Positions 1 to 56,172 of a DNA stretch of 56,172 nt are shown here, piece after piece; positions within the stretch are counted from its first letter, which is position 1, and each line of letters begins with the position of its first letter. A program made the translations under genes and the position numbers. Under the pieces are notes generated by a model. That model saw only the letters and a list, made by a program, of their open reading frames with translations, was not told the DNA's origin and did not search any database. The DNA is from an uncultured Bdellovibrionales bacterium (GTDB lineage: Bacteria > Bdellovibrionota > Bdellovibrionia > Bdellovibrionales > Bdellovibrionaceae): positions 1 through 56,172 of the forward strand of contig CAIYID010000043.1 of NCBI GenBank assembly GCA_903926205.1, written 5' to 3'.

Positions 1-43
1 CCTGGCTCAATTGACTTATGTTCGTAATATTGGTTTTCTTCAT
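1..43 (-). CDS. 5' end of an unidentified gene (cut by window edge)
   Basis: On the minus strand an ATG at 43-41 follows an AGGAA ribosome-binding sequence at about 6 bases. It opens a frame reading MKKTNITNISQLSQ up to the window edge. The gene lies about 70 bp downstream of the TetR-type regulator on the same strand, so it may be co-transcribed with it. Fourteen residues are too few to name a family. The case rests only on start, ribosome-binding site and position. Confidence 0.4.
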   Translation of the reverse strand, partial: MKKTNITNISQLSQ

Positions 44-116
44 TTGGGTTCCTTTCTCATTCGGAGAGAATTTAGTCGTTCCAGGATAATATCCTGGGGA
101 ACCCGACTTTCAAACC

Positions 117-743
117 CTAACGACTAGGTGGGACAAGTCCGAAAACTTTGATCATGGACAGTAGCAAATTTTTTAAAAACTTCATGCGCACTTCCGTATT
201 CATTTCCTGAGGACTATAAAAAGTCTTAATCATTTCTCCCGTTAACAGGTCATGAATAGCTCTTGCAAAAACTTCTGTCTTTTCGATTTTCCAACTTTTA
301 GCTTTATTTCCTTCATCAAGTTGAAACTTAATACGAGCCACACTTTGTGCATGAATGAGATGTAAAATTTCATTGAGTGGTGGATTAATATGAGAGAAAT
401 AATACATAGCTAGCAGCATCGCACTCTCGTCGCGCTTTTGATCAACCCAAATCAAATTTCCATGAATGTAAGCAAAAAGTTTTTTTAACGGTAATTTTTG
501 TTCAGCCACCATTTCGTCAATCAGTTGACGACCTGACTCCGCCGCTTTTAGGGTGCAGGCGACAACTAAATCATCTTTATCTTTAAAATGCCTGTAAATA
601 GCTGGTTGAGAAATTTTAACTTTATCTGCTACTTGCTGAAAACTCACCCAATGAACTCCGTGTTCAAAAAACAGCTTCATCGCCTCTCGAATGATAAGAG
701 CTTTCGTATCGTTTTTTATGGGTGGTGTAAACTCAGTAGTCAT
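117..743 (-). CDS. TetR/AcrR-family transcriptional repressor
   Basis: A 208-residue protein with the TetR layout. An N-terminal helix-turn-helix (about residues 14-60) contains the family signature around SQPAIYRHFKDKDDL. It is followed by an all-helical C-terminal region expected to bind a small ligand and dimerise; the ligand cannot be read from sequence. The length fits the family. The gene is divergent from a small secreted protein starting at 893. The gap between them carries two copies of a 17-bp palindrome, one just upstream of this gene and one over the -10 of the opposite promoter. This strongly suggests that it represses both itself and the secreted gene. A further minus-strand gene starts just downstream at 43. 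Confidence 0.9.
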   Translation of the reverse strand: MTTEFTPPIKNDTKALIIREAMKLFFEHGVHWVSFQQVADKVKISQPAIYRHFKDKDDLVVACTLKAAESGRQLIDEMVAEQKLPLKKLFAYIHGNLIWVDQKRDESAMLLAMYYFSHINPPLNEILHLIHAQSVARIKFQLDEGNKAKSWKIEKTEVFARAIHDLLTGEMIKTFYSPQEMNTEVRMKFLKNLLLSMIKVFGLVPPSR

Positions 744-774
744 TTATGTAAAGTCTACCTTAAATTTACAGCAA

Positions 775-791
775 TGTTATAACTTATAACA
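775..791. promoter_or_regulatory. Operator 1, probable TetR-family binding site (autoregulatory)
   Basis: The site reads TGTTATAACTTATAACA, an inverted repeat with only the centre base unpaired; one more matching pair on each side extends it to 773-793. It lies 32 bp upstream of the regulator start codon at 743. A second copy sits 42 bp away, about four helical turns, so two repressor dimers would bind the same face of the DNA. Assignment to this regulator is inferred from position and symmetry. Confidence 0.75.
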
Positions 792-796
792 TTGAC

Positions 797-825
797 TTGA
801 CGCACAGCACTAATGATGTTATAAG
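797..825 (+). promoter_or_regulatory. Sigma-70-type promoter for the secreted protein at 893
   Basis: A -35 of TTGACG (797-802) and a -10 of TATAAG (820-825) are separated by exactly 17 bp, about 70 bp before the start codon at 893. The -10 box lies inside operator 2, so repressor binding would directly block RNA polymerase. Confidence 0.65.
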
Positions 826-833
826 TTATAACA
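817..833. promoter_or_regulatory. Operator 2, probable TetR-family binding site overlapping a -10 box
   Basis: The site reads TGTTATAAGTTATAACA. It is identical to operator 1 except for the centre base, which is the other-strand equivalent. It covers the TATAAG -10 box of the plus-strand promoter. Confidence 0.75.
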
Positions 834-892
834 CAAAGGCGTTACTTAATAAAATAAGCTTCAATTGAGAGGCTCAAACAAAGGAGAATTTT

Positions 893-1291
893 ATGAAAAA
901 TTTGTTAGTCATTCTAGCTCTCGGTCTTTCTTCAATAGCATTTGCAGACACTTGCCAAATCAAGCCAAACCTAAACAAAGGCTTATCAATTAATATCTAT
1001 GCGCTAAAGCAAGGCGACAGACAAATCGGAGCAGTAACGTTTTATGATGTAGATTTCAAATCTCTTGTTGAGATTCGCGATTCGTTAATTGAAAAAGGCG
1101 TTTGTGAGGCCGAACAAGTATTGGAAAAATGCAGCATTAGCATCGATACCACTTCAAACAATCCGGTTGTTGTAAATATTGGAAGCACAATGCTGAATTC
1201 TTACGGAGGCAATTCAATTGTTGATTTATATTCTTTAGACGTGGCTGCAAAGACAATAAAAATGTTACAAGACGCTAAGGTTTGTAATTAA
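893..1291 (+). CDS. Small secreted protein of unknown family, under TetR-type control
   Basis: A 132-residue protein with a clear signal peptide (MKNLLVILALGLSSIAFA, cleavage near residue 18-19). A periplasmic or extracellular domain follows, with cysteines at the mature N-terminus, mid-protein and C-terminus that could form disulphides. A good ribosome-binding site (AAGGAG) precedes the ATG. I do not recognise the family. The gene is monocistronic and divergent from a TetR-type repressor, and its promoter -10 is covered by an operator. It is therefore probably induced by the repressor's ligand, which makes a role in stress or substrate response plausible but unproven. Confidence 0.8.
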   Translation: MKNLLVILALGLSSIAFADTCQIKPNLNKGLSINIYALKQGDRQIGAVTFYDVDFKSLVEIRDSLIEKGVCEAEQVLEKCSISIDTTSNNPVVVNIGSTMLNSYGGNSIVDLYSLDVAAKTIKMLQDAKVCN

Positions 1292-1369
1292 TTTTAGTCT
1301 TTTTAGTTTCAAAGACAAAAAAAGCGTCCCAGGCCCTCAGTTGAAAAAGTGGGGGCAACAATGGACGAT

Positions 1370-1403
1370 TCTAAAAATAAAAAAAGCGACCTCAAAGTCG
1401 CTT
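1370..1403 (-). terminator. Rho-independent terminator of the tRNA-Leu gene
   Basis: On the minus strand a perfect 7-bp stem, AAGCGAC paired with GTCGCTT (1403-1384), has a 6-base loop and runs into an uninterrupted T-rich tract (1383-1370). It lies about 40 bp past the tRNA 3' end and faces the right way to end its transcript. Confidence 0.8.
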
Positions 1404-1445
1404 CTCACCATCTCTAACTATTCAATTTTATCTTGAAAAAAGAGA

Positions 1446-1530
1446 TGGTGCCCTGCGAGGGACTTGAACCCCCACGCCTCTCGGCACCAGATCCTAAGTC
1501 TGGCGTGTCTGCCAATTTCACCAGCAGGGC
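1446..1530 (-). tRNA. tRNA-Leu, anticodon UAG
   Basis: The minus strand reads a complete class II tRNA. The acceptor stem pairs GCCCTGC with GCAGGGC. The D-loop region is TGGTGAAATTGGCAGACACG, and the anticodon loop CTTAGGA gives anticodon UAG, which reads CUA and other CUN leucine codons. A variable arm and a T-arm with GGTTCAAGTCC follow. The 3' CCA is encoded (1448-1446). Length and the long variable arm fit leucine. It lies immediately downstream of gcvH on the same strand and has its own terminator. Confidence 0.95.
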
Positions 1531-1564
1531 CTTTGAACAAAGTCAGCTTAGGGCGCTGACTGAT

Positions 1565-1960
1565 TTACTTCGCTTCTGCAATGAGCTTTTTATAATCGGG
1601 TGATCTCATCAAATTTGCCAACTCTTTTTCAGAGTCCATTTCGATGCGAATCAACCAACCATCATTCATTGGGTTATCGTTTAACACAGATGGATCGTCG
1701 GTCAACGACATGTTTACTTCAATGACAGTTCCTGAAACAGGAGCATACAAATCACTGACGGCTTTCACGCTTTCAACCACACCGAAGGGTTCGCCTTGGT
1801 TCACTTTTTGACCTTCTTCAGGAAGTTCGACATAAACGATTTCGCCTAAAGCTTGCTGAGCAAACTCCGTGATACCAACGGTGACGATGTTTTCATCAAC
1901 TTGAGCCCACTCATGGTCTTTCGAGTAGTAGTAATCTTCTGGAATGTGATACGTGGCCAT
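1565..1960 (-). CDS. gcvH: Glycine cleavage system H protein
   Basis: At 131 residues this is the normal length for GcvH, the small lipoyl carrier that shuttles the aminomethyl intermediate between the P, T and L proteins of glycine cleavage. The lipoylation site is visible as ESVKAVSD with the acceptor lysine at residue 66. The N-terminal YSKDHEWA and C-terminal NDGWLIRIE are classic for the family. An AGGAG site precedes the ATG. It follows gcvT by 24 bp in the same transcript. Its lipoyl group would come from the lipA and lipB products encoded at 46.9-51.3 kb, and Lpd from that cluster can serve as the L protein. Confidence 0.98.
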   Translation of the reverse strand: MATYHIPEDYYYSKDHEWAQVDENIVTVGITEFAQQALGEIVYVELPEEGQKVNQGEPFGVVESVKAVSDLYAPVSGTVIEVNMSLTDDPSVLNDNPMNDGWLIRIEMDSEKELANLMRSPDYKKLIAEAK

Positions 1961-1984
1961 GCTAGCTCCTGTAAAAAGTTGAAA

Positions 1985-3076
1985 CTATTTTTGTATAAAA
2001 GGCGTTTTGCAAACTTTCGCCTTCACTTTGCGACCGCGAATATCGACAAAAAATTCGGAACCCTCGGTTGCGTGTTGCGTGGCAATGTACGCGATTCCGA
2101 TAGGTTCATCAAGTGTTGGGGACACCGTTCCACTAGTTACTTTGCCAATATTTTGATCATTTTTGTCGAATAATTCGTAACCTTGGCGGGGAATTCCCTT
2201 ATCAAGCATTTTAAAGCCCACCAAAAGTTGGTTCAGGCCTTTTTCTTTATCCGCCAAAATCTGCTTTTTGCCCATAAAATCTTTATTGCTCGGTTTAATC
2301 ACCCAACCTAAGCCGGCGGCATAGGGATTTTTTACGTCATCAATTTCATGACCATAAAGACTGTATTTCATTTCTGTGCGCAGCGTATCTCGTGCGCCTA
2401 AGCCTATGGCCTGTACGCCCAAGTCTTTGCCTTGCTCTAAGAGAGCTTGCCAAAGAGCCGGAGCCTCAGCGGTTTTGATAAAAATCTCGCAGCCTTTTTC
2501 TCCAGTGTAGCCAGTGGTTGCGGTGACAACAGTGGCCCCTTTGAATTTGCCAATGACAAAAGTAAAAGATTTCATCGAAGACGCGTTGTTAGCGAGAACT
2601 CGATCTACCAGAGTAAGGGCTTTTGGGCCTTGCACCGCGATCTGTGCCCATTCAGAACTTTCATCGATGATGGAGGCGCCTTTGTTATTGAGAGTCATCC
2701 AAGCAAAGTCTTTGTCTTTGTTTGAAGCATTCACGCAAACCATATAATCCGCGTCTTTTTTTACACAATAAACAATAATGTCGTCGACCAAGCCGCCTTT
2801 ATCATTCGGAAGAAGAGAGTACTGAGCTTCGCCGTCGTTTAATTTGGTAACTTCATTCGTGGTCAACCACTCTAAAGTTGCAAGAGCCTTTGGGCCTTTA
2901 AAGCGAATTTCGCCCATATGAGAAACATCGAACAGGCCAACATTATTGCGAACATTGTTATGCTCTTCACGAAGACCGATGTATTGCACGGGCATGTACC
3001 AGCCGGCAAAATCAACCATTCGTGCTCCCAGTTTAATGTGCTCATCGCAAAGTGGGGTTTTCTTTTGTTCGGACAT
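1985..3076 (-). CDS. gcvT: Glycine cleavage system T protein (aminomethyltransferase)
   Basis: GcvT transfers the one-carbon unit from aminomethyl-GcvH to tetrahydrofolate, releasing ammonia. The translation shows family landmarks: the FAGWYMPVQY start, DVSHMGEI, and the folate-site region GLGARDTLRTEMKYSLYGHE. The frame is open another 26 codons upstream, but I chose the ATG at 3076 (MSEQKKTPLC). A GAAGGAAAT ribosome-binding site precedes it and the resulting 363 residues match the family. The gene is followed by gcvH and preceded, 49 bp away, by an Rsm22-like gene. gcvP lies about 5 kb away on the same strand, separated by plus-strand genes. Confidence 0.97.
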   Translation of the reverse strand: MSEQKKTPLCDEHIKLGARMVDFAGWYMPVQYIGLREEHNNVRNNVGLFDVSHMGEIRFKGPKALATLEWLTTNEVTKLNDGEAQYSLLPNDKGGLVDDIIVYCVKKDADYMVCVNASNKDKDFAWMTLNNKGASIIDESSEWAQIAVQGPKALTLVDRVLANNASSMKSFTFVIGKFKGATVVTATTGYTGEKGCEIFIKTAEAPALWQALLEQGKDLGVQAIGLGARDTLRTEMKYSLYGHEIDDVKNPYAAGLGWVIKPSNKDFMGKKQILADKEKGLNQLLVGFKMLDKGIPRQGYELFDKNDQNIGKVTSGTVSPTLDEPIGIAYIATQHATEGSEFFVDIRGRKVKAKVCKTPFIQK

Positions 3077-3125
3077 AGGATTTCCTTCTTCTGGAGTAAG
3101 GCCAGTGCGGCTTAGGCTTGTTGTC

Positions 3126-4208
3126 CTAACTCGGGTTCTTCTTGTCAAGAGCAAGGATCGAGATTTCTTTTGTCACGCGAATCTCATTGGATTTTTGCTC
3201 AAATTCACTAGGCCAATAAATCATCGCTCCGCGTGGAATTCTTTGGGGTTCCGTTTTTTTTGGAAGATTTTTATGCATCCAGGCCAAGAATTCACGCTCG
3301 GAATTTCGGCACACGAGCTGACGGGATTTTCCTTTCTCATCAAGGAAATCACCAGTGATTCGTGCCATGCCTTTGAGAGCTGGTGGAGGAGTTTTTGCGG
3401 CCAGTAAATAACTGAAAGTGAGAGTTTGATTTTTGATTGGAAGATGATTTTCAATGGCTTGAAACCACTCAGGTTGTTGAAAGAAAACTCGATCATGGCA
3501 CCAGTCATTTTTGCTTTTTTCTAATAAGGGGCAAGCTTCTTGGTGAGTGCAGGGCGCCCAAATATGAAAGCCTCTTTCAATGAGTTTTTTGCGATTTTCC
3601 ATAAGCACTCGACCTTGTTGAGAGGTGGCAGGCTCAATGATCATGAGGCGATCGAATTGTAAAATCCACTCTGGGAAAGCGGAAAGTTCATTCAAGGAAA
3701 AAGAAAAAACTCCTAAACTATTTTTGGCGGGAACTCCGGGCAAATCGGTCCAGCGAGAGTTCTTAGCGTCCGCAGGAAAAATATTTTTATGGAGTGTTTG
3801 AGCCGTGAGCGCTTTTTCGATGTGCACATATTGAGTGGAAGAAGGAAGGACCTTCGACAAAGAGTAAGTTGCTGCTCCCAGCCCTGCACCGAAATCAGTG
3901 ACCTGTTCGACTCCGCTCAGATAATTTGTTCGTTCCGCTTCTTGTAAAACAGCTCGGCAGCGAATTTCATTCAAGATCATATAATAGGAAAGATAGGCCA
4001 ATTGGCACCAAGGCTCTTCCCAAGGAGTTGGCTGGGCTTCCGCAGAAATAAAAAAATCGCTGAGTTTTAAAACTGCCTGAGCCATTTTTCTTGCACCAGA
4101 GGAGTTTGCGAAGTTTTCTGCGAATATATCAATGGCAAATTTTTGTTTGATAATTTCGGCGATTTTTGACTCTAGCTCTGGAAGAATTTCGAAAGTACGA
4201 TCACTCAT
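3126..4208 (-). CDS. Rsm22/METTL17-family methyltransferase-like protein
   Basis: A 360-residue protein resembling the Rsm22 family, which in mitochondria acts in small ribosomal subunit assembly. A SAM-binding glycine motif, DFGAGLGAA, sits at residues 105-113. Cysteines at C220, C226, C237 and C300 (within HQEACPLLEK, WCHDR and LVCRN) match the arrangement that binds a Fe-S cluster in METTL17. Whether it methylates rRNA or only aids assembly cannot be read here. The ATG at 4208 was chosen over an upstream one because an AGGTGG site precedes it. It overlaps the heptosyltransferase stop by 8 bases, suggesting translational coupling. Confidence 0.8.
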   Translation of the reverse strand: MSDRTFEILPELESKIAEIIKQKFAIDIFAENFANSSGARKMAQAVLKLSDFFISAEAQPTPWEEPWCQLAYLSYYMILNEIRCRAVLQEAERTNYLSGVEQVTDFGAGLGAATYSLSKVLPSSTQYVHIEKALTAQTLHKNIFPADAKNSRWTDLPGVPAKNSLGVFSFSLNELSAFPEWILQFDRLMIIEPATSQQGRVLMENRKKLIERGFHIWAPCTHQEACPLLEKSKNDWCHDRVFFQQPEWFQAIENHLPIKNQTLTFSYLLAAKTPPPALKGMARITGDFLDEKGKSRQLVCRNSEREFLAWMHKNLPKKTEPQRIPRGAMIYWPSEFEQKSNEIRVTKEISILALDKKNPS

Positions 4209-5229
4209 GTTGAACCACCTGTGAATGTTGGGAAGATTCCAACATTGAAAGCACAGATTCAACAGAAATTGAATTCATGCAAGGATAATGGGGACATTTG
4301 TATTCTAAACACTTGTTTTTTGCTGGGCAATTGACATTAGGAAGAAGAAAGCCTGCCTTTGAGCCCAGAGGGCCCCATCGGCGAGGGTGATGAGCAAGAA
4401 TTGGGGAGTAAATTCCCACACATTTTTTACCTAAGGCGGCAGCTAAGTGTAAAACCCCTGTGCTGGGAGCAACGACATATTTAGCGGTGGACAGCAAAGA
4501 CAGTAATTCATCAAAAGACAATTGATCTTGAAGAATTTTGACTCTTGAACTTCCTTGCCACCGGGGTTTGATCTCAGTCAAAAATCTTTCATCATTTTTA
4601 GTCCCAGTGACAAGCACCATATTTTTTTCCGACAGACGAGCAATGAGCTCATTGTATTTCGCCTGTGGCCAATTGAGTGCCGAGCCAAACATTCCTGGGT
4701 GTACGACGACGTACTCATTAGCGAGGACTCCCTGGCGCGAAAGTAAACCCGGATTTCCGTCGATTTTCATTTTAAAGTAGGGAATTTTTTCGTGAACGAG
4801 AGAAAGCCCATATTCGATGAGTTCTAAGTTGTAATCATTTTCATGTTTTTCTGAGAGGCTTCGTGTTTGGCGGAGCCGACGGTTAAAAAACAAAAAACTG
4901 TGCCACTGGCTGAGTCGTCCAACTCGCAATGGAACTTTTGCTCGCCAGCAGGCCAGAGAGACCCACCAAGGCGCATACAAAACCACCACGCCGCGAGGCT
5001 TTTTATCACGAAGAAAATTCAAAAGATTTTTATAAGCGTTTTGCCAATTATTTTTTGAAGAAGGAATTTCCAAATGCTTTCGGCTTGGCAAACCACTCTG
5101 AGGAATCCAAGCGAGGCCTTTTGATATCACCCAAGTGATCTCTTCGTTTTGGAGAGCAGAATGTTGATCGACAGACATCGAAGCAATTAAATCACCAATT
5201 TTGTCGAGTCGGATAAATATCAAAGACAT
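4201..5229 (-). CDS. GT9-family glycosyltransferase (heptosyltransferase-like)
   Basis: A 342-residue cytoplasmic glycosyltransferase of the ADP-heptose:LPS heptosyltransferase family (GT9). The N-terminus (MSLIFIRLDKIGDLI) is the usual first beta-strand and glycine loop. The C-terminal half holds the nucleotide-sugar site around VAPSTGVLHLAAALGKKCVGIYS. A cysteine-rich tail (CPAKNKCLEYKCPHYPC) is also common in this family. It probably adds heptose to the LPS inner core, consistent with the heptose kinase gene at 20.6 kb, though the exact acceptor is unknown. It heads the minus-strand group with rsm22-like, gcvT and gcvH. Confidence 0.85.
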   Translation of the reverse strand: MSLIFIRLDKIGDLIASMSVDQHSALQNEEITWVISKGLAWIPQSGLPSRKHLEIPSSKNNWQNAYKNLLNFLRDKKPRGVVVLYAPWWVSLACWRAKVPLRVGRLSQWHSFLFFNRRLRQTRSLSEKHENDYNLELIEYGLSLVHEKIPYFKMKIDGNPGLLSRQGVLANEYVVVHPGMFGSALNWPQAKYNELIARLSEKNMVLVTGTKNDERFLTEIKPRWQGSSRVKILQDQLSFDELLSLLSTAKYVVAPSTGVLHLAAALGKKCVGIYSPILAHHPRRWGPLGSKAGFLLPNVNCPAKNKCLEYKCPHYPCMNSISVESVLSMLESSQHSQVVQHE

Positions 5230-5342
5230 GGGCCTAAGTTGACGGTTTTTGTCAGGAAGGTCAAGTTTCTGGTCAGGCTTTTGCTCTCAACGAGCCTAAA
5301 TAATCGTTCTCCTTGGCACAGCCATTGCTCCTCGTTGAGGCC

Positions 5343-6161
5343 ATGAATTTGAAGCCTCTGTTAAATATTTCTTTTTTTATCTTGATGCTATCGACTTTCA
5401 GCTTCTTAGCGAAAGCAGAAGTGGACGACATTGGTGAAGCAGGGCTTAATTATCTGTTTCATAGCGAATTTTTAACAACTCTTTATGGTGATAAACCAGT
5501 TTCATTTCTGAGTTGGGGTTTACCCAGAGAGCAGGCGCGGGACCAAGCGGTGCAGGAAGCATTAGCTCGGCCACTCGTTCGCCACGAATTAAGCCGCCGA
5601 GGCGTTGAGATCCATCGTTTAACAGAGCGTCCAGAATGGAACCCAAAGATTGAGCTCGTGTATTATTTGGTGATTAACCAAGCGGCTTTTGCCGCTGTCT
5701 TGAACGATCCTTTAAAGAAAAAACTGCTTGATGATATAGAGTTTGAAAATTCCTCAGTTCATCTGGCGAAGAAAAAATTCCTTCAGATGTTATCTACTTG
5801 GCAGAAGCATCAGGGCGAATTGCAAGCGAATGCAGCTCTTGGTATTTTTCTTGGTTATCCCGAAGAGGCCGTACGTTCCTTCGTAAGCCCCATGAATGAA
5901 GAAGAAAATATGAGTAAAAATGTGACCTACAACTACTATGCGGGTCCGCGTGAAGAGTTTAAACTTGGTGCTTTTACTTTCCCGGAACCAAATGAAAAAA
6001 TACAGCAAGAGGTTCTTCGTTTTCAGCAAAACTCATTCAAAGCGGTGGAGACAGTGGTTGCACAGCAGACGCAGGGAAAGAGTTTTACTCAAATTTTAGC
6101 GGGATGGAAACAAAGCTCTTTTTCAGATTCTTCAAGACTTCGTTGTTCAGCAATATTTTAA
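5343..6161 (+). CDS. Secreted protein of unknown family
   Basis: A 272-residue protein with a signal peptide (MNLKPLLNISFFILMLSTFSFLAKA) followed by a soluble, mostly helical domain without cysteines until the C-terminal RLRCSAIF. I do not recognise the family. The frame also opens at a TTG at 5313, but that start lacks a ribosome-binding site and would put ten residues ahead of the signal peptide, so ATG 5343 is preferred. GAGG lies only 2-3 bases before this ATG, so the translation signal is poor. It is also one arm of an inverted repeat (CTCAACGAG at 5286-5294, CTCGTTGAG at 5331-5339) that could hide the site. Confidence 0.7.
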   Translation: MNLKPLLNISFFILMLSTFSFLAKAEVDDIGEAGLNYLFHSEFLTTLYGDKPVSFLSWGLPREQARDQAVQEALARPLVRHELSRRGVEIHRLTERPEWNPKIELVYYLVINQAAFAAVLNDPLKKKLLDDIEFENSSVHLAKKKFLQMLSTWQKHQGELQANAALGIFLGYPEEAVRSFVSPMNEEENMSKNVTYNYYAGPREEFKLGAFTFPEPNEKIQQEVLRFQQNSFKAVETVVAQQTQGKSFTQILAGWKQSSFSDSSRLRCSAIF

Positions 6162-6310
6162 TATTTTACTTACATTCGATATCATTTACGTTCGCAGAAA
6201 TTATATTGGCGTCTTGTTTGGATAAATTTTGACACAAAATTAAGTTTTCGCTTCAATAGCAATTTAAGCAACAAGAGAGTGTCTAGAAGTTTTTCAGGTA
6301 AACAATTCAA

Positions 6311-6356
6311 ACTGTATAAAAAATAACAGGCGAAATTTATTTTGATATCGAGTATT
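6311..6356 (+). repeat. Conserved leader element, copy 1
   Basis: The first 27 bases match 26 of 27 with the element at 40858; the shared core includes AATAACAGGCGAAATT. After 13 weakly matching bases both copies have AGTATT at exactly the same distance (6351 here). It lies in a 277-bp gap that shows no gene, ahead of the secreted protein at 6439. Function is unknown; the copies occur before secreted-protein genes on the same strand, which suggests a promoter or leader-RNA element. Confidence 0.6.
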
Positions 6357-6438
6357 TTGCACTAAAAATAAACCAACTTTAGTAGAGGAAATTTGAGGAA
6401 TAAGTCCACAAGGCTACTGCGATAAAAAGGAAATTCAC

Positions 6439-6903
6439 ATGAAAAAAATATTTTTTATTTTTTTAACACTCGCAATCACTTCGACGGCTGGGGCGGTGAC
6501 CTCGACTTCACAAGAACTTGTGGAAAAGCCGTACAGCAAACTAGGAATAACTGTTGAGCAATTATGCAAAGACAATATCCCATATGCTAATTGGGGAAAA
6601 ACTTCTACAATTTACTGCCGTGATAATTCAGATGGCACGGTTACCATCGCTGGCACAGGCAGAAACGGCGAATCGGTGAGTGTCGTTGCGAATGCGGCAG
6701 ATCAAACGGTGTTTGAGGTTGATGGTTGGGATGAGACTTATCAATATCAAAATGATCAAGGGCAGAAGTTTTTAATAAAGTTTTACTTTGTAACGAGTGG
6801 AGTTAAGAGGGTTGTTGATGGTGCGATGATCAATGGAAGTTTTGACGGCGATGCCCCTTTAAGAGCTGATGGCAAACAAATACGAGTTTCAAAAGTAAAG
6901 TAA
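6439..6903 (+). CDS. Secreted protein of unknown family
   Basis: A 154-residue protein beginning with a signal peptide (MKKIFFIFLTLAITSTAGA) and containing two cysteines (LCKDN and YCRDN) that may pair. The remainder looks beta-rich (DGTVTIAGTGRNGESVSVVA). No family was recognised. An AAAAGGAAATTCAC sequence gives a plausible ribosome-binding site. The start is 102 bp downstream of the leader element shared with the HESRH protein gene at 40940, hinting at co-regulation. Confidence 0.75.
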   Translation: MKKIFFIFLTLAITSTAGAVTSTSQELVEKPYSKLGITVEQLCKDNIPYANWGKTSTIYCRDNSDGTVTIAGTGRNGESVSVVANAADQTVFEVDGWDETYQYQNDQGQKFLIKFYFVTSGVKRVVDGAMINGSFDGDAPLRADGKQIRVSKVK

Positions 6904-6940
6904 CAGTAATTAAAGTATTCGTTCAGGAGTGAATGAAATA

Positions 6941-8017
6941 ATGGCTCAGCTTTTTTTGCCTTTACAGTTAAGAAATTTAAAAATTAAAAATCGAATTTTT
7001 ATGCCACCGATGTGCCAGTACTCGGCAACCGGTGGCATTGCAACACCTTGGCATTTGGCTCACTACGGTGCGCGAGCGGCGGATGGTGTGGGTTTGATTA
7101 TTATGGAAGCGACAGGTGTTTCTCCGGAAGGAAGAATTTCGCCAAACGATGTCGGTCTTTGGAATGAAGAGCAAGCACAGGCCTTGAAACCCATTGTTGA
7201 ATTTATTAAATCGCAAGGCACTATTGCGGCGATTCAACTCGCGCACGCGGGAAGAAAAGCCAGCGTGCAAGTGCCCTGGAAAGGCCAGGGCGTCTTGACT
7301 GTCGGAGAGGGGGGCTGGCAAACAGTGGCACCGTCTGCTATAGCTTTTGATACAAAAGATCCTAAACCGTTGGCTCTAGACGCTAGCGGAATGAAAAAAG
7401 TCGAAAAGGATTTTCTTGCGGCGAGTGCACGGGCATTGAATGCAGGATTTGATAGTATTGAAATTCACATGGCTCATGGTTATCTTTTACATGAATTTTT
7501 ATCACCGCTCTCAAATTTAAGAAAAGACGAATATGGTGGTTCTTTGGAAAATCGAATGCGTTTTCCTTTACAGATAGCAGAGGCATTAAGAAAATTCTGG
7601 CCGCAGGAGAAGCCCGTGCTGGTTCGTATTTCTGCCACCGACTGGGCGACCGATGAAAAGGGAGTCGGCTGGGATTTAGAGCAAAGTATCGTTTTTTGTC
7701 GTGAGCTTAAAAAAATCGGAATTGATTTTATCGACGTTTCAACAGGGGGACTTGTTCCTTATGCAAAAATTCCTGCTGGCCCGAATTTCCAAGTGCCTTT
7801 TGCGGAAGAAATAAAAAAGCAAGCTCAAATTCCTGTGGGTGCGGTCGGTGGAATTACAGATCCACATCAAACTGAGAAAATTTTAGTAGAGCAAAAAGCG
7901 GATGTGGTTTTAATTGGCCGCGAGCTTCTACGCAATCCGTATTGGCCTCTGCAAGCTGCAAAAGCACTGGCTCATGAAGTTCAGTGGCCCCTTCAATATT
8001 TACGAGCAAAGAATTAA
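6941..8017 (+). CDS. Old Yellow Enzyme, YqjM-type NADPH/flavin oxidoreductase
   Basis: A 358-residue FMN-dependent ene-reductase of the class III (YqjM) type, a cytoplasmic TIM barrel that reduces activated C=C bonds of electrophiles. Visible markers are the redox-tuning cysteine in MPPMCQYS (C25), the substrate-binding histidine pair in IHMAHGYLLHEF (H176, H179), and C-terminal phosphate-site residues near VVLIGRELLRNPYWPL. Start ATG 6941 has AGGAG at 6925. A GTG at 6929 overlaps that site and is less likely. The gene converges with gcvP, leaving 17 bp between the stops. The physiological substrate is unknown. Confidence 0.93.
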   Translation: MAQLFLPLQLRNLKIKNRIFMPPMCQYSATGGIATPWHLAHYGARAADGVGLIIMEATGVSPEGRISPNDVGLWNEEQAQALKPIVEFIKSQGTIAAIQLAHAGRKASVQVPWKGQGVLTVGEGGWQTVAPSAIAFDTKDPKPLALDASGMKKVEKDFLAASARALNAGFDSIEIHMAHGYLLHEFLSPLSNLRKDEYGGSLENRMRFPLQIAEALRKFWPQEKPVLVRISATDWATDEKGVGWDLEQSIVFCRELKKIGIDFIDVSTGGLVPYAKIPAGPNFQVPFAEEIKKQAQIPVGAVGGITDPHQTEKILVEQKADVVLIGRELLRNPYWPLQAAKALAHEVQWPLQYLRAKN

Positions 8018-8034
8018 TAACGAAGTGTCCTTGC

Positions 8035-10899
8035 TTACTCCTTCGCAAGAGGTGGGCAAGAACACATCACATGACGATCACCGTAGGCATTATCAACACG
8101 TGAAACGGGTGGCCAGTACTTATTTGCTTTCAGCCAACTTGCTGGATAAGCTGCGGCCTCGCGACTGTAAGGATGATCCCAAGCCGCTTTTAGCAAGGTG
8201 TTCGCCGTATGTGGTGCGTTCACCAAAGCACTCGATTCCAATTTTACTTTTTGCTGTTCAATCGCACTGATCTCTTCATGAATAATAATCATTGATTGAA
8301 TGAAGCGATCAAGTTCCCCTTTGCTTTCACTTTCAGTAGGTTCCACCATCAAAGTTCCCACAACAGGGAAACTCATGGTGGGTGAGTGGAAACCAAAATC
8401 CATCAAGCGTTTTGCGACATCATTCACGTCAACACCGCTGACCTTTTTAGCAGGGCGCAGATCCAAAATGCATTCATGGGCCACCAAGCCTTCGCGACCC
8501 TTGTAAAGAACAGGAAAGTATTTATTCAGTTTTTTTGCGACATAGTTCGCGTTTAAAATGGCCACCAAGGTGGATTTGCGTAAGCCCTCGTAACCCAGCA
8601 TATCGATGTAAGCCAAGCTGATTGGCAAAATGCTCGCACTTCCCCAAGGCGCCGAACTCACCGGACTGATTCCATGACTTGGTCCGCTCTCAGTTTTTTG
8701 AGGATGCCTTGGTAAAAATTCTTTTAAGTGAGCCGCCACGCCAATCGGACCCACTCCCGGTCCACCGCCGCCGTGTGGAATGGCGAAGGATTTGTGCAAA
8801 TTCATGTGAGAAACATCGGGACCAAATTCACCAGGTCGGCAAAGTCCGATGAGTGCATTCAAGTTGGCTCCATCCATATATACCTGACCGCCATTTTCGT
8901 GGACGATTTTGCAAATATCGGTGATCGCCTCTTCAAATACTCCGTGAGTTGACGGATAAGTAATCATCAGTGCGGCTAAGTTGGTTTTGTGTAGTTCTGC
9001 TTTATTTTTCAAATCTTGAAGTTCCACATTGCCGTTTTGATCGCAGTTCACCACCACCACTTGCATTCCCGCCATGGCCGCGGTCGCGGGATTTGTCCCA
9101 TGCGCAGAGCTCGGAATAAGGCACACATTGCGATGAGCTTGCTTGCGCGACTTGTGATATTCGCGAATCACCAAGAGACCTGTGTATTCTCCTTGAGAGC
9201 CCGCATTCGGTTGAAGTGTGACTGCTGCAAAGCCAGTGATATCTGACAATTTGTTTTCAAGATCTTTGATAAGTTCCAAATAGCCGATCATTTGCGAACT
9301 TGGTGCAAAAGGATGAATCTTGTTCACCTCTGGCCAGCTCACAGGAATTAGTTCCGTTGTCGCATTTAATTTCATCGTGCAAGAGCCCAGCGCAATCATC
9401 GAATGAGTGAGTGTGAGATCTTTGTTTTGTAAGGAGTAAATGTAACGGAGGAGTTGAGTCTCTGAGTGATGAGAGTTGAAAACGGAGTGAGTGAGGAATT
9501 TCGAAGTGCGAATAAATTCTTTTGACCAGATTGAGTTATTTTTTTGAATCTCAGTTAAAAGTTCTTGTGCTGTGAAATTGAGAGTTTTGCCTAAACTCCA
9601 AGCCTGAAGAATTTCAGTGAGAGTCTCAAGATCTGTTGTTTCGTTGAGAGCAAGGCTCAACCTGCCTGCCGAAGGCTGTCCAAAATTAAGTCCTAATTTT
9701 TCACCCGCCGCTAGAATGTCGGAGGCTTTTTCCGTTTGAATGGTCAAAGTATCGAAATAAGTATTGTTTTGAATTTTATAACCCAGTTTTTCAAGACCGA
9801 GGGCGGTTGCTTGCGTGAACTGGTGAATTCGTTGTGCAATTTTTTTAAGTCCCGCAGGACCGTGGTACACAGCGTACATTCCGGCCATGTTCGCCAATAA
9901 AACTTGCGCCGTGCAAATATTGCTCGTCGCTTTTTCTCGACGAATATGTTGCTCACGAGTTTGCAACGCCAGTCGCAGCGCGGGAGCGCCTTGTGCATCA
10001 ACAGAAACTCCGACCAAGCGACCTGGCATCAGACGTTTGTAAGTATCTTTGGTGGCCATGAATGCCGCGTGGGGTCCTCCGTTGCCAAGAGGAATTCCGA
10101 AGCGTTGTGAATTTCCAATGACGATATCCGCGCCCCATTCTCCGGGCGGAGTTAAAAGTGTCAGCGCAAGCAAATCCACATCGGCAACGAGCAAGGCTCC
10201 ATGATCCTGAAGTTTCGCTGAAAGTTGACGATAATCATTGAGATTTCCTTCCGTCGTCGGATAAGCCACGATGGCTGCAAAAATAGCTTTCGAATAATCA
10301 TATTGTTCAGGTTCTTGCACAATCATCTCTAAGCCCAAAGGTTCCGAGCGAGTTTTTAGCACAGCTAAAACATGTGGATGCAAATGTGGAGAAGCTACAA
10401 ACGCTGTCGCTTTGTTTTTTACTAAGTTATGGGCCATGACCATCGCTTCAGCCGCAGCGGTGCCTTCGTCTAACAATGAAGAATTGGCAATCTCCATTCC
10501 TGTCAGATCTTTGATCATGGTTTGAAAATTCAAAAGAGCCTCTAGGCGTCCTTGAGAAATTTCTGGCTGATAAGGAGTGTAAGCCGTGTACCAAACTGGA
10601 TTTTCAAAAATATTTCTTTGAATCACAGTGGGAGTGATCGTGTCATGGAAGCCCATTCCGATAAGGGATTTTAGAATTTTATTTTTCCCTAGAGTTTGTT
10701 TGAACTTTTGCAAAAGTGAATATTCGCTTTGTCCGTGTCCGAGTTTTTCAAAGCTGTGAGAGCTTCGAATATTTTTTGGAATCACATGGCCGGCCATCTC
10801 CTCAAGGGTGGAAAAGCCGAGCTCTTGAAGCATCGTCTGAATTTCTTGTTCGTTAGGTCCAATGTGACGAGAGGTAAATTCTTGAGCAGTAGAAAGCAT
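8035..10899 (-). CDS. gcvP: Glycine dehydrogenase (decarboxylating), P protein
   Basis: At 954 residues this is the fused single-chain P protein that decarboxylates glycine and loads the aminomethyl group on lipoyl-GcvH. The N-terminus (RHIGPNEQEIQTMLQELG) is typical. The PLP-binding lysine lies in HMNLHKSFAIPHGGGGPG near residue 700. A glycine-rich C-terminal domain completes the chain. The start at 10899 has AGGAG 7 bases upstream. Unlike many genomes, it is not directly beside gcvTH: plus-strand genes from 5343 to 8017 lie between. I looked for a glycine riboswitch in the 70-bp leader before the upstream terminator and saw none. Confidence 0.98.
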   Translation of the reverse strand: MLSTAQEFTSRHIGPNEQEIQTMLQELGFSTLEEMAGHVIPKNIRSSHSFEKLGHGQSEYSLLQKFKQTLGKNKILKSLIGMGFHDTITPTVIQRNIFENPVWYTAYTPYQPEISQGRLEALLNFQTMIKDLTGMEIANSSLLDEGTAAAEAMVMAHNLVKNKATAFVASPHLHPHVLAVLKTRSEPLGLEMIVQEPEQYDYSKAIFAAIVAYPTTEGNLNDYRQLSAKLQDHGALLVADVDLLALTLLTPPGEWGADIVIGNSQRFGIPLGNGGPHAAFMATKDTYKRLMPGRLVGVSVDAQGAPALRLALQTREQHIRREKATSNICTAQVLLANMAGMYAVYHGPAGLKKIAQRIHQFTQATALGLEKLGYKIQNNTYFDTLTIQTEKASDILAAGEKLGLNFGQPSAGRLSLALNETTDLETLTEILQAWSLGKTLNFTAQELLTEIQKNNSIWSKEFIRTSKFLTHSVFNSHHSETQLLRYIYSLQNKDLTLTHSMIALGSCTMKLNATTELIPVSWPEVNKIHPFAPSSQMIGYLELIKDLENKLSDITGFAAVTLQPNAGSQGEYTGLLVIREYHKSRKQAHRNVCLIPSSAHGTNPATAAMAGMQVVVVNCDQNGNVELQDLKNKAELHKTNLAALMITYPSTHGVFEEAITDICKIVHENGGQVYMDGANLNALIGLCRPGEFGPDVSHMNLHKSFAIPHGGGGPGVGPIGVAAHLKEFLPRHPQKTESGPSHGISPVSSAPWGSASILPISLAYIDMLGYEGLRKSTLVAILNANYVAKKLNKYFPVLYKGREGLVAHECILDLRPAKKVSGVDVNDVAKRLMDFGFHSPTMSFPVVGTLMVEPTESESKGELDRFIQSMIIIHEEISAIEQQKVKLESSALVNAPHTANTLLKAAWDHPYSREAAAYPASWLKANKYWPPVSRVDNAYGDRHVMCSCPPLAKE

Positions 10900-10969
10900 G
10901 AAAAACTCCTGCAGGAAAAGTGATTGATCTGTTTGGATGCAGACGTCATATCACTTGTGCAGGTGTTTC

Positions 10970-11006
10970 GAAAAGAAAAGGCCACCTAACAAAATGCGTT
11001 AGGTGG
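10970..11006 (-). terminator. Rho-independent terminator downstream of the lysine-tailed protein gene
   Basis: On the minus strand CCACCTAAC pairs with GTTAGGTGG (11006-10982, 9-bp perfect stem, 7-base loop) and is followed by a T-rich run down to 10970. It separates the 11061-11435 gene from gcvP, so gcvP should have its own promoter between about 10970 and 10910. Confidence 0.85.
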
Positions 11007-11060
11007 TTGACAGCCAATCCGCCTAATTAGCTGACAGGAAAAATCCTTTTCTTCCTGTTA

Positions 11061-11435
11061 TTAGGTCTTTTTCTTCGTGGTTTTTTTCTTTCCACCAGCT
11101 TTTTTTGTTGTCTTACGAGGGGCGACTTTTTTCTTGGTCACGGTGGATTTAAGTGCCATCAGACGTTTTTCAGCTTGTTCGCCATATTTTTTAACAATGG
11201 AAACTGTTTTTTTCAATTCACCGTCGAGCTCTGCTTGAGCTTTTTTTAAAAGAGACTGAATTTCATCAAGATTTTTTCGAGCTAATTTTAGTTTAGCTTC
11301 TGCTTTAGGCTGAATTTTTCCACGCAGTTTTTCAACTTCAGCGCTGACTTTGACTAATTCTTCGGTCAAGGCGGCAACGCCTTTAGGTCCACGAAGGTCG
11401 TTGAATAATTTTTTTACATCGAAATGGTAAGTCAT
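11061..11435 (-). CDS. Small coiled-coil protein with a lysine-rich, histone-like tail
   Basis: A 124-residue cytoplasmic protein. Residues 20-95 are charged heptad-like helix (EELVKVSAEVEKLRGKIQPKAEAKL and onward). The last 25 or so residues are almost only Lys, Thr and Arg with few turns (TVTKKKVAPRKTTKKAGGKK). Such tails occur in bacterial histone H1-like DNA-compacting proteins; here this is a resemblance in composition, not a family assignment. An AGGAG site precedes the ATG and a strong terminator follows, so it is probably monocistronic. Confidence 0.75.
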   Translation of the reverse strand: MTYHFDVKKLFNDLRGPKGVAALTEELVKVSAEVEKLRGKIQPKAEAKLKLARKNLDEIQSLLKKAQAELDGELKKTVSIVKKYGEQAEKRLMALKSTVTKKKVAPRKTTKKAGGKKKTTKKKT

Positions 11436-11512
11436 ATGAGTCTCCTAATGTTGATTCTTATAACCTAATCTTTCCTCGAGTGGAAGAGGGATTCAAAATC
11501 TTGATAATAATT

Positions 11513-11779
11513 TTAAAGAGTGAAGCGGAATTTCCCGGTTAAATTCCGGGCATTTTCTCTCCTCCTAATTGTCGTATTTGCTCCTAATTGTCGCATTTGA
11601 TAGATGCTCACATTCGGGATGATTCGCGATTCCGAGCTCAGATCCTCAAGACGGGTCCCTAAGAGGTGAAAGAGTGAGTCATCAAATCTCATATCTTTGA
11701 TGGGAGCGACAATTTTCCCGTTCTCGACCCAAAAACAGGCCTACCTGGTCATTCCTGTGATTCGTGCCGCTTGTCGATC
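11513..11779 (-). pseudogene. Remnant of a TldD/PmbA-family metallopeptidase (C-terminal end)
   Basis: The minus strand from 11779 reads DRQAARITGMTR, an in-frame TAG at 11743-11741, then ACFWVENGKIVAPIKDMRFD and on through LGTRLEDLSSESRIIPNVS to a TAA at 11513. The TGMTR, FWVENGKI and PI-MRFDDS segments and the final FTL-stop match the last beta domain of TldD/PmbA modulators of DNA gyrase, which in this family carries no catalytic residues. Upstream of 11779 the frame is closed and nothing of the N-terminal or catalytic part remains. A 19-bp tandem duplication lies inside it. No start or ribosome-binding site is present, so this is a dead fragment. Confidence 0.7.
11562..11599. repeat. 19-bp tandem duplication
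   Basis: CTCCTAATTGTCGTATTTG (11562-11580) is followed directly by CTCCTAATTGTCGCATTTG, one mismatch in 19. It lies inside the TldD/PmbA remnant and inserts extra residues near its C-terminus. Confidence 0.85.
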
Positions 11780-11988
11780 ACTCTAATTGCAGTAATGTAA
11801 ATTACTTAAATACACTCCGGTATCCAGTTTTTGAAGATTTGTGCTCATATTTTCTCTTTCATCGTTTAAAAAACTTATACTTATGGTATCAGATAAATCC
11901 AATAATAAATTGAGTGACGGATTGAATAATGAGATTGAACTAAAGAATTTGAATTAAACTAACAAAAAACAGAAATGAGGAGAGCTCA

Positions 11989-13236
11989 ATGAGGAAGGAA
12001 TTTCTTGCCAACAACTGGAAAGCTTTTCCTGCCATGCCGCCCACTTCTTCTCTGCCTCAAGGGACGAGTTTCAAGTCAGGGCGAATCACAGCGATTCGAT
12101 CGAAACAAGAAATATTTATTGGAGCTGATTCATTGGCCTATAATGAAGAGTGGACTCTCGTTCCAGCCCAGCGCCCTTTGAAAGGAATGGAAATTTTTTC
12201 CGTGCTCAAAGAGGGCGACCTTGTAGCTTTTTGCGAAAATCAAATTTGGTTATTGGTGCCCCAACAGCGAGAACTGAGACTTAAAGTTCAGGCTCCTGAG
12301 AAAAAATTATTAAAAGATTATTCTGATTTTTTAGGACAAGTTCGTAAATTTTTTTCTGAGCAAGGGTTTTTAGAGGCCCACACTCCGGGTTTGGTTGTTT
12401 GTCCGGGAACAGAACCCTATTTGGATGTTTTTACCAGTGAGTTTCGGCTAGGAAAAAAACATTTATCGCTCTATTTGCCAACCAGTCCCGAATTGCATTT
12501 AAAAAAAATGTTAGCTCTTGATTATGGTCCCCTTTTTGAAATTAAAAACTGCTTCAGAAATGGAGAAATCTCCGATCACCATGAGCCTGAGTTTGTGATG
12601 TTGGAGTGGTATCGTCCTTTTGATAATCTTGATTCTATCGCGAAGGATGTTGAAAAATTGATCCAGTTTTTTAGATCGAATGAATCAACAAAAGTAAAAT
12701 CAGTCAGCATGAGCGAGCTTTTTTTGCAGTATCTCAATTTTGTGTTAACACCAAAAACAACACGTTTAGAACTTTTACAATTAGCAAAAACTAACAACGT
12801 CGGAGTGAGTGAAAACGATTCCATCGACGATATTTTTAATCAGATTTTTCTGGAGAAAATTGAGTCAACGATGCCAACAGAGATGCCTTTGTTGGTTCGT
12901 GATTATCCCCCTTATCTTGCCGCTTATTCACGATTAACAGGAGAGGGTTGGGCGGACCGATTTGAAATTTACTGGCAAGGTTTGGAGTTAGCCAATGCTT
13001 TTCATGAAATCAATGATCCGGTTTTGCAAATGGAACGCATGAAATTAGATTTGGATAAAAAAGAAAAAACAGGTCGCACCACATTGCCTCTTGATGAGGA
13101 ATTTTTGCAGGCTCTCGAGGCTGGAATTCCACCAACGGGCGGGATTGCTTTAGGTTTAGATCGACTTTTTATGATATTAAACCGCACGAAGAAAATTCAA
13201 GACATCAAAGTCTTTCCTTACAAGAGACTCGTGTAA
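11989..13236 (+). CDS. epmA: EpmA-like lysyl-tRNA synthetase paralogue (EF-P lysylation)
   Basis: A 415-residue class II synthetase-like protein. The catalytic core from about residue 105 matches EpmA (PoxA/GenX), which attaches beta-lysine to elongation factor P. Landmarks are SPELHLKKMLALDYGPLFEI, motif 2 in NCFRNGE (187-193), HHEPEFVMLEWYRP, and motif 3 GGIALGLDRLFMI near the C-terminus. It lacks the full anticodon-binding domain of LysRS, but about 100 N-terminal residues precede the core. Their pattern (SGRITAI, GDLVAF, IWLLVP) could be a short OB-type fold, which typical EpmA lacks. An AGGAG site precedes the ATG. Neither efp nor epmB is in the window. Confidence 0.8.
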   Translation: MRKEFLANNWKAFPAMPPTSSLPQGTSFKSGRITAIRSKQEIFIGADSLAYNEEWTLVPAQRPLKGMEIFSVLKEGDLVAFCENQIWLLVPQQRELRLKVQAPEKKLLKDYSDFLGQVRKFFSEQGFLEAHTPGLVVCPGTEPYLDVFTSEFRLGKKHLSLYLPTSPELHLKKMLALDYGPLFEIKNCFRNGEISDHHEPEFVMLEWYRPFDNLDSIAKDVEKLIQFFRSNESTKVKSVSMSELFLQYLNFVLTPKTTRLELLQLAKTNNVGVSENDSIDDIFNQIFLEKIESTMPTEMPLLVRDYPPYLAAYSRLTGEGWADRFEIYWQGLELANAFHEINDPVLQMERMKLDLDKKEKTGRTTLPLDEEFLQALEAGIPPTGGIALGLDRLFMILNRTKKIQDIKVFPYKRLV

Positions 13237-13238
13237 AA

Positions 13239-13520
13239 CTATTTTGCGCCGTTGATATCGTCTTTGAGTTCTTTGCCGACTTTAAAAAAAGGGAGTTTTT
13301 TCTCATCGACATTAATAATTTCCCCTGTGCGAGGATTTCGTCCTTTATAAGATCCGTATTTGCGATTAACAAAAGAACCAAAGCCGCGAATTTCAATTCG
13401 ATCGTCTCTCATTAAGGCTTCCACCATAGAGTCAAAAATCGTGTTCACGACAGTTTCTGCTTTCACACGAGTGATTCCGGCTTTTTCTGAGATAAGATTG
13501 ATTAAATCCGCTTTAGTCAT
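13239..13520 (-). CDS. HU/IHF-family DNA-bending protein (IHF-beta-like)
   Basis: A 93-residue nucleoid protein of the HU/IHF family. MTKADLINLISEKAGI, IEIRGFGSF and GRNPRTGEI are the family core, and the KLPFFKVGKELKDDIN C-terminus resembles IHF-beta more than HU. The ATG at 13520 was chosen because 20 further in-frame codons upstream lie in AT-rich DNA, and a GGGGATC sequence precedes it. It converges with the EpmA-like gene, with only 2 bp between the stops. It would act as a bending dimer on DNA; the partner is not visible in this window. Confidence 0.92.
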   Translation of the reverse strand: MTKADLINLISEKAGITRVKAETVVNTIFDSMVEALMRDDRIEIRGFGSFVNRKYGSYKGRNPRTGEIINVDEKKLPFFKVGKELKDDINGAK

Positions 13521-13657
13521 GATTGATCCCCGTAAGTAATTGAATATATTTAAGTATAGAGACAACTTAACAAAGTTCAATGTGACAAAATTATTTTCCT
13601 ATAGTGTCATTAAATTCAGACGCATTTTGTTAAATCTGTGTAACAGTATTATCGAAA

Positions 13658-14893
13658 TTAGAGATCTATAAGAATTTTACGGTAGGCATCTTCAATGGCA
13701 TTGACCATTTTATTGGTGTCAAAAAGGTTGATGACTCGATCTCTGGCCCTTTGTCCAATTTCTTGAGCTGGCAACATGCCAGAAAAAAGCTCAATCAAAA
13801 GATGCGACAAAGAAAAAATATCGGCAGGTCGAATTAAAAACCCGTCTAAACCATCTTCCACAATATTTGCAATAGGGCTGACCTCAGATCCAATAATCAC
13901 CTTTTTTTGCGCCATCGCTTCAATCATTGAAGGCTCAAATCCTGTCGTTCTCGAGGATAAATTCACATAGACTTCTGTCGTTGAGATCCAATCAGAAATT
14001 TCCTCTGCTGAAAGGGCGCCGGTCATAAAAACGCGGCTGCCAAGGGCGAGTTGATAAAGATTGTACTCTATCTCTTTCCAAAAAGGGCCGTTTCCAACAA
14101 TGATCATATAGGAGTTCGGTTTCTTCACGGCGACGCGCTCAAAACCCCTGAGTAAATTAATCACCTCATTAGGTTCATTCATGTCAGTGATTGTGAGAAC
14201 AATGTGCGCACTTTCCGGAATATTAAATTTTTTACGAAGCTCGGTGGCCTCAGGACGCGGAGAAAGATCTCCGAGTTCAATCCCATAGGGGGCTGTGTAA
14301 GTATGATAATCAGGATAAAGATAATAGCGTTCCAAAAAAATTCTTTGCTGTGGGCTGGTAACAAAAATGCCATCTGCAGTTGAGAGCAGTTCTCGATCTC
14401 TTGCAAAATAAGTTGTGAGGAATTTGTAAATGACGGCCAATCCGGTAGAGATCAAACTTTTAACTGTTTCATGTGCCATGCCTAAAATTGAAAAAAGTTG
14501 TGCCATTTGAGTTGCTTCAACATCATAAGCCACGGCCACATTGAGTTTGCGCTTGTACCTTCCGATTTTGAACCCTGAAAAATCAATGCTGTGAACTAAA
14601 TCAAAAGGATTAGTTTTGTGAAGTTCTTGAAATTTACGGAAGACAGCATCTTCAAAACGCAAACTGGACATATTGGGAAAGCCTTCGTGCAAATACAAAA
14701 CGCGCACTCCATCGCGGACAATTTCTTGTTTGCCAAGAGGGCTTTTGGCTGCAATGGCGGTGACGTGATGACCTCGTTGTGCGAGGCCTTTGGCAATGGG
14801 CCACAAAAATCCATGATCTGTGGCGCGTCCCAAAATTGGGAATTTTTGCGCCACTAGGCAAATATTCAATTGCTCAGGAATTTTTTTAGCCAT
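13658..14893 (-). CDS. GT4-family glycosyltransferase
   Basis: A 411-residue GT-B glycosyltransferase. The N-terminal acceptor domain starts with ICLVAQKFPILGRATDHGFL. The C-terminal donor domain shows the family signature FEPSMIEAMAQKKVIIGSEV (the E-x7-E type motif) and IVEDGLDGFLI. It is predicted to be cytoplasmic and probably builds a surface polysaccharide or LPS chain; donor and acceptor are unknown. It is last in the minus-strand series that begins with gdh, starting 23 bp after the preceding gene stop. Confidence 0.87.
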   Translation of the reverse strand: MAKKIPEQLNICLVAQKFPILGRATDHGFLWPIAKGLAQRGHHVTAIAAKSPLGKQEIVRDGVRVLYLHEGFPNMSSLRFEDAVFRKFQELHKTNPFDLVHSIDFSGFKIGRYKRKLNVAVAYDVEATQMAQLFSILGMAHETVKSLISTGLAVIYKFLTTYFARDRELLSTADGIFVTSPQQRIFLERYYLYPDYHTYTAPYGIELGDLSPRPEATELRKKFNIPESAHIVLTITDMNEPNEVINLLRGFERVAVKKPNSYMIIVGNGPFWKEIEYNLYQLALGSRVFMTGALSAEEISDWISTTEVYVNLSSRTTGFEPSMIEAMAQKKVIIGSEVSPIANIVEDGLDGFLIRPADIFSLSHLLIELFSGMLPAQEIGQRARDRVINLFDTNKMVNAIEDAYRKILIDL

Positions 14894-14916
14894 CGATTCA
14901 TTATTTCAGTGGCAGT

Positions 14917-15963
14917 TTAGCTGCGCAAGGAAATAGCCTTGTAGTAAAGTCGATTGAGAGTGTTTGTTGTACTATCAACTAAGTTATAACTTGGCTCTTC
15001 GTCTGGTTTTTTTGCTATTTTGAGGTTCGGATTGTGCAGGAGTAGATCTCTCAGGGATTTTTCACTTTCTTCTAAAATCCAACCTGTTTTTGAATCAAGA
15101 ACTAGACCGGGAAAAAGCTGATTTTGAGAAGGCCGTGCTAAAATAGGTGTTTTTGTTCTTAAAGACCAAGAGTGGTATTGCTGAAGTTCAAGAACGGACA
15201 GATCGGAATAAGCTAAAAGTAAACCCAGGGAGTTTTGCATCGCAAAGGAAAGATCGTTGGGGGTGACCTCACCTAAATGAAAATAAGACAGATCGACTTT
15301 TCGTGATTCTCTTCGCGGACCTAAAAATAAAAAATGAATCGACTCTGAAAAAAAGAGCTCTGATTTCTTTGCACGCTCGAAAAAATCTTCTGGAGAACCG
15401 GGGACAAGAAAATATTTTCCCAGAGATTGAACAAGCCTTTGCACATCTTGAGACGCAGGAAGCTCTGAAACTATCGGGAGTTCTGACAAGGGAGGAATGA
15501 CCTCCATTACGGGATGTTTTAATTTCGGTAAAAGTCTGCGAGTTTGTAGCAAGTGGCCATGAGCACCGTAAGTGATCAGGTGACAATGACGGAGAAATTC
15601 ATAAAGTTTTCTTTTTTTTATTTGTGTCGGAGAATAAAAAAACGAAGCAGCAATAATTCGACGTGGAAAAGGCTGAAAGAGTTGTGCCAATAACCAGTGA
15701 GCCCACTGGGGTTCATCGCCAGGTTTTGAAAAAATAAATTGAAGGACATCTGGCATTTGAGAAAAAAATCTTGGAAAAAGTCGCAACGCCTCAGCCACGC
15801 TCCATTTATTGAAAGGAGTGAATACCGGGATTTTAAAATCTGCGGGAACTTGAGTGTTTTTTGAGGTTAAAATCAAGAGATCATTTTGTTGCGCAGAGAG
15901 CGCTTTTGCTAGCGCGATCACTTCGGGACCTAAATAACGAGTGATCAGGGTTATTCGTGCCAT
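14917..15963 (-). CDS. Glycosyltransferase-like protein (divergent GT-B)
   Basis: A 348-residue protein with a GT-B-like outline: MARITLITRYLGPEVIALAKAL resembles an N-terminal Rossmann start, and late residues (TKTPILARPSQNQLFPGLVLDSKTGWILEE) resemble the end of a GT4 donor domain. The usual E-x7-E motif is weak: SDLSVLELQQYHSW occupies its place. The call is therefore by fold outline and by its neighbour, a clear GT4. Its ATG lies inside the end of mutT (13-base overlap), implying coupled translation. Confidence 0.6.
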   Translation of the reverse strand: MARITLITRYLGPEVIALAKALSAQQNDLLILTSKNTQVPADFKIPVFTPFNKWSVAEALRLFPRFFSQMPDVLQFIFSKPGDEPQWAHWLLAQLFQPFPRRIIAASFFYSPTQIKKRKLYEFLRHCHLITYGAHGHLLQTRRLLPKLKHPVMEVIPPLSELPIVSELPASQDVQRLVQSLGKYFLVPGSPEDFFERAKKSELFFSESIHFLFLGPRRESRKVDLSYFHLGEVTPNDLSFAMQNSLGLLLAYSDLSVLELQQYHSWSLRTKTPILARPSQNQLFPGLVLDSKTGWILEESEKSLRDLLLHNPNLKIAKKPDEEPSYNLVDSTTNTLNRLYYKAISLRS

Positions 15964-16409
15964 GGAGCCCCTAAGGCTTGAAAAATTCTTGGCAAAATTT
16001 TCCGATTGGCCTCAGGAATATTTCGAGTTTTTAGGTCTTCAGGGAGAACCCATTCCAAAGCAAGATGATGAATGTTTTTTAGCTCACCCTTCCAGTAGAG
16101 AATTTCGTAAAATAAAATTAAAATATTCACATCACCGTAATGATGAGTACAAGCTAGTTTCAAGCTACCGACGGTGGCATTGATTCCTAATTCTTCGGAT
16201 AATTCACGAGCCAAAGCCTCTTCAGGAGTTTCGCCGGATTCAATTTTTCCTCCAGGAAATTCCCATTGTCCAGCCAGCGAGTGAGTCTCTGGCCGCTGCC
16301 CCACAAGGACCAGTTCCCCTTGACGAATAAATCCTGCAGCGACGGGAACCCAGTAGGCTTTTTTGGGTTTTTTTATTAAAGGTTTAATATCCGGGATTTT
16401 TGTCGTCAT
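15951..16409 (-). CDS. mutT: NUDIX hydrolase, MutT-like (8-oxo-dGTP diphosphatase)
   Basis: A 152-residue NUDIX enzyme. The box GGKIESGETPEEALARELSE (EELGI follows) fits GX5EX7REUXEEXGU with all metal-binding glutamates present (about residues 53-75). Short length, RPETHSLAGQWEFPGG ahead of the box and a conserved tail favour MutT, which removes oxidised dGTP from the nucleotide pool; other nucleotide substrates are possible. It overlaps pyrD by 4 bases (ATGA) and the following gene by 13, so it is in a tight operon. Confidence 0.88.
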   Translation of the reverse strand: MTTKIPDIKPLIKKPKKAYWVPVAAGFIRQGELVLVGQRPETHSLAGQWEFPGGKIESGETPEEALARELSEELGINATVGSLKLACTHHYGDVNILILFYEILYWKGELKNIHHLALEWVLPEDLKTRNIPEANRKILPRIFQALGAPWHE

Positions 16410-17386
16410 TGAAGACTCGCTTTTTGGAAAGTTGTTGCTACTTTCTGAAAAAATCCTGGGCCCTGAAAAACTAAGGCGGAATAAACTTCAACTAAATCGG
16501 CACCAAGCTCTAAGCGTTCCTGTACATCTTTTTCGCTTAAAACTCCGCCGACTGAAATTAAAAGTAAATTTTGACGACTTGTCCCTAGAATCCGAATGGT
16601 CTCTTTTAAAAAAGTTTTTGATTTTGCGGCGAGATCTTTTCCTGCGAGGCCACCATCAAGAGGAAAGAAACAATCTGACGGACGGTGAGTGGTGGTGTTT
16701 GTAAGAACAAAACCGCTCGTTCCACCTTGCATTCCGGCTTCGATGCTTTCCTGCAATTGAGAAAGACTGAGATCTGGACTGAGTTTCAAAATCACTGGAA
16801 TCTTTTCGGCTTTAGCCACAACAGCAGAGGTCAACTGCAAAAGGGCGTCTTTATTCTGAAGCTCTCGGAGATCCTTCGTGTTGGGACTACTCACATTAAT
16901 GATAAAAGCATCAGCAGAGGATTTTAAAACCTCCACAGATTCAAGATAGTTCGCGGTCGCGAGCTCATTGCTGATGTTACGATTTTTTCCGATATTAACA
17001 AAAATAGGTAGGGAGTGCTCAGAATGCAGCAAATTGGTGGCCACTTCTTTTGCTCCGGCACTTGGGAAGCCCATTTTATTCCACAAATTAGAGTGCTCCC
17101 AATCGCGAGCCAAAATTCTTCCAGGATTAGGTCTTTGAGGTTTTGGAGTTACGGTGCCGATCTCGACAAACCCGCAGCCCAGTTTTTGCCATTGATCAAG
17201 ATTTTCAGCGTCTTTATCCACTCCACCGGCAATTCCCAATCGATTGGCAAAGTGCAAACCTCTCCAAGTGAATGATTGCCATTCAGGAGTTTTTTGCACA
17301 CCACAAAGATCGGAATAAATCCTAAGACCCACCGGGGCTAGGTCATGCGCCAAGCCCGCTGGAAGGTATTTAACAAGAGAATACAT
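16406..17386 (-). CDS. pyrD: Dihydroorotate dehydrogenase, quinone-dependent (class 2)
   Basis: A 326-residue flavoenzyme of pyrimidine synthesis that oxidises dihydroorotate and passes electrons to quinone. The N-terminal helix preceding the barrel (SLVKYLPAGLAHDLAPVGLR) is the membrane-associating segment of class 2 enzymes. IINVSSPNTKDLRELQ contains the class 2 catalytic serine, and the FMN phosphate region is near ISVGGVLSEKDV. It starts 3 bp after the gdh stop and overlaps mutT, so both nitrogen and nucleotide genes are likely co-transcribed. Confidence 0.95.
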   Translation of the reverse strand: MYSLVKYLPAGLAHDLAPVGLRIYSDLCGVQKTPEWQSFTWRGLHFANRLGIAGGVDKDAENLDQWQKLGCGFVEIGTVTPKPQRPNPGRILARDWEHSNLWNKMGFPSAGAKEVATNLLHSEHSLPIFVNIGKNRNISNELATANYLESVEVLKSSADAFIINVSSPNTKDLRELQNKDALLQLTSAVVAKAEKIPVILKLSPDLSLSQLQESIEAGMQGGTSGFVLTNTTTHRPSDCFFPLDGGLAGKDLAAKSKTFLKETIRILGTSRQNLLLISVGGVLSEKDVQERLELGADLVEVYSALVFQGPGFFQKVATTFQKASLQ

Positions 17387-17389
17387 AAA

Positions 17390-18694
17390 TTACCGAGGAT
17401 ACAAGCCACGGAGGAGCATCGCCTTTTGCAAACGATCCACAGAAACCGCCATGGCAGCTTGTCTCATGTCGACATTCTTTTCTTTCGCCATGGTGTAACC
17501 TTTGTCGAAAGCTTTAACGATGATCGATTTCAAGCGGCCATTGACTTCTTCTTCGTCCCAAAAGAATGACATACTGTCTTGGACCCACTCAAAGTAAGAA
17601 ACCACCACACCGCCACCGTTGGCGATCACGTCAGGAATGATAAAGACTCCTTTTTTGTGAAGAATCTTCGTCGCATCATTTGTCATAGGGCCGTTAGCTC
17701 CTTCGATGATCATTCGAGCTTTAATTTTATCGGCATTGTGGGCACCGATCACTCCTTCAAGAGCACAAGGCATCAGCGCATCGACATCTAAATACAATAA
17801 TTCTTCATTGGAGATTTTTTGCGATTGAGGGAAGCCGACAACAGTTTTGTTGTTTTTAACGTATTCGATGACGTCTTTGATCGGCAAGCCATCACCATTG
17901 AAAATTCCACCGTTCACATCGCTCACTGCAACAACTTTGGCTCCGCGTTCCCATGAGTAAAGAGCCGCATGTGAACCGACATTTCCGAAGCCCTGCACGG
18001 CAACAGTCGCGCCTTTCATCGATTTTCCTAGCTTCTCAAAAGCCCGCTCTGTGACATAAACAACACCAAGTCCTGTGGCTCCATTGCGACCCAAAGAGCC
18101 TCCAATTTCAACCGGTTTTCCAGTCACAACGCCTGCTTGAGTATAGCCCTGCTCTTGTGAGTAGGTGTCCATCATCCATGCCATGGTTTGTGGGTCTGTT
18201 CCCACGTCTGGAGCGGGAATATCTTTGTTTGGTCCGATGAAGGGTCCAATTTCACTAGTGAAACGACGAGTGAGATTTTGTTTTTCTGTGCGTGACAGTT
18301 TTGTTGGGTCAACAGTAATTCCACCTTTACCGCCGCCATAAGGAAGACCCATCACAGAGTTTTTAATCATCATTAGTGCGGCAAGTCCGACAACTTCACC
18401 CAAGCAAACATCTTGATGATATCGAATTCCACCTTTATAGGGCCCTAGTGTTGAATTGTATTGAACGCGATAGCCATTGAAAACTTTCACGTTGTAGTCG
18501 TCCATTCGAACTGGGACGCTCACGATCAAACAACGTTTAGGACGTTTCAAGCGTGCCACAATATTTGGGTCTGCATTGATAATTTTTCCACCTTCTTCGA
18601 TGGCTTGCAGAGCATTAAGAAAAAGGGGATGACGCAAATGTTCTTCCGGTGGCAATTCTTGAGTCTCTGATTTATCTGTTTGCTGTTTTTCCAT
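17390..18694 (-). CDS. gdhA: Glutamate dehydrogenase
   Basis: A 434-residue glutamate dehydrogenase interconverting glutamate with 2-oxoglutarate and ammonia. Substrate-site residues are visible in GPYKGGIRYH (K87), MMIKNS (K111) and the catalytic GGGKGGI (K123). The Rossmann domain carries VAVQGFGNVGSH, and the acidic AVSDVNGG that follows suggests NAD rather than NADP preference. The start was placed at ATG 18694 (MEKQQTDK) because AGGA stands 7 bases before it; six codons upstream are also open. It heads the run gdh-pyrD-mutT-GT-GT and could recapture ammonia released by glycine cleavage. Confidence 0.95.
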   Translation of the reverse strand: MEKQQTDKSETQELPPEEHLRHPLFLNALQAIEEGGKIINADPNIVARLKRPKRCLIVSVPVRMDDYNVKVFNGYRVQYNSTLGPYKGGIRYHQDVCLGEVVGLAALMMIKNSVMGLPYGGGKGGITVDPTKLSRTEKQNLTRRFTSEIGPFIGPNKDIPAPDVGTDPQTMAWMMDTYSQEQGYTQAGVVTGKPVEIGGSLGRNGATGLGVVYVTERAFEKLGKSMKGATVAVQGFGNVGSHAALYSWERGAKVVAVSDVNGGIFNGDGLPIKDVIEYVKNNKTVVGFPQSQKISNEELLYLDVDALMPCALEGVIGAHNADKIKARMIIEGANGPMTNDATKILHKKGVFIIPDVIANGGGVVVSYFEWVQDSMSFFWDEEEVNGRLKSIIVKAFDKGYTMAKEKNVDMRQAAMAVSVDRLQKAMLLRGLYPR

Positions 18695-18842
18695 GAAAAT
18701 TCCTACTTTCATTAAAAGTTAATTTTCAGATCCTACATGGTATGAGTTTTCTGAGTCGAGCAAATCCGCAGTTCGTCATTGACTTAGTTCGTTAATTGCA
18801 CGGCGAGTTGGCAACCTGCGCCATTTGAGCTAGACTGATCCC

Positions 18843-20534
18843 ATGTGTAGATTCAGTTTTTTTATTCTAACGACTTTGTTTTTGCCGATTTTTGTCGTTT
18901 TTTCTGTTCATGCGGGACCAGTCAATGATCAGACTTTTCAAAAGATCGAAAGTTCCCTTATTGAAATTATTAAACCCAATTCTGATTATGCGAATGAAGA
19001 AATTCCTAGTTACCCAGCTTGGACTCGAGCACTGACTGCAGATTGGTTGAAATATAATCCTGATGCCGTCGCCGACGCTTCTAATCCTGATTGTAGCTCA
19101 AAAAAATGGTGGGAAACGTACCGAAAGGCACCGACTCAGCCTATTTCTCAGGCAATAAATGAGTATCTTCGCCGTTGTGATAAACAAATTCAATCAGGTT
19201 GGTCGGCCCTTCCCATCACTGGTTATTTGACGGCGATGGTGAGACTTGATCTGCCGAGACATCCTTATGGACGTTTTGTGATGCTTCATTTTCCCAACGG
19301 AAACCAACTTAAGGGTTACTTAGCGCTTAAGGGCGACGGAGTGAAGCGACCATTGATTGTCATTAGATTGGGAATTTTTTCGAATTTGTCACAGTTTTTG
19401 CCAGAGAAATTTATGTTTCTTCAGCTTTTTGAGCAGTCATTATTTAATGTTCTTGTTTTGGAGAGTTCCTCCAGCAATGAATATATTTTCAGAAATAAGA
19501 CCTTGGCGATGGGGGGTTTTGACGAGGGGATTCAGAATTTTTTGTTAGCAAAAAAACTGCAAGACCCCGCAGAGCCTATTTCCAAAGTTGTTGAAGATGT
19601 GCATTTGGCCGCCATGAGTTTTGGTGGTCATGGTGCGATGTTTGCTTCCTTACTGAGTGAGTTAGAAGCTCGACGAAATAAAACAAACTCAGCTCCTGTG
19701 ATAAAAAGTGTTTTAACCTACTGCCCACTCTTGAATTTTCGCAGCACCATGGATTTTCATTTGAATCAAGGCATTCAATCAGCAGGTTTTGATTATTGGG
19801 TTTCTCAACGCTTGCATGGGGTGGAAAAAGTTATTCCAGAGATTGATGAAAAACATTTTGTTAAAAGCATGAGTGCTTGGCTGGATAAAAATTATCAAGG
19901 TCCCTCTGCTTTTGATGAAAGTTTGCCTCTCAATGAGGAAATGAAAACGAATCTAAAAAAATTCTGGATTGAAAATCAGTTTTGGTCTTATTACAAAGAT
20001 GTAAAAACGCCAGTTTTAATTTTGGCAACGGAATCTGATTCTTTTGTCCCCTTTGACCTTAATTCTTATCTTGTATTGAATAAATCGATCGAACTTGGAA
20101 ATAGTCCGGTGCAGGTGGTGCCCTTGCAAGCGGGTATGCATTGTGATTTGCCGGGCTCCTATCTGTGGCGACCTTTGACCACGATTGCCCAATCCTTTTT
20201 TTTACAGCAAAGTGATTTTAAGCCCGAGAAAGTTATTCGAGAAGTGCCGCTTTCTGTGGATGAATTCAATAAGCTAAAATCCATTTCTTTTCCGCCAAAA
20301 TACACTTTACAAGAAGGAAATAACCTCTCTGAATTTATTTTGAATTTAGAGATTTCAGCATGGCCTACGGTCACAAAAAGGATTTTATTTTCGCTGAAAG
20401 ATTTAGGTTATGGTGAATCGGATTTTATTCGATCTAAACTCATGGTAGAGCGTTGGCTCACACAAAATTTGCATTTTGAATTAGCGGAAGGGGCCCTTTC
20501 ATCAGCCGAGCTTAAGCTCAGTTGGTATCGCTGA
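18843..20534 (+). CDS. Secreted alpha/beta-hydrolase-like protein
   Basis: A 563-residue protein with a signal peptide (MCRFSFFILTTLFLPIFVVFSVHA). An alpha/beta-hydrolase core is suggested by a nucleophile elbow LAAMSFGGHGAM (serine in an A-x-S-x-G setting), a later acidic residue in ILATESDSFVP and a histidine in LQAGMHCDLPG, in the correct order for a Ser-Asp-His triad. Regions before residue 150 and after 470 are not recognisable. It is predicted to be periplasmic. Its substrate is unknown: esterase and peptidase are both possible. The gene stands alone between gdh (divergent) and rfaE1. Confidence 0.7.
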   Translation: MCRFSFFILTTLFLPIFVVFSVHAGPVNDQTFQKIESSLIEIIKPNSDYANEEIPSYPAWTRALTADWLKYNPDAVADASNPDCSSKKWWETYRKAPTQPISQAINEYLRRCDKQIQSGWSALPITGYLTAMVRLDLPRHPYGRFVMLHFPNGNQLKGYLALKGDGVKRPLIVIRLGIFSNLSQFLPEKFMFLQLFEQSLFNVLVLESSSSNEYIFRNKTLAMGGFDEGIQNFLLAKKLQDPAEPISKVVEDVHLAAMSFGGHGAMFASLLSELEARRNKTNSAPVIKSVLTYCPLLNFRSTMDFHLNQGIQSAGFDYWVSQRLHGVEKVIPEIDEKHFVKSMSAWLDKNYQGPSAFDESLPLNEEMKTNLKKFWIENQFWSYYKDVKTPVLILATESDSFVPFDLNSYLVLNKSIELGNSPVQVVPLQAGMHCDLPGSYLWRPLTTIAQSFFLQQSDFKPEKVIREVPLSVDEFNKLKSISFPPKYTLQEGNNLSEFILNLEISAWPTVTKRILFSLKDLGYGESDFIRSKLMVERWLTQNLHFELAEGALSSAELKLSWYR

Positions 20535-20647
20535 ATTACAGCTAGATTATTTTAAGCGGTAATTTTGAAAAGCTGTTATGCGCTATTTTGACACCATGGC
20601 ATTTGTGTGATGAGATCGCCCATATCTAAAAATAGCAGGGCGGAAAA

Positions 20648-21679
20648 ATGCAGAAAGATATTCAGATCATCACTATTAATCCCAATCTGAAAGAAAAACT
20701 TTTGAATTATTTGCCTCAACTTTCGGGAAAAAAAATTCTTATTGTTGGTGATGTGGGTTTGGATGAGTACATCATGGGAGACGTTAAACGCATCAGTCCC
20801 GAAGCTCCCGTTCCGGTTTTGGATGTGGCCGAAGAAGATTTGCGTTTAGGTTTGGCTGCGAATGTAGCGCAAAACGTTCAGTCTTTAGGTGGGATTCCAA
20901 TTCTAGTCTCTGTGATTGGTCAAGACATGGGCGCAGAGCGCTTGACACAGCTTTTTCAAAAATCCAATGTCAGCACAAAATATCTTGTTGTCGACTCCAG
21001 TCGGCCAACGACGCGCAAAGTCCGAGTCATGGCAAAGCATCATCACATTGTTCGTTTTGATTATGAATTGCGGAAGTATTTGTCTTCTGAAACAGAAGCC
21101 AAAGTTGTTGAATCCATTAAGCTGGTTATTGGTGATGTCGATGCTGTGATTGTTGAGGACTACGCCAAGGGTGTGGTGAGTGACTCTCTTCTAAAAGAGC
21201 TAGTTGGTTTGGCAAAGAAAAATGGTAAAAAAATATTAGTCGACCCACACAAAACCAATCGTGGTGATTTTTATAATGGAATTGATTTGCTGAAACCTAA
21301 TTTTGATGAGGCCATGGCCTTGTCGGGAATCAGCGATGAAGAATTGAAGTCACGACCAAATCAGGTTTTTGAGATCGCGCAAGCTTTGCAAAAACAAACG
21401 GGTGCCAAAGAGTTGGTCATCACGCGTGGAAAAGACGGCATGATTATTTTTTCAGAGCAAAAAGTTTTGCAGGTACCAACTTATGCTCGGCAAGTTTTTG
21501 ATGTGACAGGTGCCGGCGACACGGTGATTGCCACATTAGCACTGGCGTTGGCGACAGGCATGACTTTGATTGAAGCCTGCATGCTGGCAAATTATGCGGC
21601 GGGTGTGGTTGTTGGTCATGTTGGTTGTGTCCCTTGCTCTCTCAATGAGTTGCGGGAATACATTCAAGATCCGTCTTAA
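20648..21679 (+). CDS. rfaE1: D-glycero-beta-D-manno-heptose-7-phosphate kinase
   Basis: A 343-residue PfkB/ribokinase-type kinase corresponding to the N-terminal half of HldE. It phosphorylates heptose 7-phosphate at C1 on the way to ADP-heptose for LPS core. The start VGDVGLDEYIMGDVKRISPEAPVPVL is diagnostic for this subfamily, and the catalytic Asp lies in VTGAGDTVIATLALA. The C-terminal nucleotidyltransferase domain of HldE is absent, so that step needs a separate gene outside this window. It pairs functionally with the GT9 heptosyltransferase at 4.2 kb. Confidence 0.93.
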   Translation: MQKDIQIITINPNLKEKLLNYLPQLSGKKILIVGDVGLDEYIMGDVKRISPEAPVPVLDVAEEDLRLGLAANVAQNVQSLGGIPILVSVIGQDMGAERLTQLFQKSNVSTKYLVVDSSRPTTRKVRVMAKHHHIVRFDYELRKYLSSETEAKVVESIKLVIGDVDAVIVEDYAKGVVSDSLLKELVGLAKKNGKKILVDPHKTNRGDFYNGIDLLKPNFDEAMALSGISDEELKSRPNQVFEIAQALQKQTGAKELVITRGKDGMIIFSEQKVLQVPTYARQVFDVTGAGDTVIATLALALATGMTLIEACMLANYAAGVVVGHVGCVPCSLNELREYIQDPS

Positions 21680-21738
21680 GAGCAGTAAAAATATTTATTT
21701 TCGACCAGCTGGCCTAGGTACGAAGATGAAGGAGTAGC

Positions 21739-22557
21739 ATGGAATTCTTACGATCACTCATCAAGCGAATTAGCAAACATCCCATTGTGAGTGTCTTGGG
21801 CGCTTTTTTTATGATTGGACTTTTTTTCGCGGCTCATATCGTGATTGAAAGAAATAATGGACTTCTCACCGATCCAATAAAAAAGGGAACAGTGCTTGAG
21901 TCCGTTTACGGCATTGGAACGGTGACGGCGGCGCGGAGTTATTCGCTCAAACCTGGCGTGACTCAAACTCTCCGAGACTTATATGTGAGTGAAGGTGATC
22001 AAGTAAAAAAAGGAGCCAAGCTCGCCGCGATTGATCAGATTAATTACACGGCTCCTTTTGACGGAGTCGTGAACTATCTTCCCTTTAAGGTGGGTGAAAA
22101 TGTTTTTGCTCAAGTTCCAACCTTGGTGCTCACAGATTTGAAAAATCGTTACATGGTCGTGACACTGGTGCAACAAGGCGCTCTTCGTGTGAAACCGGGA
22201 CAAAGAGCCATCTTGAGTTTAGATTCTATGAGAAAGCAAAAATTCGAAGGTGTGGTAAAATCAGTCTACACTTACAATGGAAATTTTTTGGCTCGTATTG
22301 ATGTGACAGCTCTTCCTGCAGAAGTGCTGCCAGACATGACCGCTGACGTAGCCATTGTTCTTCAAGAGTTGAAGGATGTTTTAGTTATTCCCACGACCGC
22401 TTATGACAATGGTCATGTTTGGGTCAAACGTCCCTATGGAATGACGACCTCTGTGCCTGTGACTTTGGGTGTGATCGATGACTCAACCGCGCAGGTTGTT
22501 TCCGGCGATATTCATGAGGGTGAGCAACTTGTGATTCGAAAAAAGGTCGGACAATGA
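21739..22557 (+). CDS. Periplasmic adaptor (HlyD/MacA-like) of an ABC exporter, without hairpin
   Basis: A 272-residue membrane-anchored adaptor with one transmembrane segment (about residues 16-34, VSVLGAFFMIGLFFAAHIV). The two lipoyl half-motifs (LYVSEGDQVKKGAKLAAID and APFDGVVNYLPFKVGENV) are separated by only a few residues. MacA has a long alpha-helical hairpin there to reach TolC, so this adaptor probably does not dock a TolC-like channel directly. Beta-barrel and membrane-proximal domains follow. It overlaps the permease by 4 bases (ATGA), forming an operon with the next two genes. Confidence 0.85.
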   Translation: MEFLRSLIKRISKHPIVSVLGAFFMIGLFFAAHIVIERNNGLLTDPIKKGTVLESVYGIGTVTAARSYSLKPGVTQTLRDLYVSEGDQVKKGAKLAAIDQINYTAPFDGVVNYLPFKVGENVFAQVPTLVLTDLKNRYMVVTLVQQGALRVKPGQRAILSLDSMRKQKFEGVVKSVYTYNGNFLARIDVTALPAEVLPDMTADVAIVLQELKDVLVIPTTAYDNGHVWVKRPYGMTTSVPVTLGVIDDSTAQVVSGDIHEGEQLVIRKKVGQ

Positions 22558-23801
22558 TTTTCCTTGCGATTCGTTATCTCATGGAGCGAAAAAGACAAAC
22601 AATCCTGACGCTGTTGGGGGTTTTCTTTGGAACCATGGCTTACGTTTCGGTTTCGGGTTTTTTTATGGGATTTCAAGGTTTCATGGTGCAACAGTTAGTG
22701 AACAATGCGCCACAGATTCATATTGAAGCCAGACAAGATTATCTTTTTAGCCACACTCTTGATGAATCATTTTTTGGCAAAGAGGCCATTGCACTTTGGG
22801 TTTCCCCTCCGGCAGGAGTGGAGGGCTATATGGAAGTGCAGAGTCCTCAGTCTTGGTATAAACGCTTGGATGCCGACTCGCGAGTTGAGGCTTATTCGCC
22901 CACGCTTTCGACCGCCGCGCTTTTTACTTCAGGAAAAATTTCAGTTGCTGCAAATATGATTGGTTGTCATCCAGAGCAGCACTCGAAAGTGACAACAATA
23001 GCTGACTACATGATTGTGGGAAAATTCACTGATATCGGAGTGGGCGGGAATCGCTTGATTATGGGCGATGAGCTCATGAAACGTTTAGGTCTTGGAATGA
23101 ATCAAACCGTCATGGTTTCTGTTGGAACAAATCGTGCGGTGCCATTCAAGGTGGTTGGTCGCTTCTATTCAGGAAGTCGCGGGTTAGATTTACAATCTTT
23201 TGCCTCTTTAGATGACGTTCAGCGGGTGAATCAAACTCCTAAGCAAATCAATGAAATTGGAGTTCGAATCAAAGACTACACGGAAGCGACTGCCTTTGCG
23301 CGAAGTTGGTCAAAATTAGCACCGGAGCGGGTTGAAAGTTGGGCCGATCAAAACGTCAATATTCTTTCCGTTTTTGCGATTCAAAATGCTTTAAAAATTT
23401 CGATGGTTTTGACTGTTTTGATTGTTGCGGGTTTTGGTATTTATAATATTTTGAATATGACCGTGACTCAAAAGCGACAAGACATCGCCATTTTACGCGC
23501 TCTTGGCTATGACACTTTTGATGTCGTGATGCTTTTTTTCTCTCAAGGTTTGATCGTTGGGGTTGTTGGAGCTTTTTTTGGATTGATTGCGGGTTATTTA
23601 TTTTGCCTTTGGTTGCAGACCATTCCATTTATGAATGCCTCGCCGTCAAATCCGCAAGGGCATTTGCATATTGCGATCACTGTTTCTATTTATATTCAAG
23701 GCTTGGCTCTGGCTTTGTTATCAGCGTCTATCGCCAGCATTTTGCCCGCGCGCGCTGCTGGTAAAATGACTCCGATTGATATTATTCGGCAGGGGGGCTG
23801 A
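22554..23801 (+). CDS. ABC transporter permease, MacB/FtsX family
   Basis: A 415-residue permease with the MacB/LolCE layout: an N-terminal transmembrane helix, a large periplasmic domain (about residues 40-270), then three transmembrane helices in an FtsX domain (from FAIQNALKISMVLTVLIV on). QDIAILRALGYDTFDVVMLF is the conserved FtsX cytoplasmic motif. Such proteins are mechanotransmitters that move lipoproteins, peptides or drugs using the periplasmic adaptor. It is separated from its ATPase gene by a single base, and the cargo is unknown. Confidence 0.92.
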   Translation: MIFLAIRYLMERKRQTILTLLGVFFGTMAYVSVSGFFMGFQGFMVQQLVNNAPQIHIEARQDYLFSHTLDESFFGKEAIALWVSPPAGVEGYMEVQSPQSWYKRLDADSRVEAYSPTLSTAALFTSGKISVAANMIGCHPEQHSKVTTIADYMIVGKFTDIGVGGNRLIMGDELMKRLGLGMNQTVMVSVGTNRAVPFKVVGRFYSGSRGLDLQSFASLDDVQRVNQTPKQINEIGVRIKDYTEATAFARSWSKLAPERVESWADQNVNILSVFAIQNALKISMVLTVLIVAGFGIYNILNMTVTQKRQDIAILRALGYDTFDVVMLFFSQGLIVGVVGAFFGLIAGYLFCLWLQTIPFMNASPSNPQGHLHIAITVSIYIQGLALALLSASIASILPARAAGKMTPIDIIRQGG

Positions 23802-23802
23802 G

Positions 23803-24507
23803 ATGGGAATCATTGCCAGTCATGTCGGAAAAGAATTTGGGGAGCCTTCTGTTCGAGTTCTCACCGACATTTCTTTGGAAATCAAAGATGGGGAATTTGT
23901 TTCTTTGGCTGGCCGCTCTGGCGCCGGTAAAAGTACTTTACTTTATATTTTGAGCAGTCTTGATAATGCGACCGAAGGGCAAATCGAAATTTCTGGTAAA
24001 GATATCACCAAAATGCCCGATGAAGAGCTTTATCGATTCCGAAATCAACAGATGGGCTTTGTCTTTCAATTTCATTATTTAATTGCAGAACTCACGGCAA
24101 TTCAAAATGTTTTGATGCCCGCCAGAAAATACAATGAAGAGATCAAACGTCAAGCGCGTGCTGAAATGTTGCTTGATCAATTTGGTCTCTTAAATAAAAA
24201 AGATCGTTATCCTCGTCAACTTTCTGGAGGAGAACAGCAGCGTTTGGCTATTGCTCGCTCACTTATTATGGAGCCAAAATATTTATTTGCGGATGAACCT
24301 ACCGGTGCCCTTGATACGGTCAATGCTGAGACGGTGATGAATATCCTCAGGGATTGCAGTGTTAAGGATGGTATGACAGTTTTGATGGTGACGCACGATC
24401 CTGATTTCGCCGCCATGGCGCCTCGACAAATTCGCTTGGCCGATGGTGAAATTGTTTTTGATAACCAAAATCCAGCGGCCTTGAAGCCAGAAGTAAAAAA
24501 GACGTAA
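23803..24507 (+). CDS. ABC transporter ATP-binding protein, MacB/LolD type
   Basis: A 234-residue ATPase with Walker A GRSGAGKSTLL, Q-loop FVFQFHYLIAELTA, signature LSGGEQQRLAIARSL, Walker B YLFADEPTGALD and H-loop VTHD, all intact. The sequence between them is of the LolD/MacB/FtsE group. The ATG at 23803 was chosen over an in-frame codon inside the permease because the strong GGGGGG stretch just upstream fits as ribosome-binding site. It powers the adaptor-permease pair encoded just before it. Confidence 0.95.
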   Translation: MGIIASHVGKEFGEPSVRVLTDISLEIKDGEFVSLAGRSGAGKSTLLYILSSLDNATEGQIEISGKDITKMPDEELYRFRNQQMGFVFQFHYLIAELTAIQNVLMPARKYNEEIKRQARAEMLLDQFGLLNKKDRYPRQLSGGEQQRLAIARSLIMEPKYLFADEPTGALDTVNAETVMNILRDCSVKDGMTVLMVTHDPDFAAMAPRQIRLADGEIVFDNQNPAALKPEVKKT

Positions 24508-24536
24508 TTTATGACCGAGAAATCAGAGATGTCAGA

Positions 24537-26216
24537 TCAAGAAATTTCTTTAGGCAGTCGCAACACAAATCGCGTGTGAGGAAAGTGCTCATCGAGAGTT
24601 AGCGTCCCGCCGTGTTCTTCCGCGATTTTTCGAGAAATATGCAAACCTAGGCCAGTTCCTTTATCCGCAGATTTAGATGTAAAAAATTGAATAAATAATT
24701 TTTTTCGAATTTCAGGAGGAATAGGATTGCCAGAGTTAATAATTGAAAAATCGACAGATTCCTTAGACTCCGTCACTCTCACTTCAATCCATTTTTCCTC
24801 TAATTTATCAATCGCATCCCTGGCATTATTTACTAAATTTAAAAGGACCTGCACTATTTTTGTTTGATGTGCCAAGACGATCGAAGAATTGGCCTCAATA
24901 CTCAGTTTTAACTCAATTTCATGCCCCTTCAGGCCGACCTTACACAGACCCGTCAGATCATTTATAATGTCTTCTACTTTGACGGCAACTTTTGCTTGTC
25001 CCTCTTCACTTCTCGCTGATTTGCGATGAGTGTCTAAGACCAGCACGACATGAGTTAATACCTTGTCAATAGGCTCAAAAAGAGCCGGTGAAACCTTATC
25101 ATTCACTTCCCTTTTAATTTTTCTAATTTGGGCTTGTATCACCATGATTTGGTTTGCGAGTTCATGTGCCAGCGTCGCCGAGCTTTCACCAACAGCCGCC
25201 AGCTTTGAAAGAATTCCCATTTGCCGTCCCTGCTCGACAAGTCGGCGTCCAACAAATTGAAGATATTGATAAGTCATTATTATTAAAATTATTCCGGCGA
25301 TCGTAGCGGCTTTTACGGACTCTTTGTAAATTCTAAGTTTATCTCTTTGATCAATTTTTAGTAGGATATTTGCAATTTTTTTACCAGAGGTGTCTCTAAA
25401 AGCGATTCGACCATATTGAAAACCACCCTCCGCGTGACTGTCCTCGTCTTTTGAAAAATCTAATTTCATCAGAGGCTTCATATCGATAAAGCCACTGGTA
25501 TAAACGGGCACTTCATTTTCAAAGACAGACCATTCATTTTTCGCATGAGTTTGTTCAATGAATTTAAGATATTTATCTTGCTCGATGTCTTTTTTTGAGG
25601 TTGTTAGTATAAAGGGTGAATCTACGACAGCGGCTAAATCTTGCGCAATGTCTGATATTTTTTTTGAAATCTCAATGAACGCAATAATTTTACCATTGTA
25701 AAACCAAGGGACAACCGTGCGCACTGTGAAATCTCCGCTTCCATCGCCCTCGATGGCCATCGCCGTTTTTTTTGTCTGTTCCGCTTCAAGATAACTTTTT
25801 CGATTCACTTTATCGCCATAGCTCGTGGTATCGTGCGCACGCACTAATACTTTGCCAGTGGAATCATAAATATAAAGTTTATTGATCAAAGCGACTTGTT
25901 TTAAAGTTTCAAATAAATTGACCAAAATACGTGCTAAAGCCTGATGATCTTGCTTTAAAGCTGCGGCTCTTAATTCTTCACTTAGCATCATGGCATTTGC
26001 GGTTGTTTCCGCTAGATCTTGCGTTTTTAAGATCAATTGACCATAGAGGCTTTTAATGGAGTCTTCATTTTTTCGCAGAATATAGTCGTTATCGACACTC
26101 ATTGAAAAGTTCAATACGTAGGCAAATAATCCAATTGCAATGATTATGATGCCAACGATTGGAAGCATCCATTTTATTTTTTGGTAATTTCGATAAATAA
26201 AGTTATTTCGTATCAT
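24537..26216 (-). CDS. Orphan membrane sensor histidine kinase
   Basis: A 559-residue kinase. Transmembrane helices at about 17-37 and 302-320 flank a 260-residue periplasmic sensor that looks like a double CACHE domain (KLYIYDSTGKVLVRAHDTTSYGD). The phosphoacceptor is H351 in ATLAHELANQ. In the ATPase domain the N box (NLVNNARDAI) and G2 box (GTGLGLHIS) are present. The G1 box reads NSGNPIP, with Asn494 where most kinases have Asp, and Pro for the second Gly. No response regulator is adjacent. It is divergent from the porin gene at 26435 and converges with the exporter operon; either could be its output. Confidence 0.88.
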   Translation of the reverse strand: MIRNNFIYRNYQKIKWMLPIVGIIIIAIGLFAYVLNFSMSVDNDYILRKNEDSIKSLYGQLILKTQDLAETTANAMMLSEELRAAALKQDHQALARILVNLFETLKQVALINKLYIYDSTGKVLVRAHDTTSYGDKVNRKSYLEAEQTKKTAMAIEGDGSGDFTVRTVVPWFYNGKIIAFIEISKKISDIAQDLAAVVDSPFILTTSKKDIEQDKYLKFIEQTHAKNEWSVFENEVPVYTSGFIDMKPLMKLDFSKDEDSHAEGGFQYGRIAFRDTSGKKIANILLKIDQRDKLRIYKESVKAATIAGIILIIMTYQYLQFVGRRLVEQGRQMGILSKLAAVGESSATLAHELANQIMVIQAQIRKIKREVNDKVSPALFEPIDKVLTHVVLVLDTHRKSARSEEGQAKVAVKVEDIINDLTGLCKVGLKGHEIELKLSIEANSSIVLAHQTKIVQVLLNLVNNARDAIDKLEEKWIEVRVTESKESVDFSIINSGNPIPPEIRKKLFIQFFTSKSADKGTGLGLHISRKIAEEHGGTLTLDEHFPHTRFVLRLPKEIS

Positions 26217-26312
26217 TTAAACTATGATTCTATTTTTTCCTAAAAGAGATCTCAATCATGAAAAGAAAATCTCGACTCATTTTAAGATTGCCTGCTGTTA
26301 AACTAGTTAAAA

Positions 26313-26339
26313 TTGACTTGAAAAAAACACAATTATAAT
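26313..26339 (+). promoter_or_regulatory. Possible sigma-70 promoter for the porin gene
   Basis: TTGACT (26313-26318) and TATAAT (26334-26339) are near-consensus boxes. The 15-bp spacing is shorter than the optimal 17. They lie 95 bp before the GTG start at 26435, in the gap divergent from the kinase. Confidence 0.45.
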
Positions 26340-26434
26340 ATTCTCTAGGCCAAATTAAGGTTCATTGAGAGTAAAGAAATAAATCCAAACAAGACTAGTC
26401 TTTTTTGCGATTGTTTGGCGACGGAGGGGGAAGA

Positions 26435-27478
26435 GTGAGTTTTAATGGTGGACGTTTTTTGCTTGGGGCTGGACTTTTAGTCTTTGTACTACTGAGTTCT
26501 CCGACGGTTTATGCGGCTAATGTCTCTGGTTTTATCAACTTTGAATATAACCAATTCAATATCGGGGGAAAAAGCTCAAATCCTGATCAAAACCCTCCTT
26601 TTGGTGGTTTTGATCTCCAACGCATTGGAATCGATTTTGAACATGATCAAGACATATTTACAGCAATTGCTCAGCTCCAAATTGAGCACGGAGCTCAGTT
26701 TCGAGATATGGGGACGGGATCGGGAGCGGCTGCGGCGTCTCCAACTGCTTTTGGGGAAGTTGGTTTAGAGCGGGGTTGGATCCAAGCTCGATTTGATGAG
26801 CTTTTTCATTTGAAACTAGGAAAGGAACTTATTCCAACTCTTTGGGAGAGAGAGCATTATCCTAGCCTTTACATGTCGATCTCTGAGCCTCAGATTGAGG
26901 AAAATGTTTTTCAAGAATACATCATCGGCGCTCTTGCTGAGGGAACGCTTCCGTGGGGATTTCTTTATAACCTTTGGCTTAATAATGCCGAGAATACTCT
27001 TACATCAAGTGGAGGGCATTCGGTCGCCTCTGACAAAACAACTTTACCGCCAGACTACGGAGGTCGCTTTGGCTGGCAAAATGCTGGGGATGATTATTCA
27101 ATGTATTTTGGAGCGTTGCTTGTTAAAGAACAAAACGTTCAATCCGATACTGTTTACGGATTTGAAACTGCTCTAAAATGGAAATCTTTTTCACTGTGGT
27201 CTGAGTATAGTAGAGCTTTAATCACGCGCGGTTATTATCTTCTTCCATCTTATACTTTTTATCTGAAAGCTGGGACGGAACTAACGCTTTATATTCTTTT
27301 TGATTCTTTTAACAATGATGTTGTTGGACCACAATCTCGTAATATTGCAGGCTTTGGTCTGAATTATAAACCAAAGCCCTATTTAACCCTAAAAGCAGAA
27401 GAGATGTGGACACAAGCAAATAATGCCGAACAAGCTTCACAAGCCTTTCGACTTGGCTTCATTTACCATTTTGACTGA
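26435..27478 (+). CDS. Outer-membrane porin-like beta-barrel
   Basis: A 347-residue protein starting at GTG 26435, chosen because GGAGGGGG stands 5 bases before it; an upstream TTG in the same frame has no such site. A signal peptide (FLLGAGLLVFVLLSSPTVYA) leads into alternating beta-strand sequence with aromatic ends (VSGFINFEYNQFNIG, FGLNYKPKPYLTLKAEEMW) and a terminal aromatic pattern FRLGFIYHFD, the usual C-terminus for barrel insertion. It resembles phosphate-selective or general porins. Substrate is unknown. It is followed 15 bp later by a small secreted protein gene. Confidence 0.8.
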   Translation: MSFNGGRFLLGAGLLVFVLLSSPTVYAANVSGFINFEYNQFNIGGKSSNPDQNPPFGGFDLQRIGIDFEHDQDIFTAIAQLQIEHGAQFRDMGTGSGAAAASPTAFGEVGLERGWIQARFDELFHLKLGKELIPTLWEREHYPSLYMSISEPQIEENVFQEYIIGALAEGTLPWGFLYNLWLNNAENTLTSSGGHSVASDKTTLPPDYGGRFGWQNAGDDYSMYFGALLVKEQNVQSDTVYGFETALKWKSFSLWSEYSRALITRGYYLLPSYTFYLKAGTELTLYILFDSFNNDVVGPQSRNIAGFGLNYKPKPYLTLKAEEMWTQANNAEQASQAFRLGFIYHFD

Positions 27479-27493
27479 TTCATGGAAAAATTT

Positions 27494-27796
27494 ATGAAAA
27501 ATGCGTTATATCTTTTAGTAATATTATTTGCACTAAAGCCTTCGTCTGCCTTAGCGATATTTTATTATCAAAACAAAGGTGGAACGCTGACCAAAATCGA
27601 TGAAACCGCTTTTTTAAAATGTAACAAAATTATTTTTCGCGCAGCTGGAAAAAATGAACTTCCAGTCAATTTAAAACGAAAAGTTTTAAATGCACTTCTT
27701 CGTGGGGATGCAATAAATGATTCAGCCGCAGCAAGCTCAGAGCTGAAAAAAATGGAACTCGGTTGTAGTTACAGTGATAAAGACGATCTTAGCTAA
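27494..27796 (+). CDS. Small secreted protein downstream of the porin
   Basis: About 100 residues with a signal peptide (MKNALYLLVILFALKPSSALA) and two cysteines in the mature part (LKCNK, LGCSYS). An in-frame ATG four codons upstream (27482) is also possible. The one chosen has GGAAAAA at the right distance and starts the signal peptide. The spacing suggests co-transcription with the porin. No family was recognised; it could be a periplasmic partner of the porin or of the divergent kinase, but that is only inferred from position. Confidence 0.6.
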   Translation: MKNALYLLVILFALKPSSALAIFYYQNKGGTLTKIDETAFLKCNKIIFRAAGKNELPVNLKRKVLNALLRGDAINDSAAASSELKKMELGCSYSDKDDLS

Positions 27797-27828
27797 GGAT
27801 CTATCTGTTCATATTGCGACTGAAAAAA

Positions 27829-28278
27829 TTAAGGTTCTGCGACCAAAACTTGATAAGACATTTCAGGAACAGTTCCAGAATGGACTTTGAAGATTTTCTT
27901 ATATCCCGCTCGACCAATATTGCCCACCCAGCTTTGGGTCGACGGAGCGACAGAGGTCGTTCCATTGTTGTTCACATAAAAAGTTAGACTGGTATCGTTA
28001 GTAACAAGCGCAAGAACACTGGGTTCTCCCTGTCTAAAAGCGCGGTCACTCCAGGCGCAAGTACCTGGGTCAACGCCCTGTGTGGCAGGTTTCGATGCAG
28101 GGGTAAATCCAAAAGCTAATAATTGAACTCCAATATGAGTTGGAGTTGTAACTGGTTTCATCGTGACAGTGATACCAGGACCGAAAGCACAGGTAAGGTC
28201 ATAATCTTGACCATAAGCCTGGGCGCTGAATAAATTAATCATCACCAAATTGAATCCCAAAACTATAATTGCTTTCAT
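27829..28278 (-). CDS. Secreted protein of unknown family
   Basis: A 149-residue protein with a signal peptide (MKAIIVLGFNLVMINLFSAQAYG) and a beta-rich mature domain. It has two cysteines (LTCAFGP, GTCAWSD) and Thr/Asn-rich stretches (TNDTSLTFYVNNNGTTS) of the sort seen on secreted surface proteins. An AAAGGACTTTTTA ribosome-binding region precedes the ATG. It lies downstream, on the same strand, of the TIGR02147 regulator, separated by 133 bp with no terminator seen. Function is unknown. Confidence 0.7.
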   Translation of the reverse strand: MKAIIVLGFNLVMINLFSAQAYGQDYDLTCAFGPGITVTMKPVTTPTHIGVQLLAFGFTPASKPATQGVDPGTCAWSDRAFRQGEPSVLALVTNDTSLTFYVNNNGTTSVAPSTQSWVGNIGRAGYKKIFKVHSGTVPEMSYQVLVAEP

Positions 28279-28411
28279 TAAAAAGTCCTTTCGATGATTT
28301 TTATAAAGTGTTTGGTTTTATATTCGATCTTAGTTAAAACTCAAAGAAGTTATTTTTTAGATGATTTTCAATTGAAAAAAACTCACATTCTTAACTCTTT
28401 CTTACATGTTA

Positions 28412-29245
28412 TTATTGATTAATCGACTCCATCAAAGAAGATAAATGATAGAAATCAAAGTTCATACCGTAGGTGACTTCTTCTTTTGACGTTTGAATGA
28501 TTTTGTTAGCCGAGTTTAAGTTTTGCATCAAAAGTTCTTTAATGGTGTCCACATCTTTTCGCGCCAAAGTGACTGCCGAGGAGTAATGAAAATTATTTTT
28601 AAAATTTTGATCCAAAGACTGAATGGTTCTTATTCGCCAATTGATATGATGATTTCTCACTTGAGGGGAATCAATGCCAAGATGTATATGCTTTGATCCG
28701 ATAGAATAATTTCGGCCATCATTATTTGCTAGTTCCGTGCGTACTAAAAAATCAAGTATGGCACGAGTTGATACGATCGGAATATTCAAGGCTTTTGAAA
28801 TTCGATCAGGGGTGTTGAGCTCTGGAATAGATAAAGAGACATGAATCGCGGCAAATTGCCAAGCGCTGTAGTAGCGCAGTTCATCTTCAGCGGCGATGGA
28901 ATCGACCTTGCCGATTCTTTTTTTAATGATTTGGCGGGATTTTAAAACTTGCTCCATCTGATTTTGAAAATAGTTTTCTAGCGATTTAGTTCCGGCTCGA
29001 GCTTTTTGAACCAGCAGCAAAAAATAGTGAGATTCTTCTTCGTTGTGACCAATAAATTGATTTAATTTATCGGCTTGCTCTAAATTTAAAAGAATTTGCC
29101 CGTGAAGAACCTGAGAAATAAGCGTGGTGTGAACACCAATAAATTTTGCGGCGCTGGACTTTAATCCTTTTCTTCGACTTTTGTCCCCGAAGTGATTCAG
29201 CAAATATCGTCGATAATCCTTAAAATCAAAAACTGCTGAACTCAT
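28412..29245 (-). CDS. TIGR02147-family putative regulator
   Basis: A 277-residue protein of the TIGR02147 family. Hallmarks are the start FDFKDYRRYLLNHFGDKSR, a helix-turn-helix-like region (SSAAKFIGVHTTLISQVLHG), and the middle AEDELRYYSAWQFAAIHVSLS followed by a winged-helix-like segment (ISKALNIPIVSTRAILDFLV). In Bdellovibrio-like genomes these genes often stand beside genes for secreted proteins, as here: a secreted gene lies downstream and another is divergent. Repression or activation of these is plausible. The family has no settled biochemical function that I know of. Confidence 0.85.
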   Translation of the reverse strand: MSSAVFDFKDYRRYLLNHFGDKSRRKGLKSSAAKFIGVHTTLISQVLHGQILLNLEQADKLNQFIGHNEEESHYFLLLVQKARAGTKSLENYFQNQMEQVLKSRQIIKKRIGKVDSIAAEDELRYYSAWQFAAIHVSLSIPELNTPDRISKALNIPIVSTRAILDFLVRTELANNDGRNYSIGSKHIHLGIDSPQVRNHHINWRIRTIQSLDQNFKNNFHYSSAVTLARKDVDTIKELLMQNLNSANKIIQTSKEEVTYGMNFDFYHLSSLMESINQ

Positions 29246-29396
29246 TAAAACTCCTTACTAAAAATATTTAATATTAGTAATACATAAAATAAAACAATGC
29301 AATTTTATAAATTAAATCTACTTAATTTTTCTGAGTTTTTCGATACTGAAGTTGCAAAAGCAATGACTGCTTTGTAAAAACTAACTAGGAGAATTT

Positions 29397-30392
29397 ATGA
29401 AAAAGCTTCTTTTAACTCTCATCGTAAGTATCGGATCAATCGCTCACGCCGGCGCCATCAGCGGTGGCGGAGGCAAGGGTGTCGTTTGTCGGGATTCGCA
29501 GGGAGTTATTACTTCGGCGCAAACTTCTGATCTTTACGAAGGAAAAGTTCTGTATGGACTTAATATTGTATCTGACAGTGCCCCTGCCTTTGATCAAGTG
29601 AAAAGTGCGCTGAATACCATTCCAGAAAGTTCAAGAGGACTTATCACTTATTATACCTCTATTGTAATTAAAGGAATGCAGATTGTTCATGGAATGGATC
29701 TTCTGCCCATTGAAGATGCTCTTTTGGTTGCCATACCTCATGGGTGTAAGCCCGAACAGTTGGCAAATTATTTCGACGATAAACATATTTTAGTCGATGG
29801 AGACATTTGGGATCGAATGGATCCAACAAACCAAGCCTCTCTTATTTTGCATGAGGCCGTTTATGCTTCTGAAAGAGTTAATGGAGCTAAAAATTCTCAA
29901 CGCTCACGACATATCGTAGCGAGTTTATTTGATCCAAGTACTAAATGGGTCGATACCGTGGAAGGCTTGCCGGTCAAAGGGTCTTATCTTAATTGCGGGG
30001 CTGCTGGGAGTTTTTTTCGGGCCTTTAAAAATTCAGAAAATGAATGGATTCTTCAGTTCCAACTTCTTGGTGGTGGTAATGTCATGAGTAAAAAGATTTT
30101 CAGCGTACCTCAACTCGCTGGCTTTGATTTCGAAGAAGCAAAAACTTTACCAATTTTATCTGGTGATGATAAGATAGGAACACAAAATTCGCTCAGCGGT
30201 TCTGCAAGATCAATTTTTGAAGACAGTGACCTCGTTACTATCACTAAGAAATGGGAAGCAATTAAGGATAAAAGTGGGCAGGTAGTTAAGGGTTATCAGG
30301 TGCCTCGATATTATCTAACTTGGACTTCGGCGACCTATCCTGATTCAGCCGTCTATGAGCAATTAATTAACTGTTCATTTATTTTTCCATAA
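29397..30392 (+). CDS. Secreted protein with an HE-containing motif, divergent from TIGR02147 gene
   Basis: A 331-residue protein with a signal peptide (MKKLLLTLIVSIGSIAHA), then a glycine-rich mature N-terminus (GAISGGGGKGVVCRD). The segment ASLILHEAVYASER (H152, E153) resembles the metal-binding helix of gluzincin-like peptidases but lacks the second histidine, so catalysis is doubtful. Cysteines at C31, C117 and later could form disulphides. The C-terminal part (from about residue 190) is beta-rich. AGGAG precedes the ATG and a strong terminator follows, so it is monocistronic. I know this gene style from predatory bacteria but not its function. Confidence 0.75.
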   Translation: MKKLLLTLIVSIGSIAHAGAISGGGGKGVVCRDSQGVITSAQTSDLYEGKVLYGLNIVSDSAPAFDQVKSALNTIPESSRGLITYYTSIVIKGMQIVHGMDLLPIEDALLVAIPHGCKPEQLANYFDDKHILVDGDIWDRMDPTNQASLILHEAVYASERVNGAKNSQRSRHIVASLFDPSTKWVDTVEGLPVKGSYLNCGAAGSFFRAFKNSENEWILQFQLLGGGNVMSKKIFSVPQLAGFDFEEAKTLPILSGDDKIGTQNSLSGSARSIFEDSDLVTITKKWEAIKDKSGQVVKGYQVPRYYLTWTSATYPDSAVYEQLINCSFIFP

Positions 30393-30420
30393 AACAGATT
30401 GAATAGAACACTCGTTTTAA

Positions 30421-30455
30421 AAAAATGAGACGGCAGTTTGTCGTCTCATTTTTCT
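30421..30455 (+). terminator. Strong rho-independent terminator
   Basis: AAAAATGAGACG (30421-30432) pairs perfectly with CGTCTCATTTTT (30442-30453) around a 9-base loop. The second arm ends in a T run. It lies 29 bp after the stop of the secreted protein gene. The A-rich first arm would also let it work on the opposite strand. Confidence 0.92.
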
Positions 30456-30672
30456 ACATTTTGAGGTGACGGTATACTCCTTTAGAGGCTCAACTCGTCG
30501 GCAAGCTTCAATCAATTTGGCGACTCGCCCTTTGAATATATTTCATAGTGCCAATTCTCGATCATTTGTGTGGAGCTTCACCCAATTTTTATGGTAGAAC
30601 CTCGCAGGTTTAAAATCGTAAATAATTAAAATACTTTTCCAAAGTTAATTGGTGTTTGATGGGGTTGCGGAA

Positions 30673-31758
30673 ATGTCAGTGACAAATTTTTATTCTTTGT
30701 CCGTGCCGGGTTTGAAGGAGTTCCTTCAAGGCCTTGGTAAGGAGCAATTCCGTGCGCAGCAACTCTATAAATGGGTTTATGAAAAGCGCGTGCAAGACCC
30801 CGAGCAAATGCTCAATCTCTCGAAAGATTTTCGAGCAGAGCTCAAAGGCAAGGTGAGTTTTGATCTGCCGGCGATGACCCAGCATTTGAAAAGTCTTGAT
30901 GGAACTCAAAAGTTTTTATTTCAGTTGAAGGATGGTCTAACCGTGGAATCAGTTCTGATTCCCTCGGAGGAGCGACTCACACTTTGTATTTCTTCTGAGG
31001 TGGGTTGTAATATGGCCTGCAAATTTTGTTATACGGGAAAACAGAAATTAAAACGCAGGCTCACGGCAGATGAGATCGTTGGCCAATTTATTTTGGTCGA
31101 AGATGTGATCAAAGCTCAGGAACAAAAAGTATCCAACCTCGTTTTTATGGGAATGGGCGAGCCTCTTGATAACTGTGAGGCGGTTTTTAATAGCATCGAG
31201 ATTTTGACCAATGATTTTGGGCGAAATATTTCTCGTCGTAAAATCACGGTTTCTACTTCTGGCTTGATCCCTGAAATGTGGAGGGTGACGGCAAGTCGCA
31301 CTCGGCTAGCTGTATCGCTGAACGGATACGATGAGGCCAGCCGTTCGGAACTGATGCCGATCAATAAGAAATATTCCTTGGCCGCGCTTTTGGACGAATG
31401 CCTGAAATACACTCAGGCGACGGGTGATCGAGTGACCTTTGAGTATGTTTTGCTTAAAGGACTGACAGATCAAGTGGAACATGCCCGTCAACTTTGGCAA
31501 GCTGTGCGTCGCGTGCCTTGCAAAATTAATATTATTCCATTCAATGAGCATCCGGGCTCTATCTATGAACGACCGAGCGACGCCACGATTGAGCGGTTTC
31601 ATTCAGAGCTCGGGCGACTCGGTGCCCATGTCTTGATGAGAAGAACCATGGGACGAGATATTTTTGCTGCTTGTGGACAACTCACATCAGAGTTTGAAAA
31701 TAAGCCCAGAAACATGGATATTTCTAATTCCAAAATCGGAGGAGTCGCACGTGTCTGA
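30673..31758 (+). CDS. rlmN: 23S rRNA (adenine2503-C2)/tRNA methyltransferase
   Basis: A 361-residue radical-SAM enzyme methylating A2503 of 23S rRNA and A37 of some tRNAs. The Fe-S motif is VGCNMACKFCYTG (C112, C116, C119). The two catalytic cysteines are visible: C105 in TLCISSEVGC and the C-terminal one in FAACGQL. Other motifs are FMGMGEPLDN and KINIIPFNEHPGS. The frame opens earlier at a TTG (30649), but ATG 30673 gives the usual N-terminus. The stop overlaps the GTG of the next gene by 8 bases, so the two are translationally coupled. Confidence 0.96.
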   Translation: MSVTNFYSLSVPGLKEFLQGLGKEQFRAQQLYKWVYEKRVQDPEQMLNLSKDFRAELKGKVSFDLPAMTQHLKSLDGTQKFLFQLKDGLTVESVLIPSEERLTLCISSEVGCNMACKFCYTGKQKLKRRLTADEIVGQFILVEDVIKAQEQKVSNLVFMGMGEPLDNCEAVFNSIEILTNDFGRNISRRKITVSTSGLIPEMWRVTASRTRLAVSLNGYDEASRSELMPINKKYSLAALLDECLKYTQATGDRVTFEYVLLKGLTDQVEHARQLWQAVRRVPCKINIIPFNEHPGSIYERPSDATIERFHSELGRLGAHVLMRRTMGRDIFAACGQLTSEFENKPRNMDISNSKIGGVARV

Positions 31759-32659
31759 AATTTTAGTGGTTGGAAGTTTAGCCTATGATAGTATTCAAAC
31801 CCCATCTGGGAAAGTCGATCGCGCTCTTGGGGGCTCGGCGAATTATTTTTCTTTGGCATCCAGCCTTTTTGCTCCTGTGAGAGTCGTGGGTGTTGTCGGA
31901 GAAGATTATCAATCTCAAGATATTGAATTGTTGAAGTCTCGAAAAGTGGATACGTCCGGAATGTCTGTCGTCAAAGGAAAGACCTTTCATTGGGAAGGCG
32001 CTTACGAAGGCGACATGAATGAAGCCATCACCAAAAAAACGGAGCTGAATGTTTTTGAACATTTTGATCCGACTCTGCCAGAGCATTATCGCGACTCAAA
32101 ATTTGTTTTCTTGGCTAATATTTCTCCAGATTTGCAATTAAAAGTCCTGAACCAATGTCACAATCCACTCTTTATCGGCATGGACACGATGAACTTTTGG
32201 ATCACGTCGAAACTTGCAGATTTGCAGCAAGTCCTTAAAAAAGTCGATGTTGTTTTGATCAATGAAGGCGAAGCCATGATGTTGACAGGAGCGAAGAACG
32301 CCATCGAGGCGGCTAAAAAAGTCATCGCGCTCGGGCCAAAGGCTTTAGTGATCAAGCGTGGCGAGTACGGCTTTGTTATGTACACTCAAGACCAAGGTTT
32401 CTTTATTTTACCGGCTTTTCCAATTGATAAGGTGATTGACCCAACTGGAGCTGGCGATACTTTTGCGGGAGGCTTTTTCGGTCACTTAGCAAGTCTCGGT
32501 CGAAAGCCGCTTGTCGGGGATTTAAAAGAGGCTTGCATTCGGGGCTCAATTTTAGCTTCTTTTACTATTCAGGACTTTGGTGTGAAGGGCTTGGCTAAGG
32601 TTGATATGGGTGCATTGGAAATGCGAACTATTCAGTACCATAAAGTTATATCTATTTGA
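31751..32659 (+). CDS. PfkB-family carbohydrate/nucleoside kinase
   Basis: A 302-residue kinase starting at GTG 31751, supported by GGAGGAG 6-7 bases upstream and by coupling with rlmN. It shows the family start ILVVGSLAYDSIQTPSGKVDRALGGSANYFSLAS and the catalytic anion-hole motif DPTGAGDTFAGGFFGHLA. The overall pattern is nearer to adenosine/inosine-type than sugar-phosphate kinases, but the substrate cannot be fixed from sequence. A terminator follows it at 32679. Confidence 0.88.
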   Translation: MSEILVVGSLAYDSIQTPSGKVDRALGGSANYFSLASSLFAPVRVVGVVGEDYQSQDIELLKSRKVDTSGMSVVKGKTFHWEGAYEGDMNEAITKKTELNVFEHFDPTLPEHYRDSKFVFLANISPDLQLKVLNQCHNPLFIGMDTMNFWITSKLADLQQVLKKVDVVLINEGEAMMLTGAKNAIEAAKKVIALGPKALVIKRGEYGFVMYTQDQGFFILPAFPIDKVIDPTGAGDTFAGGFFGHLASLGRKPLVGDLKEACIRGSILASFTIQDFGVKGLAKVDMGALEMRTIQYHKVISI

Positions 32660-32678
32660 TAAGACAATAGAATTTAAT

Positions 32679-32727
32679 AAATCCAGAGGGTTTAGCCCTA
32701 GGTCCATCCTGGATTTGGCTATTTTTT
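32679..32727 (+). terminator. Probable rho-independent terminator
   Basis: AAATCCAG (32679-32686) pairs with CTGGATTT (32709-32716), with further internal pairing of GGG and CCC in the 22-base loop. A T run follows at 32722-32727. It lies 20 bp after the PfkB kinase stop. Confidence 0.65.
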
Positions 32728-32800
32728 GTCCATTGTTTGGCTCATCAAATGATTTGAAGGCTCAAGAAAATCTGCGAGTTTTCCGATACTTGTACTAGAT

Positions 32801-33943
32801 ATGAACGCAAAAAAGAAAACAAAATCCAAACAGGATTTGATTGAGTCAACAATGACCGCATTGGGTTCAGAGGACCCAACGGAATTATTTAACTCAATGA
32901 TTTCTTCTGCTGAAGACTCAGAGTCCTCTGAGCTTGAGGGCACTTCGGTGTTATTAGCGCCCTCTGAACTTGAGGGGACCTCCGTATTATCAGCACCTTC
33001 AGAGCATGAAGGCACTTCGGTGTTACCGAATACCTCTTATGCCGCAGAAATAGCGAGCGCTTCAGAATTTTCGGATTCCGCCAAATCTTTAGAAGCACCT
33101 GACTCTGTTGAATCAGCTGAGTTGCTAGAAAATTCCGCTCTTTCATCACTGGGAGACCAGCCAACTGCAGTGATCGGATTTGATCCAGAGAATGAAGATC
33201 TCCGTCTTGATCGTGAATCCGAAACAACTCTTGTTGCAGGAATTGGCCGTCGCTCAGAGGTGACTGTCGAAGAAAAAGTATCTTTTGGTCGAGCTCGCCC
33301 AAGCACTCGCACCTTGGGTTCTTCTACAGCCTTGGAGAGCGATGCACGCATCAATCAGGCTGAAAATCTTCGTATTTCTCAAGAACGGCTTTTGGATTTA
33401 GAAAAAGAATTAGAAAAATTACGTGAGGAGAACGAGCAATTCGCTTCCGCGAATGCGGCAGCGAAAGAACAAATTTTTGAACTCAGCCAAAAGGCGGAGC
33501 ATTTAGCGCAAGAGCTTTCTCAAAATTCGCAACAGTATCAGTCTGAAATTCAAATTTATCGGGATAGCGTGTCTTTGAAAGAGGTTGAACTCATTAAGTC
33601 ACGCACTAAAATCGACGAGCTCGAAACTCGACTACGTCAGGACCTGAGAAAAATCCGCGTGCGTGAGCGTGAACTGGAAAATCGTCTTGAGCTGACCCGC
33701 ATGGAAAAAGAGGCATTGTTGAGCGCGAAGGACGATGCGATACTAGATTTGAAGCGAAAACTGGAACAATCGAGCCACGAGGTCGAGGGTTATCGCCAAC
33801 GCGTGAGTGATTTGAATTCGCGAATTGAAACTAATAATGATCAATTTGCTCGAACAGTGAGGACTCTGCGTTTAGCGTTAACAAATCTTGAGGTGAGTGA
33901 TTCCGTTGGAGCGATGGGACCAATCTTAAAAAAAGCAGAGTAA
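32801..33943 (+). CDS. Coiled-coil protein with threonine-motif repeats (possible FHA ligand)
   Basis: A 380-residue cytoplasmic protein. The N-terminal 180 residues are acidic and probably disordered, rich in Ser, Glu and Ala. They hold three back-to-back 12-residue units (SELEGTSVLLAP and variants, residues 43-78), then PTAVIGFD (T121) and ETTLVAG (T141/T142). Residues from about 185 to 365 form a long coiled coil. No enzyme domain was found. The T-S-V-L and ETT sites resemble kinase-target and FHA-binding sequences (as in GarA), and an FHA-GGDEF gene lies 2.5 kb downstream. The gene is followed 3 bp later by a phosphoesterase gene. Confidence 0.75.
   Translation: MNAKKKTKSKQDLIESTMTALGSEDPTELFNSMISSAEDSESSELEGTSVLLAPSELEGTSVLSAPSEHEGTSVLPNTSYAAEIASASEFSDSAKSLEAPDSVESAELLENSALSSLGDQPTAVIGFDPENEDLRLDRESETTLVAGIGRRSEVTVEEKVSFGRARPSTRTLGSSTALESDARINQAENLRISQERLLDLEKELEKLREENEQFASANAAAKEQIFELSQKAEHLAQELSQNSQQYQSEIQIYRDSVSLKEVELIKSRTKIDELETRLRQDLRKIRVRERELENRLELTRMEKEALLSAKDDAILDLKRKLEQSSHEVEGYRQRVSDLNSRIETNNDQFARTVRTLRLALTNLEVSDSVGAMGPILKKAE
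32927..33034 (+). repeat. Three tandem 36-bp repeats encoding the EGTSVL units
   Basis: Three in-frame 36-bp units encode residues 43-54, 55-66 and 67-78 of the coiled-coil protein. Each centres on EGTSVL (Thr48, Thr60, Thr72). The units differ at many synonymous or third positions (for example GGCACTTCGGTGTTA against GGGACCTCCGTATTA), so the peptide rather than the DNA seems to have been kept. Confidence 0.85.
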
Positions 33944-33946
33944 AGC

Positions 33947-35089
33947 ATGGATGCAACCACCAACAGTGAGGCTTCTGCGACAGAAAATAGTTCGTCGCCC
34001 ACTCCGGTTATCAAAAAAATCAAAATAGTTATTAGTGATTTGCATTTAGGAAAAGGCCGAACCGTTTTTGGTGGTGGCACGAACTCGCTCGAAGAATTTT
34101 ATTATAGTGAGCGGCTGGTGGAGTTTTTCCAGTATTACAGCTCAGGACAGTTCAAAGATTTTGAAGTTGAATTGATTATCAACGGGGATTTTTTTAATTT
34201 TTTGCAGGTGGACTTTCGAGGGCACTTTCTGACTGTTTTTACCGAGGGAGTTTGTCTGGAAGTCATGAAATCCATTGTCGAAGGACATCGCAAGGTTTTC
34301 GAAGCGATGAAAACTTTTGCGGCTCGACCAGGCTGTAGTATCACTTATATCGTAGGAAATCACGACATGGCCATGCTCTGGCCTGCTTGCCGAGAATATT
34401 TGAACCAAACAATTGATGCCAATATTCGTTTCAAAAATATCGTGTATTTTTTTGATGGAGTGCATATTGAGCACGGCCATATGCATGAAGCGGCCAATCG
34501 AATGGACCCCCGCCGATTTTTTCTCAAAAAAGATTTGGCCGAGCCGATTCTTAATTTACCTTTTGGTTCACATTTTTTTGTCGAACTGGTTTTGAAGATC
34601 AAACAGAAGTATCCTTTTGTCGATAAGATTAGACCTTTTTCTCGTATGGTACGTTGGATTTTTCTCAATGAAACCGCCATGGCAATTTCTGGTTTCTTTC
34701 AATTAATTAAGTATTTTTTGAAGACAACTTTTTTAAAAGACCCCCGTCGACAGGTCTCCTTCAAAAGACTTTTTCAAATCATTGTAGAGAGTGCTATTTT
34801 TCCTGACTTGGGTGAGTCTGCACACAAGATTTTGGCTGATGAGAGAGTCAATATGGTCATTTTTGGCCATACTCATGTTTATCAGTACCGGCAGTGGGGT
34901 CAGGAAAAGGAATATTTTAACACAGGAACTTGGACAGAATTGACCAGTTTGGACATTGTGTCTTTAGGCAAAATCACAAAACTCACTTATGTTCTTTTAG
35001 AGTATCCTGAAAAGGGCGGACGTCCGCGGGGACGCTTAAAAGAGTGGCGAGGTTTTCACCGCATTGAGGAAGATGTTGCCGTTTCGTAA
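33947..35089 (+). CDS. Calcineurin-like metallophosphoesterase
   Basis: A 380-residue metallophosphoesterase with all metal-binding motifs in order: VISDLHLG, NGDFFNF, GNHDMAM, a histidine in IEHGHMHE, and GHTHVYQ. The fold resembles UDP-2,3-diacylglucosamine hydrolase (LpxH), but the enzyme is longer, with a hydrophobic-basic insertion near residues 190-270 that may touch the membrane. Substrate is therefore uncertain: lipid A precursor or another phosphodiester. It begins 3 bp after the coiled-coil gene stop, so the two are almost certainly one transcript. Confidence 0.88.
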   Translation: MDATTNSEASATENSSSPTPVIKKIKIVISDLHLGKGRTVFGGGTNSLEEFYYSERLVEFFQYYSSGQFKDFEVELIINGDFFNFLQVDFRGHFLTVFTEGVCLEVMKSIVEGHRKVFEAMKTFAARPGCSITYIVGNHDMAMLWPACREYLNQTIDANIRFKNIVYFFDGVHIEHGHMHEAANRMDPRRFFLKKDLAEPILNLPFGSHFFVELVLKIKQKYPFVDKIRPFSRMVRWIFLNETAMAISGFFQLIKYFLKTTFLKDPRRQVSFKRLFQIIVESAIFPDLGESAHKILADERVNMVIFGHTHVYQYRQWGQEKEYFNTGTWTELTSLDIVSLGKITKLTYVLLEYPEKGGRPRGRLKEWRGFHRIEEDVAVS

Positions 35090-35130
35090 TTCTCGGTTCA
35101 TAAAGAGGGAATGACGAAGGGGACTTACTC

Positions 35131-36363
35131 ATGCCAACGATGAAATTGATTTCTCATTCTATTGAACATTCTGAAACTCATTTAACCAAAGCCAAAACAG
35201 GCTTGGATCTGTTTTTAAAACGACAAGACATTGGATTTTCACAACTGCCACAAAGAAAAAAACTTTGGAGTGATTCTTTTGAATTAGGAAGAAAAATTCG
35301 CCAGGAATTCACTGATCTAGTCGTGATTGGAATTGGTGGAAGTTCCTTGGGTGTGCGAGTCATTGCTGAAATTTTTCAAACTCCGCAATCCACACATCGT
35401 TTGCATTTTTGTGACAATGTCGATGCTTCAGAATTTCGTCGGCTGCTAACAGCTCTACCAGACTTATCAAAAACAGCTTGGTTAGCGATTTCCAAATCTG
35501 GAAATACCATTGAGACAATGATGGCCACAGATTTAGCACATCAAATCTATCAACGTCAGGGTTTGCGTTTCTTTGATCATTTTTTCGCTGTTTCAGAGCT
35601 AAAATCGAGTCCCTTGTTTGATTTGGCCAAAGCCAATCAACGACCATGCTTAGAAATTCCTCTCGATGTGGGGGGGCGTTTTTCCGTGCTCTCTCCGGTT
35701 GGAATGTTACCAGCGGCTTTTTTAGGATTGGATCCAGAGCAATTCCGCCTAGGTGCGGAAGCGGCTTTGCAAAATAAGGACTTAATCACTCAAGTGGTGG
35801 CGCAGACTCTTCAAAGTTTTGAGCGGCAAGAGTGGATTTCTCTTTTTTGGTATTACTGTTCTTGGATGAAAAATTTCGGTGGCTGGACTCAGCAACTTTG
35901 GGCGGAGTCTTTAGGTAAAAAATCAGATTTGAAAAATCAGCAGGCACCTCGTGCCAGCACTCCAGTTTCTGCCATTGGAGCTTGTGATCAGCATTCGATT
36001 TTGCAGCAGGTGATGGAAGGCTCTCGTGATAAATTTGTCATTTTTACGCGAGTGAAATCGGCGGAAGAATCAGATTTAATTCTCAGCAAGTCTTTATTTC
36101 CGATTCATGAATATTTGCAAGGACGAGGTTTGGGCGATTTACTCAGCGCCGAAGCTCTCGCGACTTCGCAAGCCTTGACTCAGGTCGGGGTTTCAAATTT
36201 GGTGATCGAGGTCAAAGACCTTTCTGCTAAAACAGTTGGCGAACTGTTTATGTTTTGGCAATTGGTGGTTGCGGGTTTAGGTCAATGTCTGGAGATCAAC
36301 GCGTTTGATCAACCCGGAGTGGAACTAGGCAAGAGACTGGCTCGACAGATTCTTCAATCCTAA
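35131..36363 (+). CDS. pgi: Glucose-6-phosphate isomerase
   Basis: A 410-residue sugar isomerase of the PGI family, shorter than the enterobacterial enzyme (about 550) as in many other bacteria. Signature parts are VIGIGGSSLGVRV, the sugar-phosphate loop AISKSGNTIET, GGRFSVLSPVGMLP and the catalytic base region near QQVMEGSRDKF. It interconverts glucose- and fructose-6-phosphate in the cytoplasm. GGGG stands about 8 bases before the ATG. The start lies 41 bp after the phosphoesterase gene and the FHA-GGDEF gene follows 39 bp after its end, suggesting one transcription unit. Confidence 0.95.
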   Translation: MPTMKLISHSIEHSETHLTKAKTGLDLFLKRQDIGFSQLPQRKKLWSDSFELGRKIRQEFTDLVVIGIGGSSLGVRVIAEIFQTPQSTHRLHFCDNVDASEFRRLLTALPDLSKTAWLAISKSGNTIETMMATDLAHQIYQRQGLRFFDHFFAVSELKSSPLFDLAKANQRPCLEIPLDVGGRFSVLSPVGMLPAAFLGLDPEQFRLGAEAALQNKDLITQVVAQTLQSFERQEWISLFWYYCSWMKNFGGWTQQLWAESLGKKSDLKNQQAPRASTPVSAIGACDQHSILQQVMEGSRDKFVIFTRVKSAEESDLILSKSLFPIHEYLQGRGLGDLLSAEALATSQALTQVGVSNLVIEVKDLSAKTVGELFMFWQLVVAGLGQCLEINAFDQPGVELGKRLARQILQS

Positions 36364-36402
36364 CATTGTCATCGTGGTCTTTCCTTATCTATAATTTGTG
36401 AT

Positions 36403-37323
36403 ATGTCTAATGGTGAAGATGTTTCGGAAAAAACGAGTATTATAACAGGAGATACCTTTAGTGGTAATCTCAAGCAAGCCGAGCAAACTCCAGCGGCTTT
36501 TGTTGTTCAGATTGGCCCTCAGGGCTACGTTGGTAAACAGTTTTCACTCACTGGTAGTGAGTATATCATTGGGCGAAATCCAGAGAGTTCTATTTTTATC
36601 GATGATAAAAGTGTCAGCCGCAGCCATGCTCGTGTGATGGTGGTGGGCACTGAAGTGACAATTCAAGATTTGGGGTCTTCCAATAAGACAACAATCAATA
36701 ATACCATTCTAACTCCCATGACGGTGCATTGTTTAAAGAATAACGATCAAGTGAAGTGCGGAAATGTGATTTTGAAATACTATGCCCTTGGTAGTCTGGA
36801 TGCTGCGACAAATAAGCAGCTCAATGAAAAATCTGAAAAAGATGCGATGACTTCAGCCTATAATAAAGGGGCGTTGCTCGAGCGTGGACCTGAAGCCATC
36901 AAAAGAGCAGAATTTTTAAAAGAGAATTTAAGCATCATTGTGTTCGATATCGATTTCTTTAAAAAGATCAATGATACTTACGGCCACCCAGCTGGTGATA
37001 GCGTGCTTCGGGAATTGGGTGGTATTGTCACTAAGAAGTTGATTCGCGCGAATGATTATTTTGCTCGTTACGGGGGAGAAGAATTTGTTTTGATTCTTTC
37101 TGGTGCGCCTCAAAAAAATGCGGAAGAGGTCGCAGAACGTGTTCGATCTACCATTGAGAGCAATGAATTTAATTTTGAAGGCAAAAAAATTTCTGTTACA
37201 GTGTCCCTTGGCGTTGCTACGCGCAAAGATGAAACACAGTGGAACTCTCTTTTTGAGCGCGCAGATAAAGCACTGTATCAATCAAAACAAAACGGACGAA
37301 ACAAAGTCACTGTTGCACCTTAA
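36403..37323 (+). CDS. FHA-domain diguanylate cyclase (DgcB-like)
   Basis: A 306-residue cytoplasmic protein. The N-terminal tail reads EKTSIITGDTF (T11, T16). An FHA domain follows (about 35-128; IIGRNPESSIFIDDKSVSRSHA), then a GGDEF domain with active site YGGEEF (224-228) and an inhibitory c-di-GMP site R215-A-N-D218 correctly placed 5 residues ahead. It should make c-di-GMP. The arrangement equals Bdellovibrio DgcB, needed for prey invasion, whose FHA domain is reported to bind its own phosphorylated N-terminal tail. Orthology is likely but not proven here. Confidence 0.9.
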   Translation: MSNGEDVSEKTSIITGDTFSGNLKQAEQTPAAFVVQIGPQGYVGKQFSLTGSEYIIGRNPESSIFIDDKSVSRSHARVMVVGTEVTIQDLGSSNKTTINNTILTPMTVHCLKNNDQVKCGNVILKYYALGSLDAATNKQLNEKSEKDAMTSAYNKGALLERGPEAIKRAEFLKENLSIIVFDIDFFKKINDTYGHPAGDSVLRELGGIVTKKLIRANDYFARYGGEEFVLILSGAPQKNAEEVAERVRSTIESNEFNFEGKKISVTVSLGVATRKDETQWNSLFERADKALYQSKQNGRNKVTVAP

Positions 37324-37616
37324 CTATATCTCTACGGCAAGTTAGCAAATTTGACTGATTTTCTTGTTTATCTTTCTTCTTGAATTTTTGCGAGAAACCA
37401 TCGATGCATAAGAAAATCTAATGCATAAAATCAAAAATAATTTCAAGTACTTAGTGCCATTTTGCATCTAAAGTAAGCATTCACATTGGCCTCTGCATTG
37501 CAGTGATAATTCACAAGAAGAGTAGTGGAGGTTAAGAAGTTATTTTATGCGACTTGAGTCCGACGTCAGAGAAAAAGTTACAAAAGTTTAACCGAAATTC
37601 GACAGGGGTGTTTCCA
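37324..37616. other. Intergenic region ahead of the ECF sigma operon
   Basis: 293 bp without a supported gene. It must hold the promoter of the sigma operon; a TGATAAT at about 37503-37509 is the best -10-like sequence, without a convincing -35. I could not recognise an ECF-type autoregulatory promoter or a terminator for the preceding gene. Confidence 0.5.
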
Positions 37617-38237
37617 ATGAAAGACAAGTTTGAAAGTAACACAGATCTAGAACTCGTTGATCTTGTGAAGACAGGAGACAGAAAGGCTTTTTCAACTTTG
37701 GTACGGCGTCATCAAAAAGCAGCATTGCGTTTAAGCCTGAGATTTATGAAAGATCTTGATGCGGCAGAGGATGTGACTCAAGAAGCTTTCATTAAGGCCT
37801 ATGAACGAATTGCATCTTTCGAAGGAAGAGCCAGTTTCAAAAGTTGGCTTTTTCAAATTGCTGTGAACACAGCAAAAAATAAACTCCGCGAACGTCGAGA
37901 CACTTCGGATATCATGGATATGCAATTGGGAGTGTCTGCTGTGGCGGAAGCAACTCTTGTGCATAGCTCTGTGGCAAATTTGTTACATAAATTTGTTGAG
38001 GAGTTGCCACCTCGTCAGCGCACGGCTCTCGTTTTAAGAGTCTATGAAGATCTTAGCTTTAAAGAGATCGCAGATATTATGGAGTGTCCTTACGACACCG
38101 CAAAGGCAAACTATCGTCATGCCCTGATGAAGCTCAAAACTGACCTCGAGGAGCATCAGGACTTAAAAAAATGGAGTGAAGAGGTTGGAGGATTTGTCAT
38201 GGAAATGACTCGCAAGGTTGCGGAGGCTGAATCATGA
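37617..38237 (+). CDS. ECF-type RNA polymerase sigma factor
   Basis: A 206-residue sigma-70-family factor with regions 2 and 4 only. Region 2 contains RFMKDLDAAEDVTQEAFIKAYERI and the promoter-melting stretch FKSWLFQIAVNTAKNKLRERR. Region 4 is LPPRQRTALVLRVYEDLSFKEIADIMECPYDTAKANYRHALMKLK in pattern, with its helix-turn-helix. The ATG at 37617 has AGGGG 8 bases upstream; an in-frame TTG at 37554 lacks one. It overlaps by 4 bases (ATGA) a single-pass membrane protein that is probably its anti-sigma factor. Confidence 0.93.
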   Translation: MKDKFESNTDLELVDLVKTGDRKAFSTLVRRHQKAALRLSLRFMKDLDAAEDVTQEAFIKAYERIASFEGRASFKSWLFQIAVNTAKNKLRERRDTSDIMDMQLGVSAVAEATLVHSSVANLLHKFVEELPPRQRTALVLRVYEDLSFKEIADIMECPYDTAKANYRHALMKLKTDLEEHQDLKKWSEEVGGFVMEMTRKVAEAES

Positions 38238-38740
38238 ATGATGAGAAAAAGGCTCCCCCAGATTCCAGTAAAAAGAATTGGTGGATGGAGATTGACCACC
38301 AGTCAGATGTCGAGAATCTAGAGGGCTCTAAAGAAGCTAAGGACCTATTACTGGAGTTTGATGATGTGGAGGTTCCAGAGGATGATGAGTTTTTCAATCG
38401 CCTTCATAGTAAGATTATGATCGGTGTCGAAATGACCACACAGAAAAAGGATGGACGGACTTTTTGGCAGAAAAACCAAAAGATTGTCCGAGGATTTACG
38501 GCCGCTGCCATAGTCTTGTCTGTCCTTTTAGTGAGTCTTGAGACTCAGCAGATTCATCTAGCGTCCGATGCGACAGATCAGGTTTTATCCGATGCCGTTT
38601 CAAGATCTCCAGATATTCAAGAAACAGTTTTGGTTTATGAAAACAAAGATGACTTTTTTGTAGACCTAGCTCAGGAAAGCCTCGATCATTTATCTGTGGA
38701 CCGCTTACAAGGTCTTATCGGGTCGCAGGTGAATGATTAA
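38234..38740 (+). CDS. Putative membrane anti-sigma factor
   Basis: A 168-residue protein with an acidic cytoplasmic N-terminal half (to about residue 88), one transmembrane helix (IVRGFTAAAIVLSVLLVSL) and a periplasmic tail of about 60 residues. The position, overlapping the sigma gene, and the topology are those of an anti-sigma factor. The usual zinc-binding H-x3-C-x2-C motif of that class is absent, since the protein has no cysteine. It would be a zinc-free or divergent type. The role is inferred from context. Confidence 0.7.
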   Translation: MNDEKKAPPDSSKKNWWMEIDHQSDVENLEGSKEAKDLLLEFDDVEVPEDDEFFNRLHSKIMIGVEMTTQKKDGRTFWQKNQKIVRGFTAAAIVLSVLLVSLETQQIHLASDATDQVLSDAVSRSPDIQETVLVYENKDDFFVDLAQESLDHLSVDRLQGLIGSQVND

Positions 38741-38743
38741 ATA

Positions 38744-38771
38744 AGAGCCAGTCGCTATCTCGATTGGTTCT
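38744..38771 (+). other. Stable hairpin between anti-sigma and periplasmic genes
   Basis: AGAGCCAGTCG (38744-38754) pairs with CGATTGGTTCT (38761-38771), 11 bp including two G-U pairs, around a 6-base loop. No T run follows (A7 comes next), so it is not a typical terminator. It could stabilise the upstream mRNA or set different expression of the third operon gene. Confidence 0.55.
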
Positions 38772-38812
38772 AAAAAAATCTCTTCCGGTGGCCCCGAACG
38801 GTCGGAGCTGGC

Positions 38813-39307
38813 GTGAATTTTTTAAATTTTCTTTTAAGTTTCATGATGATGGGATGGGCGCAAAGTCCTTCCGCAAAGCATTCAAGTCGTATTGAGGATC
38901 TTTTTATCTGGAAAATTTCTGAAGAGCTGAAGCTCTCCGTAAAAGAGGAAAAATCTGTTTCGGAGCTAATCTCTCAGCTTAATCAGCGAAAAAGTTTGGC
39001 CAACGAAAAAATCGATGGAATCATTCAGAAACTCGCGGCTGTTGAATCTGAAAAAGAGCAGAGAAAGTACCTAAAAGAATACCGAACTGCGTTAGTGGAT
39101 TATAATAAGATTTCAACGGATGAGGTCGACAAAGTCCAAAAGCTTTTGTCCTCAGAAAAAACAGCGAAGTATTTTGTGTTAAAATCAGATTTATCTAAAA
39201 AAATTCGTAACTTATTGGCCGTCCCAGAGCGAGCCCATGAACATAGTCTTGACCGAGTCAAAGTCGACAAACCCAGTATGGGCGATCCAAAAATCATCGA
39301 AGAGTAA
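38813..39307 (+). CDS. Secreted helical protein in the ECF operon (CpxP/ZraP-like in style)
   Basis: A 164-residue protein starting at GTG 38813, supported by GGAG 6 bases before it. The N-terminus (MNFLNFLLSFMMMGWAQSPS) is a signal-like hydrophobic stretch. The rest is charged and helical (EELKLSVKEEKSVSELISQL onward), similar in layout to periplasmic stress sensors such as CpxP or ZraP, though their LTxxQ motif was not seen. It is the third gene after the sigma and anti-sigma genes and may sense envelope stress or be the regulated product. Function is inferred from context. Confidence 0.65.
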   Translation: MNFLNFLLSFMMMGWAQSPSAKHSSRIEDLFIWKISEELKLSVKEEKSVSELISQLNQRKSLANEKIDGIIQKLAAVESEKEQRKYLKEYRTALVDYNKISTDEVDKVQKLLSSEKTAKYFVLKSDLSKKIRNLLAVPERAHEHSLDRVKVDKPSMGDPKIIEE

Positions 39308-39457
39308 AGAGAACGGCTTAGACGGATAAGTTTTTTTTATAGCTACCAGTAATTTTCAAACTGAAGCTTTGCGGTAAAACACAAGTTTTTTCGAAAAGAG
39401 TTGTCCTACATAATTTCTGCGACTTGAATGTGCAAACAATCACGGAGGGGGAATTAA

Positions 39458-40135
39458 ATGTTTAAGACTTTATTAATAGTAGGTATGGCGATTGTCAGTT
39501 TGCAGGCAATGGCTTTAAGTTATGACAAAAATGTTCCAGCAAATATTAAGTCACAAATGGAAGCTGATTTGGGTTTTATGAATGGAATCCAAGGCTCAAG
39601 TCAAACACCTTTGCACAAAGAAATTTTTGGCCAGGTTTCAGGAGCTGCTTACAAAAAGTTTTTTGAATCACACATCGTAGAAGTCGGTATGAATTCTTGT
39701 GGAAATGGAATGGCTGTTGCTTGCGTGATTCCATTTATGAATGAAAATAAAATGTGGCTCACTCAAAATTTTGTGAAATTCAGTCATCCGCAGATTGCTC
39801 GCTTGATGGTGGTTTATCATGAATCACGTCATGCCGAAGGTAACAATGGCAATTGGCCACACGACGACTGTCCAACTCCTTTCCTTGATGACAACGGAAA
39901 AGATATGGCAAGCATTTGGACAGGCTCTAAATTAGAAGGCCAGCCCGCTTGCGATTCAACAGCTTACGGCTCTTATGGCTCGTCGACTATTTTGTTAAAA
40001 AATGTGGCGAAGTTTTGCAGCAATTGCGGCGATAAAGTAAAAATGGACGCTGATATGTATGCAACAGACCAATTGGGTCGTATTGATGATGCTAAAGTAA
40101 AAAAATCAATGCTTGCTGATTTTGATGCGAAATAA
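39458..40135 (+). CDS. Secreted HExxH protein, paralogue A
   Basis: A 225-residue protein with a signal peptide (MFKTLLIVGMAIVSLQAMA). The zinc-peptidase-type motif YHESRHAEG (H121-H125) is followed by NWPHDDCP, whose H135 is a candidate third ligand. Six cysteines (81, 89, 138, 165, 187, 190) include CSNC near the C-terminus. A GSYGSSTILLKN block is shared almost exactly with paralogue B at 40940. AGGGGG precedes the ATG. It is predicted to be a periplasmic or secreted metallopeptidase, but I do not recognise a named family, and activity is inferred only from HExxH. Confidence 0.75.
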   Translation: MFKTLLIVGMAIVSLQAMALSYDKNVPANIKSQMEADLGFMNGIQGSSQTPLHKEIFGQVSGAAYKKFFESHIVEVGMNSCGNGMAVACVIPFMNENKMWLTQNFVKFSHPQIARLMVVYHESRHAEGNNGNWPHDDCPTPFLDDNGKDMASIWTGSKLEGQPACDSTAYGSYGSSTILLKNVAKFCSNCGDKVKMDADMYATDQLGRIDDAKVKKSMLADFDAK

Positions 40136-40844
40136 CTCAGTAGTATTAAAAATCCTATTTTTCACTGGAGTGCTCCTATTAGGGGCACTTCTTTTTTTTA
40201 AGTACTCCCATCGAGGGACGTCCACCAATGCGGTTGAAAAAAACGAAGTAGCAGTTTCCTTGAAAGACAATAAGTCTGAAGTCCAACCACTCACGATATT
40301 GTCGGAACCCAAAGAGGTTGAAAAAGCCCCTGCTCAATTTAATTCAGAGGAACAGCGAAAATGGGGAATGATTCAAGAGATCATGAAATCAAAAAATGAC
40401 AATGATCCTCGTCTAGATAAAGAGTTTCGAGACATGACCCTTGCTTTTCATGCTGAGCTTTTTCATCAGTATCAAACTTTACCCATGGAAAGCCGAAATG
40501 AGAGAGGTCTTATTGCTTTTTTGATTGCCAGAGATATTAAAAATTCGCAAGACATGGAGTTCTTGAAATCTATCTATAATGAAAAACCATGCATGAGTTT
40601 GAATGATTGCACCACTACCTCTGAGAGTGATCCGCATTTGGCAGGTATAGATCAAACCTCGGTGAACTACCCACAATTGGCAGCGCTTTACCAAATCGAA
40701 AAGCAGCTCAATTCAGGAAATAAAATTTTTGAATCTAATGATTTTAAAGATCAACTTCGACAGGTTTTAGCTCATGCCTCCCAATTCCCGGTCCCAATGG
40801 TGCAAAAAAAGGCCGATGCGATCAAAGCGGCTCATCCTCTCTGA
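40125..40844 (+). CDS. Single-pass membrane protein between the two HESRH paralogues
   Basis: A 239-residue protein. The ATG at 40125 lies inside the end of paralogue A (11-base overlap), so translation is probably coupled. One N-terminal transmembrane segment (VVLKILFFTGVLLLGALLFF) is followed by a variable linker and then a helical domain from about residue 75 with a possible disulphide (PCMSLNDC). No lipobox is seen, so it is anchored rather than a lipoprotein, with the domain in the periplasm. No family was recognised. Sitting between two predicted peptidases, it could be a partner or inhibitor; that is only a positional guess. Confidence 0.65.
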   Translation: MRNNSVVLKILFFTGVLLLGALLFFKYSHRGTSTNAVEKNEVAVSLKDNKSEVQPLTILSEPKEVEKAPAQFNSEEQRKWGMIQEIMKSKNDNDPRLDKEFRDMTLAFHAELFHQYQTLPMESRNERGLIAFLIARDIKNSQDMEFLKSIYNEKPCMSLNDCTTTSESDPHLAGIDQTSVNYPQLAALYQIEKQLNSGNKIFESNDFKDQLRQVLAHASQFPVPMVQKKADAIKAAHPL

Positions 40845-40857
40845 AATAAATTCACAG

Positions 40858-40903
40858 ACTGTCTAAAAAATAACAGGCGAAATTAGTTTCTTGTTCAAGT
40901 ATT
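40858..40903 (+). repeat. Conserved leader element, copy 2
   Basis: Matches the element at 6311 in 26 of its first 27 bases (the difference is GTCTAA here, GTATAA there). The later AGTATT at 40898 is at the same spacing. It begins 14 bp after the stop of the membrane protein gene and ends about 36 bp before the start of paralogue B, which would give that gene its own signal. Confidence 0.6.
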
Positions 40904-40939
40904 CTCTGTTCCACACCTCCTGTTGTGGATGAGGAATTA

Positions 40940-41668
40940 ATGTTCAAAGCCCTTTTTATTATAGGAACGGCAATAGCGAGCTCACTAGCGATGGCTCTCA
41001 GCTTTGATGCTGATGTTCCTGTTACGATCAAAATGCAAATGGAGGCCGACTTGGCTTTCATCGGTGGGATTCAGGGCTCCGGTCAAACGGCCCTGCATAA
41101 AGAGGTCTTTGGAGACGTCTCCGGTATCACTTATAAAAAATTTTTCGAATCACATATTCAAACAGTGGGAATAAGTTATTGTCGGAATGGATTACCTGTT
41201 GCTTGCGTGTTTCCTACAATAAATGAAAATAAATTATTTCTTACGCAAAATTTCGTGAAATTGAGTATTCCACAGACTGCACGGCTAATGGTGATTTATC
41301 ATGAGTCACGACATGCAGAAAAAGAGAATAAACTTTTAGCGAAAGATATTGGTTTTTCTCCAAATTGGCCTCATGCAAATTGCCCTATTCCTTTTCTAGA
41401 TAACCAGGGAAGAGATAAAACAATTATGAAATCAGGTGAAAAATTAGAAGGCTTGCCGGCTTGTGATACAAGCGCCTATGGATCTTACGGATCTTCGACT
41501 ATTTTATTTAAAAATTTATCGAAATTTTGCCGCAATTGCAGCGACAAGATAAAAATGGATGCAGATATGTTCGCTTCAGATCAATTAAGCCGGATTAGCG
41601 ATGCGGGCTCATTAAAATCCATGCTTGTTGACTTTAATGAAGCCAGGCTCGAGGGCTACGCAGAGTAA
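40940..41668 (+). CDS. Secreted HExxH protein, paralogue B
   Basis: A 242-residue protein clearly duplicated from paralogue A: the same signal peptide style (MFKALFIIGTAIASSLAMA), the same motif YHESRHAE (H121-H125), the same NWPH-x-x-CP block (H145) and GSYGSSTILFKN. All six cysteines are conserved. A 10-residue insertion (within KLLAKDIGFSPNWPH) lies between the motif and NWPH. ATG 40940 follows GAGGAATTA and is preferred to an in-frame codon at 40925. Unlike paralogue A, its leader carries the 27-bp conserved element. A weak terminator follows. Confidence 0.75.
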   Translation: MFKALFIIGTAIASSLAMALSFDADVPVTIKMQMEADLAFIGGIQGSGQTALHKEVFGDVSGITYKKFFESHIQTVGISYCRNGLPVACVFPTINENKLFLTQNFVKLSIPQTARLMVIYHESRHAEKENKLLAKDIGFSPNWPHANCPIPFLDNQGRDKTIMKSGEKLEGLPACDTSAYGSYGSSTILFKNLSKFCRNCSDKIKMDADMFASDQLSRISDAGSLKSMLVDFNEARLEGYAE

Positions 41669-41698
41669 GTACAGTTCCAGTGGTTTCAGTTGTCAAAA

Positions 41699-41720
41699 CA
41701 GCGACCACGCTGACTTTTTT
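41699..41720 (+). terminator. Possible weak rho-independent terminator
   Basis: CAGCG (41699-41703) pairs with CGCTG (41708-41712) around ACCA. Six Ts start two bases later. The stem is only 5 bp but GC-rich, and it lies 30 bp after paralogue B and just before the end of the convergent gene. Confidence 0.45.
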
Positions 41721-41737
41721 ATCGGAACTTGTGCAGC

Positions 41738-42814
41738 TTATTTCTTTAAGAGAAAGACTAGGATTTCCTTCAAACCTTCTTCGGGATGAGGATGCTTTTC
41801 CAATGATTTGCAGTGGTCTAAGAAAACCGTCATGTCTTTGTTGCTTAAGTTATACAGCTGCTCGAAAAGGGACAAATCGGTCATATAGGTTTTGTAAATC
41901 AAAAGTCTTGCGTTGTTCAGTGGAATTTCTTGAAAGCGAGCATAGTGAGACGTTTGCATTTTTGGTAAAACATTCGTCTGGAATTTTTGCTGCACCATTT
42001 TGAATTTTTGAACTCGATCTTCTTCATTTTTTGGTGGATTGGACTGATACCACTGATCGAGGATCTTTAGCTCCTGAGAAATAAACTCTGAAAATAGTTT
42101 TTCATCTTCATTTTCTTGGTGAATCAATTTCAAGGTGGGAGAGTCGGCGCCCTCTTTATTGAGGTAAAATTTTTCAGTACCAAGATTCCCCACAAAAACA
42201 GCCAGACGCTCGTTAAAATCCGAAGAGTTTTTAATATAAAGAGTGGCATGAGTCGTCTCGTGAATGATGGTATTTACTAAATCGTGATCTCCGCTTCTTA
42301 ACATGGAAGAAAGCAAGGGATCGTTGAACCAGCCCAGAGTGCTAAAGGCGGAAACACCTCGAAGATAAGTGTCAAGACCTTGCTCCTGAAGTTCTTTTGC
42401 TTCTTCTTTGGCGTCTTCTTCGTTGAAATAACCTTTGTAAGGAACTTCTCCGACGAAAGGAAAAGACCATTTGAAATGAGTCAAATTCCATTTTGGCGCC
42501 GCACTGACAACATAAGAGACATAAGGCCGATCGAGGGCCACGTAAGTGGAATAGTTTTTTGTCGCCACAAGTTTCATTTTGCTCTCAGAAAAAGAGCGCG
42601 CTTCTTGGGCCAAAGCGAGTTTCCGCTTTTCTTCCTCAGTGATTTTTGGATTTTTGAGAGCCTCTTCCACGGGTACTCGATGCACCAAAATTGAGATCTC
42701 ACCATTGGCAGATTTTAGTAGGTATCCAATTTGACAGGCTGAAAGGGAACTGAGTAAAAACAATAAAAGCAGAAGTGAGAATGTTTTTTTCAGAGAGCGA
42801 TTTAGAAAATCCAC
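41738..42814 (-). CDS. Lipoprotein, putative aminopeptidase (PF10023-type)
   Basis: A 358-residue lipoprotein with signal peptide and lipobox LSAC (Cys27), so it is anchored to a membrane facing the periplasm. The zinc motif HETTH (185-189) with a downstream NERLAVFVGN (Glu202 as likely third ligand) and the FSTLGWFNDPLLSSM segment are typical of the putative aminopeptidase family PF10023. The substrate is unknown, though the family is peptidase-like. It overlaps the barrel protein gene upstream by 13 bases and so is likely co-translated with it. Confidence 0.85.
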   Translation of the reverse strand: MDFLNRSLKKTFSLLLLLFLLSSLSACQIGYLLKSANGEISILVHRVPVEEALKNPKITEEEKRKLALAQEARSFSESKMKLVATKNYSTYVALDRPYVSYVVSAAPKWNLTHFKWSFPFVGEVPYKGYFNEEDAKEEAKELQEQGLDTYLRGVSAFSTLGWFNDPLLSSMLRSGDHDLVNTIIHETTHATLYIKNSSDFNERLAVFVGNLGTEKFYLNKEGADSPTLKLIHQENEDEKLFSEFISQELKILDQWYQSNPPKNEEDRVQKFKMVQQKFQTNVLPKMQTSHYARFQEIPLNNARLLIYKTYMTDLSLFEQLYNLSNKDMTVFLDHCKSLEKHPHPEEGLKEILVFLLKK

Positions 42815-43395
42815 GAGAGCCCAGCTCTTCCGTTGATATCTTGAGCTGTGCTATTATTGTCAATTGGCGTGATGACAACATCATAACCCATCTTCAAAGC
42901 GACGGCATCGGTGATGAAAAATTTCAGGCCGACTCCATAATCCGGAGCCCAGCCCGTGTAAGGGCCGACTGTCCACGGAGGATTATTGTCAATTTGTGTG
43001 GACTGAGTTTTATTAATATAGCCGGCTCCACCTTTAATGTAAGGTTGAAAAGACGCCTTACGATCTCCAAAAACATAAATCAGATCTAATCCGTAAATGT
43101 TAGCCACCTGTGAAGTTGTACGAACGGAGGTGCTTGATGCTGAAGCGTTTTGCTCTTTTTTAACTAAGAGTGAATTTGTGTAGCTGAGCTCAATAGCGAC
43201 TTGATCCCAAAAATAGAGACTGACAGAACCTGTGGTTCCTTGTTGCTCGATATTATTCAGAGTGTCCACCGCGGATTTTTTATAAAGGTAGTTCACGCCA
43301 AGCTCCGTGTACATGGCCTGAGCTTGTGAAAAAGGGATGAGCGTAAAAACAAAAAAAGAAGAAAAAATAAGGGCAATTAAGTTTGGTTGCTTCAT
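42802..43395 (-). CDS. Outer-membrane beta-barrel protein
   Basis: A 197-residue protein with a signal peptide (SSFFVFTLIPFSQAQA) and eight or so amphipathic strands (YTELGVNYLYKKS, VAIELSYTNSL, FQPYIKGGAGY, YGVGLKFFITDAVALKMGYD), ending GRAGLSWIF with the terminal Phe required for barrel insertion. It resembles the OmpW/OmpA-like small barrels. Pore function or ligand is unknown. The gene overlaps the PF10023 lipoprotein gene by 13 bases, so the two products may work together in the outer membrane. Confidence 0.82.
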   Translation of the reverse strand: MKQPNLIALIFSSFFVFTLIPFSQAQAMYTELGVNYLYKKSAVDTLNNIEQQGTTGSVSLYFWDQVAIELSYTNSLLVKKEQNASASSTSVRTTSQVANIYGLDLIYVFGDRKASFQPYIKGGAGYINKTQSTQIDNNPPWTVGPYTGWAPDYGVGLKFFITDAVALKMGYDVVITPIDNNSTAQDINGRAGLSWIF

Positions 43396-43435
43396 CCCTA
43401 TTATGTTAGCAACTTTTCATTCGGAGACATGGGAA

Positions 43436-44308
43436 TTATTGTCGAACCAGGACTTTGGGATCGTATTCGACGGTGAGGGACCATTTAAAGCGAATCAAGC
43501 CATCGGGATCAATTTTTTCCCGAGGAGGATTGGGGATGATGCCAACTCGCTTAAAGCTACTGGATGCAACATAATCCAATTCAGGAATTCCGGAAGGTTT
43601 TAATAGATGTATTGAGTGCACTTGGCCACCAGGTAAAAACCAGGCTTCTAATATAGTGGTAAATCGATTTTGTGAATTAGCCCTAATGCTGGGAGGCGGA
43701 CGGTTCAAAACGGATTGAACCATGGGCGCCCATTCATTCCACAATAGTTCTTGGGCACGCGAAAAATAAGAGTAAAACAAGTAGTGATCTGTATCCACGG
43801 AGGTGATCTCTCCGACTTGAATTTCGCTCGGAAGATCTTCGGAGATTGTTGAAAAACCCCGCTCTTGAGTGTGCATAGCTTGACGTGCGGTAGGAATCGC
43901 AATTTTCTTAGGCAAAAATTTTTCGAAACCTTTCATGTCGAGTTCTTTACTGGCGGAAATTTCAGATGATGATTTTTCTTGTTTCGGTTGAGAGTCCACG
44001 GATTTTTGCGACCGATTTTTTGTCAGACCAGAGCGTTGAGCGCGAAGTTGTTCTTTCACGTGTTGAGTTTTCTCAGAGAAAAATCGCAAATGATCCTTTT
44101 CCGTTTGCGACACTTGGTTGTCTGGTAACTGAGAAGAGCGAATCACTGGTAGTGAATTGGCTGTTTTTTGCGGAGACTCGATAATGTCAAATTTAAGTGG
44201 AGCGTCGGGAAGTTTTGGAGTCGGGAGAAGGGCCGCTAGAATAATAATGGCCAGATGGACCAAAATACTTCCAACAAAGCCACTCACAAATTTAGAATCG
44301 TCTTGCAT
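43436..44308 (-). CDS. TonB-like energy-transducer protein
   Basis: A 290-residue protein with one N-terminal transmembrane helix (FVGSILVHLAIIILAALLP), a Ser/Gln/Lys-rich linker and a C-terminal beta domain. AWFLPGGQVHSIHLLKPSGIPELDYVA matches the TonB C-terminal fold (the V-x-L-xx-SSG-xx-LD pattern). TonB delivers proton-motive energy to outer-membrane receptors; the ExbB/ExbD partners are not in the window. The linker is less proline-rich than in classical TonB, so a role in another energised envelope system is possible. It lies 40 bp upstream of the barrel gene on the same strand. Confidence 0.75.
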   Translation of the reverse strand: MQDDSKFVSGFVGSILVHLAIIILAALLPTPKLPDAPLKFDIIESPQKTANSLPVIRSSQLPDNQVSQTEKDHLRFFSEKTQHVKEQLRAQRSGLTKNRSQKSVDSQPKQEKSSSEISASKELDMKGFEKFLPKKIAIPTARQAMHTQERGFSTISEDLPSEIQVGEITSVDTDHYLFYSYFSRAQELLWNEWAPMVQSVLNRPPPSIRANSQNRFTTILEAWFLPGGQVHSIHLLKPSGIPELDYVASSSFKRVGIIPNPPREKIDPDGLIRFKWSLTVEYDPKVLVRQ

Positions 44309-44505
44309 AATTTTACCGCGCCCAAAGTCTCAATATAGGACAGATGTGCGGTCAAAAAAAGGAAAAAGCCGCCCAATCGAATAGGTTCTTTATTGATTTA
44401 AATGATAGGCAACTCGCATTAGACGCTCTTTGGAAAGATTACCTTAAGTGACTCAAGTTTGGACAAAAACGACCGATAGTAAAGAGTGAACAAAATGGGG
44501 GTCAA

Positions 44506-45018
44506 ATGGGGAATGTTGTCGATATTAATGCTCGTCTAAAGCTTCGTAAATCTTCAGCTTTTATGAATTCTGATGGATCGGCCGCCGTGGTTGATATTGG
44601 AGTTGAGCGTGATCGCATGATTAAAGAAGATCGACGGGAGGTTCGACGGACGATTCTCACAGAGTTTATTTCGGTTCACGCGGTTGTTCCCAATCGAGGT
44701 GTCATGCGTGTCATGCTTTATGACGTGACAGAAGGTGGATTGGCTTTTGATTTGGAAAACGAAAAAGGTCATTACAACGTGGGTGATGAAGTTGAGCTTC
44801 GTGTTTATTTGAATCACCAAACTTATTTTAAAATTGAAACCAAAGTCGCTCATATTACAGATTCAAAAAACGAAGCGTCTGTTCGTCACGGATGTGAGTT
44901 TATTCGTGATTCGATAAATAGCGAAGCTCTTTCCCATTTTGTAAAATTCATGGAGTCCGTGACAGCAAGCCTCCGTCGAGATGGCGGAGAAATATTAGTT
45001 ACAAAAATTAATTCATAA
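44506..45018 (+). CDS. PilZ-domain protein (c-di-GMP receptor candidate)
   Basis: A 170-residue cytoplasmic protein. A PilZ domain begins at about residue 42 with the arginine motif DRREVRR, followed by D73-V-T75-E-G-G78 (the D/N-x-S/T-x-x-G motif) and HGCEFI near the end. These are the residues that hold c-di-GMP. The output is unknown, since no other domain is attached. It could respond to the FHA-GGDEF cyclase at 36.4 kb. The start follows a GGGGTCAA sequence and 197 bp of non-coding DNA. Confidence 0.85.
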   Translation: MGNVVDINARLKLRKSSAFMNSDGSAAVVDIGVERDRMIKEDRREVRRTILTEFISVHAVVPNRGVMRVMLYDVTEGGLAFDLENEKGHYNVGDEVELRVYLNHQTYFKIETKVAHITDSKNEASVRHGCEFIRDSINSEALSHFVKFMESVTASLRRDGGEILVTKINS

Positions 45019-45122
45019 CGCGGTGGCTGTGACTCGCTAGACAAAAGAATTGCTCGACAGGTTTCCTTCATCTTTGTCAAACTGAAGAAGTCGTTAATAA
45101 CGATTCATCAGGAGGAAACTTT

Positions 45123-46499
45123 TTGGCACAAGAAAAATCCCCAAACGGAAATGCAAACGGAAATGCAAACGGAACTGCCAGCGGACAAAAAACGAAACGA
45201 AAAAAGATTGTTCTAGATACCAACGTCATCTTGTTTGATGCCTTTGCTATCACAAAGTTCAAAGATTCTGATGTCCATATCCCGATTTCAGTCATCGAAG
45301 AAGTTGATCGCTTTAAGCGAGATCCGGGTGAGAATGGGCGTAATGCGCGGCAATTTTCACGCTTTGTCGATATGCTTCGGGAGAAAGGCTCCCTGGCGGC
45401 AGGCGTTCAGTTAGAAAATTCTGATGCCTATGTCTACATCAATACTGATTATCAATTGAGTGGTCTTCCGAGTGAATTCGACCAAGGGAAAGCTGATAAC
45501 AGAATTTTAGCAACGGCCATGGCTTTGCAAAAACAGCATCCAAGAAATAAAGTGGAATTGATCACTAAAGATACCAATCTTCGAATTAAGGCCGATGTTC
45601 TTGGTGTGAATTCAAAAGACTATGAACCCGAAGGAAATTCTGATGAAGAATTGTATGAAGGGTATCAGGAACTCAATTTGACTCCAGCGCAAATTGATCA
45701 GTTTTATCGAGAGAAAAAAGTTAACGTCGATATTAAACTTGTGGCCAACCAGTACATTATTATGAAGGACTCCTCGAATCCAAATCACAGTGCCATTGGA
45801 CGTTACAGTATCAAAGAAACAGCAGTGGTACCACTCGTGACTGCAACGAATGGAATTTGGGGAATTCAGGCTCGCAATGTGGAACAAAGCTTCGCTTTGG
45901 ACTGTTTGCTGAACGATGAAATATTATTTGTTTCATTGGTGGGTAAGGCCGGAACGGGTAAAACCTTGCTAGCAATAGCGGCAGGCTTGCACAAAACTTT
46001 GGATGAAGGTGTTTTTCAAAGATTATTGGTTAGTCGACCAATTTTCCCAATGGGACGCGACATCGGTTACTTGCCAGGGGACATTGAGCAAAAATTGAAC
46101 CCTTGGATGCAGCCAATTTTTGATAACGTGGAATTTTTGATGGGTGCGGATAAAAAAGCAGCAGGGCGAGCTCAAGAATTGATCAATCAAGGAATGTTGA
46201 ATATTGAACCCCTGACCTATATTCGTGGACGCAGTATTCCGAAACAATATTTGATTGTGGATGAAGCTCAGAACTTGACTCCTCATGAGGTCAAAACAAT
46301 TATTACGCGCGCTGGTCGTGGCACAAAAGTTGTTTTGACTGGGGACGTTTATCAGATTGATAATCCCTACATCGATTCAGCAAACTCCGGTTTAACTTAT
46401 GCGGTGGAAAAGTTTAAAGGCCACGGCATCGCGGCTCACGTTACACTGACCAAAGGTGAAAGATCTGAGTTAGCGGAATTGGCATCCAATATTTTGTAA
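45123..46499 (+). CDS. PIN-PhoH protein (RNase-coupled ATPase)
   Basis: A 458-residue fusion of an N-terminal PIN nuclease domain (VLDTNVILFDAFAI with acidic Asp32, then about 30-190) and a C-terminal PhoH ATPase (Walker A GKAGTGKTLLA near residue 275, Walker B LIVDEAQN near 378, then TRAGRGTKVVLTGD). Such PhoH2/YlaK-type proteins unwind and cut RNA. The start is a TTG at 45123, strongly supported by AGGAGG 8 bases before it. The N-terminal linker has repeated Asn-Gly-Asn-Ala units. It stands between a PilZ gene and a MaoC gene, 14 bp before the latter. Confidence 0.93.
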   Translation: MAQEKSPNGNANGNANGTASGQKTKRKKIVLDTNVILFDAFAITKFKDSDVHIPISVIEEVDRFKRDPGENGRNARQFSRFVDMLREKGSLAAGVQLENSDAYVYINTDYQLSGLPSEFDQGKADNRILATAMALQKQHPRNKVELITKDTNLRIKADVLGVNSKDYEPEGNSDEELYEGYQELNLTPAQIDQFYREKKVNVDIKLVANQYIIMKDSSNPNHSAIGRYSIKETAVVPLVTATNGIWGIQARNVEQSFALDCLLNDEILFVSLVGKAGTGKTLLAIAAGLHKTLDEGVFQRLLVSRPIFPMGRDIGYLPGDIEQKLNPWMQPIFDNVEFLMGADKKAAGRAQELINQGMLNIEPLTYIRGRSIPKQYLIVDEAQNLTPHEVKTIITRAGRGTKVVLTGDVYQIDNPYIDSANSGLTYAVEKFKGHGIAAHVTLTKGERSELAELASNIL

Positions 46500-46513
46500 G
46501 GGAAGGATCGCTG

Positions 46514-46924
46514 ATGTTTAAAGCTGGAGACGTTGTTTCGGAGTCCGTAACAATCACGGATGAGATGGTGCAACTTTTTGCAAAATGTTCCGGCGATTTT
46601 AATCCGATTCATATGGATGAAGAGTACGCAAAAAAAACACGATTTGGTCGTCGTATCGCTCATGGTATGTTATCTGCGGGGCTAATTTCACGAGTACTTG
46701 CAATGAAATTAGGTACAGGTGGAATTTATTTGGGACAAACTCTCAAATTTTTGAAACCTGTTTTTATCGGAGACACTGTCACCGTCGAAATCACAGTGAC
46801 TTCACTCAGAGAAGAGCGAGGCATTGCCTTGATGGCAACCGTAGTAAGAAATCAGTCAGGTGAAACTGTCGTCAAGGGTGAAGCGACGATCATGGTTGCA
46901 AAGGCTTTAGGTGAAAAACCTTAA
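46514..46924 (+). CDS. MaoC-family (R)-enoyl-CoA hydratase-like protein
   Basis: A 136-residue single hot-dog protein of the MaoC/PhaJ type, which hydrates trans-2-enoyl-CoA to (R)-3-hydroxyacyl-CoA. The catalytic Asp and His are in SGDFNPIHMDEEYA; RRIAHGMLSAGLISRVLA and the C-terminal beta-strands complete the family pattern. It may supply beta-oxidation, fatty-acid or polyhydroxyalkanoate routes; no phaC is in the window. GGAAGGATCGCTG provides the ribosome-binding site. It converges with lipB, 11 bp between stops. Confidence 0.9.
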   Translation: MFKAGDVVSESVTITDEMVQLFAKCSGDFNPIHMDEEYAKKTRFGRRIAHGMLSAGLISRVLAMKLGTGGIYLGQTLKFLKPVFIGDTVTVEITVTSLREERGIALMATVVRNQSGETVVKGEATIMVAKALGEKP

Positions 46925-46935
46925 GCCTAAAAGTT

Positions 46936-47607
46936 CTAAAACAAAAACTGTTGTTTGAGTGCAGAAATTAATTCTGCTTTGAATTCCTGACGATTGACGG
47001 GTCGACCTGTGAGATCTTCCAGATTTGTCATCACATCGCTTTTAAAACCACAAGGATTGAGGCCTTGAAAAGCCTTTGGATCATGATCTAAATTGATCGC
47101 GGCTCCATGGAAAGTGATCCATTTTCTAACGGCAAGGCCAAGTGAAGCGATTTTCTTGGCATCGACCCAGACGCCCGTTTCATCTGTACCTGAATCTTCG
47201 ATAGATTTTTTTTGGAAAGTTTTTCCAGTGGAATCTACTCCAAATTTTTTTAGTGTATTGACGATGCTTGATTCCAGGGCACGGAGAAACCATCCGATAT
47301 CTTGTTTCGGAAATTTATTTTTCGAATGATTCAAGTTGATGATGGGGTAAACCATCAACTGACTTGGTCCGTGATAGGTCGCGCGCCCGCCGCGGGAGAC
47401 TTCGATGATCGGTCCATTCCAAGCAAAAACATCGCCGGGCTCGGTTTTGCGACCCAAAGTTACCACTGGAGAATGCGAGCACAGGATCAGACAGCCACGG
47501 GCTGATTGTTGATGAATTTTTTCTAAGAGATTTTCTTGCTTCGTCAGGGCCTGCTGATAATCAATCAGGCCCCAATCGCTGATTTCAATGAGTGACATCT
47601 TTTCCAT
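46936..47607 (-). CDS. lipB: Octanoyl-ACP:protein octanoyltransferase
   Basis: A 223-residue enzyme that transfers octanoate from acyl carrier protein to the lipoyl domains of GcvH and E2. RGGRATYHGPSQLMVYPI and GVWVDAKKIASLGLAVRKWITFHGAAIN hold the active-site Lys and histidines; the catalytic Cys is in GLNPCGF. The chosen start (47607) overlaps the lpd stop by 23 bases; MSLIEIS at 47598 is equally possible. It is last of the lipA-E2-lpd-lipB group, so cofactor synthesis and its users share a transcript. Confidence 0.95.
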   Translation of the reverse strand: MEKMSLIEISDWGLIDYQQALTKQENLLEKIHQQSARGCLILCSHSPVVTLGRKTEPGDVFAWNGPIIEVSRGGRATYHGPSQLMVYPIINLNHSKNKFPKQDIGWFLRALESSIVNTLKKFGVDSTGKTFQKKSIEDSGTDETGVWVDAKKIASLGLAVRKWITFHGAAINLDHDPKAFQGLNPCGFKSDVMTNLEDLTGRPVNRQEFKAELISALKQQFLF

Positions 47608-49045
47608 TTTTTACAGAACGCAAAGGTTTCTGGATCACATGAATAGCATGACCAAGGGTCGCTTCGGCGGCTTCCATCATGGTTTCACCCAGAGTTGGGT
47701 GAGGGTGAATCGTGAGAGCCAAATCTTCCAGTCGGGCACCCATTTCAACAGCCAAGATGGCTTCAGAAATAAGGTTACTGGCCTCTGGGCCAACGATGTG
47801 AACTCCCAGTAAAATATGGGTTTTTGCATCAGCAATCATTTTCACAAAGCCATCGGTCTCCATCATCGAAACCGCGCGCCCATTAGCAGCGAACGGAAAC
47901 TTTGAAATCAAAAGATCATTGAAGCCTTGTGCCTTCGCTTCGATTTCAGTCATTCCTGCAGAGGAAATTTCTGGATCTGTGAACACAACAGCGGGCACGG
48001 ATTTCACATCATAAACACGATTCATTCCACTCAAGACTTCGGCCACCAAAACTCCTTCGTAGGAAGCTTTGTGCGCTAACATTGGTTGGCCACAAATGTC
48101 TCCGATGGCGAAAATGTGAGAAACATTGGTGCGGCGCTGAGCATCGACTTTAATAAAACCACGTTCGTCCAATTGCAAACCTGCAGCTTTCAAATTCATT
48201 TGATCTGAATTTGGTTTGCGACCAACGGTCACCAGAACTTTTTCAGCCTTCAGTGTTTGTTCTTTTCCACTAGCTTCAATAGTGATTTCAAACTCAGTTC
48301 CTGATTTTTTCTGACTTTTGGCCTTGGCATTGGTCAGGATTTTCACGCCTTGTTTTGTGAGTTTGCGACTCACGATTTGAGCGCATTCAGGGTCAACCAC
48401 ACCGTTTAAAACCGCGGGAGTGGCTTCCACCACAGTCACCTGTGTGCCGAGCTTGCTCAAAATTCCAGTGATTTCTAAACCAATGTAGCCACCGCCAATA
48501 ACGACAAGAGATTTTGGAATTTGATCGAGCGCCAAGGCTCCCGTGGACGACAGAATATCTTTTTCATCAAATTTAAAACCTGGAATTTCAATCGGGCGAG
48601 AGCCCGTTGCAATCACAAAGTTTTTTGCCGTGATCACCTCGGTTTGAGTGGTATTGTCTGCTTTGGATTTAAAAGAAAGCTCTTTTGAGTTTTTAAACTC
48701 GGCGTCTCCCATCAAAACGGTAACACCATTCGCTTTTAAGAGCTGGTTCACCCCTCCGCTCATCTTGTCGCAGACGGACTGTTTCCAGCTGACAAGTTTT
48801 TTCATGTCGACGGAAATGTCTTTGATATTGATCCCCATGGTTGCGGAATCATGTTCGGCTTTGTGCAAAAAGTGAGTGGCCGAGATCAGGGCTTTCGAAG
48901 GAATGCAGCCCACGTTCAGGCATACTCCGCCTAGAAATTCTCTTTCAATCACGGCTGTTTTAAGACCAAGTTGTGCGGCACGAATGGCAGAGACATATCC
49001 GCCAGGACCCGCGCCAATCACAACGACGTCAAAATTTTGAGACAT
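47585..49045 (-). CDS. lpdA: Dihydrolipoyl dehydrogenase (E3 / L protein)
   Basis: A 486-residue flavoprotein that reoxidises dihydrolipoyl groups with NAD. It has the FAD motif VVVIGAGPGGYVSAIRAAQ, the redox disulphide GGVCLNVGCIPSK, the NAD motif VVIGGGYIGLEI, and the C-terminal active-site His-Glu pair in TIHPHPTLGETMMEA, all normal. The gene starts 1 bp after the E2 stop. It serves the E2 complex encoded beside it and very likely also the glycine cleavage system, since no other E3 gene is in the window. Confidence 0.97.
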   Translation of the reverse strand: MSQNFDVVVIGAGPGGYVSAIRAAQLGLKTAVIEREFLGGVCLNVGCIPSKALISATHFLHKAEHDSATMGINIKDISVDMKKLVSWKQSVCDKMSGGVNQLLKANGVTVLMGDAEFKNSKELSFKSKADNTTQTEVITAKNFVIATGSRPIEIPGFKFDEKDILSSTGALALDQIPKSLVVIGGGYIGLEITGILSKLGTQVTVVEATPAVLNGVVDPECAQIVSRKLTKQGVKILTNAKAKSQKKSGTEFEITIEASGKEQTLKAEKVLVTVGRKPNSDQMNLKAAGLQLDERGFIKVDAQRRTNVSHIFAIGDICGQPMLAHKASYEGVLVAEVLSGMNRVYDVKSVPAVVFTDPEISSAGMTEIEAKAQGFNDLLISKFPFAANGRAVSMMETDGFVKMIADAKTHILLGVHIVGPEASNLISEAILAVEMGARLEDLALTIHPHPTLGETMMEAAEATLGHAIHVIQKPLRSVKNGKDVTH

Positions 49046-49046
49046 A

Positions 49047-50357
49047 CTATTTCATCTCCATCATCAAGCGACCAGGGTTCTCAATTTTTCTAATAAAAGA
49101 TTTCAAAAAGTGAGCCGCCACGGCGCCATCAATCAAACGATGATCACCAGTGATAGTGAAATTCATTGTTTTTTGAGTGCTAATTTCTTTGTTGGTGCCA
49201 AGAACTAAACGATCTTGGATTTTGTACATTCCCAGAATTGCGACTTCCGGATGATTAATGATCGGAGTGGCGTAAGTTCCACCAACGGAGCCAATGTTCG
49301 TGATGGTAATGGTGGCGCCCTTCATTTCGTCGGGCTTTAATTTTCCATCACGGGCACGTTTCGCCAAATCTAGAATTTCATAACTGAGTTCCAGAATAGT
49401 TTTTTGATCGGCATTTTTGATCACCGGGACCACCAAACCATTGGGTGTGTCGGCGGCAAAACCAATATTGAAATATTTTTTGTAAACGATCTCTTGAGCG
49501 GCATCGTCGATGCTCGCGTTGAACATTGAAAACTCGTTGCAGGTGGCAATCAAAGCCTTGATTGCAAATGGTAAGTAGGTGATTTTTGTTTTTGCTTGTT
49601 CAGCGTACTCTTTCAAAGATTCACGAAGCGTCACTAACTCGGTCACGTTAGCTTCATCCATCAAAGTAAAATGAGGAATAATGTGTTTACTCATTTGCAT
49701 ATTTTCGGCAATTTTTTTGCGAATTCCGCGAATAGCAACACGCTCTTCCGTCGCACCGACCGGACCTTGATAGCCTGGGCGAGGAATTCCCGGAGTTTTG
49801 TAAGCACCACTTGGAATGATTTCTAAACCACCACTACTTGTTGCGCTGTTAACTGCGCTGCCGGCCATTACATCGTCACGAGTGACTCGTCCCGCAGGAC
49901 CAGTTCCGGGGACTTGATTGATGTCGACACCCGCTTCGCGAGCAAGCCTGCGAGTGCTTGGCGTCGCCAGTGTTTTAGAATCGGCAACGGGTGGATAATA
50001 GGAGGCGGATGCGGCAAGCGGTGCACTCATTGAAGTCGTTGCTGGAGTCGAAGTTGTTTGTGTTTTTATTGGCATTGTCGCAGAAGCCGCGGTTTCGATT
50101 GAAGATATCGCGCCTTCAAGAGTTAACATCACACTCTCAACTTTGATCACATCACCCACTTTGAATTTCAAATCTTTCACAGTTCCGTTGACAGGTGACG
50201 GAACTTCTACGGTGGCTTTATCGGTCATGACTTCGGCGACGGTTTGATCGGGCTTCACTGAATCACCGGGCTTTACCAGCCATTTGACAAGTTCACCTTC
50301 TGTTACGCCTTCACCAAGTTCAGGTAATTTTACGTTTGTAGCCATCCCGTTAGCCAT
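49047..50357 (-). CDS. Dihydrolipoamide acyltransferase (E2) of a 2-oxoacid dehydrogenase
   Basis: A 436-residue E2. One N-terminal lipoyl domain (acceptor Lys47 in VMTDKATVEV) leads through an Ala/Thr/Ser linker to a peripheral subunit-binding domain (TPSTRRLAREAGVDINQV) and the catalytic core ending in GDHRLIDGAVAAHF, with His-Asp catalysis. ATG 50357 has AAGGAG 7 bases before it and overlaps the lipA stop by 8 bases. A pyruvate or branched-chain 2-oxoacid complex is more likely than succinyl; the missing E1 gene leaves this open. Confidence 0.92.
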   Translation of the reverse strand: MANGMATNVKLPELGEGVTEGELVKWLVKPGDSVKPDQTVAEVMTDKATVEVPSPVNGTVKDLKFKVGDVIKVESVMLTLEGAISSIETAASATMPIKTQTTSTPATTSMSAPLAASASYYPPVADSKTLATPSTRRLAREAGVDINQVPGTGPAGRVTRDDVMAGSAVNSATSSGGLEIIPSGAYKTPGIPRPGYQGPVGATEERVAIRGIRKKIAENMQMSKHIIPHFTLMDEANVTELVTLRESLKEYAEQAKTKITYLPFAIKALIATCNEFSMFNASIDDAAQEIVYKKYFNIGFAADTPNGLVVPVIKNADQKTILELSYEILDLAKRARDGKLKPDEMKGATITITNIGSVGGTYATPIINHPEVAILGMYKIQDRLVLGTNKEISTQKTMNFTITGDHRLIDGAVAAHFLKSFIRKIENPGRLMMEMK

Positions 50358-51264
50358 TTGTACTCCTTCTTTGTTTTTCAACAATACCCTTCATAAAAAA
50401 TTCGCCAGCGCGGTAAGAGCTTCTCACCAGGGGTCCGCTTGCGACATAAACAAAATCCATTGCCTCGGCCGTTTTTTTCCAATACTCGAATTTTTCCGGT
50501 GTGACAAACTCCTGCACTTTCAAATGCCGCGGCGTTGGTTGTAAATATTGACCGAAGGTCACAACATCACAGCCAATCCCACGCAGATCTTTCAAGGTTT
50601 GCAAAATTTCCTCATCGGTTTCGCCCAAGCCTAACATCAGTGAGGTTTTTGTGTACCTTGTAGGATCAATTTCTTTCACAGTTTTTAAAACATCCAAAGA
50701 TTGTTGGTAGCCAGCCCGAGGGTCGCGAACGCTTTTTTGCAAGCGCTCGACGGTCTCAACATTGTGAGCAAAAACATCGGGCTTGGCATCAACCAAGAGT
50801 TGAATCAATTCACGATCTCCGCGAAAATCAGGGGTAAGTACTTCCACAATCACATGAGAATCTAATTTTTTAATGGTGCGTATGGTGCGTGCGAAGTGAC
50901 TCGATCCTTGATCAGGAAGATCATCGCGATCCACAGAAGTAAGAACGATGTATTCCAAACTCATTTGAGAAATTGAGTAAGCCACTTTTTCGGGCTCGAG
51001 TGGATCGAGCACGCCTTTGGGATTTCCAGTTTTTACATGACAAAATTTGCAACCTCGGGTGCAAATTTCACCCATCAACATAATTGTCGCGGTTCCACCA
51101 TCCCAACATTCACCCATGTTTGGGCAACGGGCTTCTTGGCAAACTGTGGCCAACTTTAAATCACCGAACATACCTTTGATGCGTGTGTAATTTTCTCCTG
51201 CGGGAGCCCGAACTTTGAGCCAAGTGGGTTTGGCTTCATGAGATTTTTTTTCGAGCGTAGAAAT
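50350..51264 (-). CDS. lipA: Lipoyl synthase, probably started at an AUU codon
   Basis: LipA inserts two sulphurs into protein-bound octanoyl groups. The auxiliary cluster motif VCQEARCPNMGEC, the radical-SAM motif CTRGCKFCH and the C-terminal RSSYRAGE are all present. The first ATG (51171) would drop the conserved stretch KPTWLKVRAPAGENYTRIKG, which is in frame upstream. Between that and the in-frame stop further upstream there is no ATG, GTG or TTG. ATT at 51264 lies 6 bases after AAGGAAGG and gives 304 residues, the usual length. Start assignment is an inference; the gene call is secure. Confidence 0.9.
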   Translation of the reverse strand: MSTLEKKSHEAKPTWLKVRAPAGENYTRIKGMFGDLKLATVCQEARCPNMGECWDGGTATIMLMGEICTRGCKFCHVKTGNPKGVLDPLEPEKVAYSISQMSLEYIVLTSVDRDDLPDQGSSHFARTIRTIKKLDSHVIVEVLTPDFRGDRELIQLLVDAKPDVFAHNVETVERLQKSVRDPRAGYQQSLDVLKTVKEIDPTRYTKTSLMLGLGETDEEILQTLKDLRGIGCDVVTFGQYLQPTPRHLKVQEFVTPEKFEYWKKTAEAMDFVYVASGPLVRSSYRAGEFFMKGIVEKQRRSTNG

Positions 51265-51476
51265 AGGACACCTTCCTTGAAACTTTGAATTCGAATATGT
51301 GCCTTATTTTGGGCTGAATTCCAAGGGGAGGAAAGCTTCATTTTGATATTCAAACGCAGGGCGACAAGCTTAAGTGATCGTAGAATTTACAATCCGACTC
51401 TTAATCGTATTTGATCTTCACGGGCTCTCAAAAATCGAATGATAAGTGTTAGGATTTCGCTTATAAGTGGCGGTCT

Positions 51477-52196
51477 ATGAAATGGCCACAAAAACTCATC
51501 GAAGGAAAGCTCCTCAAACGCTACAAGCGGTTTTTTGCTGATGTAGAGATTGCAGGAAAAATTGAAGTGGCTCATGTGCCAAACACAGGAAGCCTTAAAT
51601 CTGTTTTATTTCCAGGCCAAGCCTGCTTAGTCTCACCTGCAAAGGATCCGAACCGCAAACTCAAGTTCACCTTAGAGGCGGCGAAAGTTGACACTGAGTC
51701 GTCTGGGAGTGCTGGAACTTGGGTTGGAGTTAATACCTCATGGCCAAATCAACTAGCAAAGGAAGCTTTTGAGTTGAAAACGATTCCTCATTGGGCCAAA
51801 TATTCTAAACTCCATTCAGAAGTGAAGATCAATCCAGAGTCTCGGCTGGATTTGATGCTCGAAACTGACTTTGGCAATAGACATTATGTAGAAATAAAAA
51901 ACGTCACTCTCAAAAACGGAGCGGCTGCGCAATTTCCAGATGCGGTGACGGAGCGGGGCCAAAAGCATCTCAGAGAATTAATGCATTTAGTTTCTGAGGG
52001 GCACAGCGCAGAGATTTTCTTCACCGTCCAACGTGATGATGTGGAGTTTTTTTCTCCGGCTGATGACATTGATCCTGAGTATGGTCGCTTGCTTCGCGAG
52101 GCCGAGAGGTGCGGAGTAAGAATTTCTGTTTTTCTTATTAAAATCTCACCTCAAGAAATTTTTCTTAGCGGAGATTCGCTGGAGGTGCGTCTATGA
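51477..52196 (+). CDS. sfsA: SfsA family protein (sugar fermentation stimulation)
   Basis: A 239-residue protein of the SfsA family. It starts KLIEGKLLKRYKRFFADVE and carries AHVPNTGSLKSVLFPG and the nuclease-like core KINPESRLDLMLE with VEIKNVTL, typical of SfsA as a PD-(D/E)xK-like fold. Experimental function is poorly defined: DNA binding or nuclease has been suggested in E. coli. It overlaps the asparaginase gene by 4 bases. It is divergent from lipA, with 212 bp between them that must hold both promoters. Confidence 0.92.
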   Translation: MKWPQKLIEGKLLKRYKRFFADVEIAGKIEVAHVPNTGSLKSVLFPGQACLVSPAKDPNRKLKFTLEAAKVDTESSGSAGTWVGVNTSWPNQLAKEAFELKTIPHWAKYSKLHSEVKINPESRLDLMLETDFGNRHYVEIKNVTLKNGAAAQFPDAVTERGQKHLRELMHLVSEGHSAEIFFTVQRDDVEFFSPADDIDPEYGRLLREAERCGVRISVFLIKISPQEIFLSGDSLEVRL

Positions 52197-53227
52197 ATTT
52201 ATCTGAAAAGCAAAGCCCAACGAAGGGTCCTCTCGTCGTCGATATTTATCGCGGAACCACTGTTGAAAGTAGTCACTTGGTGGATGTCGTGGTGATGGAT
52301 TCTAATGGGAAAATAATTGAAACCTTGGGTGATTCTTCTCGGCCTACTTTTCCGCGTTCTTCGATCAAAATGCCTCAAGCTTTGGCTTTGATGGAGTCAG
52401 GTGCCGCCGAAGAATTTGGTCTTTCTCAAAAATGGATTTCCTTGGCTTGCGCTTCACATCAAGGGGAAAAAATTCATACCGAAGAAGTGAAACGTTGGTT
52501 GCAAAAAATTGGTCTGAGCGAGTCTGACTTTGAGTGCGGAGCTCATTTTCCTTACGATCAAGAAACTGAACATGAAATGATTCGCACTGGACTTTCGCCC
52601 TCACCCTTGCACAATAATTGTTCGGGAAAACATTGTGGAATGCTCACGACATCCAAGCACTATCATGAAAATCATAAGGGGTATTCGCAGTACGGACATC
52701 CAGTGCAAGTTCGTTTGCGAAAAATTTTAGGAGAACTTGCGGGAATCAATTACGACAAAGCTCCTTGGGGGACTGATGGCTGTGGTATTCCCACTTATGC
52801 GATTCCGCTGGACAAGTTGGCGCTGAGCTTAGTTCCATTTTTGAGCGAAAGCCCCCAGTCACGCGCTAATTCTTTAAGGCGCGAAGCCACAGTAAAAATT
52901 CTTCAAGCCGTGCAGGCAGAGCCTGAAATGATCTCTGGTACGAAGGGCTTGTGCTCACGAGTGATTCGAGTTTCCCAAGGTAGAGCTTTCGCCAAAACTG
53001 GAGCCGAAGGGGTTTATGTTGGACTTATCCCTCATCAAGGGGTGGTGATGGCAGTGAAGGTTCGCGACGGAGGAACTCGCGCGGCAGAACTGACCGCACT
53101 TTACCTGCTTGAAAAATATAAGGGTTTAACCTCAGAAGAAGTGGCGGAGATTTCACCTCTCACCACGGCGATTTTAAAAAATTGGGCCGGCGAAATTGTG
53201 GGACGCTCCCAGGTGCGCTCTGTTTAG
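52193..53227 (+). CDS. Asparaginase of the PF06089 (Rhizobium-etli-type) family
   Basis: A 344-residue protein of the asparaginase family known from Rhizobium etli. Conserved parts are RSSIKMPQALALMESGAAEEF, LACASHQGE, ECGAHFPYD, and the NNCSGKHCGM region with the Cys, Ser and Lys used in catalysis. GTDGCGIPTYAIPL comes later. It hydrolyses asparagine to aspartate and ammonia in the cytoplasm. Start and sfsA stop overlap by 4 bases, implying coupling. The family is distinct from the common bacterial type I/II asparaginases. Confidence 0.9.
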   Translation: MNLSEKQSPTKGPLVVDIYRGTTVESSHLVDVVVMDSNGKIIETLGDSSRPTFPRSSIKMPQALALMESGAAEEFGLSQKWISLACASHQGEKIHTEEVKRWLQKIGLSESDFECGAHFPYDQETEHEMIRTGLSPSPLHNNCSGKHCGMLTTSKHYHENHKGYSQYGHPVQVRLRKILGELAGINYDKAPWGTDGCGIPTYAIPLDKLALSLVPFLSESPQSRANSLRREATVKILQAVQAEPEMISGTKGLCSRVIRVSQGRAFAKTGAEGVYVGLIPHQGVVMAVKVRDGGTRAAELTALYLLEKYKGLTSEEVAEISPLTTAILKNWAGEIVGRSQVRSV

Positions 53228-53232
53228 ACTGT

Positions 53233-53628
53233 TTATTTAGCGGGAGCAGCTTCCGGCTTCGCTTTTTCTTCTTTTGAAGATTTATCCTTTTGGTCGATTA
53301 TTTTTTTACTACGCTCTTGTTTTTTTCCAATGAATTCTTTTTTCTGCTCTTGGAAGCTTTGGAAATTTTCTTGCCTTTGTTTTTGATAATTGCTGCGGCA
53401 TTTTTGAAGTGCTTGGCGTGAGTCAGACTCTGTAATGCAATTTTTAAATTCTTGATCTTCGGCAATTATTTGATTCACGCGCTCCGTTGCTAGTTTTTTT
53501 TGTTCTTTGAAGACATTCGTATCAATTGCAGGAGCTTTAACAGCATCTTCCGCTTGAGCGATTTGAATGCTCGAAAATAAAAAAAACGCTGTGAGACACA
53601 AAAAGCTAGTCATTATAATTTGTTTCAT
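53233..53628 (-). CDS. Secreted helical Lys/Glu/Gln-rich protein
   Basis: A 131-residue protein with a signal peptide (SFLCLTAFFLFSSIQIAQA) and a highly charged, helix-forming mature part (KKLATERVNQIIAEDQEF, QKQRQENFQSFQEQKKEF) with two cysteines 16 residues apart (NCITES, KCRSN) that may staple a helical hairpin. The tail is Lys/Pro/Ala-rich. No family was recognised; coiled-coil periplasmic proteins of this sort are common and hard to place. It converges with the asparaginase gene and is divergent from an AlkD-like gene. Confidence 0.65.
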   Translation of the reverse strand: MKQIIMTSFLCLTAFFLFSSIQIAQAEDAVKAPAIDTNVFKEQKKLATERVNQIIAEDQEFKNCITESDSRQALQKCRSNYQKQRQENFQSFQEQKKEFIGKKQERSKKIIDQKDKSSKEEKAKPEAAPAK

Positions 53629-53675
53629 GTGATGCTCCTTGGTTGAAAAAAGAAAATAACAGAACTGAGGTTAGG

Positions 53676-54377
53676 ATGAATCTCCACCAAATTCATTCAA
53701 TACTGCGACGGAAATCAGACTCTAAGTCTGCCATAATGTCAGCGCGATATTTTAAAACGGGTAAAGGCGAATACGGGGAAGGGGATCAGTTTTTGGGAAT
53801 TTCCGTTCCTGAAGTGAGAAAATTTGCTAAGGAATTTCGGGAGCTGGCTCTGCCTGAGACATTGAAACTATTAAAATCACCTTATAATGAAGAGCGTCTA
53901 CTGGCTCTTTTTATCATGGCGAATCAATATAAAACAGGTGATGAAAAAAGCCAGGCAAGAATTTTTCAAATTTTTTTAAAAAATCGAAAATTCGTGAATA
54001 ATTGGAATCTAGTTGATAGCTCGGCTCACTTGATCGTCGGAGAACACTTATATAAAAAAGATCGAAAAATTCTCCAGCAATTGGCTCGATCAAAATCTTT
54101 GTGGGATCGTCGAATTGCCATTATTAGCACAATGGCCTTTATTAGAAAAAATGATTATAAATCCACTTTGAAAATATCAACAATCCTTTTGAATGATGAG
54201 CAGGATCTCATCCACAAAGCTTGTGGCTGGATGTTGAGAGAAGTGGGAAAACGAAATTTGTCTGTTTTGGAAGTTTTTTTAAATGGAAATTGCCGAAAAA
54301 TGCCTCGAACCATGCTGAGATATTCTCTAGAGCGAATGCCGTTAACAAAACGTAAATATTATATGAATAAGAAATAG
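53676..54377 (+). CDS. AlkD-like DNA alkylation repair protein
   Basis: A 233-residue all-helical HEAT-like-repeat protein. FLGISVPEVRKFAKEFRELALPE, NEERLLALFIMANQYK, NNWNLVDSSAHLIVGEHL, SLWDRRIAIISTMAFIR and HKACGWMLREVGKR are the successive repeats. The NWNLVD Trp and Asp and the LWDRR Trp, Asp and Arg correspond to the residues by which AlkD flips or excises positively charged alkylated bases (3mA, 7mG). The start at 53676 has GAGG 6 bases before it; a TTG further upstream is less likely. It stands alone, with no repair partner nearby. Confidence 0.9.
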   Translation: MNLHQIHSILRRKSDSKSAIMSARYFKTGKGEYGEGDQFLGISVPEVRKFAKEFRELALPETLKLLKSPYNEERLLALFIMANQYKTGDEKSQARIFQIFLKNRKFVNNWNLVDSSAHLIVGEHLYKKDRKILQQLARSKSLWDRRIAIISTMAFIRKNDYKSTLKISTILLNDEQDLIHKACGWMLREVGKRNLSVLEVFLNGNCRKMPRTMLRYSLERMPLTKRKYYMNKK

Positions 54378-54454
54378 ACATTCGAATTTGACAGAAAAAA
54401 TTGGTTCCATGTGCTAGAAATACGCGAATTACAAATAAGAAGGGACTCGTTTAC

Positions 54455-54967
54455 ATGAAAAAATCAAAACTTATAATGATGGCATTTTTTGGTTCTTGCG
54501 CAGTTATTTTATCAGCATCTTTGGCAAAAGCAAACGCACCCGAAATCCTAACCTACCTTGGACATAATGAATCAGGCGGAGAGTGTTATCTGAAACTTGA
54601 ACGAACGGTACGGGCCGATGGGGTTGTCGAAAGCGATATTCTCACAAGAAAAGATGCTAACGGAGAAGGCTTTTTCTATGAAATTTTTTCGAAGGATTCT
54701 CTTGTAACACCAGCTTATCCTGTTTGTGATTTTCGTTTTGTAGAAAAGGGGTCTCTTCAAATTTATCGAACTGCTAATGTTGTGAATAAATTTTCTTATA
54801 AGACTGATGAACTGACACTAGCCGTGGACGCCAGCGGAGAGCCAAAATCATTCACAGTTAAAAAAGGTGATGAAACCTACTGGGGCTTTAAAAAAGCCTG
54901 TGAAAATTTAAAAGGCGGAGATTTTCAAAAATATAATTGTGATGGATTGGTTTTACGGCACGAGTGA
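54455..54967 (+). CDS. Secreted protein of unknown family
   Basis: A 170-residue protein. The ATG at 54455 begins a signal peptide (MKKSKLIMMAFFGSCAVILS ending near SLAKA); eighteen codons upstream are open but carry no ribosome-binding site, while AAGGG lies near the chosen ATG. The mature part is beta-rich with four cysteines (GECYL, PVCDF, KACEN, YNCDG), probably two disulphides. No family was recognised. It is monocistronic by spacing, with the cytochrome gene 73 bp further on. Confidence 0.7.
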   Translation: MKKSKLIMMAFFGSCAVILSASLAKANAPEILTYLGHNESGGECYLKLERTVRADGVVESDILTRKDANGEGFFYEIFSKDSLVTPAYPVCDFRFVEKGSLQIYRTANVVNKFSYKTDELTLAVDASGEPKSFTVKKGDETYWGFKKACENLKGGDFQKYNCDGLVLRHE

Positions 54968-55040
54968 TCGTAATTTTATTTTAAAATTTAGACGTATTGC
55001 CAGCACTTGACTCGTTTTTTTATTTTGCTAGTATTTTTCT

Positions 55041-55907
55041 ATGAAAAAAATTCTAGCAAAAATCATTTTGGGTTTAATTATTGTCTTTTTTGGTTTCGTT
55101 GCCTTTGTCCAAATAAAATTTGAACTTGATTCTAAAAAGGTCTATGCGTCGGCCCCCTTTAAAATCAAAGATCTGGTCGCGGCGGCGGATGTGGCGTTGG
55201 GAAAACGACTTTTTACCGTTCGAAATGGTTGTATCGACTGTCACGGCGCTGATCTTTCCGGTACTTCAGTGATGGAAAATGGACCGATGGGTTCAATTTA
55301 CGGGACGAATCTTACTCCTTTTCGACTTGCGCAGTGGTCGGATGAGGAAATTGCCAACGCTATTCGATATGGAATTCATAAATCAGGGCGTTCTCTCCGC
55401 TTTATGCCTTCGTTCGATTACGAGGGCTTGAGTCTTGGAGATGTGGCAGCCATGGTGGCATATATTCGAAGTGTTCCTGCGGTAGAAAAACCACTTCATG
55501 AAAATAGTTTTGGTTTTCTTGCAAAGTTTCTGTCGACGGCGGGACAGATGCCAGTCATGTTTCCCGCAAAGGTTTTAGATCTACAAAAAACTTTTGCGGT
55601 GAAACCTCCGGAAGAGGAATCTTTGGAATTTGGAAAATATTTGGCGAACTCTTGCGTTGGTTGTCATGGGACAGACTTGCGTGGAGGAAAAATTCCTGGA
55701 GGAGACCCTTCTTGGCCTTTGGCCACCAACATCAGGTTGGGAGCGAATTCCTTCTGGACTGAATCCACATTTAAAGAAACTATCTTGTCTGGAGTTTCTT
55801 TAACAACAAAAGAAAAATTGCGGCCTCCGATGCCTGTCGGGTTGCTTGCTCAAATGAATGAGCTTGAAATCAAAGTTCTTTGGAAATATTTGAGCTCATT
55901 GAATTAG
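55041..55907 (+). CDS. Membrane-anchored dihaem cytochrome c
   Basis: A 288-residue protein with an N-terminal transmembrane anchor (IILGLIIVFFGFVAFVQI) and two c-type haem sites, GCIDCHG (C64, C67, H68) and SCVGCHG (C205, C208, H209). Met residues in RFMPSF and RPPMPVG are likely sixth ligands. It resembles the dihaem cytochrome subunits of alcohol or aldehyde dehydrogenases, but no dehydrogenase gene lies next to it in the window. It should carry electrons in the periplasm. A terminator follows at about 90 bp. Confidence 0.87.
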   Translation: MKKILAKIILGLIIVFFGFVAFVQIKFELDSKKVYASAPFKIKDLVAAADVALGKRLFTVRNGCIDCHGADLSGTSVMENGPMGSIYGTNLTPFRLAQWSDEEIANAIRYGIHKSGRSLRFMPSFDYEGLSLGDVAAMVAYIRSVPAVEKPLHENSFGFLAKFLSTAGQMPVMFPAKVLDLQKTFAVKPPEEESLEFGKYLANSCVGCHGTDLRGGKIPGGDPSWPLATNIRLGANSFWTESTFKETILSGVSLTTKEKLRPPMPVGLLAQMNELEIKVLWKYLSSLN

Positions 55908-55998
55908 AACGCTCAATTTCTGAGTGCCGTGAATCGGGTAGCAGCATCATATTATCTGATTTGTATAGTCTTGATTAATTTCTTTGAACTAGAAAACA

Positions 55999-56023
55999 AA
56001 AACCACCTTGCGGGTGGTTTTTT
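55999..56023 (+). terminator. Rho-independent terminator
   Basis: AAAACCACC (55999-56007) pairs with GGTGGTTTT (56013-56021) around TTGCG and continues into further Ts. It is the first strong terminator after the cytochrome gene. The remaining 150 bp to the window edge shows no supportable gene. Confidence 0.88.
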
Positions 56024-56172
56024 GCGATTTAAAATTGGCTCAGGAGGAGGAGTGTGGCCTAACTATTTGGATTTGTTAAGCCGCACCCCGCCGATACTAC
56101 CGAATACTACAAAAGCTTCAATTCCAGCAACTTACCGTCCTTTTTAACGGGGTCGTGAAGGTCAAGAGCCGA

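Follow-up and report, generated by a model that had tools for sequence, protein, structure and literature searches.

Gene order and the coiled-coil protein

The window, i.e., the whole stretch of 56,172 nucleotides from an uncultured Bdellovibrionales bacterium that was analysed, contains, in this order, the genes for RlmN, PfkB, a coiled-coil protein, a metallophosphoesterase, phosphoglucose isomerase (PGI) and the diguanylate cyclase DgcB. The genes and protein segments concerned are:

32801..33943, plus strand: coiled-coil protein of 380 residues, Bd0739 orthologue by sequence and position; no Pfam or NCBIfam match above the curated cut-off and no PDB relative
32801..32914, plus strand: residues 1-38, conserved Lys-rich N-terminal segment (MNAKKKTKSKQDLIESTMTAL...; alignment A1) with two short helices predicted by AlphaFold2 at residues 6-22 and 26-38
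32915..33331, plus strand: residues 39-177, arm predicted by AlphaFold2 to be disordered (pLDDT < 50), with all candidate Thr sites inside
33329..33898, plus strand: residues 177-366, a single long helix (coiled coil) in the AlphaFold2 model, the most conserved part in the family
33947..35089, plus strand: calcineurin-like metallophosphoesterase (PF00149) at the Bd0740 position, candidate phosphatase, neighbourhood kept
35131..36363, plus strand: PGI (PF00342) at the Bd0741 position, not found between the phosphoesterase and DgcB genes in many relatives
36403..37323, plus strand: DgcB orthologue, a diguanylate cyclase built of tail, FHA domain and GGDEF domain (PF00498, PF00990; best PDB match 6hbz, E 2e-111)

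The coiled-coil protein is 31-40% identical to the other 19 sequences of alignment A1, in which an ERELENRLE block is invariant. It is similar to Bd0739 of Bdellovibrio bacteriovorus in the coiled coil and at the N terminus, and its gene lies upstream of those for the phosphoesterase, PGI and DgcB. This gene order puts the protein in the position of Bd0739, of which, judged by sequence and neighbourhood together, it is the orthologue. The two proteins have in common the neighbourhood through to DgcB, the Lys-rich N terminus, the long coiled coil and the disordered arm with two Thr sites, designated A and B; they differ in that the window protein alone adds three EGTSVL units and has no Lys at position -1 of sites A and B. 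One of the relative genomes, G003, is taken here to be that of strain HD100; its DgcB, like that of G006, matches PDB entry 6hbz without a mismatch.

A relative of the coiled-coil protein is found in 62 of the 66 genomes of the family, covering all 20 genera, with further members in the order, and DgcB is present in 61 of the 66. When the window's genome is left out, 60 of the other 65 have both genes, four have neither and one has the coiled-coil gene alone; none has DgcB alone. The phosphoesterase gene adjoins the coiled-coil gene in all 60 family loci taken, and DgcB lies in the same stretch in 51 of them, a count that is limited by stretches ending at a contig edge. Most other loci of the order hold the coiled-coil, phosphoesterase and DgcB genes within 8 kb. 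Thus, the association of these three genes is conserved throughout the order. In several Bdellovibrio species, DgcB is encoded some 12-16 kb from the coiled-coil gene; hence, adjacency of the two genes is not required, which counts against a scaffold for DgcB. The phosphoesterase at the Bd0740 position has been suggested to act as a phosphatase (PMC6733907).

Threonine motifs in the disordered arm

Five candidate sites with Thr at their centre were located in the arm. Ranks refer to a profile, discussed below, for which DgcB tails were taken from other species.

32927..32962, plus strand: repeat unit 1, SELEGTSVLLAP, with T48 (TRF; profile rank 91 of 12,524 Thr sites)
32963..32998, plus strand: repeat unit 2, SELEGTSVLSAP, with T60 (TRF; rank 18 of 12,524)
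32999..33034, plus strand: repeat unit 3, SEHEGTSVLPNT, with T72 (TRF; rank 425 of 12,524)
33161..33178, plus strand: conserved site A, PTAVIG, with T122; counterpart of (E)DKTVSIQ in relatives; of 96 orthologues, 86 have Thr here and 2 have Ser
33221..33241, plus strand: conserved site B, ETTLVAG, with T142 (T143 possible too); counterpart of DADKTVAVxGFA; of 96 orthologues, 74 have Thr here and 3 have Ser

An earlier note on this DNA had described three tandem 12-residue units, each with EGTSVL, followed by PTAVIG and ETTLVAG, and all of these are indeed present in frame, as seen in the translation and with TRF (period 36, 2.8 copies, score 125). The EGTSVL copies lie at 32936-32953, 32972-32989 and 33008-33025 within the units at 32927-33034. 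The span given for the whole array, 32927-33226, starts correctly and ends too early, since ETTLVAG runs to 33241. The units had also been said to vary at third codon positions while the peptide is kept; this holds for units 1 and 2 (7 synonymous and 1 non-synonymous codon differences) and units 2 and 3 (7 and 4), but not for units 1 and 3 (2 and 4). The EGTSVL peptide itself is identical in all three units.

EGTSVL is absent from every other sequence when the 96 orthologues, the window's included, are compared, and the coiled-coil gene has no match in the one further genome of this genus, which is 54% complete. By this comparison, the triplet was added in the lineage of the window, where there are five candidate sites instead of two. 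Such a distribution, together with a 36-base tandem period of the kind that slippage or unequal crossing over typically produces, might be taken to mean that the triplet arose by recent tandem duplication within a disordered linker and has no role of its own, which would leave open a role for sites A and B. This is, however, highly improbable, considering that the differences between units 1 and 2 are nearly all synonymous, that EGTSVL is kept in all units, and that the units fit the Thr motif found throughout the family. A different Thr repeat is present at the same place in an orthologue from another genus (L094), where ATQIA occurs twice in the arm.

In most Bdellovibrio, site A reads (E)DKTVSIQ, and the family consensus around the Thr is [DE]-[KR]-T-V-x-[VI]; in the HD100 protein, the Thr of site A is T187 and that of site B is T209. 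When one sequence per genus was taken (19 sequences), the pattern [DE]-x-T-x-x-[VILMF] occurred 27 times in the arms against 6.3 times after shuffling, i.e., about fourfold enrichment, and none of 5000 shuffles reached 27, whilst the version with Ser was not enriched (14 against 14.1 expected). Without the window protein, the Thr motif was still found 23 times against 5.8, a number likewise reached in none of 5000 shuffles. This test was added because the family-wide one, in which 61 arms gave 140 Thr motifs against 24.5 and 42 Ser motifs against 61.0, uses related sequences. Among the 35 sequences of the order outside the family set, the Thr motif (44 against 8.9) and, to some extent, the Ser motif (31 against 16.2) were both enriched; since Ser sites are enriched as well in these other families, the one-per-genus family set provides the cleanest control. 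Thus, the shuffles with their Ser control rule out chance or amino-acid composition as the source of the motif. Position by position, D/E at -2 (1.9-fold), K/R at -1 (2.7-fold) and VILM at +3 (1.8-fold) are enriched around Thr, and no such enrichment is seen around Ser. With four instances in 165 residues, the window protein ranks first in density of [DE]xTxx[VILMF] in a sample of 691 proteins encoded in the same genome, the sample consisting of stretches that cover roughly a fifth of that genome and contain 12,524 Thr sites. The strict motif is missing in some divergent orthologues, i.e., 5 of 61 in the family and 5 of 35 outside.

Alignment of orthologues, proposed in the earlier note as a check, shows that most of them have the Thr motifs, but not the EGTSVL units, which only the window protein has. 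With Thr rather than Ser, a hydrophobic residue at +3 and a context that is predicted to be disordered, sites A and B look like conserved, Thr-specific landing sites for FHA domains. The resemblance to ETTS-type sites that had been proposed is partial. The tails of actinobacterial GarA and OdhI, with their ETTS motif, are Thr-rich and read by an FHA domain after phosphorylation, and ETTLVAG of the window resembles ETTSVF; the family consensus is nevertheless a different one, and EGTSVL is confined to the window among the 96. Furthermore, GarA and OdhI are FHA proteins that are switched by binding in cis, whereas no FHA domain was matched by Pfam in the window protein, which places it outside that class.

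Two readings do without FHA binding. In one, the threonines are phosphorylated and the change in charge tunes binding to RomR, assembly of the coiled coil or clustering at the pole. The predicted disorder of the arm beside a long helix and the D/E-K/R that precedes the Thr sites, which gives them the look of kinase substrates, are consistent with this idea, but the near absence of replacement by Ser and the hydrophobic residue at +3 fit FHA reading better, and we consider it improbable. In the other, the motifs serve in unphosphorylated form as linear motifs for some other partner, such as the pilus or the RomR or MglA network, with the Thr fixed for structural reasons. Phosphorylation of the arm is indeed inferred, and the unphosphorylated tail of DgcB also occupies the FHA cleft in crystals (PMC6733907). 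Against this stand a consensus that fits known pThr ligands of FHA domains and the conservation of kinase and FHA genes in the same genomes, which make this option very improbable.

DgcB, the kinase and the possible readers

The DgcB of the window is 60% identical to that of the genome taken as HD100 and has FHA and GGDEF domains and, as read from its translation (RANDYFARYGGEEF), a GGEEF motif and an RxxD I-site. Its tail is the following.

36427..36459, plus strand: DgcB tail EKTSIITGDTF, residues 9-19, in which T11 corresponds to T14 of HD100; Thr in 52 of 52 orthologues

A similar tail in the FHA-GGDEF protein at 36403 had been pointed out from the sequence, and this observation is borne out: it corresponds to the published ligand around pT14 of DgcB. 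The HD100 phosphopeptide NSDNLEK(pT)SIVASDT was co-crystallised with the FHA domain of DgcB, which thus binds its own tail; hydrophobic residues at -3, +2 and +3, Glu at -2 and Ser at +1 were named as the features of this ligand (PMC6733907). T14 and the FHA residues R61, S75, R76 and N97 are invariant in all 52 DgcB sequences of the family, whilst the DgcB of the window has Ser at the position of T96. A second Thr in the tail (T18 in the window, in a DTF motif; 36403-36459) is, like T11, invariant in the 34 sequences of alignment A2 and may be a second phosphosite.

Two further observations concern the surroundings of dgcB. A promoter-like site directly precedes it at 36366-36395 (TTGTCA, 18 nt, TATAAT; 11 of 12 positions), and the gene may have a promoter of its own. 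At 37554-38740 of the window, a gene for an ECF-like sigma factor of the sigma-70 family is directly followed by one for a protein of 168 residues with a hydrophobic stretch and no Pfam match, perhaps its anti-sigma factor.

The sequence LEGTSVL of units 1 and 2 has all the features named for the DgcB ligand (PMC6733907). The EGTSVL units and the DgcB (Bd0742) tail are alike in that a Thr lies in a disordered segment, preceded by Glu at -2 and followed by Ser at +1 and by hydrophobic residues at +2 and +3; among the units, only 1 and 2 also have the hydrophobic residue at -3. They differ in that the DgcB ligand is on the same chain as the FHA domain, whilst the array would act in trans, with several sites, on a coiled-coil adapter. 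When the 12,524 Thr sites of the proteome sample were scored with the DgcB-tail profile, the DgcB tail came first, T60 18th, ETTLVAG (scored as T143) 61st and T48 91st; three of the five motifs of the window are, thus, in the top 0.8%, whilst T72 came 425th and T122 fell outside the first 600. Across the 96 orthologues, 54 of 914 Thr sites in the arms score beyond the 99.5% quantile of the sampled proteome, where about 5 are expected, but a site in this top 0.5% is present in only 45 of the 96. The likeness of most arm sites to the DgcB tail is, on these profiles, moderate.

Above the Pfam cut-off, the genome of the window has a single kinase of the Hanks type, a kinase-PEGA protein with an orthologue in 63 of the 66 genomes. 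L010, considered as a second kinase, has the look of a UbiB-type protein, falls below the cut-off and was not counted. For the tail of DgcB, Bd3148 has been suggested as the kinase (PMC6733907). From its position in the chromosome, the kinase copy at 3,060 kb in HD100 is taken to be Bd3148. Kinases of Bdellovibrio contain in their linker the sequence EDKTVVTQT or EDKTIVTQT, which is close to EDKTVSIQ of site A and is possibly a conserved autophosphorylation site; one of them (L231) carries it twice. Since this EDKT(V/I)VTQT motif is absent from the linker of the window's own kinase and has Thr at +3, the similarity is suggestive only.

There are 11 FHA matches in the genome of the window and 9 in HD100, and most other genomes of the family have 7-11. 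FHA counts do not single out DgcB as the sole possible reader, since nearly every genome of the family has several FHA domains, the one exception (G027) being 54% complete. On another contig of the window's genome, a cluster of FHA genes (L001, L003 and L008; G000:C3:56773-63102) with four FHA matches encodes candidate alternative readers; it is possibly the counterpart of the Bd0474 region. The sites might, then, be pThr ligands for another FHA protein, e.g., Bd0474 of the type IVb (Tad) pilus cluster or one of its neighbours, and connect polarity to pili and attachment instead of to c-di-GMP. Besides the number of FHA matches and the cluster, this reading can draw on mutant phenotypes, as mutants of Bd0739, TadC and PilT all fall in one attachment-defective class, and killing requires the FHA protein Bd0474. 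Against it, the neighbourhood that is kept through the order is with DgcB, and none of the seven other FHA proteins of the window's genome that were looked at has a DgcB-like tail, so that only DgcB is tied to this type of motif. We regard another reader as unlikely, and DgcB is favoured on neighbourhood and tail similarity.

A possible phosphothreonine docking arm at the invasive pole

Bd0739 is one of the two top hits in proximity labelling of RomR and is likely its direct partner, and its foci colocalise with RomR at the invasive pole in attack phase (PMC11025332). Transposon mutants (Bd0739::tn) are defective in attachment, killing and rounding (PMC6561027). Neither study links Bd0739 to FHA signalling or mentions Thr motifs in it (PMC11025332; PMC6561027). 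DgcB was seen in the RomR proxisome as well, outside the significance threshold. A DgcB-mCherry fusion was diffuse at all stages (PMC3271064). Loss of DgcB has its described effect at prey entry, whereas loss of Bd0739 blocks attachment; thus, recruitment of DgcB cannot be all that Bd0739 does. A literature search, with most subscription papers and preprints outside its reach, found no phosphoproteome of Bdellovibrio or later study of kinase and FHA signalling.

On the whole, the evidence supports the view that this polar predation protein carries a phosphothreonine docking arm of the FHA type. The Bd0739 orthologue would be a coiled-coil adapter of the pole that invades the prey. Its arm would be phosphorylated at T48, T60, T72, T122 and T142, the most likely enzyme being the cell's single Hanks-type Ser/Thr kinase (orthologue of the one taken to be Bd3148), and would then be bound by FHA domains, first of all by that of DgcB, whose own tail holds the same kind of site. 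By binding in trans, the arm would concentrate DgcB at the pole marked by RomR, or compete with the tail of DgcB in cis, or both, and would thereby switch c-di-GMP output upon contact with prey; the neighbouring metallophosphoesterase could reset the Thr sites. Phosphorylation, the identity of the kinase, binding and recruitment are the steps that we infer here, whilst the partnership with RomR, the attachment defect and the binding of the DgcB tail to its FHA domain are published. As a whole, the explanation that Bd0739-type arms are phospho-Thr arrays read by FHA domains, DgcB's foremost, is a plausible one that we hold tentatively, at somewhat under even chances.

The idea of a multivalent phospho-scaffold, put forward in the earlier note, thus gains evolutionary support from the conserved, Thr-specific sites and the kept neighbourhood with an FHA cyclase, and the predicted disorder agrees with it. 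In its constitutive form it does less well, since both the diffuse DgcB-mCherry and the failure of Bd0739 mutants to attach speak against a simple, permanent anchor for DgcB. Transient recruitment of DgcB on prey contact, competition with its cis tail or a different reader are possible. In its most specific form, in which the RomR-bound array captures DgcB via the FHA domain when the single Ser/Thr kinase fires on prey contact, c-di-GMP would rise locally at the invading pole and license entry into the prey; this is possible, though doubtful.

A Hanks-type kinase, a pThr site and an FHA protein also control a contact-dependent attack apparatus in the PpkA-Fha1 threonine phosphorylation pathway of type VI secretion. 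The case of the window would follow the same logic of kinase, pThr and FHA domain, with different proteins and a different output.

These observations bear on two questions about predation, i.e., how contact with prey becomes DgcB activity and what Bd0739 does. The Thr array offers a hypothesis at the level of residues that joins RomR polarity, Ser/Thr phosphorylation and c-di-GMP and that, if true, would link two known predation factors. Even with a reader other than DgcB, the array would represent a newly noticed candidate module for phospho-dependent docking on a predation protein that is conserved throughout the order.
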